From Winogradskyella litoriviva (GTDB lineage: Bacteria > Bacteroidota > Bacteroidia > Flavobacteriales > Flavobacteriaceae), in contig NZ_JABRWQ010000002.1 in the NCBI RefSeq assembly GCF_013249065.1, positions 62,001 through 126,000 of the forward strand: 64,000 nucleotides of DNA. The letters run 5' to 3'. The translations under genes were made by a program, and so were the position numbers. Shown piece after piece: positions 1 through 64,000 of this stretch. The notes under the pieces were generated by a model. That model saw only the letters and a program-made list of their open reading frames with translations. It did no database searches and was not told where the DNA came from. Numbering within the stretch: the stretch's first letter is position 1; every line of letters starts with the position of its first letter.

Positions 1-891
1 ACGACTAGGCATTAAACTCAAAGACACTTTATTGAATAGTCCTTTGTTTATTTCTACTGTTTTTTGATGCTCAACAACTTCGAGATTAAAATTTATAATA
101 AACGTTTTTACTACAGAGAATAAAAGCGAAATCAATACAACCACAATTACAATAATAACGTTTGTAATCAGTAAATTAAAAAGTGTATCCTCATCGAGTT
201 GAACAAAGTCATCAATATGTTCTTCTAGTTTCAATTCTTGCAAATACTCCTCAAACTCATTATACAAACTAAATACAAAAGTGAAAATAAGTAAAAAGCT
301 TTTAAAATGATTTTGAGACAAACCCTCTAATAACAAACGCTTTAAAGTTACTTTAAAGAAAATCTCTGGTTCTTCTATGTGATCTACTAAATCTAATTCT
401 TCACTAGCAACAGATAACTTATTAAATAATCTCTTTTTAAGTAATATTGCCGTTGGTCTATCTAATGCACTTATTTCTATTTCAGATTTTTTATCTCCTG
501 CCGTTTCTATTTTAAGAGAAACAACATTAATTATTTGTTGCAAGAAATTTTGTTTAATGTAGACATTCTGAATTTTGGACTTCGGAATAATAGTAGTGTC
601 TTTATTTATAATTCCAGAGGATAAATGGAAATCCTCTTTACTTAAATAGAATTTAAAATTTAAATATTTTAAAATAGCAATAACTAGAATTATAACTATA
701 ATGCCAATAATACCTAGCAAAATCATTGTAGGTGTAATATTGGCAAAGGACTTCCCTCTTATTAAGGACACTCCAAATGCAATGAAAAGGACAAAGAATT
801 TCTTAAAAAACTGAAAGACCTTGAACCCAAAAATTACGATTATACCTTTAGAAGATTGCCTTAAAGGCTGCGAGAAATCAGTTATTTCCAT
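1..891 (-). CDS. PH domain-containing membrane protein, YdbT-like (3' part cut by window edge)
   Basis: The minus-strand frame is open from ATG 889-891 to the left edge (297 codons), so the C-terminus is missing. The translation shows two hydrophobic segments at about residues 16-35 and 53-72, a bacterial PH (bPH2) domain at about 73-155 with the typical run IIPKSKIQNV, another membrane stretch near 245-268 and the beginning of a second bPH2 unit. This TM-bPH2-TM-bPH2 order is that of the YdbT family, membrane proteins of unknown biochemical role. The start codon lies inside the end of the upstream YdbS-like gene (14-base overlap), so the two are almost certainly co-translated and may form one complex. 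Family assignment is solid; function is unknown. Confidence 0.8.
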   Translation of the reverse strand, partial: MEITDFSQPLRQSSKGIIVIFGFKVFQFFKKFFVLFIAFGVSLIRGKSFANITPTMILLGIIGIIVIILVIAILKYLNFKFYLSKEDFHLSSGIINKDTTIIPKSKIQNVYIKQNFLQQIINVVSLKIETAGDKKSEIEISALDRPTAILLKKRLFNKLSVASEELDLVDHIEEPEIFFKVTLKRLLLEGLSQNHFKSFLLIFTFVFSLYNEFEEYLQELKLEEHIDDFVQLDEDTLFNLLITNVIIVIVVVLISLLFSVVKTFIINFNLEVVEHQKTVEINKGLFNKVSLSLMPSR

Positions 892-1399
892 TGATTTTAT
901 CGCTAATAATTTCTTTAATTTGCTTTGCTTCTACATGTGGCAAACCCTTAATACTTAAATCACTACCTGTTTCGCCAGCCGTAAATATTTTTAGTGTTGA
1001 AAGCCCAAAATGCCTAGCTAACCAACTTCTTGATTCTTCAACATGCTGAATTCTAGAAATTGGTACAGTTATCATAGAATGAATAATTATACCTTTTGAG
1101 TAAATAACATCATGCTCTCTTATAGCATACTTTCGTTTTTTAAATGCTAATAAGCTTACAATTAAATTAAGGATACAAAATACTATGACTACAAATATCA
1201 TGTACCATAAATTAAGCTCAACGTCTTCCTTTTTTTCAATAAAATATTTAAAACCAAACACTAAAGCAATTAAACCAGCATAAAGCGCCAGTTTATTGAG
1301 AATTATTATTTTTAAGTACGAGTTAGAAATTGGTTTTAAAACCAAATCTTCAACCTTGGGTAAGCTTTCGGTTTGTATTTGAAGGTTTGTAAAGTTCAT
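878..1399 (-). CDS. PH domain-containing membrane protein, YdbS-like
   Basis: A 173-residue protein with two membrane helices (about 31-52 and 62-84) followed by one bPH2 domain (about 88-165) containing the family run VPISRIQHVEESRSWLARHF and the downstream LKIFTAG strand. It is the usual small partner of YdbT and overlaps that gene by 14 bases, which supports a two-gene operon. In other bacteria the pair is found without a proven activity; a role in membrane or stress physiology is only suspected. Length matches the family (about 160-175 residues). The start ATG 1397-1399 is the only reasonable one before the first helix. Confidence 0.8.
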   Translation of the reverse strand: MNFTNLQIQTESLPKVEDLVLKPISNSYLKIIILNKLALYAGLIALVFGFKYFIEKKEDVELNLWYMIFVVIVFCILNLIVSLLAFKKRKYAIREHDVIYSKGIIIHSMITVPISRIQHVEESRSWLARHFGLSTLKIFTAGETGSDLSIKGLPHVEAKQIKEIISDKINGNN

Positions 1400-1521
1400 T
1401 GGTTAACATAAGTTTTTTTGAAAGTGTTGAAGTTGAAATTAATTCAATTTTATGCGTTAATCATCCTCAGGATTACAAACCAAAAACACCTGTAAAAGAA
1501 TAACTTATTCGGTAAAAATTA

Positions 1522-2304
1522 TTATGCATCCGCAATCAACTCAGCAATATCCATTACTGTGATCTGACCTTCTTTTTCTTTAAATTTCACACCGTCTGTC
1601 ATCATAGTGTTACAATAAGGGCAACCTGTTGCAATGATTTCTGGCTGTGTTTCTAAGGCATCTTCGGTTCTAAGCACATTGATTTCTTTATTCCCTGGTT
1701 CTGCATCTTTAAACATTTGTGCGCCTCCTGCTCCACAACATAAGGCTGTTCCTTTGTGTCGTTTCATTTCTATTAAAGTCGCGTTTGTTTTTTTAAGCAC
1801 TTCTCTTGGTGCATCGTACACACTGTTTGCTCTTCCTAAATAACAAGGATCGTGAAAAGTAATGCGTTTCCCTCTAAATGTATTGCCATCTAATGTTAAA
1901 CGGCCAGAACTCATTAGTTCTTTTATAAATTGTGTGTGATGAATAACATCGTAATTACCACCAAGACTTGGATACTCATTTTTAAGGCAGTTAAAAGAAT
2001 GCGGATCACAAGTAACAATACGTTTTATTTCGTAAGCATTAAGTACTTCAATATTCATAACGGCTTGCATCTGAAATAAAAACTCATTACCAGCTCTTTT
2101 TGCTACATCACCTGTATTACTTTCTTCAGTTCCTAAAACAGCAAAATCTACGTTTGCTTTGTTTAATATCTTAACAAAAGCCCTAGTTATTTTCTTAGCT
2201 CTATCGTCGTAACTACCAGCAGAACCAACCCAAAACAAAATTTCTGGTTGTTTGCCTTCTGCCATCATTTCTGCCATGGTTGGCACTTTTAGTTGCTCGC
2301 TCAT
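1522..2304 (-). CDS. (Fe-S)-binding protein with CCG domain (HdrB/LutA-like)
   Basis: 260 residues, soluble. The C-terminal half carries one canonical cysteine-rich CCG motif: C154 in HDPCYLGR, the pair C189-C190 in CCGAGG, and C228/C231 in CPYC. This spacing fits the CX31-39CCX35-37CXXC signature that binds a noncubane iron-sulfur cluster in heterodisulfide reductase HdrB and in the lactate-utilisation protein LutA. The N-terminal half has only C99 and C106, so it looks like a degenerate first copy. The gene lies 97 bases behind the membrane Fe-S protein; together the two reproduce the domain content of HdrD/GlpC-type proteins, so it is probably the catalytic or electron-accepting subunit of a membrane electron-transfer complex. 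The physiological substrate cannot be read from sequence. Confidence 0.85.
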   Translation of the reverse strand: MSEQLKVPTMAEMMAEGKQPEILFWVGSAGSYDDRAKKITRAFVKILNKANVDFAVLGTEESNTGDVAKRAGNEFLFQMQAVMNIEVLNAYEIKRIVTCDPHSFNCLKNEYPSLGGNYDVIHHTQFIKELMSSGRLTLDGNTFRGKRITFHDPCYLGRANSVYDAPREVLKKTNATLIEMKRHKGTALCCGAGGAQMFKDAEPGNKEINVLRTEDALETQPEIIATGCPYCNTMMTDGVKFKEKEGQITVMDIAELIADA

Positions 2305-2401
2305 ACTTTAATGTTTAATCGTTTATTTTTTAATTGTTAAACCGTTATCGCGCTCTTATCAGCAATGTTTTAACAACTAAAATTTTAACCTATTAACAAT
2401 T

Positions 2402-3718
2402 CTATTCTTCGTCTTTCCAATTTAAACGGTCCATTTGGTTGTATGGCCATGGTGCTCCGTTGTTTTCTATATTGGTCATCATGTTATTAAGCTCCATTGG
2501 TGCTGCACTTTGCTCCATTACTAAATAGCGTCTCATTTCTAATATAATGGATAATGGATTGATGCTTACAGGACACTCTTCAACACAGGCATTACATGTT
2601 GTACAAGCCCAAAGTTCTTCGTTTGTAATATAATCTCCTAGAAGTTGTATACCATCATCTACAAACTTCCCTTTATTTAAATCAATATTTTTACCAACCT
2701 CTTCTAAACGATCACGCGTATCCATCATAATTTTACGAGGCGACAATTTCTTACCTGTAAGATTTGCAGGACAGGCAGAAGTACAACGACCACATTCTGT
2801 ACATGTATAGGCATTTAATAGCTGAACCTGCGTTAAATCCATAACATCGCTTGCTCCAAACTTAGCAGGCACTTCATCTTCTGAAGTTTCTTCTGGTACG
2901 GCATAAGGATCTGCATCTGGATCCATCATAAGTTTTACTTCGGCTGTTACAGCTTCAAGATTATTGAGTTTTCCTTTTGGCTCAACACTTCCAAAATAAA
3001 CATTAGGAAACGCTAAAAGAATATGTAAATGTTTAGAAAAATATAAATAATTTAAAAATATTAATATACCTACTATATGTAACCACCAAGCTGCTCTTTC
3101 TATAGTATGAAGTGTTTCTAATTCAAAACCATTAAACCAAGGTGCAATAAATTGTGATATTACGTTACCAGAATTGGCTGTTTGAAAAACAGTATCTGTT
3201 GCATTCATTACTAAAAACAAACACATTAATACAACTTCAAAATAAAGAATAATATTACCATCACTCTTTGGCCAGCCTTTCATTTCTGAACTTAAGAAAC
3301 GTTTAATTTTAATCACATTTCTTCTTAGCCAAAACACAATTACAGAGACTAAAACCAAAACTGCTAGTACCTCAAATGCGCCAATTAAGAAACCATATAA
3401 TGCTGCTGGCAAAAATTCTTGACCAATACGATGTGTTCCAAAAAGTCCATCGATAATAATTTCTAAAACTTCAATATTTATAATTACAAAACCAACATAA
3501 ACGATAACATGAAGAAAGCCAGAAACTGGTCTTCTTACCATTTTACTTTGGCCTAACGCAATATTTACTACGTTTCTCCAACGTTCTGATTTGTGATTGT
3601 TGGCATCTACTTTATGACCTAATTTAATGTTTCTGATTAATTTTTTAACATTATTTGCAAAATAGCCAATGCCTGCAATTAATAATAACGCAAAAATTAT
3701 ATTTGGTAAATATTCCAT
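2402..3718 (-). CDS. Membrane (Fe-S)-binding protein with two [4Fe-4S] motifs (HdrD/E-like)
   Basis: 438 residues. Five hydrophobic helices occupy about residues 5-22, 66-90, 108-131, 155-173 and 211-228 and include His residues at helix borders (H70, H203, H214), as in NarI/HdrE-type heme or quinone-interacting subunits. Residues 300-385 carry two ferredoxin motifs: C306-C309-C312-C316 and C372-C375-C378-C382. The order (membrane part, then 2x[4Fe-4S]) plus a separate CCG protein encoded just downstream suggests electron transfer between quinone and a thiol or 2-oxoacid-type substrate. It follows the MCE gene by 14 bases, so it is in the same operon. Heme ligation and the direction of electron flow are inference. 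Confidence 0.85.
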   Translation of the reverse strand: MEYLPNIIFALLLIAGIGYFANNVKKLIRNIKLGHKVDANNHKSERWRNVVNIALGQSKMVRRPVSGFLHVIVYVGFVIINIEVLEIIIDGLFGTHRIGQEFLPAALYGFLIGAFEVLAVLVLVSVIVFWLRRNVIKIKRFLSSEMKGWPKSDGNIILYFEVVLMCLFLVMNATDTVFQTANSGNVISQFIAPWFNGFELETLHTIERAAWWLHIVGILIFLNYLYFSKHLHILLAFPNVYFGSVEPKGKLNNLEAVTAEVKLMMDPDADPYAVPEETSEDEVPAKFGASDVMDLTQVQLLNAYTCTECGRCTSACPANLTGKKLSPRKIMMDTRDRLEEVGKNIDLNKGKFVDDGIQLLGDYITNEELWACTTCNACVEECPVSINPLSIILEMRRYLVMEQSAAPMELNNMMTNIENNGAPWPYNQMDRLNWKDEE

Positions 3719-3732
3719 AGAGTTGGATAGAT

Positions 3733-4680
3733 CTAATTGTTGTTTAATTCAGCTTCTGTAGGTTCCTCGTAAGGAATTTCTTTTTTAGATAAAATACGTC
3801 TGTAACGTGCAGGATGTAATTTAATATCTAGAAGTAACAACTCTAATTCTTTAGTTGCATTTTCTAAATTATCGTAGAGATTTTTGTCTTTTAATAATTT
3901 ACCCATAGACCCTTCTCCTGCTTCTAAACCAGATGCAATTTGATTAAATTTTAGAATCATTTCATCTAAATTCTTAACTGTATTTGAAAGCTTAGCCTCA
4001 TTAAGGTCTTTCATTAAAACAGCTAATTCACTACTCGTTTTTTCAAAATTCTCTAATATAGTAGCAATTTTTTCATCATGTTGACTTAAAAGTTTATTGG
4101 CTTTTAATCCAACGCTGTTAAATGTTTTAAGAGTAGCATTAAGTTCTGCAATAGTTTGTTTTAAACCTTTTTCTGAATCGTCTTCTACCAATGCATTTAG
4201 ATTAGTTAATAAGGTATCTGATGATCGTAATGTAGAACCTAAATCATCACTTATGCCTGAAAAATTCTTTTCTAAAGTAGTAATCATACCTGGTTTTACT
4301 TCAGACTTTATAAAATCTCCATTTTTGGCAATATCACCATCATTGGCATCAATAATAGATAGTGCGTTGCCTCCCATTAACCCATCTTGATATAATCTTA
4401 TAATACTATTCTTTGAAAATTTTAATTCTGGAGTAACATTAAATGCTACTTTGGTTTTACCCGATTTAAAATCGTACTTTATTTCTTCTATTTTACCAAT
4501 TTTATTGCCCTTTACTGTAACTGCTGAAGCCATAGACAAGGCATTATAATCGAATTCTGTATAGTAGGTATTTGTGTTTGTAAATAAATCCTCACCTTTA
4601 AGATATGTGAATAAATAAATACAAAAAGCAATACCAGCTATGACCAGTACGGCTGTTTTAACTTCTCTTGAAATTTTCAA
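3733..4680 (-). CDS. MlaD/MCE family lipid-transport protein
   Basis: 315 residues: a single N-terminal membrane anchor (about 9-27), one MCE domain (about 37-115, including VTVKGNKIGKIEEI) and a long helical C-terminal part (about 130-295) of the kind that forms a hexameric shaft. MCE proteins bind phospholipid or other hydrophobic molecules and move them across the envelope, normally driven by an MlaE-MlaF ABC transporter. No such transporter is encoded next to it, so it must use one encoded elsewhere. It is placed between the amidase gene (54-base gap) and the membrane Fe-S gene (14-base gap), a gene order that I recognise as typical of flavobacteria, although the reason for this grouping is unknown. 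Confidence 0.85.
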   Translation of the reverse strand: MKISREVKTAVLVIAGIAFCIYLFTYLKGEDLFTNTNTYYTEFDYNALSMASAVTVKGNKIGKIEEIKYDFKSGKTKVAFNVTPELKFSKNSIIRLYQDGLMGGNALSIIDANDGDIAKNGDFIKSEVKPGMITTLEKNFSGISDDLGSTLRSSDTLLTNLNALVEDDSEKGLKQTIAELNATLKTFNSVGLKANKLLSQHDEKIATILENFEKTSSELAVLMKDLNEAKLSNTVKNLDEMILKFNQIASGLEAGEGSMGKLLKDKNLYDNLENATKELELLLLDIKLHPARYRRILSKKEIPYEEPTEAELNNN

Positions 4681-4734
4681 TGGGCTATTCTTTGGTTTAA
4701 AACAAAATTAGGAATAAATATATTAATAATATTC

Positions 4735-5853
4735 TTAATCCTTTGCGGATTTTAAAGCTTCCGTCATGCTAATTCTTTTACCGCCTTTAAATGCTACAAT
4801 AAAAGCACCAGAATAATCTTTACGAGCCTCTACTAATTGCTTCTGAATCTTATTATAGTCTGAAGTTTTACCACAATAATACTTATAAATGTTTCCAGAT
4901 TTTTCTCTAGAAATATCACTAAGCCCTTTAAAATTATAGGATTTAGCTTCTAATTCTCTAGAGCTAGCCGCAATCTGAATTTTAAAAGTAACATCTTTAA
5001 TTATATGAGCAGTATCATCCTCTTTTTCATCTATTGCTTCCTCTCCAGCTATAGAAAATGAAGTACCTACATTTAAATCTAATTCTTTTTTATAATCTAT
5101 AATAGCATCTTTTATCGCTGTTGCTATTTTGGTTTGTCCATTTTTAGAATTTAAAAAAGCACCTTCGGTTTTATTGGTAATAAAACCTGTTTCTATAAGT
5201 ACACTAGGCATATAAGTATTATGTAAAACCCATAAACTTAATTGCTTAATTCCTCTACTCTTTCTTTTTAATTTTCCAGCAAAATTATCTTCTACTTTAC
5301 GAGCTAAAACAATACTTTGCTCTACGTAAAACTCTTGCTCAATACCTAATGCTATTACAGATTCTGGTGAACTAGGATCAAAACCTTCATAATGCTCTTC
5401 GTGATTATCTTCTAAAAAAATCACTTCATTTTCTGCTTTCGCAACAGACATATTTCTTTCGTCATTTTTGGCACCTAAAACATAAGTTTCAGTACCATAA
5501 GCTTGCGTGTGATGAGCATTACAATGCACCGAAACAAATAAATCTGCATCTGCTTTATTAGCTATAGCAGAACGTTCATGCAACTCTAAAAATACATCTG
5601 TTTTTCTGGTATATATTACTTTAACATCTGGATCTTTTTCTAATTGTTTACCCAATTCTAAAACTACTTTTAACGCTATATCTTTTTCCTTATAACCATT
5701 TTTAGTAGGTCGACCTGGATCTTTACCACCATGACCAGCATCTAAAACCACAACAAACTTATCCGCTTGCGCATGCAAAACTGTATAAGATGTTAAAGAA
5801 CTTATAAATAAAAGAAGTAAGAATACTATTAAAGGTTTTTGGTTCGTTTGCAT
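4735..5853 (-). CDS. N-acetylmuramoyl-L-alanine amidase, exported
   Basis: 372 residues with an N-terminal signal peptide (hydrophobic core about 8-22, cleavage likely after HAQA at 27-30). The Amidase_3 domain covers about 33-255; the zinc ligands H41 (DAGHGG), E56 and H110 (VSVHCNAH) and the catalytic E221 (LIETGFITN) are all present, so it should cleave the amide between N-acetylmuramic acid and the stem peptide in the periplasm. Residues about 288-360 form a SPOR-like tail (IQIAASS near its start), which in other proteins binds denuded septal glycan. This suggests action in daughter-cell separation. It is the first gene of a four-gene minus-strand operon with the MCE and Fe-S genes and is divergent from lptD. 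Confidence 0.88.
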   Translation of the reverse strand: MQTNQKPLIVFLLLLFISSLTSYTVLHAQADKFVVVLDAGHGGKDPGRPTKNGYKEKDIALKVVLELGKQLEKDPDVKVIYTRKTDVFLELHERSAIANKADADLFVSVHCNAHHTQAYGTETYVLGAKNDERNMSVAKAENEVIFLEDNHEEHYEGFDPSSPESVIALGIEQEFYVEQSIVLARKVEDNFAGKLKRKSRGIKQLSLWVLHNTYMPSVLIETGFITNKTEGAFLNSKNGQTKIATAIKDAIIDYKKELDLNVGTSFSIAGEEAIDEKEDDTAHIIKDVTFKIQIAASSRELEAKSYNFKGLSDISREKSGNIYKYYCGKTSDYNKIQKQLVEARKDYSGAFIVAFKGGKRISMTEALKSAKD

Positions 5854-5956
5854 ATTTAATTAACGATTTATAATCTCGGATTATTACATTTCACTGATTG
5901 TTACAGCCTATTTATTAACTTTATTATTTTAATAAATTAATCACAAAAAATAACTG

Positions 5957-5964
5957 TACTTTTG
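5957..5964 (+). promoter_or_regulatory. -7 promoter element of lptD
   Basis: TACTTTTG matches the Bacteroidota -7 consensus TAnnTTTG exactly. No clear -33 TTG is seen at the usual distance. The element contains the TTG at 5962, which therefore cannot be used as a start codon from this promoter. Confidence 0.45.
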
Positions 5965-6012
5965 GCGTTTCAAAAACCGAGCCATACTTTTACAAAAATA
6001 CATTTAAAAGGA

Positions 6013-8730
6013 TTGCGTACAAATAGAATAAACATACTTTTTCTCTTGAGTTTTACAGTGTTTATAAACACTTTGAGCTTCGCCCAAGAATTACCTAAAC
6101 CCAACTCATCAATTCCGGCTGAAAAACAAAAAGACACCGTAACAATCCCTGTAGATTCTATTAAAATCCCTCCTGTTAATACAAAAGAAATAGATTCTAC
6201 AAAAAAAGATTCCCTAAAGAAAAAAGAATTTTTAACAGGAATTGTTAGCTACAGAGCTTCAGATTATGTTTCTATGAACCAACGGAAACAAAAAATCTAT
6301 ATGTATAATGAGGCAGTAGTTACCTACGAAGATATGGAGATTACAGCAGGTGTAATAGAAATTGATTACAGCAAAAACTTAGTCTATGCAGGAAGAATAA
6401 AAGATTCTACAGGTTATTCTCAACGTCCTGTTTTTACACAAGGTGAAAATGTTATTGAACCAGATTCTATAGTCTTTAATACCGAAACAAAAAAAGCATT
6501 AGTTTTTAATTCTCGAACAGAACAGCAAGGCTTTAAAGTTTATTCTCCAATTACAAAAAAGGAAAATGACTCCGTTTATTTTATGAAAAAAGGTCGATTT
6601 ACTACGGCCGAAAGTGAAGAAGACCCAGAATACCAATTTATTGCTTCAAAAATGAAGCTAGTTCCTAACAAAAAAGTTATTGTTGGACCAACTTATATGG
6701 AAATTTATGGTGTTCCAACGCCTATTGCATTACCATTTGCGTTTTTTCCTATGACACAAAAACAGACTTCTGGTATCATTTTCCCTTCCTTTGGTGAGGA
6801 TTCAGGAAATGACAGAGGATATTTTCTACAAAATGGTGGTTATTATTTTGCAATTAGTGATTATTTAGATTTAGCTGTTCTTGGAGATTACTACACTAAT
6901 GGTAGTTATGGCCTACGTATAGAAAACAACTATGCAGTTCGCTATAAATACAGAGGAAATATTAGTTTTAGATATGAAAACTTACTGAATAGCGAACGTG
7001 GTTTTTCTGATTTTAGTCAAAGTACCATTTATAATATTAGATGGTCACATAGCCAAGATACCAAAGCTAATCCTAATGCACGTTTTTCGGCATCTGTAAA
7101 TTTAGGAAGTAGCTCTTATTTTCAAGAATCGGTTAACCAACTAAATCAATCTAGTTTTTTAAACAATACTTTAGCTTCTTCTGTTTCTTATTCAAAAACT
7201 TTTATTGGAGAACCACAAGTTAATTTAAGTTTAACAGCATCTCATAGACAAAACACAAATACAGGTGATATAGATGTCACCTTACCTACTTTGCAGGCCT
7301 CAATGGGTAGAGTTTATCCTTTTGCTCCAAAGTCTGGATCTAAGAAAGGTGCAATTCAGAATATTAATTTTCAAGTAACAACAAGAGGTGAATATTCTAT
7401 TAGCACAAACGATTCTATATTTGGAAAAAGTGAAATGTTTGATGATGCCGAAATTGGTATGAAACACAGCATACCATTAACCACAAATTTTAAAGTGTTT
7501 GACTATTTTAGTGTTAGTGCTAATGCTAACTTAGATGAAAATTGGACACTTAAAACCGTGAGTAAATATTATGACCAAAATGAAGAAGAAGTCGTAGAAA
7601 TAGACAAATACGGTTTTGATCGTTACATGACCTATAATTTTGGTGCAAGTATTGGCACTACAATCTATGGAATGTACAATTTTGAAAAAGAAGGTAAAGA
7701 CCCAAAAGTACAAGCCATAAGGCATGTTATGAGACCCTCTTTAAGCTACTCTATTTCGCCTGCTTTTGACCAATATTACGAAACCTATGATGTTATAGAT
7801 GCTGATGGAACAACCTCTGAAGTTGAATACACTCGTTTTGAGAATTCGTTATATGGCGTTCCAGGAAATCGATATTCTAGTAGCATAGGTTTATCTATAG
7901 GTAATAATCTCGAAGCTAAAATAAAACCTAAAGATTCAACAAAAACAGAACCAGAAAAAAGATTTATTTTAAACAACCTAAACTTTTCTACATCTTACGA
8001 TTTAGCTGCGGATTCTCTTAATATAAGTCCGGTTAGAGTTACTGGAGGAACTCAAATCTTAAATAATAAGATGAGTATTAACTTTGGGATGACTTTAAAT
8101 CCTTATGCTTTAGATAGTAACAACAGTGTTGTTAATACCTTTAATATTAATAATGGTGGTAGTTTATTTCGTTTAACCTCTGCCAATTTAACAATGAGTT
8201 ACACATTATCTAATGAAAGTTTTTCTGGAGACGAATCTGCACAAGACTCGGCATCGTCTAGAGAATCTGCGCGATCCGGAGGAAGAACGGATGACTTATT
8301 TGGTACATCTGAGGATTATGCTGATAGAAGGCTCAACGATCAAGACAAAAGCAAAAAGGAAAAAGACGAAAAAAGTGATTTTTATAATTACAAAATGCCT
8401 TGGAGTCTAAGATTGGCCTACTCTGCAAATTATAACAATACACAGCGACAAAACGAAATTTCTTCGCACTCCTTAATGTTTTCTGGTGATGTAGACTTAT
8501 CACCTCGTTGGACGGTAGGTGCATCATCTGGATTCGATTTTTTAAATCAAGGATTTACCTATACGCAATTACGTTTTGAACGTGACTTATTAAGTTGGCG
8601 AATGAATTTTAGTTGGATTCCTTTTAGCGAGCGTAGTTCGTGGAATTTCTTTATTGGTATTTCATCAAGTCTTCTTAAAGATTTAAAATACGATAAGCGT
8701 CGTCAAGCAGATAAAACTGTAGGAAATTAA
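6013..8730 (+). CDS. lptD: LPS-assembly protein LptD (OstA-like) outer-membrane barrel
   Basis: About 905 residues from TTG 6013. From that start the N-terminus is an ideal signal peptide (RTNRINILFLLSF..., cleavage near SFAQ). An upstream TTG at 5962 keeps the frame open but lies in a -7 promoter element and would put 17 polar residues before the signal peptide; no ATG is available. After a Thr/Pro/Lys-rich linker comes an OstA/LptD N-terminal beta-jellyroll (the ITAGVIEIDYSKN type of repeat) and then a long region of alternating amphipathic strands forming the barrel. A charged loop rich in Asp, Arg and Lys (about residues 745-785) probably lies outside the barrel wall. LptD with LptE inserts lipopolysaccharide into the outer leaflet. 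Size fits the Bacteroidota family. Divergent from the amidase gene, so two envelope functions share the intergenic region. Confidence 0.85.
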   Translation: MRTNRINILFLLSFTVFINTLSFAQELPKPNSSIPAEKQKDTVTIPVDSIKIPPVNTKEIDSTKKDSLKKKEFLTGIVSYRASDYVSMNQRKQKIYMYNEAVVTYEDMEITAGVIEIDYSKNLVYAGRIKDSTGYSQRPVFTQGENVIEPDSIVFNTETKKALVFNSRTEQQGFKVYSPITKKENDSVYFMKKGRFTTAESEEDPEYQFIASKMKLVPNKKVIVGPTYMEIYGVPTPIALPFAFFPMTQKQTSGIIFPSFGEDSGNDRGYFLQNGGYYFAISDYLDLAVLGDYYTNGSYGLRIENNYAVRYKYRGNISFRYENLLNSERGFSDFSQSTIYNIRWSHSQDTKANPNARFSASVNLGSSSYFQESVNQLNQSSFLNNTLASSVSYSKTFIGEPQVNLSLTASHRQNTNTGDIDVTLPTLQASMGRVYPFAPKSGSKKGAIQNINFQVTTRGEYSISTNDSIFGKSEMFDDAEIGMKHSIPLTTNFKVFDYFSVSANANLDENWTLKTVSKYYDQNEEEVVEIDKYGFDRYMTYNFGASIGTTIYGMYNFEKEGKDPKVQAIRHVMRPSLSYSISPAFDQYYETYDVIDADGTTSEVEYTRFENSLYGVPGNRYSSSIGLSIGNNLEAKIKPKDSTKTEPEKRFILNNLNFSTSYDLAADSLNISPVRVTGGTQILNNKMSINFGMTLNPYALDSNNSVVNTFNINNGGSLFRLTSANLTMSYTLSNESFSGDESAQDSASSRESARSGGRTDDLFGTSEDYADRRLNDQDKSKKEKDEKSDFYNYKMPWSLRLAYSANYNNTQRQNEISSHSLMFSGDVDLSPRWTVGASSGFDFLNQGFTYTQLRFERDLLSWRMNFSWIPFSERSSWNFFIGISSSLLKDLKYDKRRQADKTVGN

Positions 8731-8875
8731 ATAATTTTCGAACTTTTTTAATGTTAAAAGACCGCATCGTTCGTTATTGAATTTATTCAAAAATATATTA
8801 AATTTGAAACTATATTTTATTAAGAATTACACACTACTTTTAAACGGAATAAAATCTAATTAAAATCAACTTAAG

Positions 8876-9256
8876 ATGAAAAAAATAATAAACACTCCAA
8901 AAGCTCCTGCTCCAATAGGACCATATAACCAAGCTGTTTTAACAGGAAACACATTATATACATCTGGTCAAATAGCTTTACACCCAGAAACAATGGAGTT
9001 AGTTAATGAAGATATAAAAACAGAAACAAAGCAAGTAATGGAAAACATGAAAGCTGTTTTAGAAGCCGCAGATATGTCTTTTAATAATGTTATAAAATCT
9101 TCAATTTTTATAAGTGACATGAATACGTTTAAGCAAATTAACGAAGTTTACGGTAGTTATTTTGATGAAGCTACTGCTCCAGCACGAGAAACTGTAGAAG
9201 TCGCCAATTTACCAAAGTTTGTGAATGTTGAGATTAGCATGATTGCCGTAAAATAA
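8876..9256 (+). CDS. ridA: RidA family reactive enamine/imine deaminase
   Basis: 126 residues, the normal RidA length. The N-terminal APAPIGPYNQAV, the central TSGQIA and the C-terminal R104 (APARETVEV) and E119 (VEISMIAV) that hold the substrate carboxylate and water are all present. RidA is a trimeric cytosolic enzyme that hydrolyses reactive 2-aminoacrylate and other enamines released by PLP enzymes, sparing those enzymes from damage. It lies 145 bases behind lptD, with its own leader and no obvious functional link to either neighbour. Start ATG at 8876 gives the conserved N-terminus directly. Confidence 0.93.
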   Translation: MKKIINTPKAPAPIGPYNQAVLTGNTLYTSGQIALHPETMELVNEDIKTETKQVMENMKAVLEAADMSFNNVIKSSIFISDMNTFKQINEVYGSYFDEATAPARETVEVANLPKFVNVEISMIAVK

Positions 9257-9356
9257 AAGACCTACAATATTTTATTTCTAATTCTGATATAAACAATTGT
9301 TAATAAATCATTCTTACAAAAACACAAATTTTAGACCTGTAGATTTTAAAGAATTG

Positions 9357-9364
9357 TATTTTTG
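9357..9364 (+). promoter_or_regulatory. -7 promoter element of guaC
   Basis: TATTTTTG fits TAnnTTTG exactly and ends 24 bases before the guaC ATG. It contains the TTG at 9362 that would otherwise be taken as the gene start. Confidence 0.55.
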
Positions 9365-9388
9365 GTTGTAACCAAATTTTCTTCTAAA

Positions 9389-10429
9389 ATGCGCATTGAA
9401 CACGATATTAAGTTAGGCTTTAAAGATGTAATGATTAGACCTAAACGTTCTACCCTAAAAAGTAGATCACAGGTAACCTTAGAGCGCGAATTTAACTTTT
9501 TAAATAGCAATTCTAACTGGAAAGGTGTACCAATAATGGCAGCTAATATGGATACCGTTGGTACGTTTGAAATGGCTTTAGAATTATCACAACACAAGCT
9601 ATTTACAGCTATACACAAACATTACAGTATTGAAGAGTGGAACAAATTTTTATCAGAAGCTCCAGATGGCCTTGAAGATTATATTGCCATTAGCACAGGA
9701 ACAGGAAAAGAAGATGCCCTAAAACTGAAAGCTGTTTTTAAAAGTAACCCAAAATTAAAATTTATTTGTATCGATGTTGCCAATGGCTATTCTGAGCATT
9801 TTGCAGAATTTGTAAATCAAACGCGAAATCAGTATCCTGATAAAGTAATAATTGCTGGTAATGTGGTTACTGGCGAAATGGTAGAACAACTTATACTCTC
9901 TGGTGCAGATATTGTAAAAGTTGGTATTGGACCAGGTAGTGTTTGTACAACACGTGTTAAAACAGGTGTTGGTTACCCTCAATTATCTGCCATTATTGAA
10001 TGTGCAGATGCTGCACATGGTTTAGGTGGACAAATTATTAGCGATGGTGGCTGTACAACTCCTGGAGACGTTGCTAAAGCATTTGGCGCTGGCGCAGATT
10101 TTGTAATGCTTGGCGGCATGTTTGCCGGACATACAGAAAGTGGTGGCGAACTGGTATTAAGACATGGAGAACAATACAAACAGTTTTATGGCATGAGCTC
10201 ATCTACTGCTATGGATAAATATGTTGGTGGTGTTGCAGAATACAGAGCTAGTGAAGGCAAAACTGTAGAAGTACCATATAAAGGTGATGTTAAAGATACG
10301 CTACAAGATATTTTGGGCGGTTTACGCAGCACTTGTACTTATGTTGGTGCACAACGCTTAAAAGAATTAACAAAGCGCACAACATTTATTAGAGTTGCGG
10401 AACAGGAGAATCAGGTTTATAATTCTTAG
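9389..10429 (+). CDS. guaC: GMP reductase
   Basis: 346 residues from ATG 9389, nearly identical in length to E. coli GuaC (347), starting [14 protein letters not shown] as in the family. An in-frame TTG at 9362 adds nine residues without homology and lies in the -7 element. The catalytic C186 (GPGSVCTTR), T188 and E289 are at the same positions as in E. coli, and the IMP-binding loop SDGGC (218-222) and the YGMSSSTAM flap are intact. The absence of CBS domains separates it from IMP dehydrogenase. The enzyme reduces GMP to IMP with NADPH and releases ammonia, balancing guanine and adenine nucleotides. Monocistronic, convergent with a lipoprotein gene. Confidence 0.93.
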
Positions 10430-10442
10430 AAATTGCTTGTTT

Positions 10443-11024
10443 CTACATATCATTATTTATCCAGATAGTTTTAAACCACTCACAAACAACTAACATATTT
10501 TCCGTTGGCTTTTTATTGCTGTCTATAAATACGCTTGAAAAAAAATCCCAATGTGCCTTTCTCCATTTCTTAAGTGGTTCAATATTGGTGCCTATATCTA
10601 TAGAAGCATACTCTTTTGTTATTTTATTGAAAGGAATGGTATCAACTTTTACAATTTCAATAATGGCTTTTGCTTTTCCTGAAAAATTTGTAATAATATG
10701 TTTAGTTCCAGAACGCGGTAAATCTACTTTTGCTTCCTTATACATGTAATACAAACCTGAACCAGCTTTCTTTTTACCCGAAACAACTAATTCTGCCAAT
10801 CGATTAGCATCAGCTTCGTTGTTATGAAAATACGAAGATTCTGGCATGTCATCATTTTTAAATTCAGGATTTGAACTTGTATAGGATTGCCACATATCCG
10901 TAACACTTTGGTCTATTGTATTTTTAGCATTTACTTCTGAATTTACTGTGTTTTCAACTGTATTTACAGTTTCGTTTTTACAATTTATCAAAATCAAAAG
11001 CAGAATTATTGCTGTTCTTTTCAT
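10443..11024 (-). CDS. Putative lipoprotein of unknown function
   Basis: 193 residues. A lipoprotein signal peptide is clear: short basic start, Leu/Ile-rich core and lipobox LINC with the modifiable cysteine at residue 15. The mature part is soluble and hydrophilic with no repeats or family that I recognise; it has a conserved-looking block around VSGKKKAGSGLYYMYKEAK. It follows another lipoprotein gene by only 3 bases, so both are probably made from one transcript and could act together in the envelope. The stop is 13 bases from the end of guaC on the other strand. Confidence 0.7.
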   Translation of the reverse strand: MKRTAIILLLILINCKNETVNTVENTVNSEVNAKNTIDQSVTDMWQSYTSSNPEFKNDDMPESSYFHNNEADANRLAELVVSGKKKAGSGLYYMYKEAKVDLPRSGTKHIITNFSGKAKAIIEIVKVDTIPFNKITKEYASIDIGTNIEPLKKWRKAHWDFFSSVFIDSNKKPTENMLVVCEWFKTIWINNDM

Positions 11025-11027
11025 ACT

Positions 11028-11564
11028 TTATTTATTTTCATTTTTCTTTAAAATTTGTTCTTTCAGTTGCGTTATTATTAACGATGCTGTTTCATTTGCA
11101 CTTAATTTACCTTTCTGTAATTCAGCAACCATTACAAAATTTGGTAACATACCTAAGTCTTCTTTTGGGTTAATTAAAGAATCAATTTTTATAATTGTAT
11201 TTAATATATATATCGACTTTAAATTAGTTTTTAAGCTCTCGTTAATATCAAAATATAGATTACTAATTTTATTCTTAGACTGTTTTGTATGATGATTATT
11301 TAATTGTAATTCGTTAATTAACGAATCTAAAACTATATTATATTGTTGAATAGAATAATATATACGAGCAGAGTTTTCTCCTTCGAATTTTTTTATACGT
11401 TTTGAATTAATTTCCTTAAAACTCTTTTCAATTTTATTAAATTCAACCATACTAAGACTATCCATTTTATTACCTAAAATAGTAAAAGAATTCTCCACAT
11501 CTTGTGATATTTTATTACAAGATACTAAAGCAAAAACAGAAAATAAATAAAGAATATTTTTCAT
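11028..11564 (-). CDS. Putative lipoprotein of unknown function
   Basis: 178 residues with lipobox LVSC (Cys16) after a hydrophobic core, so an acylated envelope protein. The mature part is almost entirely charged and helical, with heptad-like spacing of Leu/Ile around residues 30-130, and may form a helical bundle or coiled coil. I recognise no family. It is the first gene of a two-gene unit with the lipoprotein gene 3 bases downstream, and it is divergent from the TIGR02757 gene with a gap of 72 bases. Confidence 0.7.
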   Translation of the reverse strand: MKNILYLFSVFALVSCNKISQDVENSFTILGNKMDSLSMVEFNKIEKSFKEINSKRIKKFEGENSARIYYSIQQYNIVLDSLINELQLNNHHTKQSKNKISNLYFDINESLKTNLKSIYILNTIIKIDSLINPKEDLGMLPNFVMVAELQKGKLSANETASLIITQLKEQILKKNENK

Positions 11565-11620
11565 AATAAAGTGAATTTACAACTTAAAAAAGTAACATAA
11601 AAAATTGCAATTGTTTTTAA

Positions 11621-11628
11621 TATTTTTG
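11621..11628 (+). promoter_or_regulatory. -7 promoter element close to the TIGR02757 gene start
   Basis: TATTTTTG matches TAnnTTTG exactly. Only eight bases separate it from ATG 11637, so transcription should begin within a few bases of the start codon and the mRNA would be nearly leaderless. Confidence 0.5.
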
Positions 11629-11636
11629 TAGTACTT

Positions 11637-12410
11637 ATGTCAAAACTAAAAAAACAAGAATTAAAAGACTTCTTAGAAGAAAAAGTTATTCTTTACAATA
11701 ACCCTAAGTTTATTGAGAGTGACCCTATTCAAATTCCGCATCAATTTACAAAAAAGGAGGATATTGAAATTGCAGCATTTTTAACGGCTACAATTGCTTG
11801 GGGAAATAGAAAAAGTATTATAAAAAATGCTAACAGAATGATGGAAATGTTAGATCATTCACCTTTTGAGTTTATAACACAACACCAAGAATCTGATTTA
11901 GAAAAACTAAATCCTTTTGTTCACAGAACTTTTAACGGCAAGGATTTTATACAATTTGTACAAAGTCTACAGCATATTTATAAAAACCACCAAGGTTTAG
12001 AAGCTGTATTTACTGTAAATGCAGAGAAAGACTCAATTCAAAATGGTATACATTATTTTAAAACTAAATTCTTTGAAATTCCGCATTTAGATCGCACTAA
12101 AAAACATATTAGTGATCCACATAAAAACTCTGCTGCAAAACGAATTAATATGTTTTTGCGTTGGATGATTAGAAACGACAAAAATGGTGTTGATTTTGGT
12201 ATTTGGAACTCACTTTCACCTTCTCAATTAAGTTGCCCTTTAGATGTACATTCTGGAAATGTAGCCAGAAAACTAGGTCTATTAAAACGAAAACAAAATG
12301 ATGGAAAAGCATTGACTGAATTAGATAAAGCCTTAAGACAGTTAGATGCTAACGATCCTGTAAAATATGATTTTGCACTCTTTGGATTGGGTGTTTTTGA
12401 AGGCTTTTAG
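11637..12410 (+). CDS. TIGR02757 family protein (DUF2400)
   Basis: 257 residues covering the whole TIGR02757/DUF2400 family, found mainly in Bacteroidota and of unknown function. Recognisable blocks are IAAFLTATIAWGNRK near residue 45, a central MFLRWMIRND and the C-terminal CPLDVHSGNVARKLGLL. The latter resembles the helix-hairpin-helix DNA-glycosylase motif (PLDxHTGRVA), so a nucleic-acid-related role is possible but unproven. The gene has its own -7 element and ends at a strong bidirectional terminator, so it is monocistronic. Confidence 0.85.
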   Translation: MSKLKKQELKDFLEEKVILYNNPKFIESDPIQIPHQFTKKEDIEIAAFLTATIAWGNRKSIIKNANRMMEMLDHSPFEFITQHQESDLEKLNPFVHRTFNGKDFIQFVQSLQHIYKNHQGLEAVFTVNAEKDSIQNGIHYFKTKFFEIPHLDRTKKHISDPHKNSAAKRINMFLRWMIRNDKNGVDFGIWNSLSPSQLSCPLDVHSGNVARKLGLLKRKQNDGKALTELDKALRQLDANDPVKYDFALFGLGVFEGF

Positions 12411-12496
12411 ATATGCTTTTTATGCTATTTTCCATTCTAAATGAGAACCTAATAAATTCTCATAATTAAAAAACCTATAACCATTGATTTATCAAA

Positions 12497-12526
12497 CAAA
12501 AAAGGCTTCCGTATTGGAAGCCTTTT
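12497..12526. terminator. Bidirectional intrinsic terminator between TIGR02757 and M61 peptidase genes
   Basis: An 11-bp stem (12500-12510 with 12516-12526, core GGCTTCC/GGAAGCC) with a 5-base loop, A-rich on the left and T-rich on the right. It can serve the plus-strand and the minus-strand gene that converge here. Confidence 0.85.
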
Positions 12527-12567
12527 AAATGATATAAAACTTATTGCTTTTAACTCATAAGTATAAT

Positions 12568-14460
12568 CTATCCTTTTAACCAAGCAGCTCTTAAAGCTTT
12601 TTGAGCTTCAGTTGCATTTACATCTTCTATAATAGACTCGCCTGGCGCATAAGCTTTAGACAAGGTTGCTTTAATATGTATTGGTTGGCCATCTCTATCT
12701 AAATCCATTGTAATTTCTTGTCCTTCTTGCCATTCAAACATACCTGTTATAACATCATTAGCGTTCATTAATGTTAATTCGGTTCCGTTTACTTTTTTAA
12801 TTACATCACCAGCTTTTATTCCTTGTGCTTTCCAGAAGGAATTTTTTAATGCCATTTCAGAAAAAACTATTGCCATTTTTGCTTGATCTCCATCAAAAAT
12901 AATATTCTGTCCACCTGCAAAAATATAATTGGTTTCTACCTCTGCTTCTCCAATAGTTAAACCAACCATTTTTAAAAACTCATTGTAATTTATTGGTACA
13001 TCACCTGCTACATATGTTGTTAAAAAATCTCCAACACTTGGGTAAGTCATTGCTGTGATTTCTTGTATTAATTTATCGTCTTCAAAAGGCTTGTCTTTTC
13101 CATATTTAGCAGACAGCTCTTTCATTAAACTTAACATGCTTCTGTTACCATCACTCTCTTTTCGCATTAAAATATCAATACACATACCAATTAATGCACC
13201 TTTCATATAAACATTATAATAATTGTGTGCATAAGGTTCTACCAATACGTTTTCGCTCATAATTGTAAAACTCATAGCGTCATCTAATCCTTTAGACGAT
13301 TGTATTTTAGTGTACATGGTGTTATAAAATGAATTTGCATCAACTAAGCCTTCATATATCTGAAAATGTTGTGCAAAATATTCTGTTACACCTTCATACA
13401 TCCATAAATGTTTAGAAAATGTTGGCTTGTTATAATCAAAATAGTGAATATCTTCAGAATGAACAGATAAAGGTGTTACTATATGAAAAAATTCATGAGA
13501 TATCACATCAATCATAGATGCCTTAAGACCTTCGAGGCTGCTATCTTCGGCAAAAACAGCTACAGTGGATTTATGATGTTCTAAAGCACCATAACCCTTA
13601 GGAGAGGTTTCATCACCTCTAGACAAATACACATATATATCATAACGTGCTGTACTATTTACATCACCTAGATATTTTTTTTGTGCCTCCATCATCTTAT
13701 AAACAGTTTCCTTTAAACTAACTGCAGTGTGTTTACCCGTTGGAGAATAAAGACTTAATACAATTTTTATGTCACCAACCATAAATTCTTCAACATCTAA
13801 TTTCCCATACATCATTGGGTTATCTGTAATATCAAAATAACGTTGTGCAAAATAACTGCTTGTAATAGCTGTACCATCTGCACTCGATTTTGTTCCTTTA
13901 TCTTCTAGAGCAGACGTTCTAACAAAATCTGCTGGTGCTGTAACATCAAGAGTATATTGATTATTTTTTAAAGAATCGAAATAGCCAATAAATCCGTGAA
14001 GATTTAATACAAAATTATCTTCCTCTATGTTTGTTCCGCTTGGTGAAAATGGATCTTCTCCTCCTATTCCACCAGTTATTTCAATATCGAAAGTATCATT
14101 AACATAATAATTAATTTTGTCTAATTTAGTAGCATCAGTAATAGTCCATGTATTATCATCAACTTTAGTAGAAGCTAATTCATTACCATCATAATCTAAA
14201 GCTTTAAAATCGTCTACATATTTCCCAAAATCACTAACAGAATAGGTTCCTTGCACAACTCTAGGTAATCTATATGTAACCGTTTCTGTAGTAAAACGAC
14301 CAGGATTAATGGTTACCGGAACTCTATCATTATTTACTGCAGTTAAATCTAAGGTTGTAACTATTGGGTTGCTAACTGCTAAATCATCAGCATTTGGTTT
14401 TGCAGATCCACAACCTACTAAAACGACACTTAAGCCAAGAATGGCCAAATAATTCTTCAT
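12568..14460 (-). CDS. M61 family metallopeptidase (glycyl aminopeptidase-like) lipoprotein with PDZ domain
   Basis: 630 residues. Lipobox LVGC with Cys17 indicates an outer-envelope lipoprotein. An N-terminal beta-rich domain (about 35-220) precedes the peptidase domain, in which H322-E323-F-F-H326 is the HExxH zinc motif and E356 in LWMYEGVTEYFA is the likely third ligand. A PDZ domain occupies about 515-600. This order is that of the M61 family, whose characterised members are glycyl aminopeptidases. The protein probably digests peptides or processes proteins at the cell surface. It is monocistronic between a bidirectional terminator and its own -7 element. Confidence 0.87.
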   Translation of the reverse strand: MKNYLAILGLSVVLVGCGSAKPNADDLAVSNPIVTTLDLTAVNNDRVPVTINPGRFTTETVTYRLPRVVQGTYSVSDFGKYVDDFKALDYDGNELASTKVDDNTWTITDATKLDKINYYVNDTFDIEITGGIGGEDPFSPSGTNIEEDNFVLNLHGFIGYFDSLKNNQYTLDVTAPADFVRTSALEDKGTKSSADGTAITSSYFAQRYFDITDNPMMYGKLDVEEFMVGDIKIVLSLYSPTGKHTAVSLKETVYKMMEAQKKYLGDVNSTARYDIYVYLSRGDETSPKGYGALEHHKSTVAVFAEDSSLEGLKASMIDVISHEFFHIVTPLSVHSEDIHYFDYNKPTFSKHLWMYEGVTEYFAQHFQIYEGLVDANSFYNTMYTKIQSSKGLDDAMSFTIMSENVLVEPYAHNYYNVYMKGALIGMCIDILMRKESDGNRSMLSLMKELSAKYGKDKPFEDDKLIQEITAMTYPSVGDFLTTYVAGDVPINYNEFLKMVGLTIGEAEVETNYIFAGGQNIIFDGDQAKMAIVFSEMALKNSFWKAQGIKAGDVIKKVNGTELTLMNANDVITGMFEWQEGQEITMDLDRDGQPIHIKATLSKAYAPGESIIEDVNATEAQKALRAAWLKG

Positions 14461-14490
14461 GTTTAAATTTTTAATTTTTTATAAGACGCA

Positions 14491-14498
14491 CAAATCTA
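14491..14498 (-). promoter_or_regulatory. -7 promoter element of the M61 peptidase gene
   Basis: Read on the minus strand the site is TAGATTTG, an exact TAnnTTTG match, 30 bases before ATG 14458-14460. Confidence 0.5.
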
Positions 14499-14544
14499 CA
14501 ATGAGTTACTATTAAAAACCTAAAGGTTTTGTTAAATTCGCAGT

Positions 14545-15552
14545 ATGTTACAACCTTTAGTGAGCATTTTAATCCCTTTTAAAAACACGGAAGCATTTAT
14601 TGCTGAGTGTCTTAATTCCATTTTAAATCAATCTTACTATAATTGGGAAGCCATTTTTATAGATGATAATTCTAATGACAATTCATATACTATTGTTGAG
14701 AATTATGCTGTTAAAGATTACAGAATCAAAGTTTACAAAAACCATAGCCAAGGCATTATAGAAGCTTTAAAAACGGCTTATCAGCACTGTTCTGGAGACT
14801 ATATCACAAGAATGGATAGTGATGATATAATGACACCTATCCGACTTAATATTATGGTCGCTAATCTTGAAAAACATGGCAAAAAACATTTAGCCGTAGG
14901 CCAAGTAAAATACTTTAGAGCAGATGGATTAAGCGATGGCTTTGCTCGTTATGAAAGCTGGTTAAATGCTTTAACTGCAGTAGGAAAAAATTATTCCGAA
15001 ATTTACAAAGAATGTGTTATTCCTTCCCCTTGCTGGATGCTTCATAAAGATGATTTTGAAGCATGTAATGGTTTTAATTCAGACATTTATCCAGAAGATT
15101 ACGAACTAGCTTTTAGGTTTTATAAAGCAGGCTATACCTGTATTCCTTGTGACAAAATATTATTACATTGGAGAGATTATAGTACAAGAACCTCTAGAAC
15201 TCACGAGCATTATGCAGAGAATTCCTTTTTAGACCTAAAAGTGAAATACTTTTTAGAATTAAATTACGATGCATCAAGACCATTAGCAATTTGGGGCGCA
15301 GGACACAAAGGCAAAACACTCGCAAAAATACTGTTGAAAGAAAATATTCCGTATTTCTGGATTTGCGATAACCCAAAGAAAATAGGAAAACACATCTACG
15401 ACCAAGAGCTATTTAATTTTGATTATATAGCCGAACTTAAAAATCCACAAAGTATAGTTACGGTTGCCAATTCTAAAGCACAACAAGAAATTACTAGTTA
15501 TTTTGAAACTCAAAAAATGCAATCTATGATTGATTATTTCTTTTTCTGTTAA
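14545..15552 (+). CDS. Family 2 glycosyltransferase with extra C-terminal Rossmann-like domain
   Basis: 335 residues. The GT-A fold begins at residue 5 (VSILIPFKN) with the nucleotide-binding FIDDNSNDNS (38-47) and the metal-binding D91-S-D-D94. The acceptor region includes PEDYELAFRF. After about residue 245 the chain continues with AIWGAGHKGKTLAKIL, a glycine-rich phosphate loop typical of Rossmann-type domains, so this is a two-domain protein rather than a plain GT2. It transfers an unknown sugar, presumably to a surface glycan. No other glycan gene is beside it. A near-consensus -7 box (TAAATTCG, 14533-14540) lies only four bases before the ATG. Confidence 0.82.
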   Translation: MLQPLVSILIPFKNTEAFIAECLNSILNQSYYNWEAIFIDDNSNDNSYTIVENYAVKDYRIKVYKNHSQGIIEALKTAYQHCSGDYITRMDSDDIMTPIRLNIMVANLEKHGKKHLAVGQVKYFRADGLSDGFARYESWLNALTAVGKNYSEIYKECVIPSPCWMLHKDDFEACNGFNSDIYPEDYELAFRFYKAGYTCIPCDKILLHWRDYSTRTSRTHEHYAENSFLDLKVKYFLELNYDASRPLAIWGAGHKGKTLAKILLKENIPYFWICDNPKKIGKHIYDQELFNFDYIAELKNPQSIVTVANSKAQQEITSYFETQKMQSMIDYFFFC

Positions 15553-15592
15553 ATTTCTCAAAAGCTGAACGAGGTTATCTCTAATGATTATT

Positions 15593-15600
15593 TATATTTG
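15593..15600 (+). promoter_or_regulatory. -7 promoter element of the secreted protein gene at 15658
   Basis: TATATTTG fits TAnnTTTG exactly. It contains the TTG 15598 that would extend the gene by 20 residues and destroy its signal peptide. Confidence 0.55.
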
Positions 15601-15657
15601 AACAATTGGGACCTGCTAGGTTTTTTAAACTCTATATCTGTAGTTCCGTTAATTAAT

Positions 15658-16263
15658 ATGAAATTAAAACTATTAATTTTATTTCTCTTTTTTATTTCCT
15701 TCTCTGGATGGTCACAAACCAAAAAGCATGACTACAAAGATGGATATAATTTCATATCTAAAGCTGAAAAGTATTTTAAAAAAAATAAGATTATAAAAGC
15801 TGAAGAATATTTGATAAAAGCTAGAAATAGCAATTATGGTTTTTGCGGTAATGCTTGGGCTGGCGCTTTTAGTTCAATCCAGCTATTAGAAGCCGAAATC
15901 GAAAACAAAAAGGGCAATCATAATAACGCTTTAAAAATTTTAGATTCGATAAATGGATGCAGTTATGGTGCAGATTGCAATCGTAGGGACGTAATAAAAA
16001 TTGAAACACTTTTCCTTAAACATGGCAAAAATATTGTGATTAACTCATTTAAAAATATATCAGAAGTAAAAGAGAATCCTGATGATGAGAATAATCCATA
16101 TTCAGTATTTTTAAAAGAACTAAATTACAATTTTACTTTTGGCGGTAGTTTTACTTGGGTAAGTTTAGATGAAAATGGGGAACCAATTGAACAAGAACCG
16201 ACTGATAATAAATTCATTCTTATTGCCAGAAAATATAATTTTTATAAATTAATTGAAAATTAA
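15658..16263 (+). CDS. Secreted protein of unknown function, possibly TPR-like
   Basis: 201 residues from ATG 15658. This start gives a clean signal peptide (hydrophobic core 4-16, likely cleavage after GWSQ), whereas the upstream TTG 15598 lies in the -7 promoter element. Two helix pairs at about 30-55 (FISKAEKYFKKN... EEYLIKAR) and 75-100 (AEIENKKGNHNNALKILDSI) look like tetratricopeptide units, suggesting protein binding. Four cysteines (CGNAWAG, NGCSYGADC) could form disulfides in the periplasm. I recognise no specific family. It stands between a glycosyltransferase gene and the BatA operon and seems independent of both. Confidence 0.65.
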   Translation: MKLKLLILFLFFISFSGWSQTKKHDYKDGYNFISKAEKYFKKNKIIKAEEYLIKARNSNYGFCGNAWAGAFSSIQLLEAEIENKKGNHNNALKILDSINGCSYGADCNRRDVIKIETLFLKHGKNIVINSFKNISEVKENPDDENNPYSVFLKELNYNFTFGGSFTWVSLDENGEPIEQEPTDNKFILIARKYNFYKLIEN

Positions 16264-16305
16264 ACTGTATCCAAAATGACAGTTGAATAAAAACTCAAAC
16301 AACGA

Positions 16306-18231
16306 ATGCAGTTTAAAAATCCCGAATTACTTTACGCACTATTTCTGCTGGTTATTCCTATTCTTATACACTTATTTCAGCTTCGTCGTTTTCAGAAAGT
16401 TGAATTTACCAACGTTAAGTTTTTAAAATCTGTAAAGCTACAAACACGTAAAAGTTCTCAACTAAAAAAGTGGATTACACTATTAACGAGAATGTTACTA
16501 CTAGCTTGCGCCATTATTGCATTTGCACAACCATATATTCCTAATACAGCAAATTATAATGAAGCCCAAGAAACGGTTATTTACTTAGACAATTCTTTTA
16601 GCATGCAAGCCAAAGGCAATAATGGCACTTTGTTAAACGAATCTATTCAAGATATTATTAACACGCTACCAGAAGATGAAACTATTAGTTTTTTTACTAA
16701 TGATAAAACCTATAAAAACACTACGGTTAAAGCTTTAAAAAATGACTTAATTCAATTAAAGTTTTCACCAGCACAACTTAGTTACGATGCAGCGTATTTA
16801 AAAGGAAAACAGTTATTCTCTAATAAAGGTGCTGCCACAAAGAATTTAGTTTTAGTTTCCGATTTTCAGCAAAAAGGAAACTCATTTAATTTTGAAAAAG
16901 ATTCTACTGTTCAACTAAAATTAGTACAACCAAAATCTGAATTAGTAACAAATATTAGTATAGATAGTGTTTATATCTCAAATAGAACATCAGAAACATT
17001 AGACTTAAATGTAAGATTATCTAATGCAACTCAACCTGTTGACAACGTTACTATTTCAGTCTTTAATAACGATGTTTTACTTACAAAAAGTGCTGTTTCT
17101 ATTGATAAAGAGGCTGAAGCCATATTTACAATTTCTAACAATGAAGTGATTAATGGTAAAATAGCAATTGAAGATGCTGGCTTGCAATACGATAATACAT
17201 TTTACTTTAACATTAATAATAAACCAAAAATTAAAGTATTAGCTATTAATGAAGCTACTGATGATGATTTCTTAAATCGGATTTATACCGAAGATGAATT
17301 CGAATTTAAAAGCTTCAAGCTAAATGCGCTTAATTTTAATTTAATTCCTCAACAGAATTTAATTGTTCTCAATGAATTAGAAAATATTTCAAATGCATTA
17401 AAAACAGCTTTAGTTTCCTTTAAAAATGATGGTGGTAAATTATTAATAATTCCTTCTGATAAAATTGATTTGAATTCTTACAACCTATTACTTAAAGATA
17501 TACAAACCAATACTTTTACTATTCAAAATTCAAATGAAAAACGAATTACAAGTATCAGCTATAACCATCCACTTTTAGCTAATGCGTTTTACTCTAAAGT
17601 GACAAATTTTCAATATCCAAAGGTTAAAAAATCGTATCGTTTTTCTTCAAATTCTAACGATGTTTTATCTTATGATGACGGTTCGGCTTTCTTAATAGGA
17701 TACTCAAATACTTATGTTTTTTCTTCGGCTTTAAATTCTGATAATTCAAATTTTAAAAATTCGCAATTAATAATTCCTGTGTTATATAATTTAGGATTAC
17801 AGAGTTTAAAACTTTCTAAATTATATTATACTATAGGACAGCCAAATTCTATTGCTATCCAAACCTCCTTAGGCCAGGACGATATACTTACTTTAGATTC
17901 TGATGAAACCTCAGTAATTCCACTTCAAAAAACATATAGCCAAGCGGTTGTTTTAGAAACTGAGAATTTTCCTGATGTAGCAGGTATAATGCATGTAAAA
18001 AACAAAGAAAACATCATCGAAAATCTTAGTTTCAACTATAACAGAGCTGAAAGCAACCTTAATTATTATAATTTAAATGCTTTGGTAGAAGCAGAAATTG
18101 AAACAAGTTTAGCAACTACAATTAATAATATAAAAAGTAACACAACTATTAATGCGTTATGGAAATGGTTTGTTATTTTTGCATTAATATTTCTAATAAC
18201 TGAAATGTTACTTCTAAAATATCTTAAATGA
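16306..18231 (+). CDS. BatA domain-containing membrane protein with vWA-like domain
   Basis: 641 residues. The N-terminus is the BatA domain: NPELLYALFLLVIPILIHLFQLRR helix region (about 5-25), a linker with the Lys-rich stretch, and a second helix near 60-77. It is followed by a von Willebrand A-like domain with the metal-site run YLDNSFSM (about 96-103), a large beta-rich periplasmic part, and a closing helix (about 616-638). Related Bacteroidota Bat proteins are linked to stress tolerance, but this subfamily is uncharacterised. It is the first of four tightly packed genes and overlaps the next by 4 bases (ATGA), so translation is coupled to the dihydroorotase-like gene. Confidence 0.83.
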   Translation: MQFKNPELLYALFLLVIPILIHLFQLRRFQKVEFTNVKFLKSVKLQTRKSSQLKKWITLLTRMLLLACAIIAFAQPYIPNTANYNEAQETVIYLDNSFSMQAKGNNGTLLNESIQDIINTLPEDETISFFTNDKTYKNTTVKALKNDLIQLKFSPAQLSYDAAYLKGKQLFSNKGAATKNLVLVSDFQQKGNSFNFEKDSTVQLKLVQPKSELVTNISIDSVYISNRTSETLDLNVRLSNATQPVDNVTISVFNNDVLLTKSAVSIDKEAEAIFTISNNEVINGKIAIEDAGLQYDNTFYFNINNKPKIKVLAINEATDDDFLNRIYTEDEFEFKSFKLNALNFNLIPQQNLIVLNELENISNALKTALVSFKNDGGKLLIIPSDKIDLNSYNLLLKDIQTNTFTIQNSNEKRITSISYNHPLLANAFYSKVTNFQYPKVKKSYRFSSNSNDVLSYDDGSAFLIGYSNTYVFSSALNSDNSNFKNSQLIIPVLYNLGLQSLKLSKLYYTIGQPNSIAIQTSLGQDDILTLDSDETSVIPLQKTYSQAVVLETENFPDVAGIMHVKNKENIIENLSFNYNRAESNLNYYNLNALVEAEIETSLATTINNIKSNTTINALWKWFVIFALIFLITEMLLLKYLK

Positions 18232-19481
18232 ACGCACTCATAAAATCTGCAACCATCGTTGATTCTAAAAGTGATTTTCACAATGAAACGGTTGATATTT
18301 TAATTGAAAAAGGTCGTATTTCCAAGATTTCAAAACGCATTACTAATCCCAATAATTACAAAGAAATTAAACTAGATAATTTGCATGTTTCGCAAGGTTG
18401 GTTTGATAGTAGTGTATCTTTTGGCGAACCTGGTTATGAAGAACGCGAAATCATTAGCAATGGTTTAAAAACTGCTGCTAATTCTGGTTTTACTGCTGTG
18501 GCTTTAAATGCCAACTCTAATCCTGTAATTGATAGTTATGCAGACATTACGTTTGTAAAATCTAAAGCCCAAGATAATGCGGTAAGTCTGTATCCTATTG
18601 GTGCTTTGACACGAGGCAGCCAAAGTGAAGATTTAGCGGAGTTGTTTGATATGACTAATGCTGGCGCTGTGGCTTTTTACGATTACCAAAAACCAATTTG
18701 CAATCCTAATTTAATGAAAATTGCGTTGCAATACGCAAGTAATTTTAATGGCTTGGTGTGTTCTTTTCCTCAGGAATCTAAAATATCTGGACTTGGTGTT
18801 GCTAACGAAAACATTAATAGTACCAAATTAGGTCTAAAAGGAAATCCGGCATTAGCGGAAGAATTGCAAGTAGCTAGAGATTTATTTATTTTAGAATACA
18901 CAGAAGGTAAACTTCATATTCCTACTATATCTACAGCAAAATCAGTAGATTTAATCAGAACTGCAAAAAACAAGAAATTAGACGTCACTTGTAGTGTTGC
19001 CATACATAATCTAATATTTACGGACGATTCTTTACAAGAGTTTGACACCAATTTTAAAGTTCTTCCACCTTTAAGAACACTAAACGATTGTGAAGCCTTA
19101 ATAGAAGGCCTAAAAGATGGAACTATTGATATGGTAACTACAGACCATAATCCTATTGATATTGAAGATAAAAAAGTGGAATTCGATTTTGCTAAATATG
19201 GTACAATTGGGCTTGAATCTGCTTTTGGAGCCATGCAGCATATTTTTACCACTAAGAAAACGATTAGCATTTTAACTCAAGGAAAGTCAAGGTTTGGCGT
19301 TTCAGAATCTACAATTAATGAAGGCGAATTAGCCGATTTAGCATTGTTTAATCCTGATAAAAATTACGAATTTAGTCTTAAACACATTACATCTCGCTCT
19401 AAGAATAGTATGTTTATAGGAGAACAACTTAAAGGTGAAACTTATGGTATCATTGCCAATAACAAAATTGTTTTAAAATAA
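18228..19481 (+). CDS. Dihydroorotase-like amidohydrolase lacking metal ligands
   Basis: 417 residues, full length for type I dihydroorotase, and aligned end to end with it (ALNANSNPVID, AGAVAF, MVTTDHNPI, FGTIGLESAFG-like blocks). However the metal-binding DxHxHxRxPG is here D60-S-S-V-S-F-G-E-P-G69, so both histidines and the substrate arginine are gone. The histidine usually found in the HxEd strand is missing (CSFPQE, 178-183), and the one in HxST is T233. Only D306-H307 remain. It probably cannot hydrolyse dihydroorotate. Such inactive homologues (PyrC') are known to support aspartate transcarbamoylase assembly; whether that holds here is inference. It overlaps batA by 4 bases and the next gene by 1, placing it in an envelope operon rather than a pyrimidine operon. 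Confidence 0.8.
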   Translation: MNALIKSATIVDSKSDFHNETVDILIEKGRISKISKRITNPNNYKEIKLDNLHVSQGWFDSSVSFGEPGYEEREIISNGLKTAANSGFTAVALNANSNPVIDSYADITFVKSKAQDNAVSLYPIGALTRGSQSEDLAELFDMTNAGAVAFYDYQKPICNPNLMKIALQYASNFNGLVCSFPQESKISGLGVANENINSTKLGLKGNPALAEELQVARDLFILEYTEGKLHIPTISTAKSVDLIRTAKNKKLDVTCSVAIHNLIFTDDSLQEFDTNFKVLPPLRTLNDCEALIEGLKDGTIDMVTTDHNPIDIEDKKVEFDFAKYGTIGLESAFGAMQHIFTTKKTISILTQGKSRFGVSESTINEGELADLALFNPDKNYEFSLKHITSRSKNSMFIGEQLKGETYGIIANNKIVLK

Positions 19482-19813
19482 TGGATCAAAATACAATAGA
19501 AGACGGAAAAACTCTAGGTTTAGTCGCTTACTTAACTCTATTTGGGACTTTAATTGCCTTTTTTATGAACAAAGATAAACGTAATCCTTTTACTGCCTTT
19601 CATATAAGACAAGGTTTAGGTTTAGGATTACTTTATATTATAATTGGGTTTGGAATAACTGCTTTCGATAGCTGGATGATTACCTATTCGTTTTGGATAT
19701 TTTTTTCCGTTTTATTCCTCTATGGAATTTTTGGAGCTGTTTCAGGAAAACTGAATAAAATACCTGTGTTGGGCGACTTCTTTCAAAATTTATTTAAATC
19801 TATTGGACAATAA
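19481..19813 (+). CDS. Small membrane protein, DUF4870/Tic20-like
   Basis: 110 residues with three or four hydrophobic segments (about 13-28, 46-62, 66-85) and the run NPFTAFHIRQGLGL between helices, typical of DUF4870 and Tic20-like small membrane proteins with no known activity. The ATG shares one base with the stop of the preceding gene (TAATG), and the esterase gene starts two bases after its own stop, so it is translated within the four-gene operon. A membrane role next to the BatA protein is plausible but not shown. Confidence 0.75.
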   Translation: MDQNTIEDGKTLGLVAYLTLFGTLIAFFMNKDKRNPFTAFHIRQGLGLGLLYIIIGFGITAFDSWMITYSFWIFFSVLFLYGIFGAVSGKLNKIPVLGDFFQNLFKSIGQ

Positions 19814-19815
19814 TT

Positions 19816-20460
19816 ATGTCGAAATTACACTACATCACAAGACCTTCTTCTTTAAAGGAAAATGCACCTCTTTTAATAATGTGTCATGGTTACGGAAGTG
19901 ACGAAAATGATTTATTTTCTTTTGCTTCAGAATTACCAGAAGAATTAATGGTTATTTCATTAAGAGCACCTTATGCTATGCAACCGTATGGTAATGCATG
20001 GTATGCTATTAATTTTGATGCGGATAAAGGTAAATGGAGTGATAATATACAAGCTAAAGAATCTGTAGATAAAATTGCCGAGTTTATTGACTATGCCTGT
20101 AGTACTTATGCAGTAGATTCTAAAAATGTAACGTTATTAGGATTTAGCCAAGGTACTATTTTAAGCTATGCTGTGGCTTTAACCTATCCGGAAAAAGTAA
20201 AAAATATTGTAGCATTAAGTGGCTATATTAATGAAGACATTTTACCGGAATCTATTAACAAAGCGCATGTATCGCATCTTAATTTCTTTTGCTCTCATGG
20301 CTCTGTAGACCAAGTAATACCTGTAAGTTGGGCACAAAAAACACCTGCTTTTTTAGAGGCTTTAAACATTAATCATATATATAAAGAATATCCTGTTGGA
20401 CATGGAGTTGCGCCTCAGAATTTTTATGATTTAAAAGCTTGGTTAGAAAAACACCTTTAA
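19816..20460 (+). CDS. Alpha/beta hydrolase, phospholipase/carboxylesterase type
   Basis: 214 residues, the normal length for the AB_hydrolase_2 (YpfH-like) family. The catalytic triad is visible: S111 in GFSQG, D165 in HGSVDQVIP and H196 in VGHGV. The oxyanion loop CHGYGSDENDLF (23-34) is also present. No signal peptide, so it acts in the cytoplasm on small esters or thioesters; the natural substrate is unknown. Last gene of the BatA operon, two bases behind the DUF4870 gene. Confidence 0.88.
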   Translation: MSKLHYITRPSSLKENAPLLIMCHGYGSDENDLFSFASELPEELMVISLRAPYAMQPYGNAWYAINFDADKGKWSDNIQAKESVDKIAEFIDYACSTYAVDSKNVTLLGFSQGTILSYAVALTYPEKVKNIVALSGYINEDILPESINKAHVSHLNFFCSHGSVDQVIPVSWAQKTPAFLEALNINHIYKEYPVGHGVAPQNFYDLKAWLEKHL

Positions 20461-20479
20461 ACACTTCAAAAAAAAACAT

Positions 20480-20989
20480 CTATTCATTAATGGTAGGATA
20501 CATTAAATACTCTACCAATTTATATTTAAGATTATTGTTTTCATCAATTTCATAACTCACAAAAATTTCTCCCCAAAATTCGCCATCAGTAAAATTGGCA
20601 ATAATCCATTTGTGATTTAAAACACGGATTTTATTGATTAATAATTTAGAATCCGTCATGGACACATAAGGTACAATTGGATGATCGTCACCTTCGTAGT
20701 TGTTCATGTTATAAAGTCCATCAATTATTGTTGGTATTAATTTTTCTGTATTATATCCTTGAGCTTCAAAATACGTTAACGCGTCTTCATTACCTTCTAT
20801 ATTAAAATAACTTAATTCAAAATTCTCATTTTCTAAAGCTTTTACGGTTTCTTCACTTTTGGCAAGTTTAGATTTCACTTTAACTATATCTTCTTCATAT
20901 TTATCCAAAATGTTTTTTGAATTTACATATTGAAAAATTAATAATAAGACCGTAAAAATGAATAAATACATTAAAATTTTATTCTTCAT
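20480..20989 (-). CDS. Membrane-anchored protein of unknown function
   Basis: 169 residues. One N-terminal membrane helix (about 5-21) is followed by a short coiled coil (about 30-60, with heptad Leu/Val and the run VKALENENFEL) and a compact C-terminal domain of about 100 residues. The domain likely faces the periplasm. I do not recognise it as an enzyme and see no conserved catalytic triad or metal motif. It starts two bases after the stop of the MBL-fold hydrolase gene and is therefore probably co-transcribed with it. Confidence 0.7.
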   Translation of the reverse strand: MKNKILMYLFIFTVLLLIFQYVNSKNILDKYEEDIVKVKSKLAKSEETVKALENENFELSYFNIEGNEDALTYFEAQGYNTEKLIPTIIDGLYNMNNYEGDDHPIVPYVSMTDSKLLINKIRVLNHKWIIANFTDGEFWGEIFVSYEIDENNNLKYKLVEYLMYPTINE

Positions 20990-20991
20990 AT

Positions 20992-21753
20992 CTAAATTGT
21001 AATTTGTAAGTTATCGTATGCTAAAAAAACGTTTTCTGGTAAGGTTTGTTGTACATCATCATGAAATCCTAAATGATGACTAATATGAGTTAAATATGCA
21101 CGTTTAGGTTTTAATTTTTTAATAAGACCTAATGCTTGTTCTAAATTAAAATGTGATATATGCTCTTTATGACGCAATGCATTAACCACTAAAACATCTA
21201 AATTTTGAAGTTTTTCAATCTCAGAATCAATAATTGTTTTCATGTCTGTTAAATAGGCAAAATTATGAAAACGGAAACCAAAAACCTGAAGCTTATAATG
21301 CAATCCATCAATAGGAATTACTTTAAGATTTCCTGCTAAAAAAGGCTCGTTTTTAACTTCAATTTTAGTGACGCTTGGTACACCAGGATATTTCTCTCCA
21401 TTGGTAAAAATATAGTCAAAACGCTTCTCTAACGATTTAAAAACACGCTGATGTGCAAATAAATCTATATCACCTTGTCTAAAGAAAAAAGGACGTATAT
21501 CATCTAATCCCATGGTATGATCAGCATGCTCATGTGTAAAAATAATACCATCAATTTTAGTGACATTTGCTCTTAGCATTTGTTGCCTAAAATCTGGTCC
21601 GCAATCCACCACAAAAGTATAATTATCCCACTCTACCAAAATAGAAACTCGTAAGCGTTTATCTTTAGGGTTTTCACTTAAACACACAGGATGATCGCTA
21701 CCAATTATTGGAATCCCTTGGGATGTACCAGTACCTAAGAATGTAATTTTCAA
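20992..21753 (-). CDS. MBL-fold metallo-hydrolase, PhnP-like
   Basis: 253 residues. The metallo-beta-lactamase signature is intact: H74-E-H76-A-D78-H79 in FTHEHADHTMGL, with later ligands in YLTDMKT and YLTHISHHLG. The N-terminus MKITFLGTGTSQGIP is characteristic of the PhnP-like branch, phosphodiesterases that act on cyclic phosphates or nucleotides. Many bacteria carry this family outside phosphonate operons, so the substrate cannot be fixed here. First gene of a two-gene minus-strand unit; its -7 element lies just 18 bases upstream and faces the promoter of the divergent gene. Confidence 0.85.
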   Translation of the reverse strand: MKITFLGTGTSQGIPIIGSDHPVCLSENPKDKRLRVSILVEWDNYTFVVDCGPDFRQQMLRANVTKIDGIIFTHEHADHTMGLDDIRPFFFRQGDIDLFAHQRVFKSLEKRFDYIFTNGEKYPGVPSVTKIEVKNEPFLAGNLKVIPIDGLHYKLQVFGFRFHNFAYLTDMKTIIDSEIEKLQNLDVLVVNALRHKEHISHFNLEQALGLIKKLKPKRAYLTHISHHLGFHDDVQQTLPENVFLAYDNLQITI

Positions 21754-21771
21754 GTTAGATTAGTTTAAAAA

Positions 21772-21779
21772 CAAAAATA
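21772..21779 (-). promoter_or_regulatory. -7 promoter element of the MBL-fold hydrolase gene
   Basis: Minus-strand TATTTTTG, an exact TAnnTTTG. Eighteen bases separate it from the start codon. It lies back to back with the plus-strand promoter beginning at 21790. Confidence 0.5.
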
Positions 21780-21789
21780 AACTTATTTT

Positions 21790-21819
21790 TTTGTTTGCGT
21801 TAGTAAATTGATACCTTTG
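21790..21819 (+). promoter_or_regulatory. Complete flavobacterial promoter (-33 TTTG, -7 TACCTTTG)
   Basis: TTTG (21790-21793), an 18-base spacer and TACCTTTG (21812-21819). Both boxes and the spacing agree with the Bacteroidota primary-sigma consensus, making this one of the best promoters in the window. The gene's ATG follows 27 bases later. Confidence 0.7.
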
Positions 21820-21845
21820 CGAAAACGATGTAAATCCCAGATTCC

Positions 21846-23300
21846 ATGAAGGACATAACGTATAAAGGTGACACAATAATTGAAAATATCCCATCACTTA
21901 AAGACAAAGCATTAAGAATTAATCTAAATGCAGACATCTATGGGACCTTTTCCGAAATTGGAGCAGGACAAGAAACTGTGCGTCATTTCTTTAGAGCTGG
22001 TGGTGCTTCAGGAACCATCGCAAAGGCCATGTCTGCTTACGATAAAAACTTTAGCGATGCTATTTATGGCATTGAAGATGATAAACGTTATGTTACTGAG
22101 GCTAGACTTAGAAAAATGTTAAATCATGAAGTTCGCCTTATGGAAGAGCGAATTACAAGAGATAGCAATCCTCATAAAATATTCTTCTCTTATGCTAATA
22201 CTGTAGCCACTATAGATTTTGCTAAAAAATACAAAGGCCATGGTTGGGTTGGTATAAAATACCAAGTAGCTCCAGAAGAAGAGTACAATGATATTATTAT
22301 ACATGTACGTTTTAAAGAAACTGATGCACGTTTACAACAAGAAACCTTAGGTAAATTAGGAACTAACCTTATTTATGGTGCATTTTACAAATACAATCAA
22401 CCGCGTAAATTATTACGTTATTTATATGATCATTTAGATAAAGACCAATTAGAAATTGATACAATTAACTTCTCTGGTCCAGCTTTTAAAGACGTGGACA
22501 ATCGTTTAATGAGTTTACAACTCGTTAAAAATGGAATGACTGATGCCGTAATGTTTGCTCCAGATGGTAATAATGTTTTGCCAGCGCGTGTACTGTACAA
22601 AAAGAATATATTAACTCTTAGAGGAAGTTTTAGACCTGTAACTAAAGTTAACATGGACATGCTAGAGAAATCTTTAGAAATGTTTGTGAAAGAAAACAAG
22701 GTTGAAAAAGAAAAAACACAAGTTATTTTTGAAATTACGTTATCTAACTTAAGAGCAGAAGGAGAAATTGATGAGCAAGATTTTATGGATCGTGCAAAAC
22801 TTCTATGTTCTTTAGGGCAAACGGTATTAATTTCTAACTTCCAAGAATATTATAAACTTGTTGAATACTTCTCTCAATATTCTAGAGCAAGAATGGGATT
22901 AGCAATGGGTGTAAATAACCTTATTGATATTTTTGACGAAAAGTACTATCGTCATTTAAGTGGTGGAATTTTAGAGGCTTTTGGTAAACTCTTTTATAAA
23001 GATTTACGTGTCTATCTTTACCCAATGCAAAATGAAGATGGCAGCTTAACAACTAGTGAAAATTTAAAAGTACATCCACGTATGAAAGAACTTTACAAAT
23101 TCTTTAAATACAACGGAAAAGTAGTTGACATTGCAGATTATGATCGTTCTAACCTATCTGTATTCTCTAGAACTGTTTTAAAAATGATTTCTAAAAATGA
23201 AAATGGCTGGGAAAAAATGCTTCCTGAAGGTGTTGCCAAATTAATTAAAGAAAAAAGTTTATTTGGTTGCGAAACCGAAGAGACAATTCATAAACATTAA
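21846..23300 (+). CDS. Conserved cytoplasmic protein of unknown function (484 aa)
   Basis: I recognise this as a protein widespread in Bacteroidota but without an established activity. It has no signal peptide or membrane helix, is rich in charged residues, and contains striking invariant-looking blocks: EIGAGQETVRHFFRAGGASGT split over residues 37-58, AKAMSAYDKNFSDAIYG (60-76) and SQYSRARMGLAMGVNNL (about 350-366). Database labels for relatives (TonB receptor, nicotinate-nucleotide adenylyltransferase) are not supported: no barrel, no HxGH and no ISSTxxR motif. It has a near-perfect promoter and a strong bidirectional terminator, so it is monocistronic and probably well expressed. Confidence 0.8.
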   Translation: MKDITYKGDTIIENIPSLKDKALRINLNADIYGTFSEIGAGQETVRHFFRAGGASGTIAKAMSAYDKNFSDAIYGIEDDKRYVTEARLRKMLNHEVRLMEERITRDSNPHKIFFSYANTVATIDFAKKYKGHGWVGIKYQVAPEEEYNDIIIHVRFKETDARLQQETLGKLGTNLIYGAFYKYNQPRKLLRYLYDHLDKDQLEIDTINFSGPAFKDVDNRLMSLQLVKNGMTDAVMFAPDGNNVLPARVLYKKNILTLRGSFRPVTKVNMDMLEKSLEMFVKENKVEKEKTQVIFEITLSNLRAEGEIDEQDFMDRAKLLCSLGQTVLISNFQEYYKLVEYFSQYSRARMGLAMGVNNLIDIFDEKYYRHLSGGILEAFGKLFYKDLRVYLYPMQNEDGSLTTSENLKVHPRMKELYKFFKYNGKVVDIADYDRSNLSVFSRTVLKMISKNENGWEKMLPEGVAKLIKEKSLFGCETEETIHKH

Positions 23301-23316
23301 GCATAAGCTAAATGAT

Positions 23317-23353
23317 AAAAAAAGCGTATTGAAAGTTTCAATACGCTTTTTTT
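23317..23353. terminator. Bidirectional intrinsic terminator
   Basis: An 11-bp perfect inverted repeat (23324-23334 with 23336-23346; GCGTATTGAAA and its complement) framed by seven A and seven T. It closes the plus-strand unknown gene and the minus-strand lipoprotein gene that converge here. Confidence 0.88.
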
Positions 23354-23374
23354 ATAGTCTTTTTTAATAACTAT

Positions 23375-23779
23375 TTATAGCTTTAGATATTTAGCTCCAC
23401 AAGGTTCAATACACGGAAAATATATAATAAGTTTATCTCCATTTATTACAAAAGAATAGTCCCAATTTGGAATACTCCCTTCACATAACTCTGGCGTTAT
23501 TGTAGATTCTATTTCAGAGTAAATACCTGTTGATGGTGAACCAGAAACATCTAACATATTACAAAAATCTCCATTAGCAGTAAATGTTCCATCATCTAAA
23601 AATGAAATAACAAAATCACTATCAACCGCATTATAGGTGCCACTTCCATCACCAGGATCAGATAGCATTTCTATCAATTTCCAATCTCCTACTATATCAA
23701 CATCTCTATTATTTTCATCGTCATTATTGCATGACACAATAAACAATATTAACGTAAACATTAAAACTAACTTTTTCAT
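23375..23779 (-). CDS. Lipocalin-like lipoprotein
   Basis: 134 residues. Lipobox IVSC with Cys17 is followed by an Asp/Asn-rich sorting tail (NNDDENNRD) typical of Bacteroidota surface or outer-membrane lipoproteins. The mature part starts IVGDWKLIEML and has a regular beta pattern, as in the lipocalin-like (DUF4923/Lipocalin_4 style) family of small beta-barrel lipoproteins. Four later cysteines (CNML, CEGS, CIEPCG) could form disulfides. Ligand unknown. Monocistronic, followed by the bidirectional terminator at 23317. Confidence 0.78.
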   Translation of the reverse strand: MKKLVLMFTLILFIVSCNNDDENNRDVDIVGDWKLIEMLSDPGDGSGTYNAVDSDFVISFLDDGTFTANGDFCNMLDVSGSPSTGIYSEIESTITPELCEGSIPNWDYSFVINGDKLIIYFPCIEPCGAKYLKL

Positions 23780-23853
23780 ATAACCCTTTTATTAATTAGA
23801 TGTAAAAATCTCAAAAGGTTGCACGCAATGAGAAAAAAATTAGAAAATAATAC

Positions 23854-24309
23854 TTAAACGTCTAATATTTGCTCTGCATGAGCCTTAGTCTTTACTTTAG
23901 CAATCACATCTTCAATAATACCACTTTCATTAATAACAAAGGTCGTTCTATGGATGCCATCATATTCTTTTCCCATAAACTTCTTTGGTCCCCAAACTCC
24001 AAAAACTTCTATAACCGCTTTATCTTCATCTGCTAATAAAGGATATTGCAAACTATATTTAGCTTTAAAATTAGTTTGGCGTTTAGCACTATCTGCACTA
24101 ACTCCTAAAATTTCATAACCAAGAGATTGAAAACGCTCATAGTTATCATTAAGATTACAAGCTTCAGCTGTACAACCTGGTGTACTTGCTTTTGGGTAAA
24201 AGAAAACTACTAATTTTTTCCCTTTATAATCTGATAATGAGATTCTATTACCTTGTTCGTCTAATGCTGAAAAATCTGGAGCCTTATCGCCTACTTTTAA
24301 GTGTGTCAT
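23854..24309 (-). CDS. bcp: Thioredoxin-dependent peroxiredoxin (BCP/PrxQ family)
   Basis: 151 residues from ATG 24307-24309 (MTHLKVGDKAPDF). The open frame continues to 24360, but the extra 17 residues have no family counterpart and overlap the nth start, so they are excluded. The peroxidatic C46 and the resolving C51 occur in TPGCTAEACN, the CX4C arrangement of atypical 2-Cys BCP proteins; FFYPKAS precedes it. The enzyme reduces hydrogen and lipid hydroperoxides in the cytosol with electrons from thioredoxin. Divergent from nth with only 44 bases between starts, so the promoters of this antioxidant gene and the repair gene overlap. Confidence 0.92.
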   Translation of the reverse strand: MTHLKVGDKAPDFSALDEQGNRISLSDYKGKKLVVFFYPKASTPGCTAEACNLNDNYERFQSLGYEILGVSADSAKRQTNFKAKYSLQYPLLADEDKAVIEVFGVWGPKKFMGKEYDGIHRTTFVINESGIIEDVIAKVKTKAHAEQILDV

Positions 24310-24315
24310 ATTGTG

Positions 24316-24323
24316 TAAATTTG
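24316..24323 (+). promoter_or_regulatory. -7 promoter element of nth
   Basis: TAAATTTG fits TAnnTTTG exactly and lies 30 bases before the nth ATG, in the leader of the divergent bcp gene. No -33 TTG at the standard distance. Confidence 0.4.
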
Positions 24324-24353
24324 TATATAATGTCTTAATCGTAAAAATACAAA

Positions 24354-25010
24354 ATGACAAAACAAGAAAAAGTTAATTTCGTTATAAATACTTTATATAA
24401 ATTATATCCAGAGATTCCAATTCCGCTAGATCATAAAGACCCTTACACTTTATTAATTGCCGTTTTAATGTCTGCGCAAAGTACAGATGTGCGCGTTAAT
24501 CAAATTACACCTTTGTTGTTTGAACGCGCTGATAATCCGTACGATATGATTAAGTTAAGTGTTGAAGAAATTAGGGAGATTATTAAACCTGTTGGTTTGT
24601 CGCCTATGAAAAGTAAAGGAATTCATGGTTTATCTCAAATATTAATTGAAAAACATAATGGTGAAGTTCCTAAAACGTATGAAGATTTAGAAGCACTACC
24701 TGCTGTAGGGCGCAAAACAGCTGCTGTAGTATTATCGCAAGCTTTTGGTATTCCGGCTTTTCCGGTAGATACGCATATTCATCGTTTAATGTACCGTTGG
24801 AATCTAACTAATGGCAAAAATGTAGTACAAACCGAAAAAGATGCTAAACGCTTATTTCCTAAAGAACTCTGGAATGATTTACACCTTCAAATTATTTGGT
24901 ATGGCAGACAATATTCTCCTGCTCGTGGTTGGGATTTAGAGAAAGATATTATCACTAAAACTATTGGTAGAAAATCGGTTTTGGAAGACTATTATAAAAA
25001 GAAAAAATAA
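24354..25010 (+). CDS. nth: Endonuclease III-type DNA glycosylase/AP lyase without Fe-S cluster
   Basis: 218 residues. The helix-hairpin-helix LPAVGRKTA contains the catalytic K121 and the following PVDTHIHRL contains D139, corresponding to K120 and D138 of E. coli Nth, so glycosylase and lyase chemistry should be intact. The protein excises oxidised pyrimidines and nicks abasic sites. Unusually, the C-terminal loop that normally carries four cysteines for a [4Fe-4S] cluster reads YGRQYSPARGWDLEKD and contains no cysteine at all. The reading frame is intact, so this is a cluster-less variant, not a truncation. It is divergent from bcp. Confidence 0.9.
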   Translation: MTKQEKVNFVINTLYKLYPEIPIPLDHKDPYTLLIAVLMSAQSTDVRVNQITPLLFERADNPYDMIKLSVEEIREIIKPVGLSPMKSKGIHGLSQILIEKHNGEVPKTYEDLEALPAVGRKTAAVVLSQAFGIPAFPVDTHIHRLMYRWNLTNGKNVVQTEKDAKRLFPKELWNDLHLQIIWYGRQYSPARGWDLEKDIITKTIGRKSVLEDYYKKKK

Positions 25011-25057
25011 TGTTTAATTGGTATAATAGTTGATGCGTTATTATAAATAGCCAACCT

Positions 25058-25609
25058 ATGAAAAAGCTCATCCTTCTAATTTCTACTTTAGCAATCACAT
25101 CTTGCATACCTTTAAAAGTTGCTCCTAAATTTAAAAATCAAGATTATAAAGTAATGTCGGCTAAAAAATTTCAAAGGAAGATGTCAAAGGAAATGTCTTT
25201 TATATTTAAGGACCCTAAAGATGCTTATGATTTTTATAACTATATCAATAAAAAATATAGATTAAATGATATTGATGTTGGCTATAATGTTCCTTTTCAA
25301 ATAGATGGACAAACGTTATTTTTAACATATCATGAAACTGAGCGAGAAGACAAATCATTAAATTTACCTTTAGTTGCAGCAGATGAAGTTCTGGATCGCA
25401 AAGCTGGCATTAAAATATTCGAGAAAAATTACACAAGTCGCACAGGGCATTGGTATATTATCCTAACAGTTTTTGACAAAGACCTAAATAACTGTTTAAA
25501 AGACAACCATCAATTAAAAGAAAAAACAATTCAATATTTAAAAAAATTAAAACAAGAATACCTTACAACTCACAATTATGAAGAGTTGTTATTTTCAAAA
25601 AAATCCTGA
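25058..25609 (+). CDS. Putative lipoprotein of unknown function
   Basis: 183 residues. Lipobox ITSC with Cys16 after a basic start and hydrophobic core, so membrane-anchored by lipid. The mature protein is rich in Lys, Tyr and Asp and has alternating strands and helices without a family that I know. It lies 47 bases after nth and might be co-transcribed with it, but no functional connection is evident. Its TGA stop (25607-25609) is already part of the terminator stem. Confidence 0.7.
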   Translation: MKKLILLISTLAITSCIPLKVAPKFKNQDYKVMSAKKFQRKMSKEMSFIFKDPKDAYDFYNYINKKYRLNDIDVGYNVPFQIDGQTLFLTYHETEREDKSLNLPLVAADEVLDRKAGIKIFEKNYTSRTGHWYIILTVFDKDLNNCLKDNHQLKEKTIQYLKKLKQEYLTTHNYEELLFSKKS

Positions 25610-25628
25610 TATTTTCACATCAGGATTT
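25601..25628 (+). terminator. Intrinsic terminator overlapping the lipoprotein stop codon
   Basis: A perfect 10-bp stem (AAATCCTGAT, 25601-25610, with 25619-25628) and 8-base loop, preceded by A-rich and followed by T-rich sequence. It may also work on the minus strand for the microprotein gene that ends at 25638. Confidence 0.8.
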
Positions 25629-25637
25629 TAATTCAAC

Positions 25638-25781
25638 TTAATTTAGAAGTGCTTCAAACTTCAACTTATTATAATTTATAACACTTAAAGCCTTAGAGTA
25701 ATTCAAAAGATGACTTATCGTTTCATCTTTTGGTTTTAGGTTATCATTTTTTGGAAAAGGGTTAGAGTAAATTTTTGCCAT
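25638..25781 (-). CDS. 47-residue microprotein downstream of ECF sigma factor
   Basis: ATG 25779-25781 to TAA 25638-25640, translation beginning MAKIYSNPFPKND and ending KLKFEALLN. It is soluble, mixed charge, with a proline-rich start and a probable helix from about residue 20 (ETISHLLNYSKALSVI) to the end. It follows the sigma-factor gene by 57 bases in the same direction and ends at a good terminator, so it is probably the second gene of that operon. I believe similar tiny proteins occur in other flavobacteria, which would support translation, but I cannot check. Function unknown; a regulator of the sigma factor is one possibility. Confidence 0.65.
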   Translation of the reverse strand: MAKIYSNPFPKNDNLKPKDETISHLLNYSKALSVINYNKLKFEALLN

Positions 25782-25838
25782 TTTAATAATTTAAAAGTTT
25801 ATATATAGCAAAAACGTACTTAAGTACACTTTATTGTA

Positions 25839-26423
25839 TCAATTTGTTAAAATAATATTATTTTGTTCAATTACCTTACGCATATTAATGAGTGCATAAC
25901 GCATTCTGCCCAACGCTGTATTGATACTTACACCCGTTCTTTCCGATATTTCCTTAAAACTCATATCTTGATACATACGCATCAATAACACTTGTTTTTG
26001 GTCTTCTGGCAGTTCTTCAATTACACGACGAACATCAGACTCTACTTGGTTTTTTATAATTGTTTTCTCAGCATTTAAGCTAGAATCACTTAACACAGAA
26101 AAAATACTAAACTCACCCGTATTATCAAATTTTGGCATACGCTTGTTTTTTCTAAAATGGTCTATTACCAAATTATGAGCAATTCGCATAACCCAAGGTA
26201 AAAATTTACCTTCTTCATTATACTTACCACGTTTTAAAGTTCTAATAACTTTAATAAAAGTATCCTGAAATACATCTTCAGTGATATCTCTATCATAAAC
26301 TTTAGAATAAATAAAACTGTAAATTTTCTGCTTATGCCTTTCTATTAATATTGAAAGTGCATTTTCATTGCCGTTAATATAATCGCTAACCAAAGCTGCG
26401 TCTTGGATAAGTTCTTTGTTCAT
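25839..26423 (-). CDS. RNA polymerase sigma factor, sigma-70 family (ECF type)
   Basis: 194 residues with only regions sigma-2 (about 20-90, including YSKVYDRDITEDVFQDTFIKV for core binding and the -10 recognition helix) and sigma-4 (about 130-185, with LPEDQKQVLLMRMYQDMSFKEISERTG as the helix-turn-helix). This is the ECF architecture. No anti-sigma factor with a membrane helix is encoded next to it, unlike most ECF groups in Bacteroidota; instead a 47-residue microprotein follows. The gene is divergent from uvrA and has a full -33/-7 promoter of its own. Regulon unknown. Confidence 0.9.
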   Translation of the reverse strand: MNKELIQDAALVSDYINGNENALSILIERHKQKIYSFIYSKVYDRDITEDVFQDTFIKVIRTLKRGKYNEEGKFLPWVMRIAHNLVIDHFRKNKRMPKFDNTGEFSIFSVLSDSSLNAEKTIIKNQVESDVRRVIEELPEDQKQVLLMRMYQDMSFKEISERTGVSINTALGRMRYALINMRKVIEQNNIILTN

Positions 26424-26531
26424 AATTATTACTTTAAAGCTTAGAAGTTGCCTACTAAGTTTGGGGTTAAAAAGCTGTTTTTTAAAGTAATATTATATTA
26501 TACGCAGTTGTATTTATTTTTGAATAGATTT

Positions 26532-26564
26532 CAAATATAACAACAATCATTCCGAAAAAACAAA
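26532..26564 (-). promoter_or_regulatory. Promoter of the ECF sigma-factor operon
   Basis: On the minus strand: TTTG (26561-26564), a 21-base spacer and TATATTTG (26532-26539). Both boxes match the Bacteroidota housekeeping consensus. The leader to ATG 26423 is about 100 bases. Confidence 0.55.
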
Positions 26565-26606
26565 AAAAAAGTATAAAATTTAACATTTTGTCGGATAAAG
26601 TGTCCC

Positions 26607-26637
26607 TTTAATAGATGAAATAGTTATAGTATCTTTG
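26607..26637 (+). promoter_or_regulatory. Promoter of uvrA
   Basis: TTTA (26607-26610), a 19-base spacer and TATCTTTG (26630-26637); only one base deviates from the consensus. The uvrA ATG follows 25 bases later. No LexA-like palindrome is visible around it. Confidence 0.6.
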
Positions 26638-26662
26638 CAAAATTAGATACCAAAAATCACCT

Positions 26663-29452
26663 ATGAATACTACTGTTTTAGACGTAAGCCCAAAGGAAAA
26701 CATCATCATTAAAGGCGCAAAATTGCATAACCTAAAAAATATTGATGTGGTTATCCCAAGAAATAAATTGGTAGTTATTACTGGTTTATCTGGTTCTGGA
26801 AAGTCTAGTTTAGCTTTCGATACACTTTATGCTGAAGGTCAAAGACGCTATGTAGAAAGCTTAAGCAGTTATGCGCGACAGTTTTTAGGAAGACTTAATA
26901 AACCTAAAGTAGATTATATTAAAGGTATTGCGCCTGCTATTGCTATTGAGCAAAAAGTAAACTCTACAAATCCACGTTCTACAGTAGGTACTACAACAGA
27001 AATCTATGATTATTTAAAGTTATTATTTGCAAGAATTGGTAAAACCTACTCTCCTATTTCTGGAGAAGAAGTAAAAAAACATACCGTTTCTGACGTCATT
27101 AACTTTATTTCAAAATTTAAAGAAGGTTCAAAATTATTACTCTTGGCACCGATTATTTTGGAAGAAGGACGAACCCTAGAAAACAAACTTCAAACCCTAC
27201 AACAACAAGGTTATGCTCGTATTAAAGTAAAAGACGATGTTGTTAGAATAGATGAAGCGTTAAAACTGAACATAAAATCCGATAAAAACTTATTTTTAGT
27301 TGTAGATAGAATTGTTTTTAAAAATGATGAAGATTTCCTTAACCGCTTAGCAGATGCCGTTGGAACTGCTTTTTTTGAAGGCGTTGGCACTTGTATTATA
27401 GAATCACTTTCAGACAAAAAACAAAGCATTTTTAATAATAAGTTTGAATTAGATGGCATGTCTTTTTTAGAGCCGAATGCCCATTTATTCAGTTTTAATA
27501 ACCCTTATGGTGCTTGCCCAAAATGCGAAGGTTATGGCGATGTCATAGGCATTGATGATGATTTAGTAATACCTAATACTGCATTATCAGTATATGAAAA
27601 CGCTATTTTTCCATGGAGAGGTGAAAGCATGAGTTGGTATAAGGATCAATTAGTAAATAACTCTCATCATTTCAATTTTCCTATTCACAAACCATATTTT
27701 CAATTAACAGATGAACAAAAAGCATTGATATGGAAAGGAAATAAATACTTTGAAGGATTAGATGCTTTTTTTGAAGAGCTAGAATCTAAAGCTTATAAAA
27801 TTCAAAATAGAGTAATGCTATCGCGTTATCGTGGTAAAACTAAATGTAGTTTTTGTAAAGGAAAACGATTAAGAGAAGAAGCCAATTATGTAAAAATTAA
27901 TGAATCAACTATTACAAATCTTGTTGATCTACCTATAGATGAATTAACCCTATTTTTTAAAAATCTAAAGTTAAGCGAAAGTGATACACAAATAGCAAAA
28001 CGCCTGTTAACCGAAATTAACACTCGACTAGAGTTTTTATCTAACGTTGGGTTGAGCTATTTAACGCTTAATCGAAAATCTAATACGCTCTCTGGTGGAG
28101 AAAGTCAACGTATAAACTTAGCAACCTCTTTAGGCAGCAGCTTAGTTGGTTCTATGTATATTTTAGATGAACCTAGTATTGGTTTACATCCAAAAGATAC
28201 CGAACGTTTAATCGAGGTATTAAAATCGCTACGAGATTTAGGTAACACAGTTATTGTGGTTGAGCATGATGAAGATATAATGAAAGCAGCTGATTCTATT
28301 ATTGATATAGGACCAGAAGCAGGAACCTTTGGTGGTGAGATCGTTGCAGTTGGTGATTTTAAAGCCATCTTAAAATCTGAAAGTTTAACAGCTAAGTATC
28401 TCAACGGTCAATTAGAAATTGAAGTTCCTAAAAAACGAAGAACTTCAAAGTATAGTGTGGAAGTTGTTGGCGCTCGCGAAAATAATCTACAAAATATAGA
28501 CGTAACTTTTCCTCTAGAAATGCTTACAGTTATTACAGGAGTTTCTGGTAGTGGAAAAAGTACATTGGTGAAAAACATTTTGTTTCCTGCCATACAAAAG
28601 AAACTAACCGGTTTTAGTGATAAAATTGGTCAGGTTTCGGAAGTAAAAGGAAATTATAGTAATATTCAGCATGTAGAATTTGTTGATCAAAATCCTATTG
28701 GTCGTTCATCGCGTTCTAATCCTGTGACTTATATTAAAGCTTATGATGATATAAGAGCGCTATTTGCTTCTCAAAAATTAAGTAAAATTAGAAATTATGC
28801 TGCCAAACATTTTAGCTTTAACGTAGATGGTGGACGTTGCGAAACCTGCAAAGGTGAAGGCGAAGTAACCATTGAAATGCAGTTTATGGCAGATGTGCAT
28901 TTAACTTGTGATACTTGTGGAGGAAAACGATTTAAAAAAGAAGTATTAGAAGTTAAGTTTGAAAACAAATCTATAGACGATATCTTAAATCTAACTATTG
29001 ATGATGCCATTGATTTCTTTAAAACCTATAAGCAAACCAAGATTCAAGGTAAATTACAACCGCTTCAAGATGTTGGTTTAGGTTATGTTACTCTAGGGCA
29101 GTCTTCTTCTACCCTTTCTGGTGGTGAAGCACAACGAATTAAATTAGCTACATTTTTAGGAAAAGGAAGCAAAAGTGACAATGCACTTTTTATTTTTGAC
29201 GAACCTACAACAGGTCTTCATTTTCACGATATTAAAAAATTATTAAAGTCGTTTCAGGCTTTAATTGCTAAAGGTCATTCTATTGTAGTAATTGAGCACA
29301 ATATCGATTTAATAAAATGTGCCGATTATATTATTGATTTAGGACCAGAAGGCGGTAAACATGGAGGAAAACTCGTTGCCTTTGGTACTCCTGAAGAAAT
29401 CGTAAATAATAAAAATTCGGTAACAGGTAAATATCTTCAAGAAAAATTATAG
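26663..29452 (+). CDS. uvrA: Excinuclease ABC subunit A
   Basis: 929 residues, full length for UvrA. Two ABC ATPase modules are evident: Walker A GLSGSGKSS (about 43-51) and GVSGSGKST (about 635-643), signature motifs LSGGE twice, and Walker B with ILDEPSIGLH and IFDEPTTGLH. Zinc-binding CxxC pairs occur in CPKCEGYG, CSFCKGKR, CETCKGEG and CDTCGGKR. UvrA dimers with UvrB scan DNA and load the UvrBC nuclease at bulky lesions. It is divergent from the sigma-factor gene, and a small membrane-protein gene starts one base after its stop. Confidence 0.97.
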   Translation: MNTTVLDVSPKENIIIKGAKLHNLKNIDVVIPRNKLVVITGLSGSGKSSLAFDTLYAEGQRRYVESLSSYARQFLGRLNKPKVDYIKGIAPAIAIEQKVNSTNPRSTVGTTTEIYDYLKLLFARIGKTYSPISGEEVKKHTVSDVINFISKFKEGSKLLLLAPIILEEGRTLENKLQTLQQQGYARIKVKDDVVRIDEALKLNIKSDKNLFLVVDRIVFKNDEDFLNRLADAVGTAFFEGVGTCIIESLSDKKQSIFNNKFELDGMSFLEPNAHLFSFNNPYGACPKCEGYGDVIGIDDDLVIPNTALSVYENAIFPWRGESMSWYKDQLVNNSHHFNFPIHKPYFQLTDEQKALIWKGNKYFEGLDAFFEELESKAYKIQNRVMLSRYRGKTKCSFCKGKRLREEANYVKINESTITNLVDLPIDELTLFFKNLKLSESDTQIAKRLLTEINTRLEFLSNVGLSYLTLNRKSNTLSGGESQRINLATSLGSSLVGSMYILDEPSIGLHPKDTERLIEVLKSLRDLGNTVIVVEHDEDIMKAADSIIDIGPEAGTFGGEIVAVGDFKAILKSESLTAKYLNGQLEIEVPKKRRTSKYSVEVVGARENNLQNIDVTFPLEMLTVITGVSGSGKSTLVKNILFPAIQKKLTGFSDKIGQVSEVKGNYSNIQHVEFVDQNPIGRSSRSNPVTYIKAYDDIRALFASQKLSKIRNYAAKHFSFNVDGGRCETCKGEGEVTIEMQFMADVHLTCDTCGGKRFKKEVLEVKFENKSIDDILNLTIDDAIDFFKTYKQTKIQGKLQPLQDVGLGYVTLGQSSSTLSGGEAQRIKLATFLGKGSKSDNALFIFDEPTTGLHFHDIKKLLKSFQALIAKGHSIVVIEHNIDLIKCADYIIDLGPEGGKHGGKLVAFGTPEEIVNNKNSVTGKYLQEKL

Positions 29453-29453
29453 C

Positions 29454-30077
29454 ATGAAACCTAAAGAGCTAGATTCTCTGCTAAAAGATTTACAACACAA
29501 AGTAGATACTTCGCCGTTAAAAGGTGGAGGTGCAAGTTTTAAAACCAATGTACTTATTGAAGAATCGAGTTCAAAATTATATTACAAACCTTCAATTGGT
29601 GTTGGTTTTTTTAGTTTCATATTTTTAGCTGCAGGTTTAGGTATATTGTTTTTAGCTATTAATCCTCTATTTAAAAACAACTTTAATTTTGCTGAAGTGG
29701 AATGGTTTTTACTATTATTTGGGTTAGTTTTTGCTTCTGCTGGAGGGTTTATGTTTTATTTCTTTTACATGCCTAGAGTTTTTGACAAACAATTAGGTGT
29801 ATATTATAAAGCATACAAACCCAACATTCATAGAATAAAAAAAGACGCATCAAATAAATATATTCCTTTAATATCAATTGTTGCTATCCAGATTATTGGT
29901 GAACATATAAAAAGCAATAAAGGTTCTTACAAAAGTTTTGAACTCAATTTGATACTTCAAAATGGATCTAGAAAAAATGTTATAGATCATGGCAATTTAA
30001 AATCTATAATAATTGATGCGGAAATTTTAAGTGATTTTTTAAATGTTCCTATTTGGCATGCTGGCTCAATTAATTAA
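29454..30077 (+). CDS. Membrane protein of unknown function, co-transcribed with uvrA
   Basis: 207 residues. A soluble N-terminal part of about 45 residues precedes two membrane helices (about 50-70 and 79-104) and a C-terminal cytosolic beta-rich domain (about 110-207, with ELNLILQNGSRKNVIDHG). No family recognised with confidence; the layout resembles small PH-like two-helix membrane proteins. It starts one base after the uvrA stop, so it is on the same transcript, and its last four bases overlap the end of the convergent DUF3667 gene. Confidence 0.7.
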   Translation: MKPKELDSLLKDLQHKVDTSPLKGGGASFKTNVLIEESSSKLYYKPSIGVGFFSFIFLAAGLGILFLAINPLFKNNFNFAEVEWFLLLFGLVFASAGGFMFYFFYMPRVFDKQLGVYYKAYKPNIHRIKKDASNKYIPLISIVAIQIIGEHIKSNKGSYKSFELNLILQNGSRKNVIDHGNLKSIIIDAEILSDFLNVPIWHAGSIN

Positions 30078-31135
30078 TAGAACATAAAGGCATAAAATAA
30101 TATTATTAATGCCGTTGTTGGTATAACAATTGCCATAAATGTAAATGTAATAATACTGCATTTAAACCAACTTAAAATCCAACTTTGACCATAAAATCGT
30201 TTTAAAGCAATCATTAAATACACAAAAGTGGACAAAGCTATGCAAATGTCTATCCAATTTGCAATATCCCAAAATTGATTAACACCAAAAATGATGCTAA
30301 AAACTGTAAACAGAAATGAAAAGAAATAAAAACTAAATACTAAATGGTGCGCGTATCGCCCTTTTTTAAAATATAGTAATTTTATAATGAGTGCAAAAAT
30401 TGGCAATAAAAAGAAAAGTGCTATTGGTATGGTATCATAAAATGCATGTAAAATATTACCTCCATCTCTAGCTTTGTAAAATTTTAATACTTGCGCATAT
30501 AACTTTTTCATAAACCATCCATCATCCTTATCTAAGCCCATGGCTTTATAGATTTCACTATCTGGAGCATTTGTTTTAATTAAGGAGTCTATTTCAGCTT
30601 CATTAAAATCAAAAGAAATATCATTCTTTTTAGGTAATTTTTCAAGGGAAACAATTGAATCTATTTCGGCATCTGTCATTCTGGTATAAATCTGACTTTC
30701 TTCTAAAGCCTCTCTTATTTCTATTCTTTTTAATGAATCTATTTTTATTACTTCCAAAGAATCAACAATTGTAATATTTTCTTTATCTAAAGTTTTCTTA
30801 AGCTCTTCATTAATAAACTGAGTATGTTTTCTTGCAGTAAATGAAAAAATAAAAAAGAAAACCACGGAAATAAACAAATACATCTGCGCAGGATGCAGAT
30901 ATAACAAACGCTTACCCTTTATAAACTCTTTTGCTAAATAACCAGGTTTAAATAATAATGGGATGAAACTTTTTAGAAAACGTGCATCAAACGAAAAGTA
31001 GTTACTAATGGTATTATAAAATAAAACTCCTAAAGTAAGTTCATCGTTTGTTTTTTGACCACAATGCGGACAGAATTGAAATCCTTCGTCGTAAGGTTGT
31101 TCACAATTTTTACAGTTTATTTGGTTGGGTTTCAT
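30074..31135 (-). CDS. DUF3667 domain-containing membrane protein with zinc ribbon
   Basis: 353 residues from ATG 31133-31135 (MKPNQINCKNC). An earlier ATG at 31153 adds six residues before the zinc ribbon and is less likely. Residues C8, C11, C22 and C25 form a zinc ribbon directly followed by DUF3667. A helix near 75-95 is followed by a charged extracytoplasmic segment rich in Glu, Ile and Asp (about 105-190), then four more helices from about 210 to the end. The family is common in Bacteroidota and has no known activity. The final 4 bases overlap the convergent gene at 29454. Confidence 0.82.
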   Translation of the reverse strand: MKPNQINCKNCEQPYDEGFQFCPHCGQKTNDELTLGVLFYNTISNYFSFDARFLKSFIPLLFKPGYLAKEFIKGKRLLYLHPAQMYLFISVVFFFIFSFTARKHTQFINEELKKTLDKENITIVDSLEVIKIDSLKRIEIREALEESQIYTRMTDAEIDSIVSLEKLPKKNDISFDFNEAEIDSLIKTNAPDSEIYKAMGLDKDDGWFMKKLYAQVLKFYKARDGGNILHAFYDTIPIALFFLLPIFALIIKLLYFKKGRYAHHLVFSFYFFSFLFTVFSIIFGVNQFWDIANWIDICIALSTFVYLMIALKRFYGQSWILSWFKCSIITFTFMAIVIPTTALIILFYAFMFY

Positions 31136-31327
31136 ATTTGGTCGGTACTTCACTTTAAAAGTAATACTTTTTCTGCAATAGTTTTATAATTTCTAATTCG
31201 CTTGAGTTAAAAAAAATGATAACACAACACATTTACACATACACAAACAACTAACAGACAAGTTTTTAAGTATTTTGGCACGCTGTTTGTTTACTACTAA
31301 ATGAGTTTAATTTAAAACCCAATTATT

Positions 31328-32569
31328 ATGAAACGAATACTATATTTATTTGCAGCTTTAGTAGCTATAAGCACAACTGCATTCGCAACCAGCACAACAT
31401 CAGCAGAAGCAGATGCTTCAATTAATAACTATGTGAGAGGTTATGGTAAATCTTTCATATTTAATGAAGCAGGAATTGAGTTTTCAGTATTTGCAGATGG
31501 ACAATTTGATTTTTATATTCCAAATTACGGACCAGACGTTAGTGTAAACATCGATAGACCTGGATTTAGTTTAAGTTTTAACTCTGGTTACAACTACAAC
31601 CCATATGTTCAGTATGACGAGTTTGGCGCAATTATACAAATTGAAAACACACCTATATATTATGATTATTATGGACGTGTAAACCAAATAGGAAATATTT
31701 TTATTAACTATAATGGTCGTGGTAGAATTAACAGAATTGGCGGACTTAACGTTTATTATAGAAATAATGCTTTCTGGAGATATGATGGTTTTATTAACCA
31801 GTACAACAGAGTTTATGTTTATAGACCATGGCACAGATTTTATGCAACGCCACATATAAACTTCTGTATTGTACATGTTAATCCATACAGACAATATTAT
31901 GCACCTGTAAGACATATTTATTACAGACCATATACTAATAATGTTAGACATTATAATATTGTAAGACGCGATAATGGCCATGTAACTAGACGTAATAATT
32001 CTGCGAGAAACACACGTAGATATGTACAAACACCTAGAAACAAAACAGAAAGAGCTATTAGAACACGTGTAACACGCAACAACAAAACAATTGCAACTAC
32101 TAGAGCAACACGTTTAAGTGAAAACAATGTAACTAGAGGAACTCGCAACACAAATGCAACAACAAGAACAAGCACAAGACGTGTATCTGATAAAATAACA
32201 CCAACACGTTCTAATACAAGAGTTGCAACGCCTAATAGAACAAGTACAACTAGAACAACAACGAGAACTAGTACAAGAGTGAAAGCTCCAAATAGTACAA
32301 CTCGAAATAGCAACACTAGTGCAACAAGAAGTACACGTAACAATAAAGTGACCAGAAGTACAAATTCTGTGTCTAATAGAAGAACTGTAACAAGTAAACC
32401 GAGAACAACTACAACAAGATCAAGCAATAATGTAAGGTCTCAAAGTAAAAGACAAGGAAGTTCAGTTCAGAATAAAAGAACATCATCGTCTTCTAAGGCA
32501 AGATCTAATACTAGTAAAACAAGCAAACAAAGTTCTACAAGATCTAGCTCAAGACGAACAAGAGGATAA
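31328..32569 (+). CDS. Secreted, extremely Arg/Thr/Ser-rich basic protein
   Basis: 413 residues. The signal peptide is clear (core LYLFAALVAIS, cleavage near AFA at 19-21). The first half of the mature protein (about 30-210) is rich in Tyr, Asn, Gly and Phe and predicted as beta strands, including FADGQFDFYIPNYGPDVSVN. From about residue 210 to the end the protein is low-complexity, made almost only of Arg, Thr, Ser and Asn in RTSTTRTTTR-like runs, giving a very high positive charge. Such a tail could bind DNA, polyanionic polysaccharide or LPS outside the cell. I know no function. The repeat also creates long spurious open frames on the other strand. A possible -7 box (TATTTTGG) lies near 31271. 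Confidence 0.78.
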   Translation: MKRILYLFAALVAISTTAFATSTTSAEADASINNYVRGYGKSFIFNEAGIEFSVFADGQFDFYIPNYGPDVSVNIDRPGFSLSFNSGYNYNPYVQYDEFGAIIQIENTPIYYDYYGRVNQIGNIFINYNGRGRINRIGGLNVYYRNNAFWRYDGFINQYNRVYVYRPWHRFYATPHINFCIVHVNPYRQYYAPVRHIYYRPYTNNVRHYNIVRRDNGHVTRRNNSARNTRRYVQTPRNKTERAIRTRVTRNNKTIATTRATRLSENNVTRGTRNTNATTRTSTRRVSDKITPTRSNTRVATPNRTSTTRTTTRTSTRVKAPNSTTRNSNTSATRSTRNNKVTRSTNSVSNRRTVTSKPRTTTTRSSNNVRSQSKRQGSSVQNKRTSSSSKARSNTSKTSKQSSTRSSSRRTRG

Positions 32570-32593
32570 AAAGATTTTTTTTGGTTGGTTAGG

Positions 32594-32635
32594 ATGTCCC
32601 GTATGTTGTATGCTTTATAGCACCTTACGGGACAT
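32594..32635. terminator. Long hairpin terminator between convergent genes
   Basis: Outer 10-bp stem ATGTCCCGTA (32594-32603) with 32626-32635, and an inner TGCT/AGCA stem (32611-32614 with 32619-32622). T-rich sequence follows on the plus side. It ends the basic-protein gene and can also face the flippase gene. Confidence 0.65.
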
Positions 32636-32642
32636 TCTTTAT

Positions 32643-34103
32643 TTACTTTATTCTTAAATACTTATTTATTTGATTAGAAATATCTTCAGAAACATTTAAT
32701 TTGTAAATTAAAATCAAATAAACAATTCCAATTAATATCGATTTTAAAATAATATTAATTAGAGGAAGAAATGGAAATTCCCAGAAGTAGAAACCTACTG
32801 ATAATAAACCTAATGTTAATACAATTTTAGCTGAACCAGACGTAAAAGGTAACATATTAAACTTTCGTTTTACAAAAATAATTTTAATAGTGTTATAAAT
32901 AAAAACAGCCAAAAAAGTAGCAAAAGCAGAACCTTCAATTCCAAAAACAGGAATAAAAACAGCATTTAAAATAACTGCCATTATTGCCAGTAAAATACCA
33001 AAGAACAAAACCATTTTGTAATAATCACTATTAAATAAAATAGCATTATTGTTTCCTAGACTATTATCATAAAGTTTAGCAACACTTACAATTAAAACAA
33101 CAAAAAGTCCACCTGTAAATTTGGCTGGTAGAATTTCATAAAGTTGATTGATATTTAAAATAATCAATAAAAAAATAAATCCACTAATAACTAACAAAGT
33201 CATGGAACTACGTTTATATAAATCTTCTAAAGAATCATAGTCCTTTTCATTAAGATATTTAGCCGTTAGTGGTAACATTATTTGGTGCATTGCACGCTGA
33301 GGAACTGCAATTACTGTTGCTATAAAAATAGCAACGCTATAATAGGCTACTTGTTCAATATCTGGCAACATTAAGCCTATCATAAATTTATCTATATCTA
33401 ATATTAATGTGGCAATAGATCCTGCAATTATCATTAATGCCGCATATTTTAGAATAGAAAATTGATGTTCTAATTTCCGGAAGATTAACTTAGGGAATCT
33501 TACAGAAAAAGCATAAAATTTCATAATTACCATTCGTAAAACATAAACACCAACGAGAGCTGTTATAAATTGATTAACCGTTAACCATTTAAAATAAACA
33601 GCAAATAGCAAAGCCATTATACAAACTCTATGAAAAATCTCCTTCATTAGATTACCAAACACGGTTTGCAGTTGCACTTTTGTCCACGCAAAAAATATTT
33701 CGAAATAGGCCATTGAAACTGCTAAAATGAAAATATGCCAAATGTAATGCTCAACGATTTGATTCTCGTTTGAAAGCCAATCCACTACACTATCATACGC
33801 TAAATAGCCAATAAATGTAGCCGGAATTATAAACAACAAAGGCAAGAATAGCATTAGTGTTAAAAAACTATTGATACTATTTTTAGATTTAAACGTAGAA
33901 TAGAATTTTACAATAGCATTATGTACACCAAAAGCCATAAATGGCATCATAATATTTGCCGCTGATAATAAAAAAGCGACTAAACCATAATACTTGTCCG
34001 TTAAAAAATTTGTGTATAGAAAAAGTGTATTTATTGCTCCAATACCAAAACCCAAGTATGTGGTTATTGTATTTTTGAAAGATTGATTTAAAACGATTCC
34101 CAT
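32643..34103 (-). CDS. Oligosaccharide flippase (Wzx-like, MATE/MOP superfamily)
   Basis: 486 residues from ATG 34101-34103 (MGIVLNQSFKNT), which starts the first helix as in the family; the upstream ATG at 34133 adds ten hydrophobic residues and is less likely. About fourteen hydrophobic helices span the protein, the pattern of polysaccharide exporters in the MOP superfamily. Such proteins flip undecaprenyl-linked oligosaccharides to the periplasmic face. Glycosyltransferase and YfhO-type genes lie directly upstream in the same direction (46-base and 2-base gaps), consistent with one surface-glycan operon. The glycan is unknown. Confidence 0.85.
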   Translation of the reverse strand: MGIVLNQSFKNTITTYLGFGIGAINTLFLYTNFLTDKYYGLVAFLLSAANIMMPFMAFGVHNAIVKFYSTFKSKNSINSFLTLMLFLPLLFIIPATFIGYLAYDSVVDWLSNENQIVEHYIWHIFILAVSMAYFEIFFAWTKVQLQTVFGNLMKEIFHRVCIMALLFAVYFKWLTVNQFITALVGVYVLRMVIMKFYAFSVRFPKLIFRKLEHQFSILKYAALMIIAGSIATLILDIDKFMIGLMLPDIEQVAYYSVAIFIATVIAVPQRAMHQIMLPLTAKYLNEKDYDSLEDLYKRSSMTLLVISGFIFLLIILNINQLYEILPAKFTGGLFVVLIVSVAKLYDNSLGNNNAILFNSDYYKMVLFFGILLAIMAVILNAVFIPVFGIEGSAFATFLAVFIYNTIKIIFVKRKFNMLPFTSGSAKIVLTLGLLSVGFYFWEFPFLPLINIILKSILIGIVYLILIYKLNVSEDISNQINKYLRIK

Positions 34104-34149
34104 ATTGAAGCAAAATACAACTATTAAATTCAAAATTGAATTTAATAAA

Positions 34150-35436
34150 TCAGCAATCTTTTATAATTTCACTTAGTTTTTTTGTCAATGCCCTTCTACT
34201 GTAAGGCTGTAATCCAATAGCATTTACTTTTAAACTGTTATTTTGAAACGCTTCAAAATAGTTAAGAATTTGTAGTTTTAATTCAACCTTTTGTTGATAA
34301 TTAAAATACGTTCCTGTGTTTGTAGATTTTATGATTTGCTCAACATCCGCATCTCTTGGACCTATGGCCAGAATTGGTGTTTCAGAAATTAAATATTCAA
34401 ACACTTTACCAGGAATAATTGCTTTGGTATCTTCTGAATTAATTTCTATGAGTAATAATAATTGTGATTTCATTTGAAACTTAATAGCGATATCATGGCT
34501 CACATATCCTACAACATTTAAGTTCTTTTCCAATCCGTTTTGATGAATAGATTCTATAACATCATCGCTTACCACACCTATTAATTGCAATTTAAATGCT
34601 TTAGAAAAAGCATCATTTTCTTTTATCAATTCAGACAATACTTCCCATAAAACCATTGGGTTTCGTTCAGATAATAAAGATCCTATATGAGATAAAGTAA
34701 ACTTCTCGTCCTTCTCTTTTATACTAACGTTATGAGAATCATATCCATTAGTAACAACCTTTATCGGTTGGTTAGTTTTAGATTTAAATTCATTTTTAGT
34801 ATGATGGCTAGTAACTATAATTTGGTCTGCGCTAGTTAAAACTTTTAGTTCTAAATCTATATGCTTTGCTTTAGAAGATTCTGTTAGTTTTAAATCTTTA
34901 TGATAACCAATAGTGGTCCAAGGGTCTCTAAAATCGGCCAGCCATTTTATATCCAATTTAGCGCGCAATTGTAATCCTATTAAATGTAAACTATGAGGAG
35001 GACCAGTTGTAATAATAGTTTCGATTTGATGTTCTTTTATATAATCTGAAAGAAATTTCACAGAAGGTTTAATCCAGTTTTTTCGAGCATCAGGAATAAA
35101 AAAATTACCACGCACATAAAGCATTGCTTTTTCAATAAAAGATTGCTTTTTAGTTTTAGGAATTACGCCAGAACTAATTTTTTTAGAACTCCCTTTTGAA
35201 AAAATACTAGCTAAACCATAAGGTTCATTGATGGGTTCTTTTAAAATAGTAATGTTTTCAGGAATCTCATTTACCAAACTCTCATCTAATATTGGATAAT
35301 TTGGATTTTCAGGGCAATAAACAACAGGCTCTATTCCAAAATCAGGTAAATACTTAACAAATTTTAACCAACGTTGCACGCCTGGACCTCCTGCAGGTGG
35401 CCAATAATAGGTTATTATAAGTACTTTAGATTTCAT
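34150..35436 (-). CDS. Glycosyltransferase, GT4-like
   Basis: 428 residues. The N-terminal Rossmann half starts VLIITYYWPPAGGPGVQRWLK with the glycine loop typical of GT4 enzymes acting on nucleotide sugars. The C-terminal half holds the nucleotide-binding region IPGKVFEYLISETPILAIGP with the E-x7-E-type arrangement. The acceptor and sugar cannot be deduced. It starts two bases after the stop of the YfhO gene and precedes the flippase gene, so it probably builds the lipid-linked oligosaccharide that the flippase moves. Confidence 0.85.
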   Translation of the reverse strand: MKSKVLIITYYWPPAGGPGVQRWLKFVKYLPDFGIEPVVYCPENPNYPILDESLVNEIPENITILKEPINEPYGLASIFSKGSSKKISSGVIPKTKKQSFIEKAMLYVRGNFFIPDARKNWIKPSVKFLSDYIKEHQIETIITTGPPHSLHLIGLQLRAKLDIKWLADFRDPWTTIGYHKDLKLTESSKAKHIDLELKVLTSADQIIVTSHHTKNEFKSKTNQPIKVVTNGYDSHNVSIKEKDEKFTLSHIGSLLSERNPMVLWEVLSELIKENDAFSKAFKLQLIGVVSDDVIESIHQNGLEKNLNVVGYVSHDIAIKFQMKSQLLLLIEINSEDTKAIIPGKVFEYLISETPILAIGPRDADVEQIIKSTNTGTYFNYQQKVELKLQILNYFEAFQNNSLKVNAIGLQPYSRRALTKKLSEIIKDC

Positions 35437-35438
35437 GA

Positions 35439-37883
35439 TTAAGCTTTCGCTTCTTTTCCTTTTAACTCATAAAACAAGCCTAATAAAAATAAAATTCCCA
35501 AAATGGTAGTACTTGCTAATGCTACTTTACTTCCAGTTGCCACAACTTGAGATTCAAATTTAAATTCTATAGTGTGATTACCTTTAGGAACCTCTAATGC
35601 TCTCAACACATAATTCACTCTAAAATGAGGTATTAATTTACCATCTATATACGCATTCCATCCTTGAGCATAGTAAATTTCAGAGAATACAGCTAAACCT
35701 TCATTTTTATTATTAGACGCGTATTTTAAATAATTTGGTTTAAATTCTTTTAACTGAATTGAAGCCGTAGAATCAACTTGGTAAGCAGTTTTTAAGTCAT
35801 TTTCAATCTGAACGCTTTTTTCTGCTACAGCCATAATTTTAGTATTTAAACTATCTAAAGCCATTATTTCTTGGTTGGCATCATCAACAATTTTTAATTG
35901 AGAAATAAACCAAGCATTTCCATTAGGATTAGTATAATAAGTAACAGCTACTGGCTTTCCTTGTTGTCCTTCTTCAATGACATATTTTGTATTTAACATG
36001 TTTAAAACATTAGGATTGTTTTTATAAACATGAAATTCTAACAAGTCATCTACACGTCCTAGTTTTGCTGCACTATAACCAAATAAAGAATTATGAAAAT
36101 ATGCTGCTCTTGCTGGTTGCCTTTGTCCATCTCTAGAGGCATCTAAAACTCTAAAATGTCCTTTATCCTTTAAAATTTCTTTATCAGCGCTATTTGGCTG
36201 ATACGGTTTATCAACGCTTATTGCCGATATAAAATTATCATTATTAACATATTGTCTATCTACAGTTACTAAATCAAAAAGTATTAAGACGGCAAATACA
36301 ACTACAACCAGAGTTTCGTTCATTTTTTTCTTTAAAAATAAATAAATGGTTCCTGCAGAAAGTAGTACCAGAATTAATGTTCTTAAGGTGTCTGCTGTCA
36401 TTAAAGATTTTCTGTCTTCTATTACAGCATCAATAAATGCTTGTCCGTAAGCCTCAATATATTGGTTATCTCTTAAGCCTTCAAAATCAAATAAGGAAGA
36501 TTTGAATACTAAAAAGACTAAAGCTAAACCTGCTGTAATTGCAACAGAATATAACAATGCTTTTAGTTTTTCTTCATCTTTCTGAAAATCGTTAAATAAT
36601 CTCGATAACGCAAAAATACCTAACACAGGTATACACAATTCTAATATAACTTGTATGGAGCTGACAGCTCTAAATTTGTTATATAAAGGCACGTAATCAA
36701 TAAAGAAATCCGTTAAGAAACCCAAGTTTTTTCCATAAGACAATAAAAGTGACAAAATGGTTCCGCCAACTAACCACCATTTTAATCTTCCTTTTACTAA
36801 AAACAAACCTAAAACAAAAAGAAAAATTATAACAGCACCTACATAAGCTGGTGCTTCTACAATTGGTTGATTTCCCCAATACATTGGTGCATTTCTTGCT
36901 GCATCTAACGCTTCAATAGGCGAAGCTCCTAAATTAATATAAGCTTGGTACGTTTCAGAATCCTTACCGACATCTTCGTAATTTCCGCCTCCCATAAATT
37001 TTGGAATATAGAGATTAAAAGTTTCTAAAATACCGTAACTGTATTCCGTAATGTAATCTCTATCTAAACCTGACGTGGCTTCTTTAGTTGAACCGTCAGT
37101 ATTTATAGTTAAATCGCTTGGACCTCGAGCACTTTCTTTTGCATACTCTTGTGTTGCCATTATACCTGTAGCATTTAGACCAACGGCTAGGATAGCTGCA
37201 ATTGTTAATAAACCAACAGATTTAAAGAAATGAGGTAATACTTTTTTTCGGTAAGCATCTACCAAATATGCTAAACCTAAAACTAAAATAAGCAACAAAA
37301 GATAGTAGGTCATTTGTGGGTGATTAGCCACTAACTGCAAACCTAACGCAACAGAAGTTAATAAAAACCCAAAGATATATTTCTTTCTAAATGTGAGGAC
37401 AATTCCGGCTAAAACCAATGGCATATAGGCTATTGCATGTGCTTTAGAATTATGACCAACGCCAAGAATTATTATTAGATATGTCGAAAATCCAAAAGCT
37501 AAAGCACCTAATGCTGCAAGTTTAAAATCGACCTTTAGAGCTACTAAAAGTATGTAAAAACCTATAAAATAAAGAAATAAATAATCTGCTGGTCTTGGTA
37601 AAAAACGTAAGGCTAAATCTAGTTTTTTAATGTAATTGTGAGGGTATTTTGCACCTAATTGGTAAGTAGGCATACCTCCAAAAGCACTATTTGTCCAATA
37701 GGTCTCTTCTCCTGTAGTTTTGGCAAACTCTTTTTGTTGTTGAGCCATACCAATGTAATGCATTATATCACTTTGGTTAATCTTTTTACCTTGCAAAACA
37801 GGACTAAAATAAGCTAAAGACACTATTACAAACCCTATTAAAACTAGGACATGTGGCAATAAACGTTTTATTGAAAATGACAT
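35439..37883 (-). CDS. YfhO family membrane protein (GT-C-like)
   Basis: 814 residues. About twelve hydrophobic helices from residue 10 to 535, an extracytoplasmic loop with the YWTNSAFGGMPTYQL block (about 60-75) and a C-terminal periplasmic domain (about 560-790) ending in one more helix. This is the YfhO layout; the Gram-positive relative helps glycosylate lipoteichoic acid, so a GT-C-type transfer of sugar from a polyprenyl carrier is likely. It is first in a three-gene minus-strand unit with a glycosyltransferase and a flippase. Confidence 0.83.
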   Translation of the reverse strand: MSFSIKRLLPHVLVLIGFVIVSLAYFSPVLQGKKINQSDIMHYIGMAQQQKEFAKTTGEETYWTNSAFGGMPTYQLGAKYPHNYIKKLDLALRFLPRPADYLFLYFIGFYILLVALKVDFKLAALGALAFGFSTYLIIILGVGHNSKAHAIAYMPLVLAGIVLTFRKKYIFGFLLTSVALGLQLVANHPQMTYYLLLLILVLGLAYLVDAYRKKVLPHFFKSVGLLTIAAILAVGLNATGIMATQEYAKESARGPSDLTINTDGSTKEATSGLDRDYITEYSYGILETFNLYIPKFMGGGNYEDVGKDSETYQAYINLGASPIEALDAARNAPMYWGNQPIVEAPAYVGAVIIFLFVLGLFLVKGRLKWWLVGGTILSLLLSYGKNLGFLTDFFIDYVPLYNKFRAVSSIQVILELCIPVLGIFALSRLFNDFQKDEEKLKALLYSVAITAGLALVFLVFKSSLFDFEGLRDNQYIEAYGQAFIDAVIEDRKSLMTADTLRTLILVLLSAGTIYLFLKKKMNETLVVVVFAVLILFDLVTVDRQYVNNDNFISAISVDKPYQPNSADKEILKDKGHFRVLDASRDGQRQPARAAYFHNSLFGYSAAKLGRVDDLLEFHVYKNNPNVLNMLNTKYVIEEGQQGKPVAVTYYTNPNGNAWFISQLKIVDDANQEIMALDSLNTKIMAVAEKSVQIENDLKTAYQVDSTASIQLKEFKPNYLKYASNNKNEGLAVFSEIYYAQGWNAYIDGKLIPHFRVNYVLRALEVPKGNHTIEFKFESQVVATGSKVALASTTILGILFLLGLFYELKGKEAKA

Positions 37884-37968
37884 GAGAATACTTTAAGTTG
37901 AATGATTTTGAAAAGTAGTTATTTTTTTTGAAACAACTATTAAGATTCCTACAATAGCAAAAAATAAC

Positions 37969-38241
37969 CTAATCTATTTCTTCGTAATCGATATACTCGC
38001 CTACTTTTTCTTTTGAAGATCTCTTTGTATTTGGCATTTTATCTATAACCGTTTCACCTTCTTTTTGCTTCTGTTGCTCTCTTTGCTGGTTTGGATTTTG
38101 GAATCCGCCAAACTGACCACCAAATTTTTCTTCGGCTTTTTTAGCAACAAAACGCACCAATAAAGGTGCAAAAAGACGAGATAATACCTTAAAACCGTAG
38201 TAAACCAATAAAATAATTAATATAATTTTCAATAATCCCAT
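37969..38241 (-). CDS. DUF4834 family small membrane protein
   Basis: 90 residues. One N-terminal helix (about 4-22) is followed by a basic amphipathic stretch (LLVRFVAKKAEEKFGGQFGG) and a Gln/Lys/Glu-rich disordered tail ending in VGEYIDYEEID. This is the whole DUF4834 family, restricted to Bacteroidota and uncharacterised. The acidic C-terminal motif and the FGG run are its hallmark. It lies upstream of the YfhO gene by 85 bases and may be on the same transcript; its own -7 element is at 38279-38286. Confidence 0.82.
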   Translation of the reverse strand: MGLLKIILIILLVYYGFKVLSRLFAPLLVRFVAKKAEEKFGGQFGGFQNPNQQREQQKQKEGETVIDKMPNTKRSSKEKVGEYIDYEEID

Positions 38242-38278
38242 GGACCAATCTTCTTAAATGATAAAATTTTATATTATT

Positions 38279-38286
38279 CAAAAATA
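38279..38286 (-). promoter_or_regulatory. -7 promoter element of the DUF4834 gene
   Basis: Minus-strand TATTTTTG, exact TAnnTTTG, 37 bases before ATG 38239-38241. Confidence 0.45.
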
Positions 38287-38340
38287 CAATTATCGACATT
38301 TATAATACGTTATAATTCCTTAAAAAAAGTATAAAATCAA

Positions 38341-38348
38341 TATATTTG
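38341..38348 (+). promoter_or_regulatory. -7 promoter element of the outer-membrane protein gene
   Basis: TATATTTG, exact TAnnTTTG, 45 bases before ATG 38394. It contains TTG 38346, which would give a false 16-residue extension ahead of the signal peptide. Confidence 0.5.
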
Positions 38349-38393
38349 ACTCAAATCTTCAATAAACTGAATGGTTTTAAATCCTTAAAAAAA

Positions 38394-39362
38394 ATGAGAA
38401 TACTCAAATCTGCCTTATTTATAATATTTATTATTTCTTTTAATGTTACCTCTGCACAATATACAGAGGTCATTAATTCTAATCGTCCTGGTGTATCAAA
38501 AAGTGCCTTTTCAGTTGGCACTGGAGTTGTACAGTTTGAAACAGGTGCCTTTACAGTAAAAGAAGAACATGCCTTACTAGATTATGATGTTTCTGGATTT
38601 GGGCTAGACTTTGGATTGAGATACGGCTTGTTTTTTGAACAATTAGAGTTATCTCTTGAAGGTGTTTATCAGAATGATACTCAAACTTATTATAGTTCAA
38701 CGATACCAACAGAAAATAAACGTTCTAATTTTAAAAATTTAACATTAGGTGCTAAATATTTAATTTATGACCCTTATAAAAATGTAGAAGAAGCAAAGCC
38801 AAACCTCTATAGCTATCATGCCAACAGAAAATTTAGTTGGAAATCTTTAATACCAGCTATATCAGTATATGCAGGCGCAAATTTTGACACCAAAAACAAT
38901 CCTTATACCGATTACGGCATTGAAGGCTTCAGCCCAAAAATAATGATTGCAACTCAAAACAATTTTAATGGTGGTTGGGTTTTTGTAATGAATTTAATTA
39001 AAGATAGAATTGGCACTGATCAATCAGACTTTTCATATATTTTAACATTAACGCATTCCTTTACACCACAATGGGTTGTCTTTGGAGAAACACAAGGAAT
39101 TAACAGTGATTTTTACGCAGATAATATATTTAGATTTGGTGGTGCTTACCTTTGGACAAAAGATTTTCAGTTAGATGCCAATATTGCATTTAACACAAAA
39201 GATACACCAACCGTTTTTAATATTGCCTTTGGAGCATCCTACCGATTAGACTTTCATAAAGACAAGAAAATTGACAATGGAAACTCTAACAACGATGGAA
39301 ACGGCAAAATGCGAAAAAACAAAAAAAAGAAGAAGAAAAAAACAGAAGATTTTGATTCTTAA
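38394..39362 (+). CDS. Outer-membrane transporter-like protein with Lys-rich tail
   Basis: 322 residues from ATG 38394, which starts a proper signal peptide (core LFIIFIISF, cleavage near TSAQ). The upstream TTG 38346 belongs to the promoter. The mature part begins TEVINSNRPGVSKSAFSVGTG split in typical fashion and shows alternating beta strands, as in the MetA-pathway/transporter group of outer-membrane beta-barrels. The barrel ends at SYRLDF near residue 290 and is followed by an unusual tail with seven consecutive lysines. Substrate unknown. The GNAT gene follows after 20 bases and is probably co-transcribed. Confidence 0.75.
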   Translation: MRILKSALFIIFIISFNVTSAQYTEVINSNRPGVSKSAFSVGTGVVQFETGAFTVKEEHALLDYDVSGFGLDFGLRYGLFFEQLELSLEGVYQNDTQTYYSSTIPTENKRSNFKNLTLGAKYLIYDPYKNVEEAKPNLYSYHANRKFSWKSLIPAISVYAGANFDTKNNPYTDYGIEGFSPKIMIATQNNFNGGWVFVMNLIKDRIGTDQSDFSYILTLTHSFTPQWVVFGETQGINSDFYADNIFRFGGAYLWTKDFQLDANIAFNTKDTPTVFNIAFGASYRLDFHKDKKIDNGNSNNDGNGKMRKNKKKKKKKTEDFDS

Positions 39363-39382
39363 TTAACAGCTCTCCTAATTAT

Positions 39383-40501
39383 ATGATTACAATAAAAGAA
39401 GCCATTTCTAAAAAGGAATTGAAAGCATTTGTGCAATTTCCTTTTTCTATATATAAAGACTCAAAATATTGGGTTCCACCAATTATAAAACAAGAACTTG
39501 AAACTTTTAATAAAGATAAAAATCCAATATTTAAAGATGCAGAAGCTCGTTTTTTCTTAGCCTATAAAGGAGATAATATTGTTGGAAGAATTGCTGCAAT
39601 TGTTAATTGGTTAGAAATAGATAAACAAAACATCAAAAAAATGCGTTTTGGCTGGTTTGACTTTATTGACGATTTTGAAGTGAGTAAAACTCTATTAGAA
39701 ACCGCTGAAAACATCGGAAGAGAACACCAATTAAGCTTTATTGAAGGTCCTGTTGGGTTTTCTAATTTAGATAAAGTTGGTGTAATGACAGAAGGTTTTG
39801 ACCATTTGGCTACAATGATTACATGGTATAATCATCCATATTATATTAAACATTATGAGAAGCTGAATTATAAAATTGAGAAAGAATATGCAGAAAGTAA
39901 GTTCCCGTTTGCTAATGTAAAACCAGAATTTTTTAAAAAAGCACAGGGCCTAATTAAACGTCGATATAAATTAAAAGCTCTAAAGTTTACTAAAACCGAA
40001 GAGGTAATGCCTTATGTAGATCGTATGTTTGATTTGTTTAATGAAAGTTATGCTTCTCTATCTTCTTTTGTTGAAATTACAGATATTCAAAAAGAATATT
40101 TCAAAAAGAAATTTATCAGTTTTGTAAATCCTGAATATATCAAATTTGTTGTTGATGAAAACGACAAACTTATAGGTTTTGCTATCGTTATGCCAAGGTT
40201 TGCAGAAGCACTTCAAAAAACAAAAGGAAAACTATTTCCATTTGGATTTACGCATATTCTTAAAGCTAAGAAAAATAGTAAAGACGTCATTTTTTATCTA
40301 ATAGGTATTCATCCAGATTATCAAAACAAAGGAGTACATGCCGTAATATTTAATGAATATTACGAAACCTTTAAAGAGAAAGGTATTAAAACCTGTTATA
40401 GAACTCCAGAATTAGAGGATAATTATGCTATAAAACAAATCTGGAAACATTTTGACCCTAAAGTTTACGCGAGACGAAAAACGTATAAAAAAGTTTTATA
40501 G
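39383..40501 (+). CDS. GNAT family N-acetyltransferase
   Basis: 372 residues, longer than a single GNAT domain. The acyl-CoA-binding signature appears at the C-terminal side (LIGIHPDYQNKGVHAVIF, about 306-323), while the N-terminal 180 residues contain a second, more divergent GNAT-like fold (FFLAYKGDNIVGRIAAIVN). Two-domain proteins of this type are common in Bacteroidota, and their acceptors are unknown. It follows the outer-membrane protein gene by 20 bases and ends at a strong bidirectional terminator. Confidence 0.8.
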   Translation: MITIKEAISKKELKAFVQFPFSIYKDSKYWVPPIIKQELETFNKDKNPIFKDAEARFFLAYKGDNIVGRIAAIVNWLEIDKQNIKKMRFGWFDFIDDFEVSKTLLETAENIGREHQLSFIEGPVGFSNLDKVGVMTEGFDHLATMITWYNHPYYIKHYEKLNYKIEKEYAESKFPFANVKPEFFKKAQGLIKRRYKLKALKFTKTEEVMPYVDRMFDLFNESYASLSSFVEITDIQKEYFKKKFISFVNPEYIKFVVDENDKLIGFAIVMPRFAEALQKTKGKLFPFGFTHILKAKKNSKDVIFYLIGIHPDYQNKGVHAVIFNEYYETFKEKGIKTCYRTPELEDNYAIKQIWKHFDPKVYARRKTYKKVL

Positions 40502-40516
40502 TTTTAGCTGTTAGCG

Positions 40517-40560
40517 AAAAAAAAAAAAAACGGTCATTGCAAATTGCAATGACCGTTTTA
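40517..40560. terminator. Strong bidirectional intrinsic terminator with 14-base A run
   Basis: A perfect 12-bp inverted repeat, CGGTCATTGCAA at 40531-40542 with its complement at 40544-40555. It is preceded by fourteen A (40517-40530) and followed by TTTTATTTTA. It serves the plus-strand GNAT gene and the minus-strand PLP enzyme gene. Confidence 0.9.
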
Positions 40561-40580
40561 TTTTATATTAAAGTGAATAA

Positions 40581-41846
40581 TTATTCACCCATTGCAGCAA
40601 TTAAAGCTGCAGACATTCTTTTATAAGTTCCGTTTTCTAAACGACTTCTAATTGCATCAAAAGCATCTAATGTTTCTTTTACATCTTCTAATGTATGTGT
40701 AGCTGTAGGTATCATTCTTAGTAAAATTAATCCTTTAGGTATTACAGGATAAACCACTATAGAACAGAATATTCCGTAATTCTCACGCAAATCTCTTACT
40801 AAAGCCATTGCTTCAGGAATACTTCCTTTTAAATATACAGGAGTTACACAACTTTGAGTTGTCCCAATATCAAAACCACGTTCCGTTAAACCAGATTGTA
40901 AAGCATTAACAACCGTCCATAGATTCTTCTTAAGCTCTGGCATTGTGCGCAACATATCTAAACGTTTTAATGCACCAACAACCAACTGCATTTGTAAAGA
41001 TTTAGCGAACATTTGAGAACGCAAATTGTATTTTAAATAATCAATAATTTCTTGATCTGCAGCAATAAAAGCACCTGTACTTGCCATAGACTTAGCAAAA
41101 GTTGCAAAATACACATCAATATCATCTTGTACGCCTTGTTCTTCTCCTGCTCCTGCTCCTGTAGCACCTAGTGTACCAAAACCATGGGCATCATCAACGA
41201 AAAGTCTAAAACTAAACTTTTTCTTAAGCTCAACTATTTCTTTTAATCGACCTTGTTCGCCTCGCATACCAAAAACACCCTCAGAAATCACTAAGATGCC
41301 TCCACCCGTTTGCTCTGCCATTTTTGTAGCACGCTCAAGATTTTTCTCCAAACTAGCTACATCGTTGTGCTTGTATGTAAAACGCTTACCCATATGTAAA
41401 CGCACACCATCTATAATACATGCATGTGCATCAACATCATAAACAATTATATCATCTTTACCAACTAATGCATCAATGGTAGAAACCATTCCTTGATATC
41501 CAAAATTTAATAGATAAGCCGCTTCTTTACTAACAAAAGCTGCAAGTTCGTTTTGTAACTGCTCGTGTAATTCTGTGTGACCAGACATCATACGTGCACC
41601 CATTGGGTATGCTGATCCATAAGCTGCAGCTGCCTCAGCATCTACTTTTCTAACCTCAGGATGATTAGCTAAACCTAAATAATCATTTATACTCCAAGTA
41701 ATTACATCTTTCCCTTGAAATTTCATTCTATTAGAGATTTCACCTTCAAGTTTAGGGAAAACGAAATAACCTTCTGCTTGTGCAGCCCATTTTCCTAGAG
41801 GTCCTTTATCTCTATAAATCTTTTCAAATAAATCCTTCATGCCCAT
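40581..41846 (-). CDS. Alpha-oxoamine synthase (cysteate/serine acyltransferase-like)
   Basis: 421 residues. A PLP fold-type I enzyme of the alpha-oxoamine synthase group (KBL, AONS, serine palmitoyltransferase). K252 in TFAKSMAST binds PLP, D218-D-A-H-G222 contacts the cofactor, H141 stacks on the ring and DYLGLANHPEV (55-65) is the group's N-terminal signature. Members condense an amino acid with an acyl thioester and release CO2. The cysteine-synthase-like gene next door suggests the cysteate acyltransferase of sulfonolipid (capnine) synthesis in gliding Bacteroidota, but serine palmitoyltransferase or 2-amino-3-ketobutyrate CoA ligase cannot be excluded. It has its own -7 element and lies behind a terminator, so it is not strictly co-transcribed with the neighbour. 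Confidence 0.8.
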   Translation of the reverse strand: MGMKDLFEKIYRDKGPLGKWAAQAEGYFVFPKLEGEISNRMKFQGKDVITWSINDYLGLANHPEVRKVDAEAAAAYGSAYPMGARMMSGHTELHEQLQNELAAFVSKEAAYLLNFGYQGMVSTIDALVGKDDIIVYDVDAHACIIDGVRLHMGKRFTYKHNDVASLEKNLERATKMAEQTGGGILVISEGVFGMRGEQGRLKEIVELKKKFSFRLFVDDAHGFGTLGATGAGAGEEQGVQDDIDVYFATFAKSMASTGAFIAADQEIIDYLKYNLRSQMFAKSLQMQLVVGALKRLDMLRTMPELKKNLWTVVNALQSGLTERGFDIGTTQSCVTPVYLKGSIPEAMALVRDLRENYGIFCSIVVYPVIPKGLILLRMIPTATHTLEDVKETLDAFDAIRSRLENGTYKRMSAALIAAMGE

Positions 41847-41929
41847 TCTTTGCTATCAATCGTTTTTTCTATGCTTTAAGCCCATAGAATCAACTAAAAT
41901 TGTTGTTAATTTAATTTTGTCAGTGCTTG

Positions 41930-41937
41930 CAAAATTA
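41930..41937 (-). promoter_or_regulatory. -7 promoter element of the alpha-oxoamine synthase gene
   Basis: Minus-strand TAATTTTG, exact TAnnTTTG. It lies 83 bases before ATG 41844-41846 and after the terminator of the upstream gene, allowing separate expression. Confidence 0.45.
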
Positions 41938-41995
41938 GTTAATAATATTATGAATGCATAATTTATTTATTCTAACTATTAACTAAGTTTTAAAC

Positions 41996-42028
41996 AAAAA
42001 AACCTATCACAAAAATTTATGATAGGTT
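41996..42028 (-). terminator. Terminator of the cysteine-synthase-like gene
   Basis: A 9-bp stem (AACCTATCA, 42001-42009, with 42020-42028) and 10-base loop. On the minus strand it is followed by a run of seven T, so it should stop transcription coming from 42048. Confidence 0.75.
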
Positions 42029-42047
42029 CTTCTTTATTTATTATAAT

Positions 42048-43085
42048 TTACTTTATATATTCTATAGTGTCTTGTACTTCTGACTTAGCATCAAAAAAGC
42101 CTTGATCTTCCATCCACTTGTCATTATAAACTTTACTCATATAACGAGATCCATGATCAGGAAATATTACAACAATTTTATCAGTAGGTTTAAATTCACC
42201 TTCCTCTTGCAATTGTTTTATAGCTTGCATTGCTGCTCCACTTGTGTAACCTACAAAAAGTCCTTCTGTGTTAGAAATCTCTCTTGCTGTATGCGCACTT
42301 TCTTCGTCAGTAACCTTAACAAATTGATCTATTAAATCAAAATCGGTAGCGGTTGGAATAAGATTTTTACCCAAACCTTCTATTCTATACGGATATATCT
42401 CTTTGTCATCAAACTCACGTGTTTCATGATATTTCTTTAATACAGAACCATAAGCGTCTACACCTATAACTTTTACATTAGGGTTTTGCTCCTTTAAATA
42501 TTTAGAAATTCCAGAAATTGTTCCGCCTGTTCCACTACAAGCAACGAGGTGCGTTATTTTACCTTCTGTTTGATGCCAAATTTCTGGGCCAGTAGAGTTG
42601 TAATGTGCATCAATATTTAATTGATTAAAATATTGATTAATATATATAGAACCTTTATTTTCTTCGTGTAGGCGTTTTGCTACTTCGTAATAAGAACGAG
42701 GATCGTCTGCTTTTACATGCGCAGGACAAACATAAACCTTTGCTCCCATAGATTTTAACATATCTATTTTATCTGCAGAAGATTTTGAACTTACAGCCAA
42801 AATACAATCGTATCCTTTAATAATACTTACTAAAGCAAGACTAAAACCAGTATTTCCAGATGTAGTTTCAATAATAGTGTCTCCAGGAGTTAATATTCCT
42901 TGGCGTTCTGCTTCTTCTATAATATGTAGTGCAATCCTATCTTTTGAAGAATGACCTGGATTAAATGCCTCTACTTTTGCATAAAAATCGCCATTGTAGT
43001 CAGCAGTCATTCTGTTTAATTTGATAAGTGGCGTATTGCCTATTAATTGAAGTACATTATCAAATACATTTTTGTTTTGCTTCAT
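42048..43085 (-). CDS. PLP-dependent cysteine synthase family protein (candidate cysteate synthase)
   Basis: 345 residues, fold-type II PLP enzyme. K48 in [11 protein letters not shown] forms the Schiff base, [10 protein letters not shown] (74-83) is the substrate loop and GTGGTISG binds the PLP phosphate. It resembles O-acetylserine sulfhydrylase and cystathionine beta-synthase but has no CBS domains. Because the alpha-oxoamine synthase gene follows directly downstream, I favour a cysteate synthase that feeds sulfonolipid synthesis, as described for CapA-type proteins of gliding bacteria. Ordinary cysteine or cystathionine synthesis is the alternative. Own -7 element at 43133 and own terminator at 41996. 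Confidence 0.82.
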
Positions 43086-43132
43086 AAAAAATATTTTTCA
43101 GTAACCTATATTATTAGACACCTAAAACCTCG

Positions 43133-43140
43133 CAAATGTA
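43133..43140 (-). promoter_or_regulatory. -7 promoter element of the cysteine-synthase-like gene
   Basis: Minus-strand TACATTTG, exact TAnnTTTG, in the gap behind ptrB and 47 bases before ATG 43083-43085. Confidence 0.5.
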
Positions 43141-43155
43141 ACACTTTTTTTAAAA

Positions 43156-45219
43156 CTAACAGGAAATGCCCTCCAAATCAAGCAAAAAAGCAAACTCCTC
43201 TGCATCTTCCTTTAAACTTTCAAAACGTCCAGAAGCACCACCATGACCAGCATCCATATTTGTTTTTAAATACAATTGATTGGAGTCTGTTTTTATTTCT
43301 CTCAATTTAGCAACCCATTTTGCTGGTTCCCAATATTGCACTTGAGAATCGTGCAGACCTGTTGTAATTAACATATTAGGATAGGTTTTTGCCTCAACAT
43401 TATCGTATGGCGAATAAGATTTTATATAATTATAATATAAAACATCATTAGGGTTTCCCCATTCATCATACTCACCAGTTGTTAAAGGAATAGAATCATC
43501 TAACATCGTTGTAACCACATCTACAAAAGGAACAGCCGCAATAATACCATTATACAATTCTGGCGCCTTATTAACAATTGCTCCCATTAATAATCCTCCT
43601 GCGCTTCCACCCATAGCATATAAATGCTTTGATGATGTGTATCGTTCTTTTATTAAATTAATAGAACAGGCTATAAAATCTGAAAACGTATTTTTCTTAT
43701 TTAATAATTTACCGTCTTCATACCAATTACGACCTAAATATTCTCCACCTCTAATGTGCGCAACAACATAAATGAATCCTCTATTTAAAAGACTTAATCT
43801 AATGGTTGAAAAATAAGGATCAACAGTAGATCCGTAACTTCCGTATGCATATTGTAACAAAGGATTTGTTCCATCTTTTTTAATTCCTTTTTTATAAATT
43901 ACCGACATTGGTATTTTAGTACCATCTTCTGCAGTTGCCCATAAACGCTCCGAAACATAATTATCCTTATTAAAACTCTTATCTAAAACTTCTTGCTCTT
44001 TTAAAATCGTTTTAGTTTTAGTACGCATGTTAAACTCAATAACCGATGATGGCGTTGTCATTGCATTATATCCATAACGCAATAATTCTGTTTCAAAATC
44101 TACATTGGTACCTGTATACGCTGTATAGGTTTCATTATCAAATGGCAAGTAGTAATCTTCAGTGCCATCCCAACGTTTAATTCTAATTTCATTGAGACCA
44201 TTTTTTCGTTCACTAACAACTAAATAGTCTTTAAAAATATCTATACCTTCTAACAGCACATCTGTTCTGTGCGCAATGACCTCTGTCCAACTTTCAACTT
44301 TAGTATCAGTTTCTAAAGTTTTCATTAATTTAAAGTTGGTTGCTTTATCTTTATTTGTTAGAATATAAAAGTGATTCTCATAATGCGAAATACTATATTC
44401 TAAACCTCTAATTCTTGGTTGAAATACTTGAAACTTTCCTTCAGGATTATTGGCATCTAAAATGTGGTACTCGTTAGTTAAGGTACTATAACAAGCAATT
44501 ATAATGTACTTTCTCGATTTAGACTTGTACACAGCCACACCAAATGTATCGTCTCCTTCTTCAAAAACAAGTGCGTCCTCTGATGTATCTCCTAATCGAT
44601 GTTTATAAATTTGAAATGCTCTAAGTGTTACTTCATCTTTTTTAGTATAAAACAAAGTAGCATTATCGTTTGCCCAACTTGAAGAACCTGTAGTACCTTC
44701 TATTCTATCTTCAGCAACTTTATGGGTCTTTAAATCTTTAATAAAGATGGTGTAATTTCGTCGTCCTGTAGTATCAATTCCGTATGACACTTTTTTATTA
44801 TCAGGACTAATACTAATACCTGATAATTTAAAATAAGATTCTCCCTCAGCCATTTTATTACAATCAAATAATAATTCTTCAGGATTATCTAAACTATCTT
44901 TTTTACGCGTGTAAATTGGGTAATCTTTCCCTTTTTCGAATTTAGTAATATACCAATACCCATTGTATTTATAGGGCACAGAAGAATCATCTTCTTTAAT
45001 TCTGGCTTTCATTTCTTCAAACAAATCCTTCTGAAAGTCTTTTGTATGTGCCATTTTAGCATCACAATACTCATTTTCTGCGTTGAGATAATCAATAACT
45101 TCTGGGTGCTCTCTATCTTTCATCCAAAAATAATTATCAATACGCACATCTCCATGCTTTTCTAATTGATGCGGAATCTTTTTGGCAATTGGTGGATTTA
45201 TATTTGAATTCTTTGTCAT
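43156..45219 (-). CDS. ptrB: Oligopeptidase B-like S9 family serine peptidase
   Basis: 687 residues, normal length for oligopeptidase B. An N-terminal seven-bladed propeller (about 75-415) restricts access to the alpha/beta-hydrolase domain (about 430-680). The triad is S539 in GGSAGG, D624 in LHDSQV and H659 in AGHGG. The acidic pair in GEYDEWGNP (582-590) matches the basic-residue pocket that gives trypsin-like cleavage of short peptides. No signal peptide, so it is cytosolic. Divergent from ybaB. No -7 element was found for it, and no functional link to the PLP-enzyme genes behind it is apparent. Confidence 0.92.
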   Translation of the reverse strand: MTKNSNINPPIAKKIPHQLEKHGDVRIDNYFWMKDREHPEVIDYLNAENEYCDAKMAHTKDFQKDLFEEMKARIKEDDSSVPYKYNGYWYITKFEKGKDYPIYTRKKDSLDNPEELLFDCNKMAEGESYFKLSGISISPDNKKVSYGIDTTGRRNYTIFIKDLKTHKVAEDRIEGTTGSSSWANDNATLFYTKKDEVTLRAFQIYKHRLGDTSEDALVFEEGDDTFGVAVYKSKSRKYIIIACYSTLTNEYHILDANNPEGKFQVFQPRIRGLEYSISHYENHFYILTNKDKATNFKLMKTLETDTKVESWTEVIAHRTDVLLEGIDIFKDYLVVSERKNGLNEIRIKRWDGTEDYYLPFDNETYTAYTGTNVDFETELLRYGYNAMTTPSSVIEFNMRTKTKTILKEQEVLDKSFNKDNYVSERLWATAEDGTKIPMSVIYKKGIKKDGTNPLLQYAYGSYGSTVDPYFSTIRLSLLNRGFIYVVAHIRGGEYLGRNWYEDGKLLNKKNTFSDFIACSINLIKERYTSSKHLYAMGGSAGGLLMGAIVNKAPELYNGIIAAVPFVDVVTTMLDDSIPLTTGEYDEWGNPNDVLYYNYIKSYSPYDNVEAKTYPNMLITTGLHDSQVQYWEPAKWVAKLREIKTDSNQLYLKTNMDAGHGGASGRFESLKEDAEEFAFLLDLEGISC

Positions 45220-45296
45220 TTGTTTTAAGAAAATTTTAATCTAAAAAGTCGAGCAATTTACTAATTTTACACCGTAAAAAATTAAAAGACACAATT

Positions 45297-45620
45297 ATGT
45301 TTGGAGATATGATGGGAATGATGGGCAAATTAAAAGAAGCTCAGAAAAAAGTTGAAGAAACTAAAGAACGCTTGCACACTGTTTTAATTGATGAAGTAAG
45401 CAATGACGATAAACTTAAAGTAACGATTACTGCTAATAGAACTATAAAATCTATTGACATTGCTGATGAATTGCTTGAAGATAAAGATATGCTTGAAGAT
45501 TATCTAATTCTTACACTAAACAAAGCCATTGAAAAAGCAACTAATGTACACGAAACAGAAGTTGCTGCTGTTGCAAAAGAAGGCATGCCAAATATTCCTG
45601 GTATGGATATGTTTAAATAG
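45297..45620 (+). CDS. YbaB/EbfC family nucleoid-associated protein
   Basis: 107 residues, full family length. The Met-rich helical start ([19 protein letters not shown]), the strand with [18 protein letters not shown] and the long C-terminal helix match the tweezer-shaped YbaB dimer that binds DNA without strong sequence preference. In many genomes ybaB follows dnaX; here it stands alone, divergent from ptrB. A weak -7 box (TAATTTTA) lies near 45260. Confidence 0.92.
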
Positions 45621-45623
45621 AAG

Positions 45624-45645
45624 CCCCTTTAATTCCCCAAAGGGG
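45624..45645. repeat. GC-rich intergenic hairpin
   Basis: CCCCTTT (45624-45630) pairs perfectly with AAAGGGG (45639-45645) over an 8-base loop AATTCCCC. No T run follows on either strand, so it is not a standard terminator. It resembles hairpin repeats that I recall from other flavobacterial intergenic regions; no second copy was noticed here. Confidence 0.45.
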
Positions 45646-45703
45646 AAAACTAATACTTTAAATATACTGTTGCAACTGTAACTTTTTTTTAGGTGGATTC
45701 CAT

Positions 45704-46720
45704 TTATAAAACCTTTAAAACTTCCAATAACTTGTCATGCATTTGGTCAGTATAATCCAAATGCGTGACCATGCGAAGCTTATTACTTCCCATGCCTATA
45801 ATTCTAATGTTTTTTTCATTCAAACTATTTAGGAACTTAGCCTCATCCACATCATCATTTAATTCAAATATAACGATGTTAGTCTCAATTGGTTCTACTT
45901 TTTTAATGCTAGATATAGTGTTTAACATCGCTCCAATTTCTTTTGCTTTTCTATGATCTTCTGCTAAACGGTCAATATTATTATCTAAAGCATATAAACC
46001 TGCTGCAGCTAAATAACCTATTTGTCTCATATTACCACCAAATAGTTTTCTTAGACTTAAAGATTTTCTCATAATATTCTCATCACCAACCAACACAGAA
46101 CCAACAGGACAGCCTAAACCTTTACTTAAACAAACCGAAATAGTATCGAAAACCTTTCCGTATTGCAACGTGGTTTCATTTTTAGCCACCATTGCATTCC
46201 AAAGTCGAGCACCATCTAAATGAAAACCTAAATTATTGGTTTTACATACTTGTTTAATCTTTTCAAGTTCTTTAAAATCCCAACAAGCTCCACCTCCTTT
46301 ATTAGTAGTATTTTCAACTTCTACCAAACTCGATTGGCTATAATAATATTCTGGAGGATTAATTGCTTCTTTAACTTGTTCTGCGGTAAACATACCACGA
46401 TTACCATTAATTAATTTACAAGATGCACCACTATGAAAAGCAACACCTCCAACTTCATAATTATAGATATGTGCATATTTATCGCAAATTACTTGTTCTC
46501 CAGGATTGGTATGTAGTTTAATTGCAATTTGATTTGCCATACTACCAGAAGGAAAAAACAACGCCTTTTCTTTTCCAAACATTTTTGCTAGTCGGTCTTC
46601 TAACGCATTTACAGTTGGGTCTTCTCTAAAAACATCATCACCAACTTGTGCTGACATCATTGCATCTAACATGCCTTTTGATGGCTTTGTAACCGTATCG
46701 CTTCTTAAATCTATAATCAT
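45704..46720 (-). CDS. ltaE: Low-specificity L-threonine aldolase
   Basis: 338 residues. PLP fold-type I with K200 in [14 protein letters not shown] as Schiff-base lysine, the N-terminal [11 protein letters not shown] (4-14) and the [11 protein letters not shown] block (28-38) that are diagnostic of threonine aldolase, and HLDGARLWN (167-175) with the cofactor-binding Asp. The enzyme splits L-threonine and L-allo-threonine to glycine and acetaldehyde. It is monocistronic and divergent from prfB. Symbol assigned by family similarity. Confidence 0.9.
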
Positions 46721-46803
46721 TTATTTCTTCTAAATTTTAAAAGATAAAATTACGGAATTTCTAAAAAACCGTTTCAAAATTATGGCACTTTAACTCCACT
46801 ACA

Positions 46804-46811
46804 TATATTTG
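46804..46811 (+). promoter_or_regulatory. -7 promoter element of prfB
   Basis: TATATTTG, exact TAnnTTTG, 18 bases before the prfB ATG at 46830. It supports that start and so the frameshifted reading of the gene. Confidence 0.5.
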
Positions 46812-46829
46812 TAAAAATTACTATAATAT

Positions 46830-47934
46830 ATGATAACATCAGATCAAATAAAAGATCTTAATTCCCGTCTAGACATACTTAGACAATATCTTTGACTTAG
46901 ATGCTAAGCTCATAGAAATCTCAAACGAAGAAGAACAAACTTTCGACCCAAATTTCTGGAATGACTCTAAAGCTGCCGAACTGGTAATGAAATCCATTAG
47001 AGAGAAAAAAAGTTGGGTTAAAGATTATAACGATGCTAAATCTCTTTTTGAAGACCTAGAAGTTATTTACGAATTCTACAAAGAAGACGAAGCTCCTATG
47101 GAAAATGTTGAGAATCGTTTCGATTCTGCCCTTAATGCCATAGAGAAACTAGAATTTAAAAACATGCTTTCTGAAGAAGGGGATAGTTTAAGTGCTGTTT
47201 TACAAATTACAGCCGGAGCTGGCGGAACAGAGTCTTGTGACTGGGCAAGTATGCTAATGCGTATGTATTTAATGTATGCAGAAAAAAGTGGTTTTAAAGT
47301 TAGAGAACTCAACATGCAAGAAGGCGATGTTGCTGGTATAAAAACAGTAACGCTAGAGATTGAAGGCGACTTTGCCTTTGGATGGCTTAAAGGTGAAAAT
47401 GGCGTGCATCGTTTAGTGCGTATTTCTCCTTTTGATAGTAATGCAAAACGCCATACTAGCTTTGCTTCAGTATATGTTTACCCATTAGTTGACGATTCTA
47501 TTGAAATAGACATTAATCCATCGGATATTGAAATAACAACCGCAAGATCTAGTGGAGCTGGTGGGCAAAATGTTAATAAGGTAGAAACAAAAGTACAGCT
47601 ATTACATAAACCTTCTGGCATACAAATTCAATGTTCCGAGACACGTTCTCAACACGATAATAGAACTAGAGCAATGCAAATGTTAAAATCTCAATTATAC
47701 GAAATTGAGCTGCAAAAACAAATGGCACAGCGCGATGACATTGAAGCTGGAAAAATGAAGATTGAATGGGGAAGTCAAATTAGAAATTATGTTATGCATC
47801 CCTATAAATTAGTAAAAGACGTGCGCTCAGCTTATGAAACAGGTAATGTAGATGCTGTTATGGATGGTGACATAGAACCATTTTTAAAGGCCTATTTAAT
47901 GATGATGGGCCAAAAAGAAGATTCGGCATTATAA
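46830..47934 (+). CDS. prfB: Peptide chain release factor 2, programmed +1 frameshift
   Basis: Read as 46830-46892 joined to 46894-47934, this is a 367-residue RF2. The first 21 codons ([11 protein letters not shown]...) end at CTT-TGA; shifting one base forward continues with [10 protein letters not shown] and runs to the stop. Without the shift only the internal part from ATG 46987 would be found. S199-P-F201 is the tripeptide that recognises UGA and UAA, and GGQ 244-246 enters the peptidyl-transferase centre. The UGA in the gene is read by RF2 itself, so low RF2 favours the shift: an autoregulatory loop. arsC follows after 19 bases. Confidence 0.95.
46878..46896 (+). promoter_or_regulatory. 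RF2 recoding site (CUU UGA C) lacking the Shine-Dalgarno-like stimulator
   Basis: The slippery CTT at 46890-46892, stop TGA at 46893-46895 and following C match the E. coli site, as does the preceding TAT. The AGGGGG that stimulates shifting in E. coli is replaced by AGACAA (46881-46886). Confidence 0.85.
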
Positions 47935-47953
47935 TTGTAATACACAAAATAAA

Positions 47954-48295
47954 ATGATTAAAATATACCATAACCCACGATGTTCAAAATCTAGACAAGG
48001 TCTTGCAATTTTAGAAGATTCAGGTAAAGATTTTGAAACAATAAAGTATCTAGAAGAGACTTTAACGGCTAAACAGTTAGAGACTATTATTTCAAAATTA
48101 GGAATTAAACCAATGGATTTAATTCGTAAAAACGAAGCTATATGGAAATCCGATTTTAAAGGAAAAATACTTTCAGATTCAGATATTATTGCAGCTATGG
48201 TAAAACATCCTAAATTAATTGAAAGACCAATTGTGGTAAATGGAGATAAAGCTGTGGTTGGCAGACCTCCAGAATCTATATCAGATATTATATAA
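47954..48295 (+). CDS. arsC: ArsC family reductase (arsenate reductase, glutaredoxin type)
   Basis: 113 residues. C10 in NPRCSKSR is the catalytic cysteine, and the C-terminal VVNGDKAVVGRPPE contains the arginine region that positions arsenate. The thioredoxin-like fold and size fit the glutaredoxin-coupled ArsC/YfgD group. No arsenite exporter or ArsR is nearby, so a housekeeping thiol-oxidoreductase role is possible. It follows prfB by 19 bases and precedes a small secreted-protein gene by 10 bases. Confidence 0.88.
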   Translation: MIKIYHNPRCSKSRQGLAILEDSGKDFETIKYLEETLTAKQLETIISKLGIKPMDLIRKNEAIWKSDFKGKILSDSDIIAAMVKHPKLIERPIVVNGDKAVVGRPPESISDII

Positions 48296-48305
48296 TACAT
48301 TACAT

Positions 48306-48773
48306 ATGAAAAAGTCAATTTTACTATTATTTGCACTATTGTTTGCTATAAGTACTCAAGCCCAAATGCGCAGAAATACGAGTAGAGTTCCACAAACTAG
48401 TAGTGAGCCGACGGAAGAGCAGCTAAAAAAGCGTGCTCAAGAAATGGAAGAAAGAAAAGATGAATATATAGATAACTTCTTAACCACTTTAGAGGCTGAT
48501 GAATTTCAAAAACATATAATTAAACAAAACATTAATAGTTTTTTTGAAGCTAAAGTTGCGCTTTTTAAAATACAATATGAACATAGTATAGATCGTAAAA
48601 CTGCTGTAGAGAATTTAGAAAACACTCATTTTAAAGACTTAGAGGAACTTATTTCCGAAAGCGACATGGCCAAAATTAAAGAAATGATTAAAGGTGGTTT
48701 TGATGAAAAAGAAGTTCTAAAAGAAAAGAAAGAGAAACGCAAAAAAAAGAAACGTAAGAAGGATAAAAACTAA
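48306..48773 (+). CDS. Secreted small protein with lysine-rich C-terminus
   Basis: 155 residues from ATG 48306, which opens a signal peptide (core ILLLFALLFAI, cleavage near TQAQ). A frame start at 48240 would overlap arsC and hide this peptide. The mature protein is helical and charged (about 40-135) and closes with a run of almost only Lys, Glu and Arg (residues about 138-155). No family recognised; the size and helical content recall Spy-like periplasmic chaperones, which is only a guess. Ten bases behind arsC, so probably the third gene of the prfB transcript. Confidence 0.7.
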   Translation: MKKSILLLFALLFAISTQAQMRRNTSRVPQTSSEPTEEQLKKRAQEMEERKDEYIDNFLTTLEADEFQKHIIKQNINSFFEAKVALFKIQYEHSIDRKTAVENLENTHFKDLEELISESDMAKIKEMIKGGFDEKEVLKEKKEKRKKKKRKKDKN

Positions 48774-48852
48774 TCCTCTATTATAAAAACATATTTTCAT
48801 TTTTAATATTTTGCTTTAACAAAAGATTAACCTCTTGCAATTAAACTAAGGG

Positions 48853-48860
48853 TATTTTTG
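48853..48860 (+). promoter_or_regulatory. -7 promoter element of the TonB-dependent receptor gene
   Basis: TATTTTTG, exact TAnnTTTG, with a TTG at 48835-48837 (15-base spacer, a little short). The ATG follows 38 bases later. Confidence 0.5.
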
Positions 48861-48898
48861 CTAGTCTAACAAAGACTAACATTTAACCAAAAATTGTA

Positions 48899-51427
48899 AT
48901 GAAGTTTAATTTTTACTTAGTATTAATATTTATTTTAACCTTTTCATTTACAAATGCACAAAAAAGCATAAAAATAGAAGGCATAGTAGTTGAAGAAGGA
49001 TCTAACATTCCCTTAGAATACGCTACTGTTGTTGTTAAAACAAAAGAAAACAGCAAAATTATAACAGGAGGCATAACAGACGCTAAAGGAAAATTTAAAG
49101 TAGAAATTCCATCTGGCAACTATATAATTTCCATAGAATATATCTCTTACAAGACCAAAACTTTTCCTGAACAAAACATCTCAAAACACACTGATTTAGG
49201 CACCATTAAACTAGCTTTAGATGAAGAATCTTTAGACGAAGTTATGGTTGTTGCAGAACGTACTACTGTAGAAATTAAACTCGACAAAAAAGTCTATAAC
49301 ATTGGCAAGGATTTAACAACTGCAGGAGGTACCGTCAGTGATGCATTAAATAATGTTCCTTCTGTAACAGTAGATGTAGAAGGTGCAATTAGCCTAAGAG
49401 GAAATGAAAATGTACGTATTTTAATAAACGGAAAACCATCTGCAATGGCCGGTTTTGGAGACAGCAATGTACTAAGCCAATTACCTGCTGATGCCATTGA
49501 ACGTGTTGAAGTTATTACATCGCCTTCCGCTAGATATGATGCAGAAGGAACTGCAGGTATTCTAAATATAATATTAAGACAAAAGGAAACATTAGGATTT
49601 AACGGCTCAGTTACACTTACTGCAGGTAACCCAGACAATGTTGGAGTTTCCGCTGCATTAAATTACAGAAAAGAAAAATACAACCTCTTTTCTAATTTTG
49701 GTTGGCGTTATTTTGATGCTCCAAGAACTTCTTTAATAGATGTTAATTATTTTGATAGCGTGGAAGATGATGGTTCAATTTCAGAACCAGAATATAGAAG
49801 AATCATAGAAAACCAAGATGTAGATCGCATTAGAAGAAATTACAACGCTAATGTTGGTATGGAATATTTTCTAAGCGAAACCTCATCTATTACAGGTAGC
49901 ATATTCTATAATTTTGGTACAGATGCGGATGTTGGTCTAAACTCGAGTGAAAGAATAAACAATGCTATAATTGTTGAAGAAACCTTAAGAAGAGAAAGAG
50001 AAACTGAAGAAAGTGACGGCTACCAAATAGCCGTTAATTATGCAAAACAGTTTGGTGAAGATTCCGACCATAAGTTAACGGTAGATTTTCAATTTGAAAA
50101 AGACAAAGAAGATGCATATACCTATTTAAACGAAGATTACGTATTTACTAATGATACAGATGCAGAAGCATTTCAAATAGAACAAGAATTTACAAATGAA
50201 GATCAAAAGGAATACTTAATCCAAGCAGATTATGTATTACCACTAGGAAAAAGTTCTAGATTTGAAGCTGGTTACCGCGGAAATTTCAAAAACAGCATCA
50301 CAGATTATCAGTTAGACCAAGAAAATTTTGATACTGGAGAATTAGAATTAAATGAATCTGTTTCTAATATTTTTGATTACAATGAAAATGTGAACGCGTT
50401 TTATACCCAATACGGAACTAAACTAGGTAAATTCTCTTTTTTATTAGGCCTACGATTAGAAAACACTCAACTTAAAGGTGATATAGATTCGAGATTAACA
50501 GAAGAAGAATTAAATGACTATTTTGGTTTCCCAATAGAAACAAATTTTGATAAAAATTATTTAGGCTTATTCCCTACCGTTAATTTAATTTATAACCTCA
50601 ACAAAGCAGATTCAGACATTGAAGAAAGTATTACTCTTGGTTTTAACAGAAGAATAAATAGACCTCGAGGACGCTATATAAATCCGTTTCCGTCGCGTTC
50701 TAGTAGAACCAACATTTGGCAAGGTAACCCTAATTTAGATCCTGCGTTTTCTAGCACTTTTGATTTAGGATATTTAAAACGATGGGAGAAATTCACATTA
50801 ACATCTTCTATTTATTACCAGCACGAAACAGACTCTTTTGAGCGTGTACAAGAAAATACTGGACAACAAACTACGGATGGTATTGACATAATTAGAACAA
50901 TACCTATAAACTTATCGTCTAATGATCGTACAGGAGTAGAACTAGGATTAATGTATACACCAGCTAAATGGTTAAGATTAAATTCTAGCTTTAATTTCTT
51001 TCAGTTTGAAACAGAAGGTGAATTTAATGGTGTAGATTATAGTGCTAAAAACACAAGTTGGTTTGCACGCTTTAGCTCTAAAGTTTCGTTGCCTCTAGCA
51101 ATAGATTGGCAAACTAGTGCTTTTTACAGAGGTCCAAGACAAGAAGCACAAACAGATGCTAAAGGTATATTTTCTTTAGACTTAGCTTTTAGTAAAGAAA
51201 TATTAAAGAAAAAAGGAACATTGGCCTTAAACGTAAGGGATTTATTTAACTCCAGAAAATATAAGGCAACAACAACGACAGATTTCTTTGAACGTTACAA
51301 CGAATTTCAATGGAGACAAAGACAAATAAACGCTTCATTCACTTACAGGTTTAATCAAAAACTAAACAAACGTGAGCGCTCTGGTCAAAGAGGAAATGAT
51401 GGTGATGATTTTGACTTTGAAGGATAA
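48899..51427 (+). CDS. TonB-dependent receptor (outer-membrane beta-barrel family)
   Basis: 842 residues. Signal peptide (1-20, cleavage near TNAQ), a carboxypeptidase-regulatory-like domain (about 25-105), a plug (about 120-225, with TVSDALNNVPSVTVDVEG and RGNENVRILINGKP) and a 22-strand-type barrel to the end. The barrel has many acidic Glu/Asp-rich outer loops. Substrate cannot be told: no SusD partner or transporter is encoded beside it. It is monocistronic with its own promoter and terminator. The C-terminus carries an Asp/Glu-rich tail (GNDGDDFDFEG) instead of the classic terminal aromatic residue. Confidence 0.9.
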   Translation: MKFNFYLVLIFILTFSFTNAQKSIKIEGIVVEEGSNIPLEYATVVVKTKENSKIITGGITDAKGKFKVEIPSGNYIISIEYISYKTKTFPEQNISKHTDLGTIKLALDEESLDEVMVVAERTTVEIKLDKKVYNIGKDLTTAGGTVSDALNNVPSVTVDVEGAISLRGNENVRILINGKPSAMAGFGDSNVLSQLPADAIERVEVITSPSARYDAEGTAGILNIILRQKETLGFNGSVTLTAGNPDNVGVSAALNYRKEKYNLFSNFGWRYFDAPRTSLIDVNYFDSVEDDGSISEPEYRRIIENQDVDRIRRNYNANVGMEYFLSETSSITGSIFYNFGTDADVGLNSSERINNAIIVEETLRRERETEESDGYQIAVNYAKQFGEDSDHKLTVDFQFEKDKEDAYTYLNEDYVFTNDTDAEAFQIEQEFTNEDQKEYLIQADYVLPLGKSSRFEAGYRGNFKNSITDYQLDQENFDTGELELNESVSNIFDYNENVNAFYTQYGTKLGKFSFLLGLRLENTQLKGDIDSRLTEEELNDYFGFPIETNFDKNYLGLFPTVNLIYNLNKADSDIEESITLGFNRRINRPRGRYINPFPSRSSRTNIWQGNPNLDPAFSSTFDLGYLKRWEKFTLTSSIYYQHETDSFERVQENTGQQTTDGIDIIRTIPINLSSNDRTGVELGLMYTPAKWLRLNSSFNFFQFETEGEFNGVDYSAKNTSWFARFSSKVSLPLAIDWQTSAFYRGPRQEAQTDAKGIFSLDLAFSKEILKKKGTLALNVRDLFNSRKYKATTTTDFFERYNEFQWRQRQINASFTYRFNQKLNKRERSGQRGNDGDDFDFEG

Positions 51428-51445
51428 AAATCATTTTTAATTCAA

Positions 51446-51490
51446 AAAGGCACAAATTGTAAATTAAATACATTTTGTGCCTTTCTTTTT
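51446..51490. terminator. Bidirectional terminator between receptor and metalloprotease genes
   Basis: An 11-bp stem (AAAGGCACAAA, 51446-51456, with 51474-51484) with a 17-base loop, A-rich before and TCTTTTTT after. Confidence 0.82.
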
Positions 51491-51505
51491 TATGCAAAAC
51501 TTAGA

Positions 51506-54097
51506 TTATTTCACTTCTTTTAAAGCGTTATCTATTAATGTGCGTAAATGTTGCTTATGTGCCTTACTTGAAACATTACCACTTGGTGCGGCCATATTTC
51601 TAATTTGTTTTAAGTTATACAACGCCATTGATTTTGCGTTATTTGTATAACGGCCATTTTGCTTTCCAATTAACATTTCTATAAGCATATTAGTGTAAGC
51701 CAATTGTAAATTTTGTCTAAACGAATTTACATTTCCAAAAATATCAGCTTTAAAAATAGACGTATTCAAATCAGTCATAAACTTAGACAAACTATAGTCA
51801 TTACCATACAATTCGCTATCAGTAATTCTCTGTAACGTATTACGATGTAACAAATGTCTTAATACATTACTCTGATAAGTTAAAACTTGATTATGAATTT
51901 TTGGGTCTTCTGGTCCTCTCATAAAACCATAACCTCTTCTTTGCATTGCTAAACTATTGTACAAATCATTTGGTGCATTAAAGGCATCAGGTGCAAAAGC
52001 ATATTTCTTTAATGCATCCATAGCTCGTTTTTGATCTTCTAAACTTACAGGTGTGTAAGGTTGCGTACCTCCTTCTTGTCCAATCATTGCGCGATCTACA
52101 TAAACTCCACCAATAAATCTTGAAATCACATTCACAGCAGTTGCTCGCTGACCACTTAAAATATAGTATGCACGTCTTAGCTCTTGATACGATTCTCCTT
52201 TTTTAGAAAATTTAGATTTTACATCTTTCATCATGCTATCTACCAACTTAATTCTGTCAATAGAATAACCTATTTGATCGTTAGATAAATCACCAATCAT
52301 TACTCTTGGGTCAATTGCTTTTCCTGGAGCACGCATATCATCTGCGTCATTACCAAATATTAATTGTGGCTCAGTAGACCTATTAAGTAAGGCTATCTTT
52401 TCTTCTTCAGATTTAAAAGGTGTATATCCAAACTGAATTGCCCAAACATCGTATGGTCCAACAGTAGTATCATAATATTGACCTTGGTCTGCTCTGTTTT
52501 TAGTAAGATTAATTCCGGCATAATCCATTACAGAACCTGTTAAACATTTTCCTTCAATAAAATCTTTGTTTGCTAATTCTTCAGGTGAAAATAACTGACT
52601 AGCCTTCATGTTGTGGTTTAAACCTAAAGTGTGACCAACCTCGTGCATAATTAAAGCTAACATAGCCTCTTCTTTCATACGAGCCATTTCTAGTTCAGAA
52701 CCACTTGCTGCTTCAATTACAGCTTGGCCAAACATTGTATTCTCATGCATTACATGACCAAATGAACATAACACTTTATTTTTCTGTAAGTAATCTGTTG
52801 CATCAAATTCTGCATCTGCTTTTGCCAAATCAAATAATTGATCATAGAATACTCTATTTGTAAAATGTACATATTCTAACATAATATCTGCTCCAATAAT
52901 CTCACCAGTTTTAGGATTAACAAAACTAGGTCCATAACCTCCAAATGGTGGATTTGGTGAAGACGTCCAACGTAACACATTATAATTAATATCTCCAGCA
53001 TCCCAATCCGCATCATCTGGCTGTAATTTTACAACCATTGCGTTTTTAAACCCAGCTTTTTCAAAAGCCTTATTCCATTCTAAAACACCTTGAGTAATAG
53101 TTTCTCTCCACTCCACAGGTGTTGAGTTCTCCATCCACCAAGTTATTGGCTTTACGGGTTCTGAAATTGCAGCATTTGGATCTTTCTTTACTAAATTCCA
53201 ACGATGTACTAAATCTTTATATGGCGCTGAATTGGTAGCTGTTTGATCATTAACCTGTGTTGTAAAATAACCAACTCTTGGATCGTCTAAACGAATCTCA
53301 TAATCATTCTCTGGCATCGCGATTAAACTGTGAAATACTTTAATACTCACATTTCTACCATCGGTTACACCTCTTGACCCTCCATTTAATACCGAAGGTT
53401 TAGAATACACATACTCTACCTCTAAGTTGGTATTATCCTCGTAGTTTTTTATAGTATTAATTTTTGTTTTTGTTTTATCTAAATTACCTAATGTAAAAGA
53501 CAAAGGGCTAGCACCAGGAAAACGAGGCGGTTTTACCTGAGAGAAGGTTTCTTTTAAAAACAAGCCATCTGCTTTTATTAAATAAAGACCAGATTTATCA
53601 TCTTGGGCTTCAATTTTTACCGTAGCCATAATTCCTTCACTCGTATTGGCATCTTTAGATTTTGAAATAGCATTTTCAGGATCAAAATAGAAAGAAGTAT
53701 TTTGAGACACGAATTCAATTTTATTGAAATACTTTTTCACTTTAAAAACCTTAGAACCACCATAAGCACCTCTAAACCGTCCTGCATCAATTACACCATT
53801 AGACACTTGATTAAAGTGAATATACTCTTTACCAATCTGATCTTCACTAATCACCATTTGAAGAGAACCTGTAATAGTATCTCTATACATTGTAAAAAGC
53901 CCTTCTATTTTCTTACTAGATTTAGTAAGGTCTTTTATCGATTTAGTTTTAGATTTTGGTTTCGGAGCAGCAGCTTCTGTTTGGTCTTTCTTCTTTTTCT
54001 TTTTACGTTGCGCTTCGGCATTTTGAGGTGCCATAAAAGCACAAGTAACTAGTGCAATAGACAGCAGTCTAAAGACATTCCGTTTTTTGATTTTCAT
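51506..54097 (-). CDS. Zinc-dependent metalloprotease (DUF5117/DUF5118)
   Basis: 863 residues from ATG 54095-54097, which places a signal peptide at the front (core LLSIALVTCAFMA, cleavage near AEAQ). The frame upstream to 54196 is not homologous. The zinc motif is H485-E-V-G-H489-T-L-G-L-N-H495, the HExxHxxGxxH of metzincins. A DUF5118-like N-terminal part and DUF5117 precede it, and an all-helical DUF5117-associated tail follows. The mature N-terminus is a strongly basic linker (QRKKKKKKDQ, then Ala/Pro/Lys). Such proteins are large exported proteases of unknown substrate, common in Bacteroidota. Monocistronic. Confidence 0.87.
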   Translation of the reverse strand: MKIKKRNVFRLLSIALVTCAFMAPQNAEAQRKKKKKKDQTEAAAPKPKSKTKSIKDLTKSSKKIEGLFTMYRDTITGSLQMVISEDQIGKEYIHFNQVSNGVIDAGRFRGAYGGSKVFKVKKYFNKIEFVSQNTSFYFDPENAISKSKDANTSEGIMATVKIEAQDDKSGLYLIKADGLFLKETFSQVKPPRFPGASPLSFTLGNLDKTKTKINTIKNYEDNTNLEVEYVYSKPSVLNGGSRGVTDGRNVSIKVFHSLIAMPENDYEIRLDDPRVGYFTTQVNDQTATNSAPYKDLVHRWNLVKKDPNAAISEPVKPITWWMENSTPVEWRETITQGVLEWNKAFEKAGFKNAMVVKLQPDDADWDAGDINYNVLRWTSSPNPPFGGYGPSFVNPKTGEIIGADIMLEYVHFTNRVFYDQLFDLAKADAEFDATDYLQKNKVLCSFGHVMHENTMFGQAVIEAASGSELEMARMKEEAMLALIMHEVGHTLGLNHNMKASQLFSPEELANKDFIEGKCLTGSVMDYAGINLTKNRADQGQYYDTTVGPYDVWAIQFGYTPFKSEEEKIALLNRSTEPQLIFGNDADDMRAPGKAIDPRVMIGDLSNDQIGYSIDRIKLVDSMMKDVKSKFSKKGESYQELRRAYYILSGQRATAVNVISRFIGGVYVDRAMIGQEGGTQPYTPVSLEDQKRAMDALKKYAFAPDAFNAPNDLYNSLAMQRRGYGFMRGPEDPKIHNQVLTYQSNVLRHLLHRNTLQRITDSELYGNDYSLSKFMTDLNTSIFKADIFGNVNSFRQNLQLAYTNMLIEMLIGKQNGRYTNNAKSMALYNLKQIRNMAAPSGNVSSKAHKQHLRTLIDNALKEVK

Positions 54098-54311
54098 GAT
54101 ATATTTTTGATTTGTTTGAATGTCAACAAGATATAGAATAATTGAGACATAAAATTTAAAATTTTTGTTAAAATAGACTAGCCATAGAATATGCAAGAAC
54201 GTAAAAGAGAATTCCCATTTTATTATTTGAGAACTATTTTAGCTATACCATTTTAGCATAATTATGATATAATTCATAATCAGTAATTCTATTTTTAGCT
54301 AACTTGCTAGA

Positions 54312-56186
54312 ATGAACACCATTGCAGAACGGATATATGATTTTTTAAAAGACTTCCCTCCTTTTATTATGTTGGCTCGCGAGCAACTTTTAGCTATTTC
54401 TGAAGCTGTTGAAGTTGGCTATTTTGAAAAAGAACAACCTATATTTAAAATTAATCAACCTATTGAAAATCATTTTTATGTAGTTAAAAATGGTGCCATT
54501 GGCTTATATACTGACCATGGAATTATTGTTGACCAATGTGATGAAGGTGACATTTTTGGACTTAGAGCTTTACTAAGAAAAGACAACTATATTTTAGATG
54601 CTATTGCCATAGAAGAAAGTATTGTGTATTCAATTTCTTCAGAATTATTAGAGGAATATATTACCATTAATTCTGAAGCTAGTCAGTTTTTAATGAAAAG
54701 TTTTATCTCTAATACCAAACAATTAGAATCTGATACCTCAACTATAGTTTCATCAGAATTTACAAATCTTCAGTCTATAGATTATTCTAAAAACCCTGTG
54801 ACCTGTACTATTGACACCACAATACAATCTGCTGCCCTAACTATGACAGATAAACGTATAGGTTCAATAATTATAGAAAAAGACGGGAAACCTATTGGTA
54901 TTATAACAGATAAAGATTTACGCATAAAAATTGCAACAGGTCGCTTTTCAATTTCAGAATCAGTTTCTAAAATTATGTCGTCACCTGTAATCACCTATCC
55001 CGAAAATACAACTGTTGCAGAAGCGCAAATTGCCATGCTGAAACATCAAATAACCCATTTATGTATAACGGAAGATGGTACAAATACTTCTGAATTAACA
55101 GGTATTTTATCTGAACACGACATTATTGTTTTAAGAGAAAACAGTGCTTCATCTTTAGTCAAAGAAATTAAGCGAAGTAAAGACATATTGCAATTAAAAG
55201 ATATTAGAGCCAAAGCCGAAAAGCTACTAAAACGGTATTTAGAACAAGATGTACCAATTGAGTTTGCCGCTAAATTAATCTCAACAATTAACGATGTTAT
55301 TACTCAAAAAATAATAGACTCTGCGATAAAGCAACAAGACACTAATCCTCCAACAGAATTTGCTTGGTTAGCTATTGGAAGTCAAGGCAGGCAAGAGCAA
55401 TTATTAATGACAGACCAGGATAATGCTTTAGTCTACGAAAATGTTTCTGACGATAAAAAAGAAGCGACTAAAACTTATTTTCTAAACTTAGCAAAGCAAA
55501 TTAATAACGACCTAGAAACGGTTGGGTTTGAATTATGTCCGGCTGACATGATGGGAAGCAATCCTAAATGGTGTTTATCGGTTTCAGAATGGAATCTTCA
55601 GTTTAATAGATGGATAACAATGCCAGACCAAGACAACTTAATGCTATGTACCATTTTCTTCGATTTTGAACATATTTATGGAAGTAAAACACTTATTGAA
55701 AAACTGTCTCAAAGTATTTTTAAGAGTATTGAAGACCATGATATATTTTTAACCTACTTAGGAAGAAACGCGTTACAAAACCCTCCGCCTCTAAGCTTTT
55801 TTAGACAGTTTTTAGTTGAAGAAAGTGGTGAGCATAAAAATCAATTCGATATTAAAGCGCGCTCTATGATGCCTTTGGTAGATGCAGCACGATTACTTAT
55901 TCTATCACACAACATTAAATCTATAAACAATACTGTAGAACGTTTTAAAAAATTAGTTGAATTAGAACCGCAAAACAAAGACACTTATTTATTCTGCATA
56001 GAGGCGTACAAAGACTTGCTGTGGTTTAGAACCGAACAAGGTTTGCATAATTCTGATTCTGGAAGATTCATTGATGTACAATCGCTAAGTAAACTAAATA
56101 GATTAAAACTTAAACGCAGCTTTAAGGCTGTAAAACTTGTACAAGAACTTATTCAAACCCGATTTAAACTTTCTCAATTAATGTAA
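54312..56186 (+). CDS. cNMP-binding-like / CBS / DUF294 nucleotidyltransferase protein
   Basis: 624 residues, soluble, with four parts: a cyclic-nucleotide-binding-like fold (about 15-135), two CBS domains (about 160-285, with IGIITDKDLR and GILSEHDI), a GlnD-like nucleotidyltransferase domain (G356-S-Q-G-R and D368-Q-D-N371 as the two-metal motif) and the DUF294 C-terminal helical domain. The phosphate-binding cassette lacks the usual Glu and Arg (FGLRALLRK then ILDAIA), so it may not bind cAMP. Relatives in many proteobacteria sit beside acetate permease and acetyl-CoA synthetase genes; here acs and the glyoxylate genes are within 8 kb. I infer a sensor of adenylate or nucleotide signal that modifies or makes something nucleotidylated. 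An exonuclease gene follows after one base. Confidence 0.88.
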   Translation: MNTIAERIYDFLKDFPPFIMLAREQLLAISEAVEVGYFEKEQPIFKINQPIENHFYVVKNGAIGLYTDHGIIVDQCDEGDIFGLRALLRKDNYILDAIAIEESIVYSISSELLEEYITINSEASQFLMKSFISNTKQLESDTSTIVSSEFTNLQSIDYSKNPVTCTIDTTIQSAALTMTDKRIGSIIIEKDGKPIGIITDKDLRIKIATGRFSISESVSKIMSSPVITYPENTTVAEAQIAMLKHQITHLCITEDGTNTSELTGILSEHDIIVLRENSASSLVKEIKRSKDILQLKDIRAKAEKLLKRYLEQDVPIEFAAKLISTINDVITQKIIDSAIKQQDTNPPTEFAWLAIGSQGRQEQLLMTDQDNALVYENVSDDKKEATKTYFLNLAKQINNDLETVGFELCPADMMGSNPKWCLSVSEWNLQFNRWITMPDQDNLMLCTIFFDFEHIYGSKTLIEKLSQSIFKSIEDHDIFLTYLGRNALQNPPPLSFFRQFLVEESGEHKNQFDIKARSMMPLVDAARLLILSHNIKSINNTVERFKKLVELEPQNKDTYLFCIEAYKDLLWFRTEQGLHNSDSGRFIDVQSLSKLNRLKLKRSFKAVKLVQELIQTRFKLSQLM

Positions 56187-56187
56187 C

Positions 56188-56850
56188 ATGAATTGGTTTA
56201 AACGCAAAACGTATCCTGAATTCTGGCATAATTATGTGGCTCATTTTAAAGAAAGCAAACATCATAAATTAAAAGATATTCGGTTTATTGTATTTGATAC
56301 CGAAACTACAGGTCTCAACACAAAAGAAGACCGTATTTTATCTATTGGTTGCGTTGGAATAGAAAATTTTAAAATCAAAATTGCTGACCAATTAGAATCT
56401 TACGTAATACAAGAGCATTTTAATGCAGATACCGTAAAAATTCATGGTTTACTAAAAGAAGGAACATTGTCTAAACTTGAAGAAGAGGAAGCAATTATTC
56501 AATTTTTAGATTTTGTAAAGGACGCTGTTTTAGTGGCTCATCATGCTGCTTTTGATGTTGCTATGATTAATAATGCTTTAAAACGAATGCAACTGCCTAA
56601 ACTTAAAAATAAAGTATTAGATACAGGCCATTTATTTCAAAAAACAAAATTAGATACGACAAAAGAACATTTTAGTTTAGATGAACTTTCTAGCCGATTT
56701 AACATTCCTTTGCACGACAGACATACAGCTTCTGGTGATGCCTATATCACAGCTATTTTATTTTTAAAACTACTATCTATTTTAAATAAAAATAAAGATT
56801 TAACCTTGAAAAATTTATTGGGTTCTCACAAGAGGATTGGCTTATTATAA
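56188..56850 (+). CDS. 3'-5' exonuclease, DnaQ-like DEDDh
   Basis: 220 residues. All DEDDh ligands are visible: D37 and E39 in FDTETTG, D123 in HHAAFDVA, H179 and D184 in DRHTASGDA. It therefore should degrade DNA or RNA, or short nucleotides, from the 3' end. An N-terminal extension (about 30 residues, FWHNYVAHFKESK) is typical of the variant that accompanies DUF294 proteins rather than of the DNA polymerase III epsilon subunit. It starts one base behind the DUF294 gene, so the pair is translated together, and the two are found together in other phyla. Confidence 0.9.
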   Translation: MNWFKRKTYPEFWHNYVAHFKESKHHKLKDIRFIVFDTETTGLNTKEDRILSIGCVGIENFKIKIADQLESYVIQEHFNADTVKIHGLLKEGTLSKLEEEEAIIQFLDFVKDAVLVAHHAAFDVAMINNALKRMQLPKLKNKVLDTGHLFQKTKLDTTKEHFSLDELSSRFNIPLHDRHTASGDAYITAILFLKLLSILNKNKDLTLKNLLGSHKRIGLL

Positions 56851-56852
56851 AC

Positions 56853-56883
56853 AAAAGACACACCCTAAAAAGAGTGTGCCTTT
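56853..56883. terminator. Weak terminator between exonuclease gene and aceA
   Basis: An imperfect hairpin: CACAC (56859-56863) with GTGTG (56874-56878), extended by AAAG/CTTT beyond a mismatch. The T run is short (TTT), so efficiency is doubtful. Confidence 0.5.
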
Positions 56884-56920
56884 AACTAACTAATTAAAAA
56901 TTAAGATTAATTTTTGCCTT

Positions 56921-58552
56921 TTAAGCAACTACGCTTAGTTTTTTATCTGTCTTTAATTTGTTTGAACCAGATTCAAACTGATTAGACGTATTATTTTCTC
57001 CTCCTGCTTTTAGAGCTTTTTCACCTGCAAAAAATGTTTTGTGGTCATCACCTAAATCAGAACCTGCCATTCTTTGATGTTTTACACAAGACACATTTTT
57101 TCTAATCTCTTGTCGTTGCACGCCTTTTACATAAGCCAACATACCTTCTTCTCCAAAATAACCTTCGGTTAAATCATTCATATGTAACGCTGTTGTATGA
57201 TAGGTTGGTAATGTAATTAAGTGATGAAAAATACCAGCTTCTCTCGCGCCATCCATTTGGAAGGTCTTAATTTTCTCATCTGCTCTATGGCATAATTCTG
57301 AATGGTCATATTGCGCATCCATTAAATTATTTCTATCGTAAGCCGTCATGTTTTCTCCTTCAGCAAGCATTTCATCAAATACTTGATTACGGAAATTCAA
57401 AGTCCAGTTAAATGATGGTGAATTATTGTAAACCAATTTAGCATTTGGTACCACTTCTCTAATTCTGTTAACCATGTGTGCAATTTGTTTTACGTTTGGC
57501 GTAGGTGTTTCTATCCATAATAAATCTGCACCATTTTGAAGACTTGTTACACAATCTAAAACTACACGATCAATATTTGAGCCATCTTTAAACTTATACA
57601 ACCCATTAGCTAATCTTATAGGACGCACTAATTTTCCATCACGCTTTAATAAAACATCGTCTTGCTTTGCATCTTCAATAGCAACTTCTTCTGCATCTAC
57701 AAAAGCTAAATATTGAGACGCTAAATCACCAGGCTCTTGGCTTACAGGTAATTTTTGAGTTAAACCAGCACCTTCAGAATCTGTTCTTGCTACTATAATT
57801 CCGTCTTCTACGCCTAATTCTAAAAACGCATAACGCACTGCATTTAATTTAGCCACAAAATCTTCATGAGGAACTGTAACCTTTCCATCTTGATGTCCAC
57901 ATTGTTTGGCATCCGAAACCTGATTTTCAATTTGAATAGCACAAGCACCTGCTTGAATCATCTTTTTAGCCAGTAAATATGTTGCTTCCTCATTACCAAA
58001 ACCAGCATCTATATCTGCGATGATTGGAACGATATGCGTTTCAAAATTATCAATTTCATTCTGAACATCTTCTCCATTTTCTAATCTTCGGAATAAATCA
58101 TTTAGTTCAATCGCATCTGCCTGACGTAAGAAATCATAAATTTCTTCAATTAGTCCAGAAACAGCTGTTTTCTCATGCATTGACTGATCTGGTAATGGTC
58201 CAAATTCTGAACGTAATGCTGCAACCATCCAACCAGAAAGGTATAAATAACGTTTACTTGTTGTTTTGTGGTGTTTCTTCACTGCAATCATTTTTTGCTG
58301 CGCCACAAAACCATGCCAGCAACCCAAAGATTGTGTGTAATTTGATGAATCTGCATCATAAGCTGCCATATCTTCTCTCATAATAGCAGCTGTGTATTTT
58401 GCAATATCCAAACCTGTTCTAAATTGATTTTGAGCTACCATTCTGGCAGCGCTTTCAGGATTAATAGCATTCCAAGTTTGTCCGTACTTTGCTTTAAGAT
58501 TTCTTACGGTTTCTAATGCAGAACGATAGTTACTTTGTCCTAAATTTTTCAT
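56921..58552 (-). CDS. aceA: Isocitrate lyase
   Basis: 543 residues, the long form of the enzyme. The catalytic loop reads K216-Q-C-G-H220 with C218 as the base; the second residue is Gln instead of the Lys or Arg of the classical KKCGH, as in the subfamily typified by Pseudomonas. IADIDAGFGN (178-187) binds magnesium, and the C-terminal part (CVKHQRMAGSDLGDD) is complete. It splits isocitrate to succinate and glyoxylate in the cytosol. It follows aceB in the same direction (85-base gap with a hairpin). Glyoxylate passes to malate synthase. Confidence 0.96.
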   Translation of the reverse strand: MKNLGQSNYRSALETVRNLKAKYGQTWNAINPESAARMVAQNQFRTGLDIAKYTAAIMREDMAAYDADSSNYTQSLGCWHGFVAQQKMIAVKKHHKTTSKRYLYLSGWMVAALRSEFGPLPDQSMHEKTAVSGLIEEIYDFLRQADAIELNDLFRRLENGEDVQNEIDNFETHIVPIIADIDAGFGNEEATYLLAKKMIQAGACAIQIENQVSDAKQCGHQDGKVTVPHEDFVAKLNAVRYAFLELGVEDGIIVARTDSEGAGLTQKLPVSQEPGDLASQYLAFVDAEEVAIEDAKQDDVLLKRDGKLVRPIRLANGLYKFKDGSNIDRVVLDCVTSLQNGADLLWIETPTPNVKQIAHMVNRIREVVPNAKLVYNNSPSFNWTLNFRNQVFDEMLAEGENMTAYDRNNLMDAQYDHSELCHRADEKIKTFQMDGAREAGIFHHLITLPTYHTTALHMNDLTEGYFGEEGMLAYVKGVQRQEIRKNVSCVKHQRMAGSDLGDDHKTFFAGEKALKAGGENNTSNQFESGSNKLKTDKKLSVVA

Positions 58553-58598
58553 AATTTTGTTTTTGATTATTAAGTTTATTCCAAATTTTGATAATTAC

Positions 58599-58639
58599 GT
58601 CTCGTAATCTATTCCAGTAGTTACGAGACATTTTTTTTT
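58599..58639 (+). terminator. Hairpin with T run between aceB and aceA, oriented to the plus strand
   Basis: A perfect 9-bp stem GTCTCGTAA (58599-58607) with TTACGAGAC (58621-58629), 13-base loop, then A and nine T (58631-58639). On the plus strand this is a textbook terminator, but both flanking genes are on the minus strand, where only the stem-loop would form. Confidence 0.6.
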
Positions 58640-60236
58640 ATATTAATTGATATGCTGAAAGTGTTAAAAACTCTTCGAACTCTGTTTGTGTTACTAATCT
58701 TTTGAAAAGTGAAATAGCTTCAGAAAATTTGGTGTTTTTAATTTTCCCCTCTCCTACTTCTTTTATTATTTTTTCAACTTCATCATCAAACAATTCATCA
58801 AATAAAGTTTTATTAAAAACTCGACCATCTTCTAAAATCACTTCGTTTTTTAACCATTGCCAAACTTGTGTTCTCGATATTTCTGCCGTTGCAGCATCTT
58901 CCATTAAGTTGTAAAGTGCCACTGCACCATAACCTCTTAACCAAGCTTCGAGATAAAGAATACCAACATTGATATTTTTTCTTACACCAGCTTCTGTAAT
59001 TGTTCCTTTTGGAATTTCTACTAAATCTGCTTCGGTAACCACAACATCTTCACGCTTCTTAAAAATCTGATTTGGTGTTGGCATATATTTATCAAACTCC
59101 TGCATAGCAACAGCAACCAAATCAGGATGTGCAACCCAAGTACCGTCGTGTCCATTTTTGGCTTCACGCTCTTTATCTACTCTTACTTTTTCGAGCGCAG
59201 CTTTGTTAGCTTTAGGGTTATTTTTAATAGGAATTTGTGCAGCCATTCCTCCCATGGCATGGATGCCTCTTTTATGGCATCGCTGTATTACAAGATTAGA
59301 ATATGCAGCCATAAATGGTGTGGACATAGTTACTTGGTCTCTATTTGGTACCACGAAACCTCTATGATTTCTAAACTTTTTGATGTATGAAAAAATATAA
59401 TCCCAACGTCCGCAGTTTAAACCTACAATATGGTCTTTAAGTTCATAGATATATTCGTCTAATTGAAAACTTGCTGTTATGGTTTCAATTAATAAGGTAG
59501 CTTTAAAAGTTCCATTTGGTATTTGTAAATAACTCTGAGCAAACTCAAATACTTCATTCCACCAACGCGCTTCTAAATAATGCTCTAATTTTGGCAAATA
59601 GAAATAAGGCGCAGAATCGTTTTCCATTAATGCTACTGTATTATGGTATACGTATAGACCAAAATCAAATAAACTACCAGACATTTCCTCACCATTTAAA
59701 ATGAGATGACGTTCGTTTAAATGCAAACCTCTTGGTCTTACAATTAACACAGCTGTTTGGTCATTAAGTTTATAATGTTTACCTCTAGCTTTATCAACGA
59801 GTTCAATAGTTTTTAGGTTAGCGTCAATTAGATTTTGTTGCCCTTCTAAAGTATTTTTCCAACTCGGCGCATTACTATCTTCAAAATCTGCCATAAATGT
59901 TTTGGCTCCTGAGTTTAAAGCATTGATTACCATTTTACGATCCACAGGACCTGTAATTTCCACACGACGGTCTTGTAAATCATCTGGAATTGCAGCTGCT
60001 GTCCAATCTGACTCTCTTATAGATTTTGTTTCTTCAGGGAAAGACGGAAAACCGCCTTTATCGAAAACGAGTTGCTGCTGTTCTCTACTTTCTAATAAAG
60101 ATAAACGAGAAGCATTAAATTTTTCTTGTAATACTGTAAGAAACTCTAGAGCGTCTTCAGTTAAAAGTTTTGGATAGAAATTTGTCACCTCTGGTGCGAA
60201 TTTCATTTTTTGCTGTGTTGTTACTGAAATTTCCAT
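58638..60236 (-). CDS. aceB: Malate synthase A
   Basis: 532 residues, normal for the A isoform. The acetyl-CoA and glyoxylate site motifs are present: LIVRPRGLHLNERH with the catalytic Arg (about 163-176), ETITASFQLDEYIYEL (254-269) with the magnesium-binding Glu, GLNCGRWDYIFSY (273-285) and the C-terminal catalytic Asp in LMEDAATAEISR. It condenses acetyl-CoA with glyoxylate to malate, completing the glyoxylate bypass with AceA just downstream. Divergent from the ShortScr regulator gene, whose operator array lies immediately upstream of this start. Confidence 0.96.
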   Translation of the reverse strand: MEISVTTQQKMKFAPEVTNFYPKLLTEDALEFLTVLQEKFNASRLSLLESREQQQLVFDKGGFPSFPEETKSIRESDWTAAAIPDDLQDRRVEITGPVDRKMVINALNSGAKTFMADFEDSNAPSWKNTLEGQQNLIDANLKTIELVDKARGKHYKLNDQTAVLIVRPRGLHLNERHLILNGEEMSGSLFDFGLYVYHNTVALMENDSAPYFYLPKLEHYLEARWWNEVFEFAQSYLQIPNGTFKATLLIETITASFQLDEYIYELKDHIVGLNCGRWDYIFSYIKKFRNHRGFVVPNRDQVTMSTPFMAAYSNLVIQRCHKRGIHAMGGMAAQIPIKNNPKANKAALEKVRVDKEREAKNGHDGTWVAHPDLVAVAMQEFDKYMPTPNQIFKKREDVVVTEADLVEIPKGTITEAGVRKNINVGILYLEAWLRGYGAVALYNLMEDAATAEISRTQVWQWLKNEVILEDGRVFNKTLFDELFDDEVEKIIKEVGEGKIKNTKFSEAISLFKRLVTQTEFEEFLTLSAYQLI

Positions 60237-60288
60237 GCTATAGTTTTATTTGATGAAGCAATGTTACAACCAATTTTTCAAAAAAACA

Positions 60289-60347
60289 AGCGAACGTTCG
60301 CTAAAAATATATTTTCGCTATTTAATTAAGTTCGCAAATTGTAGTAT
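60289..60347. promoter_or_regulatory. Putative operator: palindrome plus TTCGC repeats with 17-bp period
   Basis: TTCGC(T/A) occurs at 60297, 60314 and 60331, exactly 17 bp apart, each followed by A/T-rich sequence. The first copy is the right half of a perfect 14-bp palindrome AGCGAACGTTCGCT (60289-60302). The array spans the upstream region of the regulator promoter and lies 53 bases before the aceB start. The third copy TTCGCAAA resembles the TTTGCAAA core of RamB/PrpR sites. Likely target of the adjacent regulator. Confidence 0.65.
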
Positions 60348-60352
60348 ATTTG
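60345..60352 (+). promoter_or_regulatory. -7 promoter element of the ShortScr regulator gene
   Basis: TATATTTG, exact TAnnTTTG, with TTTA at 60321-60324 (20-base spacer) as a possible -33 box. Only five bases separate it from ATG 60358, so the transcript should be essentially leaderless. The -33/-7 region overlaps the operator array. Confidence 0.6.
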
Positions 60353-60357
60353 CTACT

Positions 60358-61836
60358 ATGGAACAAGATTATATAAAACTAATATTTGGACTAAAGCTGA
60401 AGCAAATCCGCACAGACAAAGGACTTTCGCTATTTGGCTTATCTAAATTATCTGGACTTTCAAAATCCTATTTAAACGAAATTGAAAAAGGAAAAAAATA
60501 TCCTAAACCAGATAAAATTGCAGCTCTTTCTGAACATTTAGACATTCCTTATGACGAAATGGTATCCTTAAAGCTAGATAAAAATCTTGCTCCTATTGGT
60601 GAAATATTACAATCGAAATTGCTTAAAGAAATACCTTTAGAAATATTTGGAATTCAAGAAAGCACAATGATTGATATTATCTCTAATGCGCCAGCAAAAG
60701 TGACAGCATTTATTAGTACAATTATTGAAATTGCAAAGAACTACAACTTTAGCAAGGAGAGTTTTTACCTAGCTTCTGTGCGCTCTTTTCAAGAAGCCAA
60801 TAACAATTATTTTGATGACTTAGAACAAGCTGTTTTAAAATTTTCAAAAACATATCAAGTCGATTTAACAAAACCAATACAATCCGCTGAACTTGAAGAA
60901 ATCTTAACTGAAGAATATGGTTATACTATTAATTTTAATGAATTAACATCGCACACTGAATTAAAAAACTTACGCTCTGTTTTTGTTCCTAAAAGCAAAA
61001 CCTTATTACTAGCACGCCACATAGATGATGCACAAAAAACTTTTATCTATGCTAAAGAAATTGCCTATAATTATTTAGAAATTAGTGAGCGACTTTACAC
61101 TTTCTCTTGGATTAAATTTGAAAACTTTGATCAAGTATTAAATAATTTTTATGCTTCGTATTTTGCTGGTGCTTTAATTATACCCAGAGCTCGTTTAGTA
61201 GATGATTTAAAAGAATTATTTTCAAAAACCACCTTTAAAACTAAAGATTTTAAACAAATTATTAGTAATTATAATGCATCACCTGAATCAATTTATCAGA
61301 GATTAACCAATATATTAACAAAGGATTTTAATCTTAAGAGCTTGTTCTTTTTAAGATTTTCTCATAAAAAAGACTCCAATCACTTCAAACTAAATAAAGA
61401 ATTACATTTATCTAAACAACAGTCTCCACATGCTAACGAAACTAATCAGCATTATTGCAGACGTTGGGCATCTTTAAAAGTTTTAGAACAGATTAGTAAA
61501 AGCAATAAACCTCATGAATTTGATATTCAAATTTCTAATTATTCAAATGAAGATAAGAGCTATTTAGTATTCTCTTCTGCCACTGCAGACCCTTTTGTTG
61601 CTAATAGCTATAGAAGTGTAACTATTGGTATTCAAATTAATAGTCAACTTAAACGTAAAATTGCCTTTACTGAGAGCGAGTCAATCCCTAAAACCCAAGT
61701 TGGTGTTACATGCGAGCGCTGCGTAATCAGTGATTGCGATGTAAGACAAGCAGAACCAACCAGTATTATTTCTGCTCAAAAAGATGCAAAAATTGCTGAT
61801 GTGGTAAATAAAATTCAAGAAAAATACAGTAAATAA
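60358..61836 (+). CDS. XRE family regulator, RamB/PrpR-like (short-chain acyl-CoA regulator type)
   Basis: 492 residues from ATG 60358. A frame start at 60250 would include the promoter and operator and has no homology. The N-terminal helix-turn-helix (about 10-66, LSLFGLSKLSGLSKSYLNEIEKG core) is followed by an IrrE/M78-like domain (about 185-275) that has lost the HExxH zinc site (YAKEIAYNYL) and a DUF2083-type C-terminal domain. C367, C452, C455 and C460 match the four-cysteine layout that binds [4Fe-4S] in mycobacterial PrpR. Family members control aceA, aceB, acs or methylcitrate genes in response to acyl-CoA. Divergent from aceBA and beside acs, so it very probably regulates them and itself. 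Confidence 0.85.
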   Translation: MEQDYIKLIFGLKLKQIRTDKGLSLFGLSKLSGLSKSYLNEIEKGKKYPKPDKIAALSEHLDIPYDEMVSLKLDKNLAPIGEILQSKLLKEIPLEIFGIQESTMIDIISNAPAKVTAFISTIIEIAKNYNFSKESFYLASVRSFQEANNNYFDDLEQAVLKFSKTYQVDLTKPIQSAELEEILTEEYGYTINFNELTSHTELKNLRSVFVPKSKTLLLARHIDDAQKTFIYAKEIAYNYLEISERLYTFSWIKFENFDQVLNNFYASYFAGALIIPRARLVDDLKELFSKTTFKTKDFKQIISNYNASPESIYQRLTNILTKDFNLKSLFFLRFSHKKDSNHFKLNKELHLSKQQSPHANETNQHYCRRWASLKVLEQISKSNKPHEFDIQISNYSNEDKSYLVFSSATADPFVANSYRSVTIGIQINSQLKRKIAFTESESIPKTQVGVTCERCVISDCDVRQAEPTSIISAQKDAKIADVVNKIQEKYSK

Positions 61837-62493
61837 CTACGAAATAATATTTACAATTTTAGAATAACTTATCTCTTCAAAATCTGAAACCACCATATTA
61901 GCTAAGGTATAATCTTGACCAGAAGAATGTTTGCTTTTATAACCTGCACAAAATATACCAGCAGCATGTGCTGCTTTTATTCCGTTTGTAGAATCTTCAA
62001 TCACCATACATTCCGATTTTTTAAAACCCGTAAATTCCGCAGCTTTTAGAAAAATTTCAGGATGTGGTTTCGATTTTTTTAAATCAGCTCCACTAAATTT
62101 TGCACTAAAATACTGGTTTAAATCAAAGTAATTAAAAATTTGTTGAATTCCAGGCATTGATGCTGAAGACGCAACAACCAAAGTAACATTGTTAGCATGA
62201 TAATCTTTTATTCTATCTAAAACACCATCTATTAATTGTAAATCGTCATTTTCAAAAATACTATTATAGTGCTTGCGCTTTAAGCTCACCAAATATTCTG
62301 GTGTTTCACTTAAAGAGAAATGATCGACTAATCGTTTGCATATATTTATAGTAGATTGCCCAGTAAAAGAGGCATATAAATCTTCTTTTACATCAATAGA
62401 GACTTCGTTAAACATTTGGTGATAAGCTTTTCTGTGTAATGGCTCTGTATCTACAATAACACCATCCATATCGAATAAAACTGCTCTTAACAT
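61837..62493 (-). CDS. HAD family hydrolase, beta-phosphoglucomutase-like
   Basis: 218 residues from ATG 62491-62493 (MLRAVLFDMDGVIVD); the longer frame to 62523 crosses the -7 element and is rejected. Motif I DMDGVIVDTEP, motif II with VVASSASMPG, the Lys of motif III in KKSKPHPEIF and motif IV EDSTNGIKAAHAAG are all present, and a helical cap lies between I and II. It probably dephosphorylates or isomerises a sugar phosphate. Its stop codon directly abuts the end of the convergent regulator gene with no base between. Link to acetate metabolism is not evident. Confidence 0.88.
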   Translation of the reverse strand: MLRAVLFDMDGVIVDTEPLHRKAYHQMFNEVSIDVKEDLYASFTGQSTINICKRLVDHFSLSETPEYLVSLKRKHYNSIFENDDLQLIDGVLDRIKDYHANNVTLVVASSASMPGIQQIFNYFDLNQYFSAKFSGADLKKSKPHPEIFLKAAEFTGFKKSECMVIEDSTNGIKAAHAAGIFCAGYKSKHSSGQDYTLANMVVSDFEEISYSKIVNIIS

Positions 62494-62506
62494 TGTATTT
62501 TTTTTG

Positions 62507-62514
62507 CAAAGATA
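62507..62514 (-). promoter_or_regulatory. -7 promoter element of the HAD hydrolase gene
   Basis: Minus-strand TATCTTTG, exact TAnnTTTG, 13 bases before ATG 62491-62493, leaving a leader of only a few bases. Confidence 0.5.
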
Positions 62515-62522
62515 AAAAAGCA

Positions 62523-62559
62523 AATGGCATTGCCGAACAGAAGAACGGATAATGCCATT
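62523..62559. repeat. Intergenic inverted repeat between divergent promoters
   Basis: AATGGCATT (62523-62531) is the exact complement of AATGCCATT (62551-62559), and inside it CCG (62533-62535) faces CGG (62546-62548). It lies between the HAD and small-protein promoters and could be an operator or a cruciform; no T run, so not a terminator. Confidence 0.5.
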
Positions 62560-62580
62560 AAGTTTATACTAATTTATGCT

Positions 62581-62588
62581 TAGTTTTG
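62581..62588 (+). promoter_or_regulatory. -7 promoter element of the 53-residue protein gene
   Basis: TAGTTTTG, exact TAnnTTTG, 25 bases before ATG 62614. Confidence 0.4.
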
Positions 62589-62613
62589 TCTTATAATTAA
62601 TACTTAAGATACA

Positions 62614-62775
62614 ATGGCCAAAAAAGGGCGCGAAAAAAATACGACAAACAAGGCTAAACACAGTAAGTTAATTGCTCAGAAAAAGAACAAAATTAAAACT
62701 AAAGATGCAGAGCGTAAAGCAAAATTAAAAGCCATAGTTGAATTAGCTAAAGCTAAAAAAACGAGCGAATCTTAA
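62614..62775 (+). CDS. Very basic 53-residue protein of unknown function
   Basis: ATG 62614 to TAA 62773-62775. The translation starts MAKKGREKNTTNKAKHSK and is about one third lysine, with a helix probable from residue 27 to the end (KTKDAERKAKLKAIVELAKA). No signal peptide, membrane segment or cysteine. The composition suggests binding to nucleic acid or ribosome. It has its own -7 element and ends three bases from the stop of the convergent acs gene. No homologous family recognised, but codon use and leader look genuine. Confidence 0.6.
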   Translation: MAKKGREKNTTNKAKHSKLIAQKKNKIKTKDAERKAKLKAIVELAKAKKTSES

Positions 62776-62778
62776 ATG

Positions 62779-64000
62779 CTACTTTACATTATCAATAATA
62801 TCTTGAACAACTTCTGGATTTAATAATGTACTTGTATCGCCTAATTGGTCTGTTTCATTGCAAGCAATTTTTCTTAAAATTCTACGCATAATTTTTCCAC
62901 TTCGTGTTTTTGGTAATCCATTTGTAAATTGAATTTTATCTAGCTTAGCAATAGGTCCTATCTGCTCTGTAATAATCTGATTTATTTCCTTACGTAAATT
63001 ATCATGGTTTCTATATTCTCCTGTTTCTTTTAAGGTAACATAACCATATAAAGCATTTCCTTTAATATCATGAGGATAACCAACTATTGCACTTTCTGCA
63101 ACAGCAGGATGCTCATTAATAGCATCTTCAATTGGAGCTGTACCTAAATTATGACCAGAGACAATGATAACATCATCTACTCTACCTGTTATTCTATAAT
63201 AGCCTACTTCATCTCTTAAAGCTCCATCTCCTGTAAAATATTTATTGTCGTATGCCGAAAAATAAGTATCCTTATAACGTTGATGATTGCCCCAAATAGT
63301 TCTCGCCATACTTGGCCAAGGAAACTTTATACATAAACGACCATCCACTTGATTTCCTTTAATTTCTTGTCCATGCTCATCCATTAAAGCAGGCTGAATA
63401 CCAATAAAAGGCAGTGTTGCATAAGTTGGTTTAGTAGGTGTAGCAAAAGCGATTGGCGTAATCATAATTCCGCCTGTCTCTGTTTGCCACCAAGTATCTA
63501 CAATTGGCGCTTTTTTCTTTCCAACATTATCGTCATACCAGTGCCAAGCTTCTTCGTTAATAGGTTCTCCTACAGTTCCTAGAACTTTAATTGATGATAA
63601 ATCATGTTTCTCCAAATGCTCAACACCTTCTTTAGCCAAAGCTCTAATAGCCGTTGGTGCCGTATAAAATTGATTGACTTTATGTTTTTCTACAATTTCC
63701 CAAAAGCGTCCAAAATCTGGATAACTTGGCACACCTTCAAACATTACAGTAGTTGCACCATTACATAATGGTCCATAAACAATATAACTGTGACCTGTAA
63801 TCCAACCAATATCTGCAGTACACCAATACACATCTTTTTCTCTATACTGAAATACATTCTTAAAAGTATATGCTGAATATACCATATAACCAGCTGTTGT
63901 ATGCACCATACCTTTTGGTTTCCCTGTTGACCCAGAAGTATAAAGAATAAATAATGGATCTTCTGCATCCATTATTTCTGGTACACATTGGTGATGAGCT
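62779..64000 (-). CDS. acs: Acetyl-CoA synthetase (N-terminal part beyond window edge)
   Basis: The frame is open to the right edge; an internal ATG at 63972 is not the start, because the preceding residues HQCVPEI also fit the family. The visible 406 residues hold the P-loop [11 protein letters not shown], the adenylation motif WWQTETGG, the hinge region [16 protein letters not shown] and the C-terminal [11 protein letters not shown], whose lysine is the site of regulatory acetylation. Roughly 230-250 N-terminal residues are missing. The enzyme converts acetate, ATP and CoA to acetyl-CoA, feeding the glyoxylate bypass encoded nearby. Presence of acetate permease genes just outside is likely but not visible. 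Confidence 0.93.

Follow-up and report, generated by a model that had tools for sequence, protein, structure and literature searches.

In Winogradskyella litoriviva, aceB and a divergently oriented gene for a ScfR/RamB-type regulator are separated by a gap of 121 bp that carries one palindrome and two further half-sites. Sequence comparison makes it highly probable that this array serves as operator for the adjacent regulator, whatever the sign of the control. The window, i.e. the whole stretch of 64,000 nucleotides that was analysed, contains aceB (malate synthase A; TIGR01344, 780 bits) at 58638-60236 and aceA (isocitrate lyase; NF005074) at 56921-58552, both on the minus strand, and the regulator gene at 60358-61836 on the plus strand. 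Presumably aceA, which lies downstream of aceB, is transcribed after it. The gap extends from 60237 to 60357, with the aceB start at 60236 and the regulator ATG at 60358.

The candidate core operator AGCGAACGTTCGCT at 60289-60302 belongs to neither strand and consists of the half-sites GCGAA and TTCGC around a 2-bp centre. A second half-site, TTCGCTAT (60314-60321, plus strand), follows 17 bp from the first TTCGC, and a third, TTCGCAAA (60331-60338, plus strand), is found in the spacer of the regulator promoter. An earlier note on this DNA had reported the palindrome together with TTCGCT at 60297, TTCGCT at 60314 and TTCGCA at 60331, and all of these were found where it placed them. It had also described the 17-bp period as exact and concluded from it (about 1.6 helical turns) that adjacent sites face different sides of the helix. 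Such an exact period holds for the W. litoriviva genome; in relatives, steps of 17 and of 18 bp both occur, with a total span of 34-37 bp. Since the step varies, the claim about helical faces is weakened, and the argument from exact helical phase was dropped.

Among 200,000 first-order Markov sequences modelled on the gap, three equally spaced TTCGCW were found in 2, any perfect 14-bp palindrome in 10,464, and the triple together with such a palindrome in none. TTCGC is the only 5-mer with at least three G/C that occurs thrice at equal spacing (8-30 bp) on the plus strand of the window. By itself TTCGCW shows no enrichment in the window, with 35 occurrences observed and 48 expected. Chance repeats in AT-rich DNA would be compatible with the observation that 14-bp palindromes by themselves are not rare (7 in the window), as well as with the frequency of TTCGCW-N11-TTCGCW, which is found twice in the 3.89-Mb genome, both times within the array, as the reversed control pattern is likewise found twice. 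What goes beyond chance is therefore the triple and the conservation, not a lone pair. Conservation across Bacteroidota, given below, refutes chance as an explanation, and we regard it as practically negligible.

Using the regulator protein, 286 places were found in other genomes, and the best 80 of the 286 (64-94% identity), picked by protein only, were combined with the window into a set of 81 loci. The identical 14-mer AGCGAACGTTCGCT is present in 79 of the 81 loci. This is the honest figure, as column identities were computed on loci already holding the 12-bp core and a value of 100% there reflects the selection. The expectation of the earlier note that the array should be conserved in relatives with the same gene order was borne out: the 14-mer occurs in every one of the 77 relatives that have aceB next to the regulator gene, and in one locus interrupted by a contig end (L052). 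It is absent from two Xanthomarina loci (L064 and L101), neither of which has aceB beside the regulator.

Three exact TTCGC half-sites with steps of 17 or 18 bp are found in 66 of the 79 loci, with the second and third at offsets of +17/+34 in 43, +17/+35 in 11, +18/+36 in 11 and +18/+35 in one. One of these two exact half-sites is missing in 11 loci and both are missing in 2. Taken singly, the exact second TTCGC at 17 or 18 bp is present in 68 and the exact third in 75 of the 79 loci. In another relative (L158) the 17-bp pitch continues to a fourth TTCGC. In many lineages, e.g. genus g34, L157 and L159-L161, the direct repeats are absent or decayed, and half-sites two and three are therefore not essential to the family. 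A search for plasmid DNA resembling the gap found none.

For the phylum-wide survey 395 Bacteroidota genomes were drawn, 69 of which have the regulator, giving 70 places including that of the window. Upstream regions were read at 68 of the 69 other places (G475 was left out), and the regulator start was taken from coordinates in 13 of the 68 loci and from tblastn in the remainder. Exact GCGAA-N2-TTCGC is found upstream of the regulator in 55 of the 68 loci and in 17 of 19 families, with AT, CG, TT and others as the centre. The exact core is missing in 13 loci, six of which have GCGAACGTACGC, one GCGAAATTTCAC and six nothing close. From the distant loci, 39 upstream regions of 500 nt each were fetched separately; the core is present in 34 of these as compared to a Markov expectation of 0.13%, and TTCGC is repeated at a distance of 17 or 18 bp in 10, where 0.3% was expected. 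In Persicobacter psychrovividus a gene lies between the regulator and aceB, and the core is found upstream of aceB.

A separate observation in the 39 distant regions is the everted pair TTCGC-N5-GCGAA, which occurs in 18 of them (L203, L205, L207, L212, L215, L218, L219, L225 and L230-L239), with N5 far above other spacings; the count was made after the pattern had been spotted and is not an independent test. Where the palindrome is also present, the everted pair sits on its regulator side. It is possibly a second operator form for autoregulation.

Adjacency alone proves nothing, and the array might be bound by a different transcription factor encoded elsewhere, the adjacent regulator being a bystander. 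In a sample of 119 related genomes, with the regulator called at E <=1e-40, the regulator was found in 44, aceB in 43 and the 12-bp core in 42, with one core each. Core and regulator occur together in 41 genomes, the regulator only in 3, the core only in one, and neither in 74 (Fisher p 4e-27, which is no true probability as the genomes are related); the reversed control pattern is found in 5 of the 119. The regulator genomes without the exact core have another centre (TG in G057, TT in G090 and G117), and the core without a regulator (G084) lies inside an ORF. All 43 aceB genomes carry the regulator, and in the one regulator genome without aceB (G023) the regulator is located 117 bases from the contig start.

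In the two Xanthomarina genomes mentioned above aceB was not detected, using the same query that finds it elsewhere. A core stays with the regulator there: both genomes have a sole CGAACGTTCG at the regulator promoter, in the place of the third half-site. This 10-mer is not rare, as the reversed control matches 3 of the 4 genomes in the Xanthomarina set, and only its position therefore speaks. The tracking of the regulator gene by the core over the 119 genomes and its persistence in Xanthomarina both argue against another factor, and one core copy per genome would suit a global factor poorly. We consider a bystander regulator improbable, and the adjacent regulator remains the preferred partner of the array.

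The regulator consists of an N-terminal XRE helix-turn-helix domain, an IrrE-like middle and an ScfR-like C-terminal region. The helix-turn-helix (PF01381) is matched at 14-67 with 40.4 bits (cut-off 23). The match to the ScfR C-terminal domain PF09856 has 21.2 bits and E 2.8e-4, which is below the gathering score of 24, and the IrrE-like Pfam model match is also sub-threshold. ScfR-type proteins have a C-X2-C-X4-C motif that binds [4Fe4S], and the regulator carries it as CERCVISDC; over 30 regulator sequences these cysteines are at least 90% conserved and Cys367 is invariant. As the score against the RamB equivalog NF038139 is 49.1 bits (E 3e-13) and the cut-off of 700 is not reached, the regulator is a relative and not a member of this equivalog.

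An AlphaFold model of the regulator has a mean pLDDT of 78. The six best PDB matches found by Foldseek are all MtPrpR chains (E 4e-10 to 3e-9), with 15-17% identity and a TM score of 0.42-0.45 by query length. The sequence-profile match to PrpR is weak (E 0.056-0.13), and phmmer matches against PDB sequences are confined to the helix-turn-helix domain. We take the protein as a member of the ScfR family (also called IsaR), which is RamB-like and stands outside the RamB equivalog.

Both promoters were placed by the -7 box, whose TAnnTTTG consensus occupies -12 to -5 (PMC9723704). The regulator box TATATTTG (60345-60352, plus strand) fits this consensus, as it does in all 79 loci, and in 56 of these it lies 4 or 5 nt before the ATG, so that the regulator mRNA would be nearly leaderless there; the frequency of leaderless mRNAs in F. 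psychrophilum, only 5.5% according to the available part of PMC9723704, counts against this. The aceB box TAACATTG (60259-60266, minus strand) reads TAnnATTG and is thus off consensus at its fifth base, which is A in 76 and C in 3 of the 79 loci. The aceB -33 element TTG (60287-60289, minus strand) abuts the 12-bp core.

These distances are strongly conserved on the outside of the array. In 72 of the 79 loci the start of the aceB TAnnATTG box is at a distance of exactly 23 nt from the palindrome core, the -33 TTG touches the core on the aceB side in 73 of the 79 and in 23 of the 34 distant loci with core, and the third exact half-site begins 14 nt before the regulator -7 box in 72 of 75 loci. 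The outer distances (23 nt and 14 nt) are rigid while the span between them varies from 34 to 37 bp. With the -7 boxes set at -12 to -5, the palindrome centre would be at about -41.5 of aceB and, at the commonest spacing (44 of the 79 loci), at -61.5 of the regulator, and the third half-site would cover about -26 to -19 of the regulator, within its promoter. In the distant core loci a TA...T box is again found at offset 23, on the flank facing away from the regulator, in 19 of 34, the next best offset having 8 of 34, and the -41.5 spacing therefore recurs in these 19. The proposal of the earlier note, that a cis-regulatory array overlaps the regulator promoter and precedes aceB in a place suited for dual control and autoregulation, agrees with this layout as far as placement is concerned.

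A centre near -41.5 is the class II activator position, as in CRP-like geometry. We propose that a dimer of the regulator would recognise GCGAA-N2-TTCGC (here AGCGAACGTTCGCT) through its XRE helix-turn-helix domains, and that the single TTCGC half-sites 17-18 bp further on would be filled by additional subunits. The palindrome-bound dimer at -41.5, touching the -33 TTG, would contact RNA polymerase at aceB, and upon an acyl-CoA signal the regulator would switch aceB-aceA on, which it may hold off otherwise. A subunit on the third half-site, between the -33 region and the -7 box, would block the regulator promoter and thereby lead to autorepression. Conservation, geometry, co-occurrence and the regulator family were computed, and the binding, ligand, oligomer state, control sign and transcription starts are those we infer. 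That the regulator controls both genes during growth on acetate or fatty acids is very probable; the whole mechanism, comprising operator, aceB activation from a class II position and regulator autorepression, we judge to be reasonably probable.

The same operator could also serve a regulator acting as a pure repressor of both genes and released by acyl-CoA, where the palindrome-bound protein would hide the aceB -33 TTG and the third half-site would hide the regulator promoter. The abutment of core and -33 TTG in 73 of 79 loci is in accordance with this, as a class II position also suits hiding the -33, and RamB of Mycobacterium tuberculosis has been described as more likely a repressor (PMC6765138, available text). 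However, in each of the 79 loci the aceB -7 box deviates from the consensus at one and the same base while the regulator box conforms to it, and a deviation that is conserved fits activator dependence. TAnnATTG need not be weak, since the flavobacterial sigma-A box is naturally variable (PMC9723704). The recurrence of the -41.5 spacing in 19 of the 34 distant loci also speaks against pure repression, as does the requirement of both boxes for activation by Paracoccus RamB (PMC10370305). Pure repression in this form appears possible but rather unlikely, and activation of aceB with autorepression of the regulator is preferred.

The T-run on the aceB side of the palindrome raises the question of a function as RNA, with AGCGAACGTTCGCT, followed by TGTTTTTTTG, acting on the aceB strand as an intrinsic terminator or attenuator. 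The T-run is present in 75 of the 79 Flavobacteriaceae loci, and a pattern scan calls the palindrome terminator-like (1 found, 1.1 expected). In the distant loci, however, the T-run is rare (5 of 34), the stem has only 5 bp, with -4.8 kcal/mol (z -1.25), and the array has no Rfam match at gathering scores; for these reasons the terminator or attenuator was rejected. Moreover, the stem sequence is kept while the centre varies, the same-strand TTCGC repeats cannot pair mutually, and the array would be transcribed from neither of the predicted promoters. An RNA element is very improbable, and a DNA operator is the reading retained here.

In Paracoccus denitrificans the boxes bound by RamB (ScfR class 2) are located between ramB and ms, and RamB acts as an activator on acetate and apparently as a repressor on succinate. 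CoA esters convert the protein from a tetramer into a dimer, and the model put forward in that study attributes repression to the bound tetramer and activation to the bound dimer (PMC10370305). The present locus is similar in having the regulator divergent from glyoxylate genes (malate synthase, isocitrate lyase) with paired boxes in the gap, and its geometry suits the tetramer/dimer model because the palindrome would be at -41.5 of aceB and the half-sites would reach the regulator promoter. The Paracoccus boxes are two near-identical ones with an 18-bp spacer (PMC10370305), a comparison of layout and not of motif letters, whereas the present array, from the phylum Bacteroidota, has one palindrome and half-sites with steps of 17-18 bp, of which one falls within the promoter of the regulator itself.

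M. tuberculosis PrpR/RamB shares with the regulator the Foldseek fold match and the CX2CX4C motif (PMC6765138). Its 17-bp site is given as TTTGCAAA-N-TTTGCgAA (PMC6765138), which can be read as GCAAA-N1-TTTGC and would then resemble GCGAA-N2-TTCGC; in comparison with this site, the third half-site TTCGCAAA is the reverse complement of TTTGCGAA. The mycobacterial half-site is GCAAA and not GCGAA, and the centre is 1 bp and not 2 bp. A half-site array is without mention in the available part of PMC6765138, and PrpR serves propionate genes. Corynebacterium glutamicum RamB is likewise a regulator of acetate metabolism and its site contains TTTGCAAA, but RamB sites are found at many genes (PMC4448153) as opposed to the one operator found here.

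The ScfR/RamB literature used for comparison concerns, in its available parts, Actinobacteria and one alphaproteobacterium (PMC10370305, PMC6765138, PMC4448153). Searches of open-licence literature gave no description of a Bacteroidota ScfR/RamB operator, and subscription literature might hold a motif; literature matches to the motif letters are, by title, about CpG oligonucleotides, immunology and vaccines. On sequence grounds we file the array as a putative ScfR/RamB-type operator in Bacteroidota with a half-site layout of its own. It supplies a precise and testable operator for a Bacteroidota glyoxylate-shunt regulator, and the predictions that follow from it are transcription starts near 60254 (minus strand) and 60357 (plus strand), class II geometry, and a single main locus as target.

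TTCGC is found within the target-side spacer in 11 of the 34 distant core loci as compared to none of the 79 Flavobacteriaceae loci, whose array extends into the regulator promoter instead. A tentative reading, to which we give less than an even chance, is that a tetramer/dimer switch reads the Bacteroidota operator as a modular ruler, with the half-site moved by evolution. With the palindrome anchored at -41.5 of the target promoter the dimer would activate, and a lone half-site about 17-19 bp away inside a promoter spacer would allow repression by the tetramer. If true, lineages would have exchanged target repression for regulator autorepression by shifting one 5-bp half-site. The half-site arrangements form a natural series on how a tetrameric acyl-CoA sensor picks activation or repression.

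The earlier note had further expected sites upstream of acs/actP, which did not materialise: genome-wide scans gave no second operator, degenerate sites being possible. The exact core GCGAANNTTCGC occurs once in the genome. One-mismatch copies number 23 as compared to 40 for the reversed control, and all 23 are inside mechanical ORFs (>=100 or 120 aa). The 14-mer with two mismatches is found at 3 more places in the genome, all in ORFs, and TTCGC-N12/13-TTCGC outside the array is found twice, both in ORFs, with 5 forward and 3 reverse occurrences of the reversed control. TTCGC/GCGAA is absent from a 2.7-kb stretch that covers the start of an acs-like gene pair together with some 2.4 kb of DNA upstream of it; actP was covered by the genome-wide scans and not by a located gene. 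The array is the only good operator found in the genome, and control by the regulator appears to be limited to a single locus here.

Some minor observations concern the surroundings of the array and its counterparts. Two adjacent acyl-CoA synthetase-like frames are found on the minus strand at and beyond the right end of the window (L254/L260; G000:C22:124700-131000), the first being AMP-binding by Pfam and the second judged by eye. At L199 (1-1344) the regulator and palindrome are divergent from an AMP-binding acyl-CoA ligase-like frame, read from the sequence, which replaces aceB; L201, L210, L214, L216, L217 and L228 may resemble this arrangement. An inverted repeat, GTCTCGTAA / TTACGAGAC, is found between aceB and aceA at 58599-58629 with a T-run on the plus-strand side. 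Finally, TTTCGCTATTT at 60424-60434, in the start of the regulator coding sequence, is a further copy of the second half-site plus flank (60313-60323); this copy is in-frame coding, and its spacing is not a multiple of 17.
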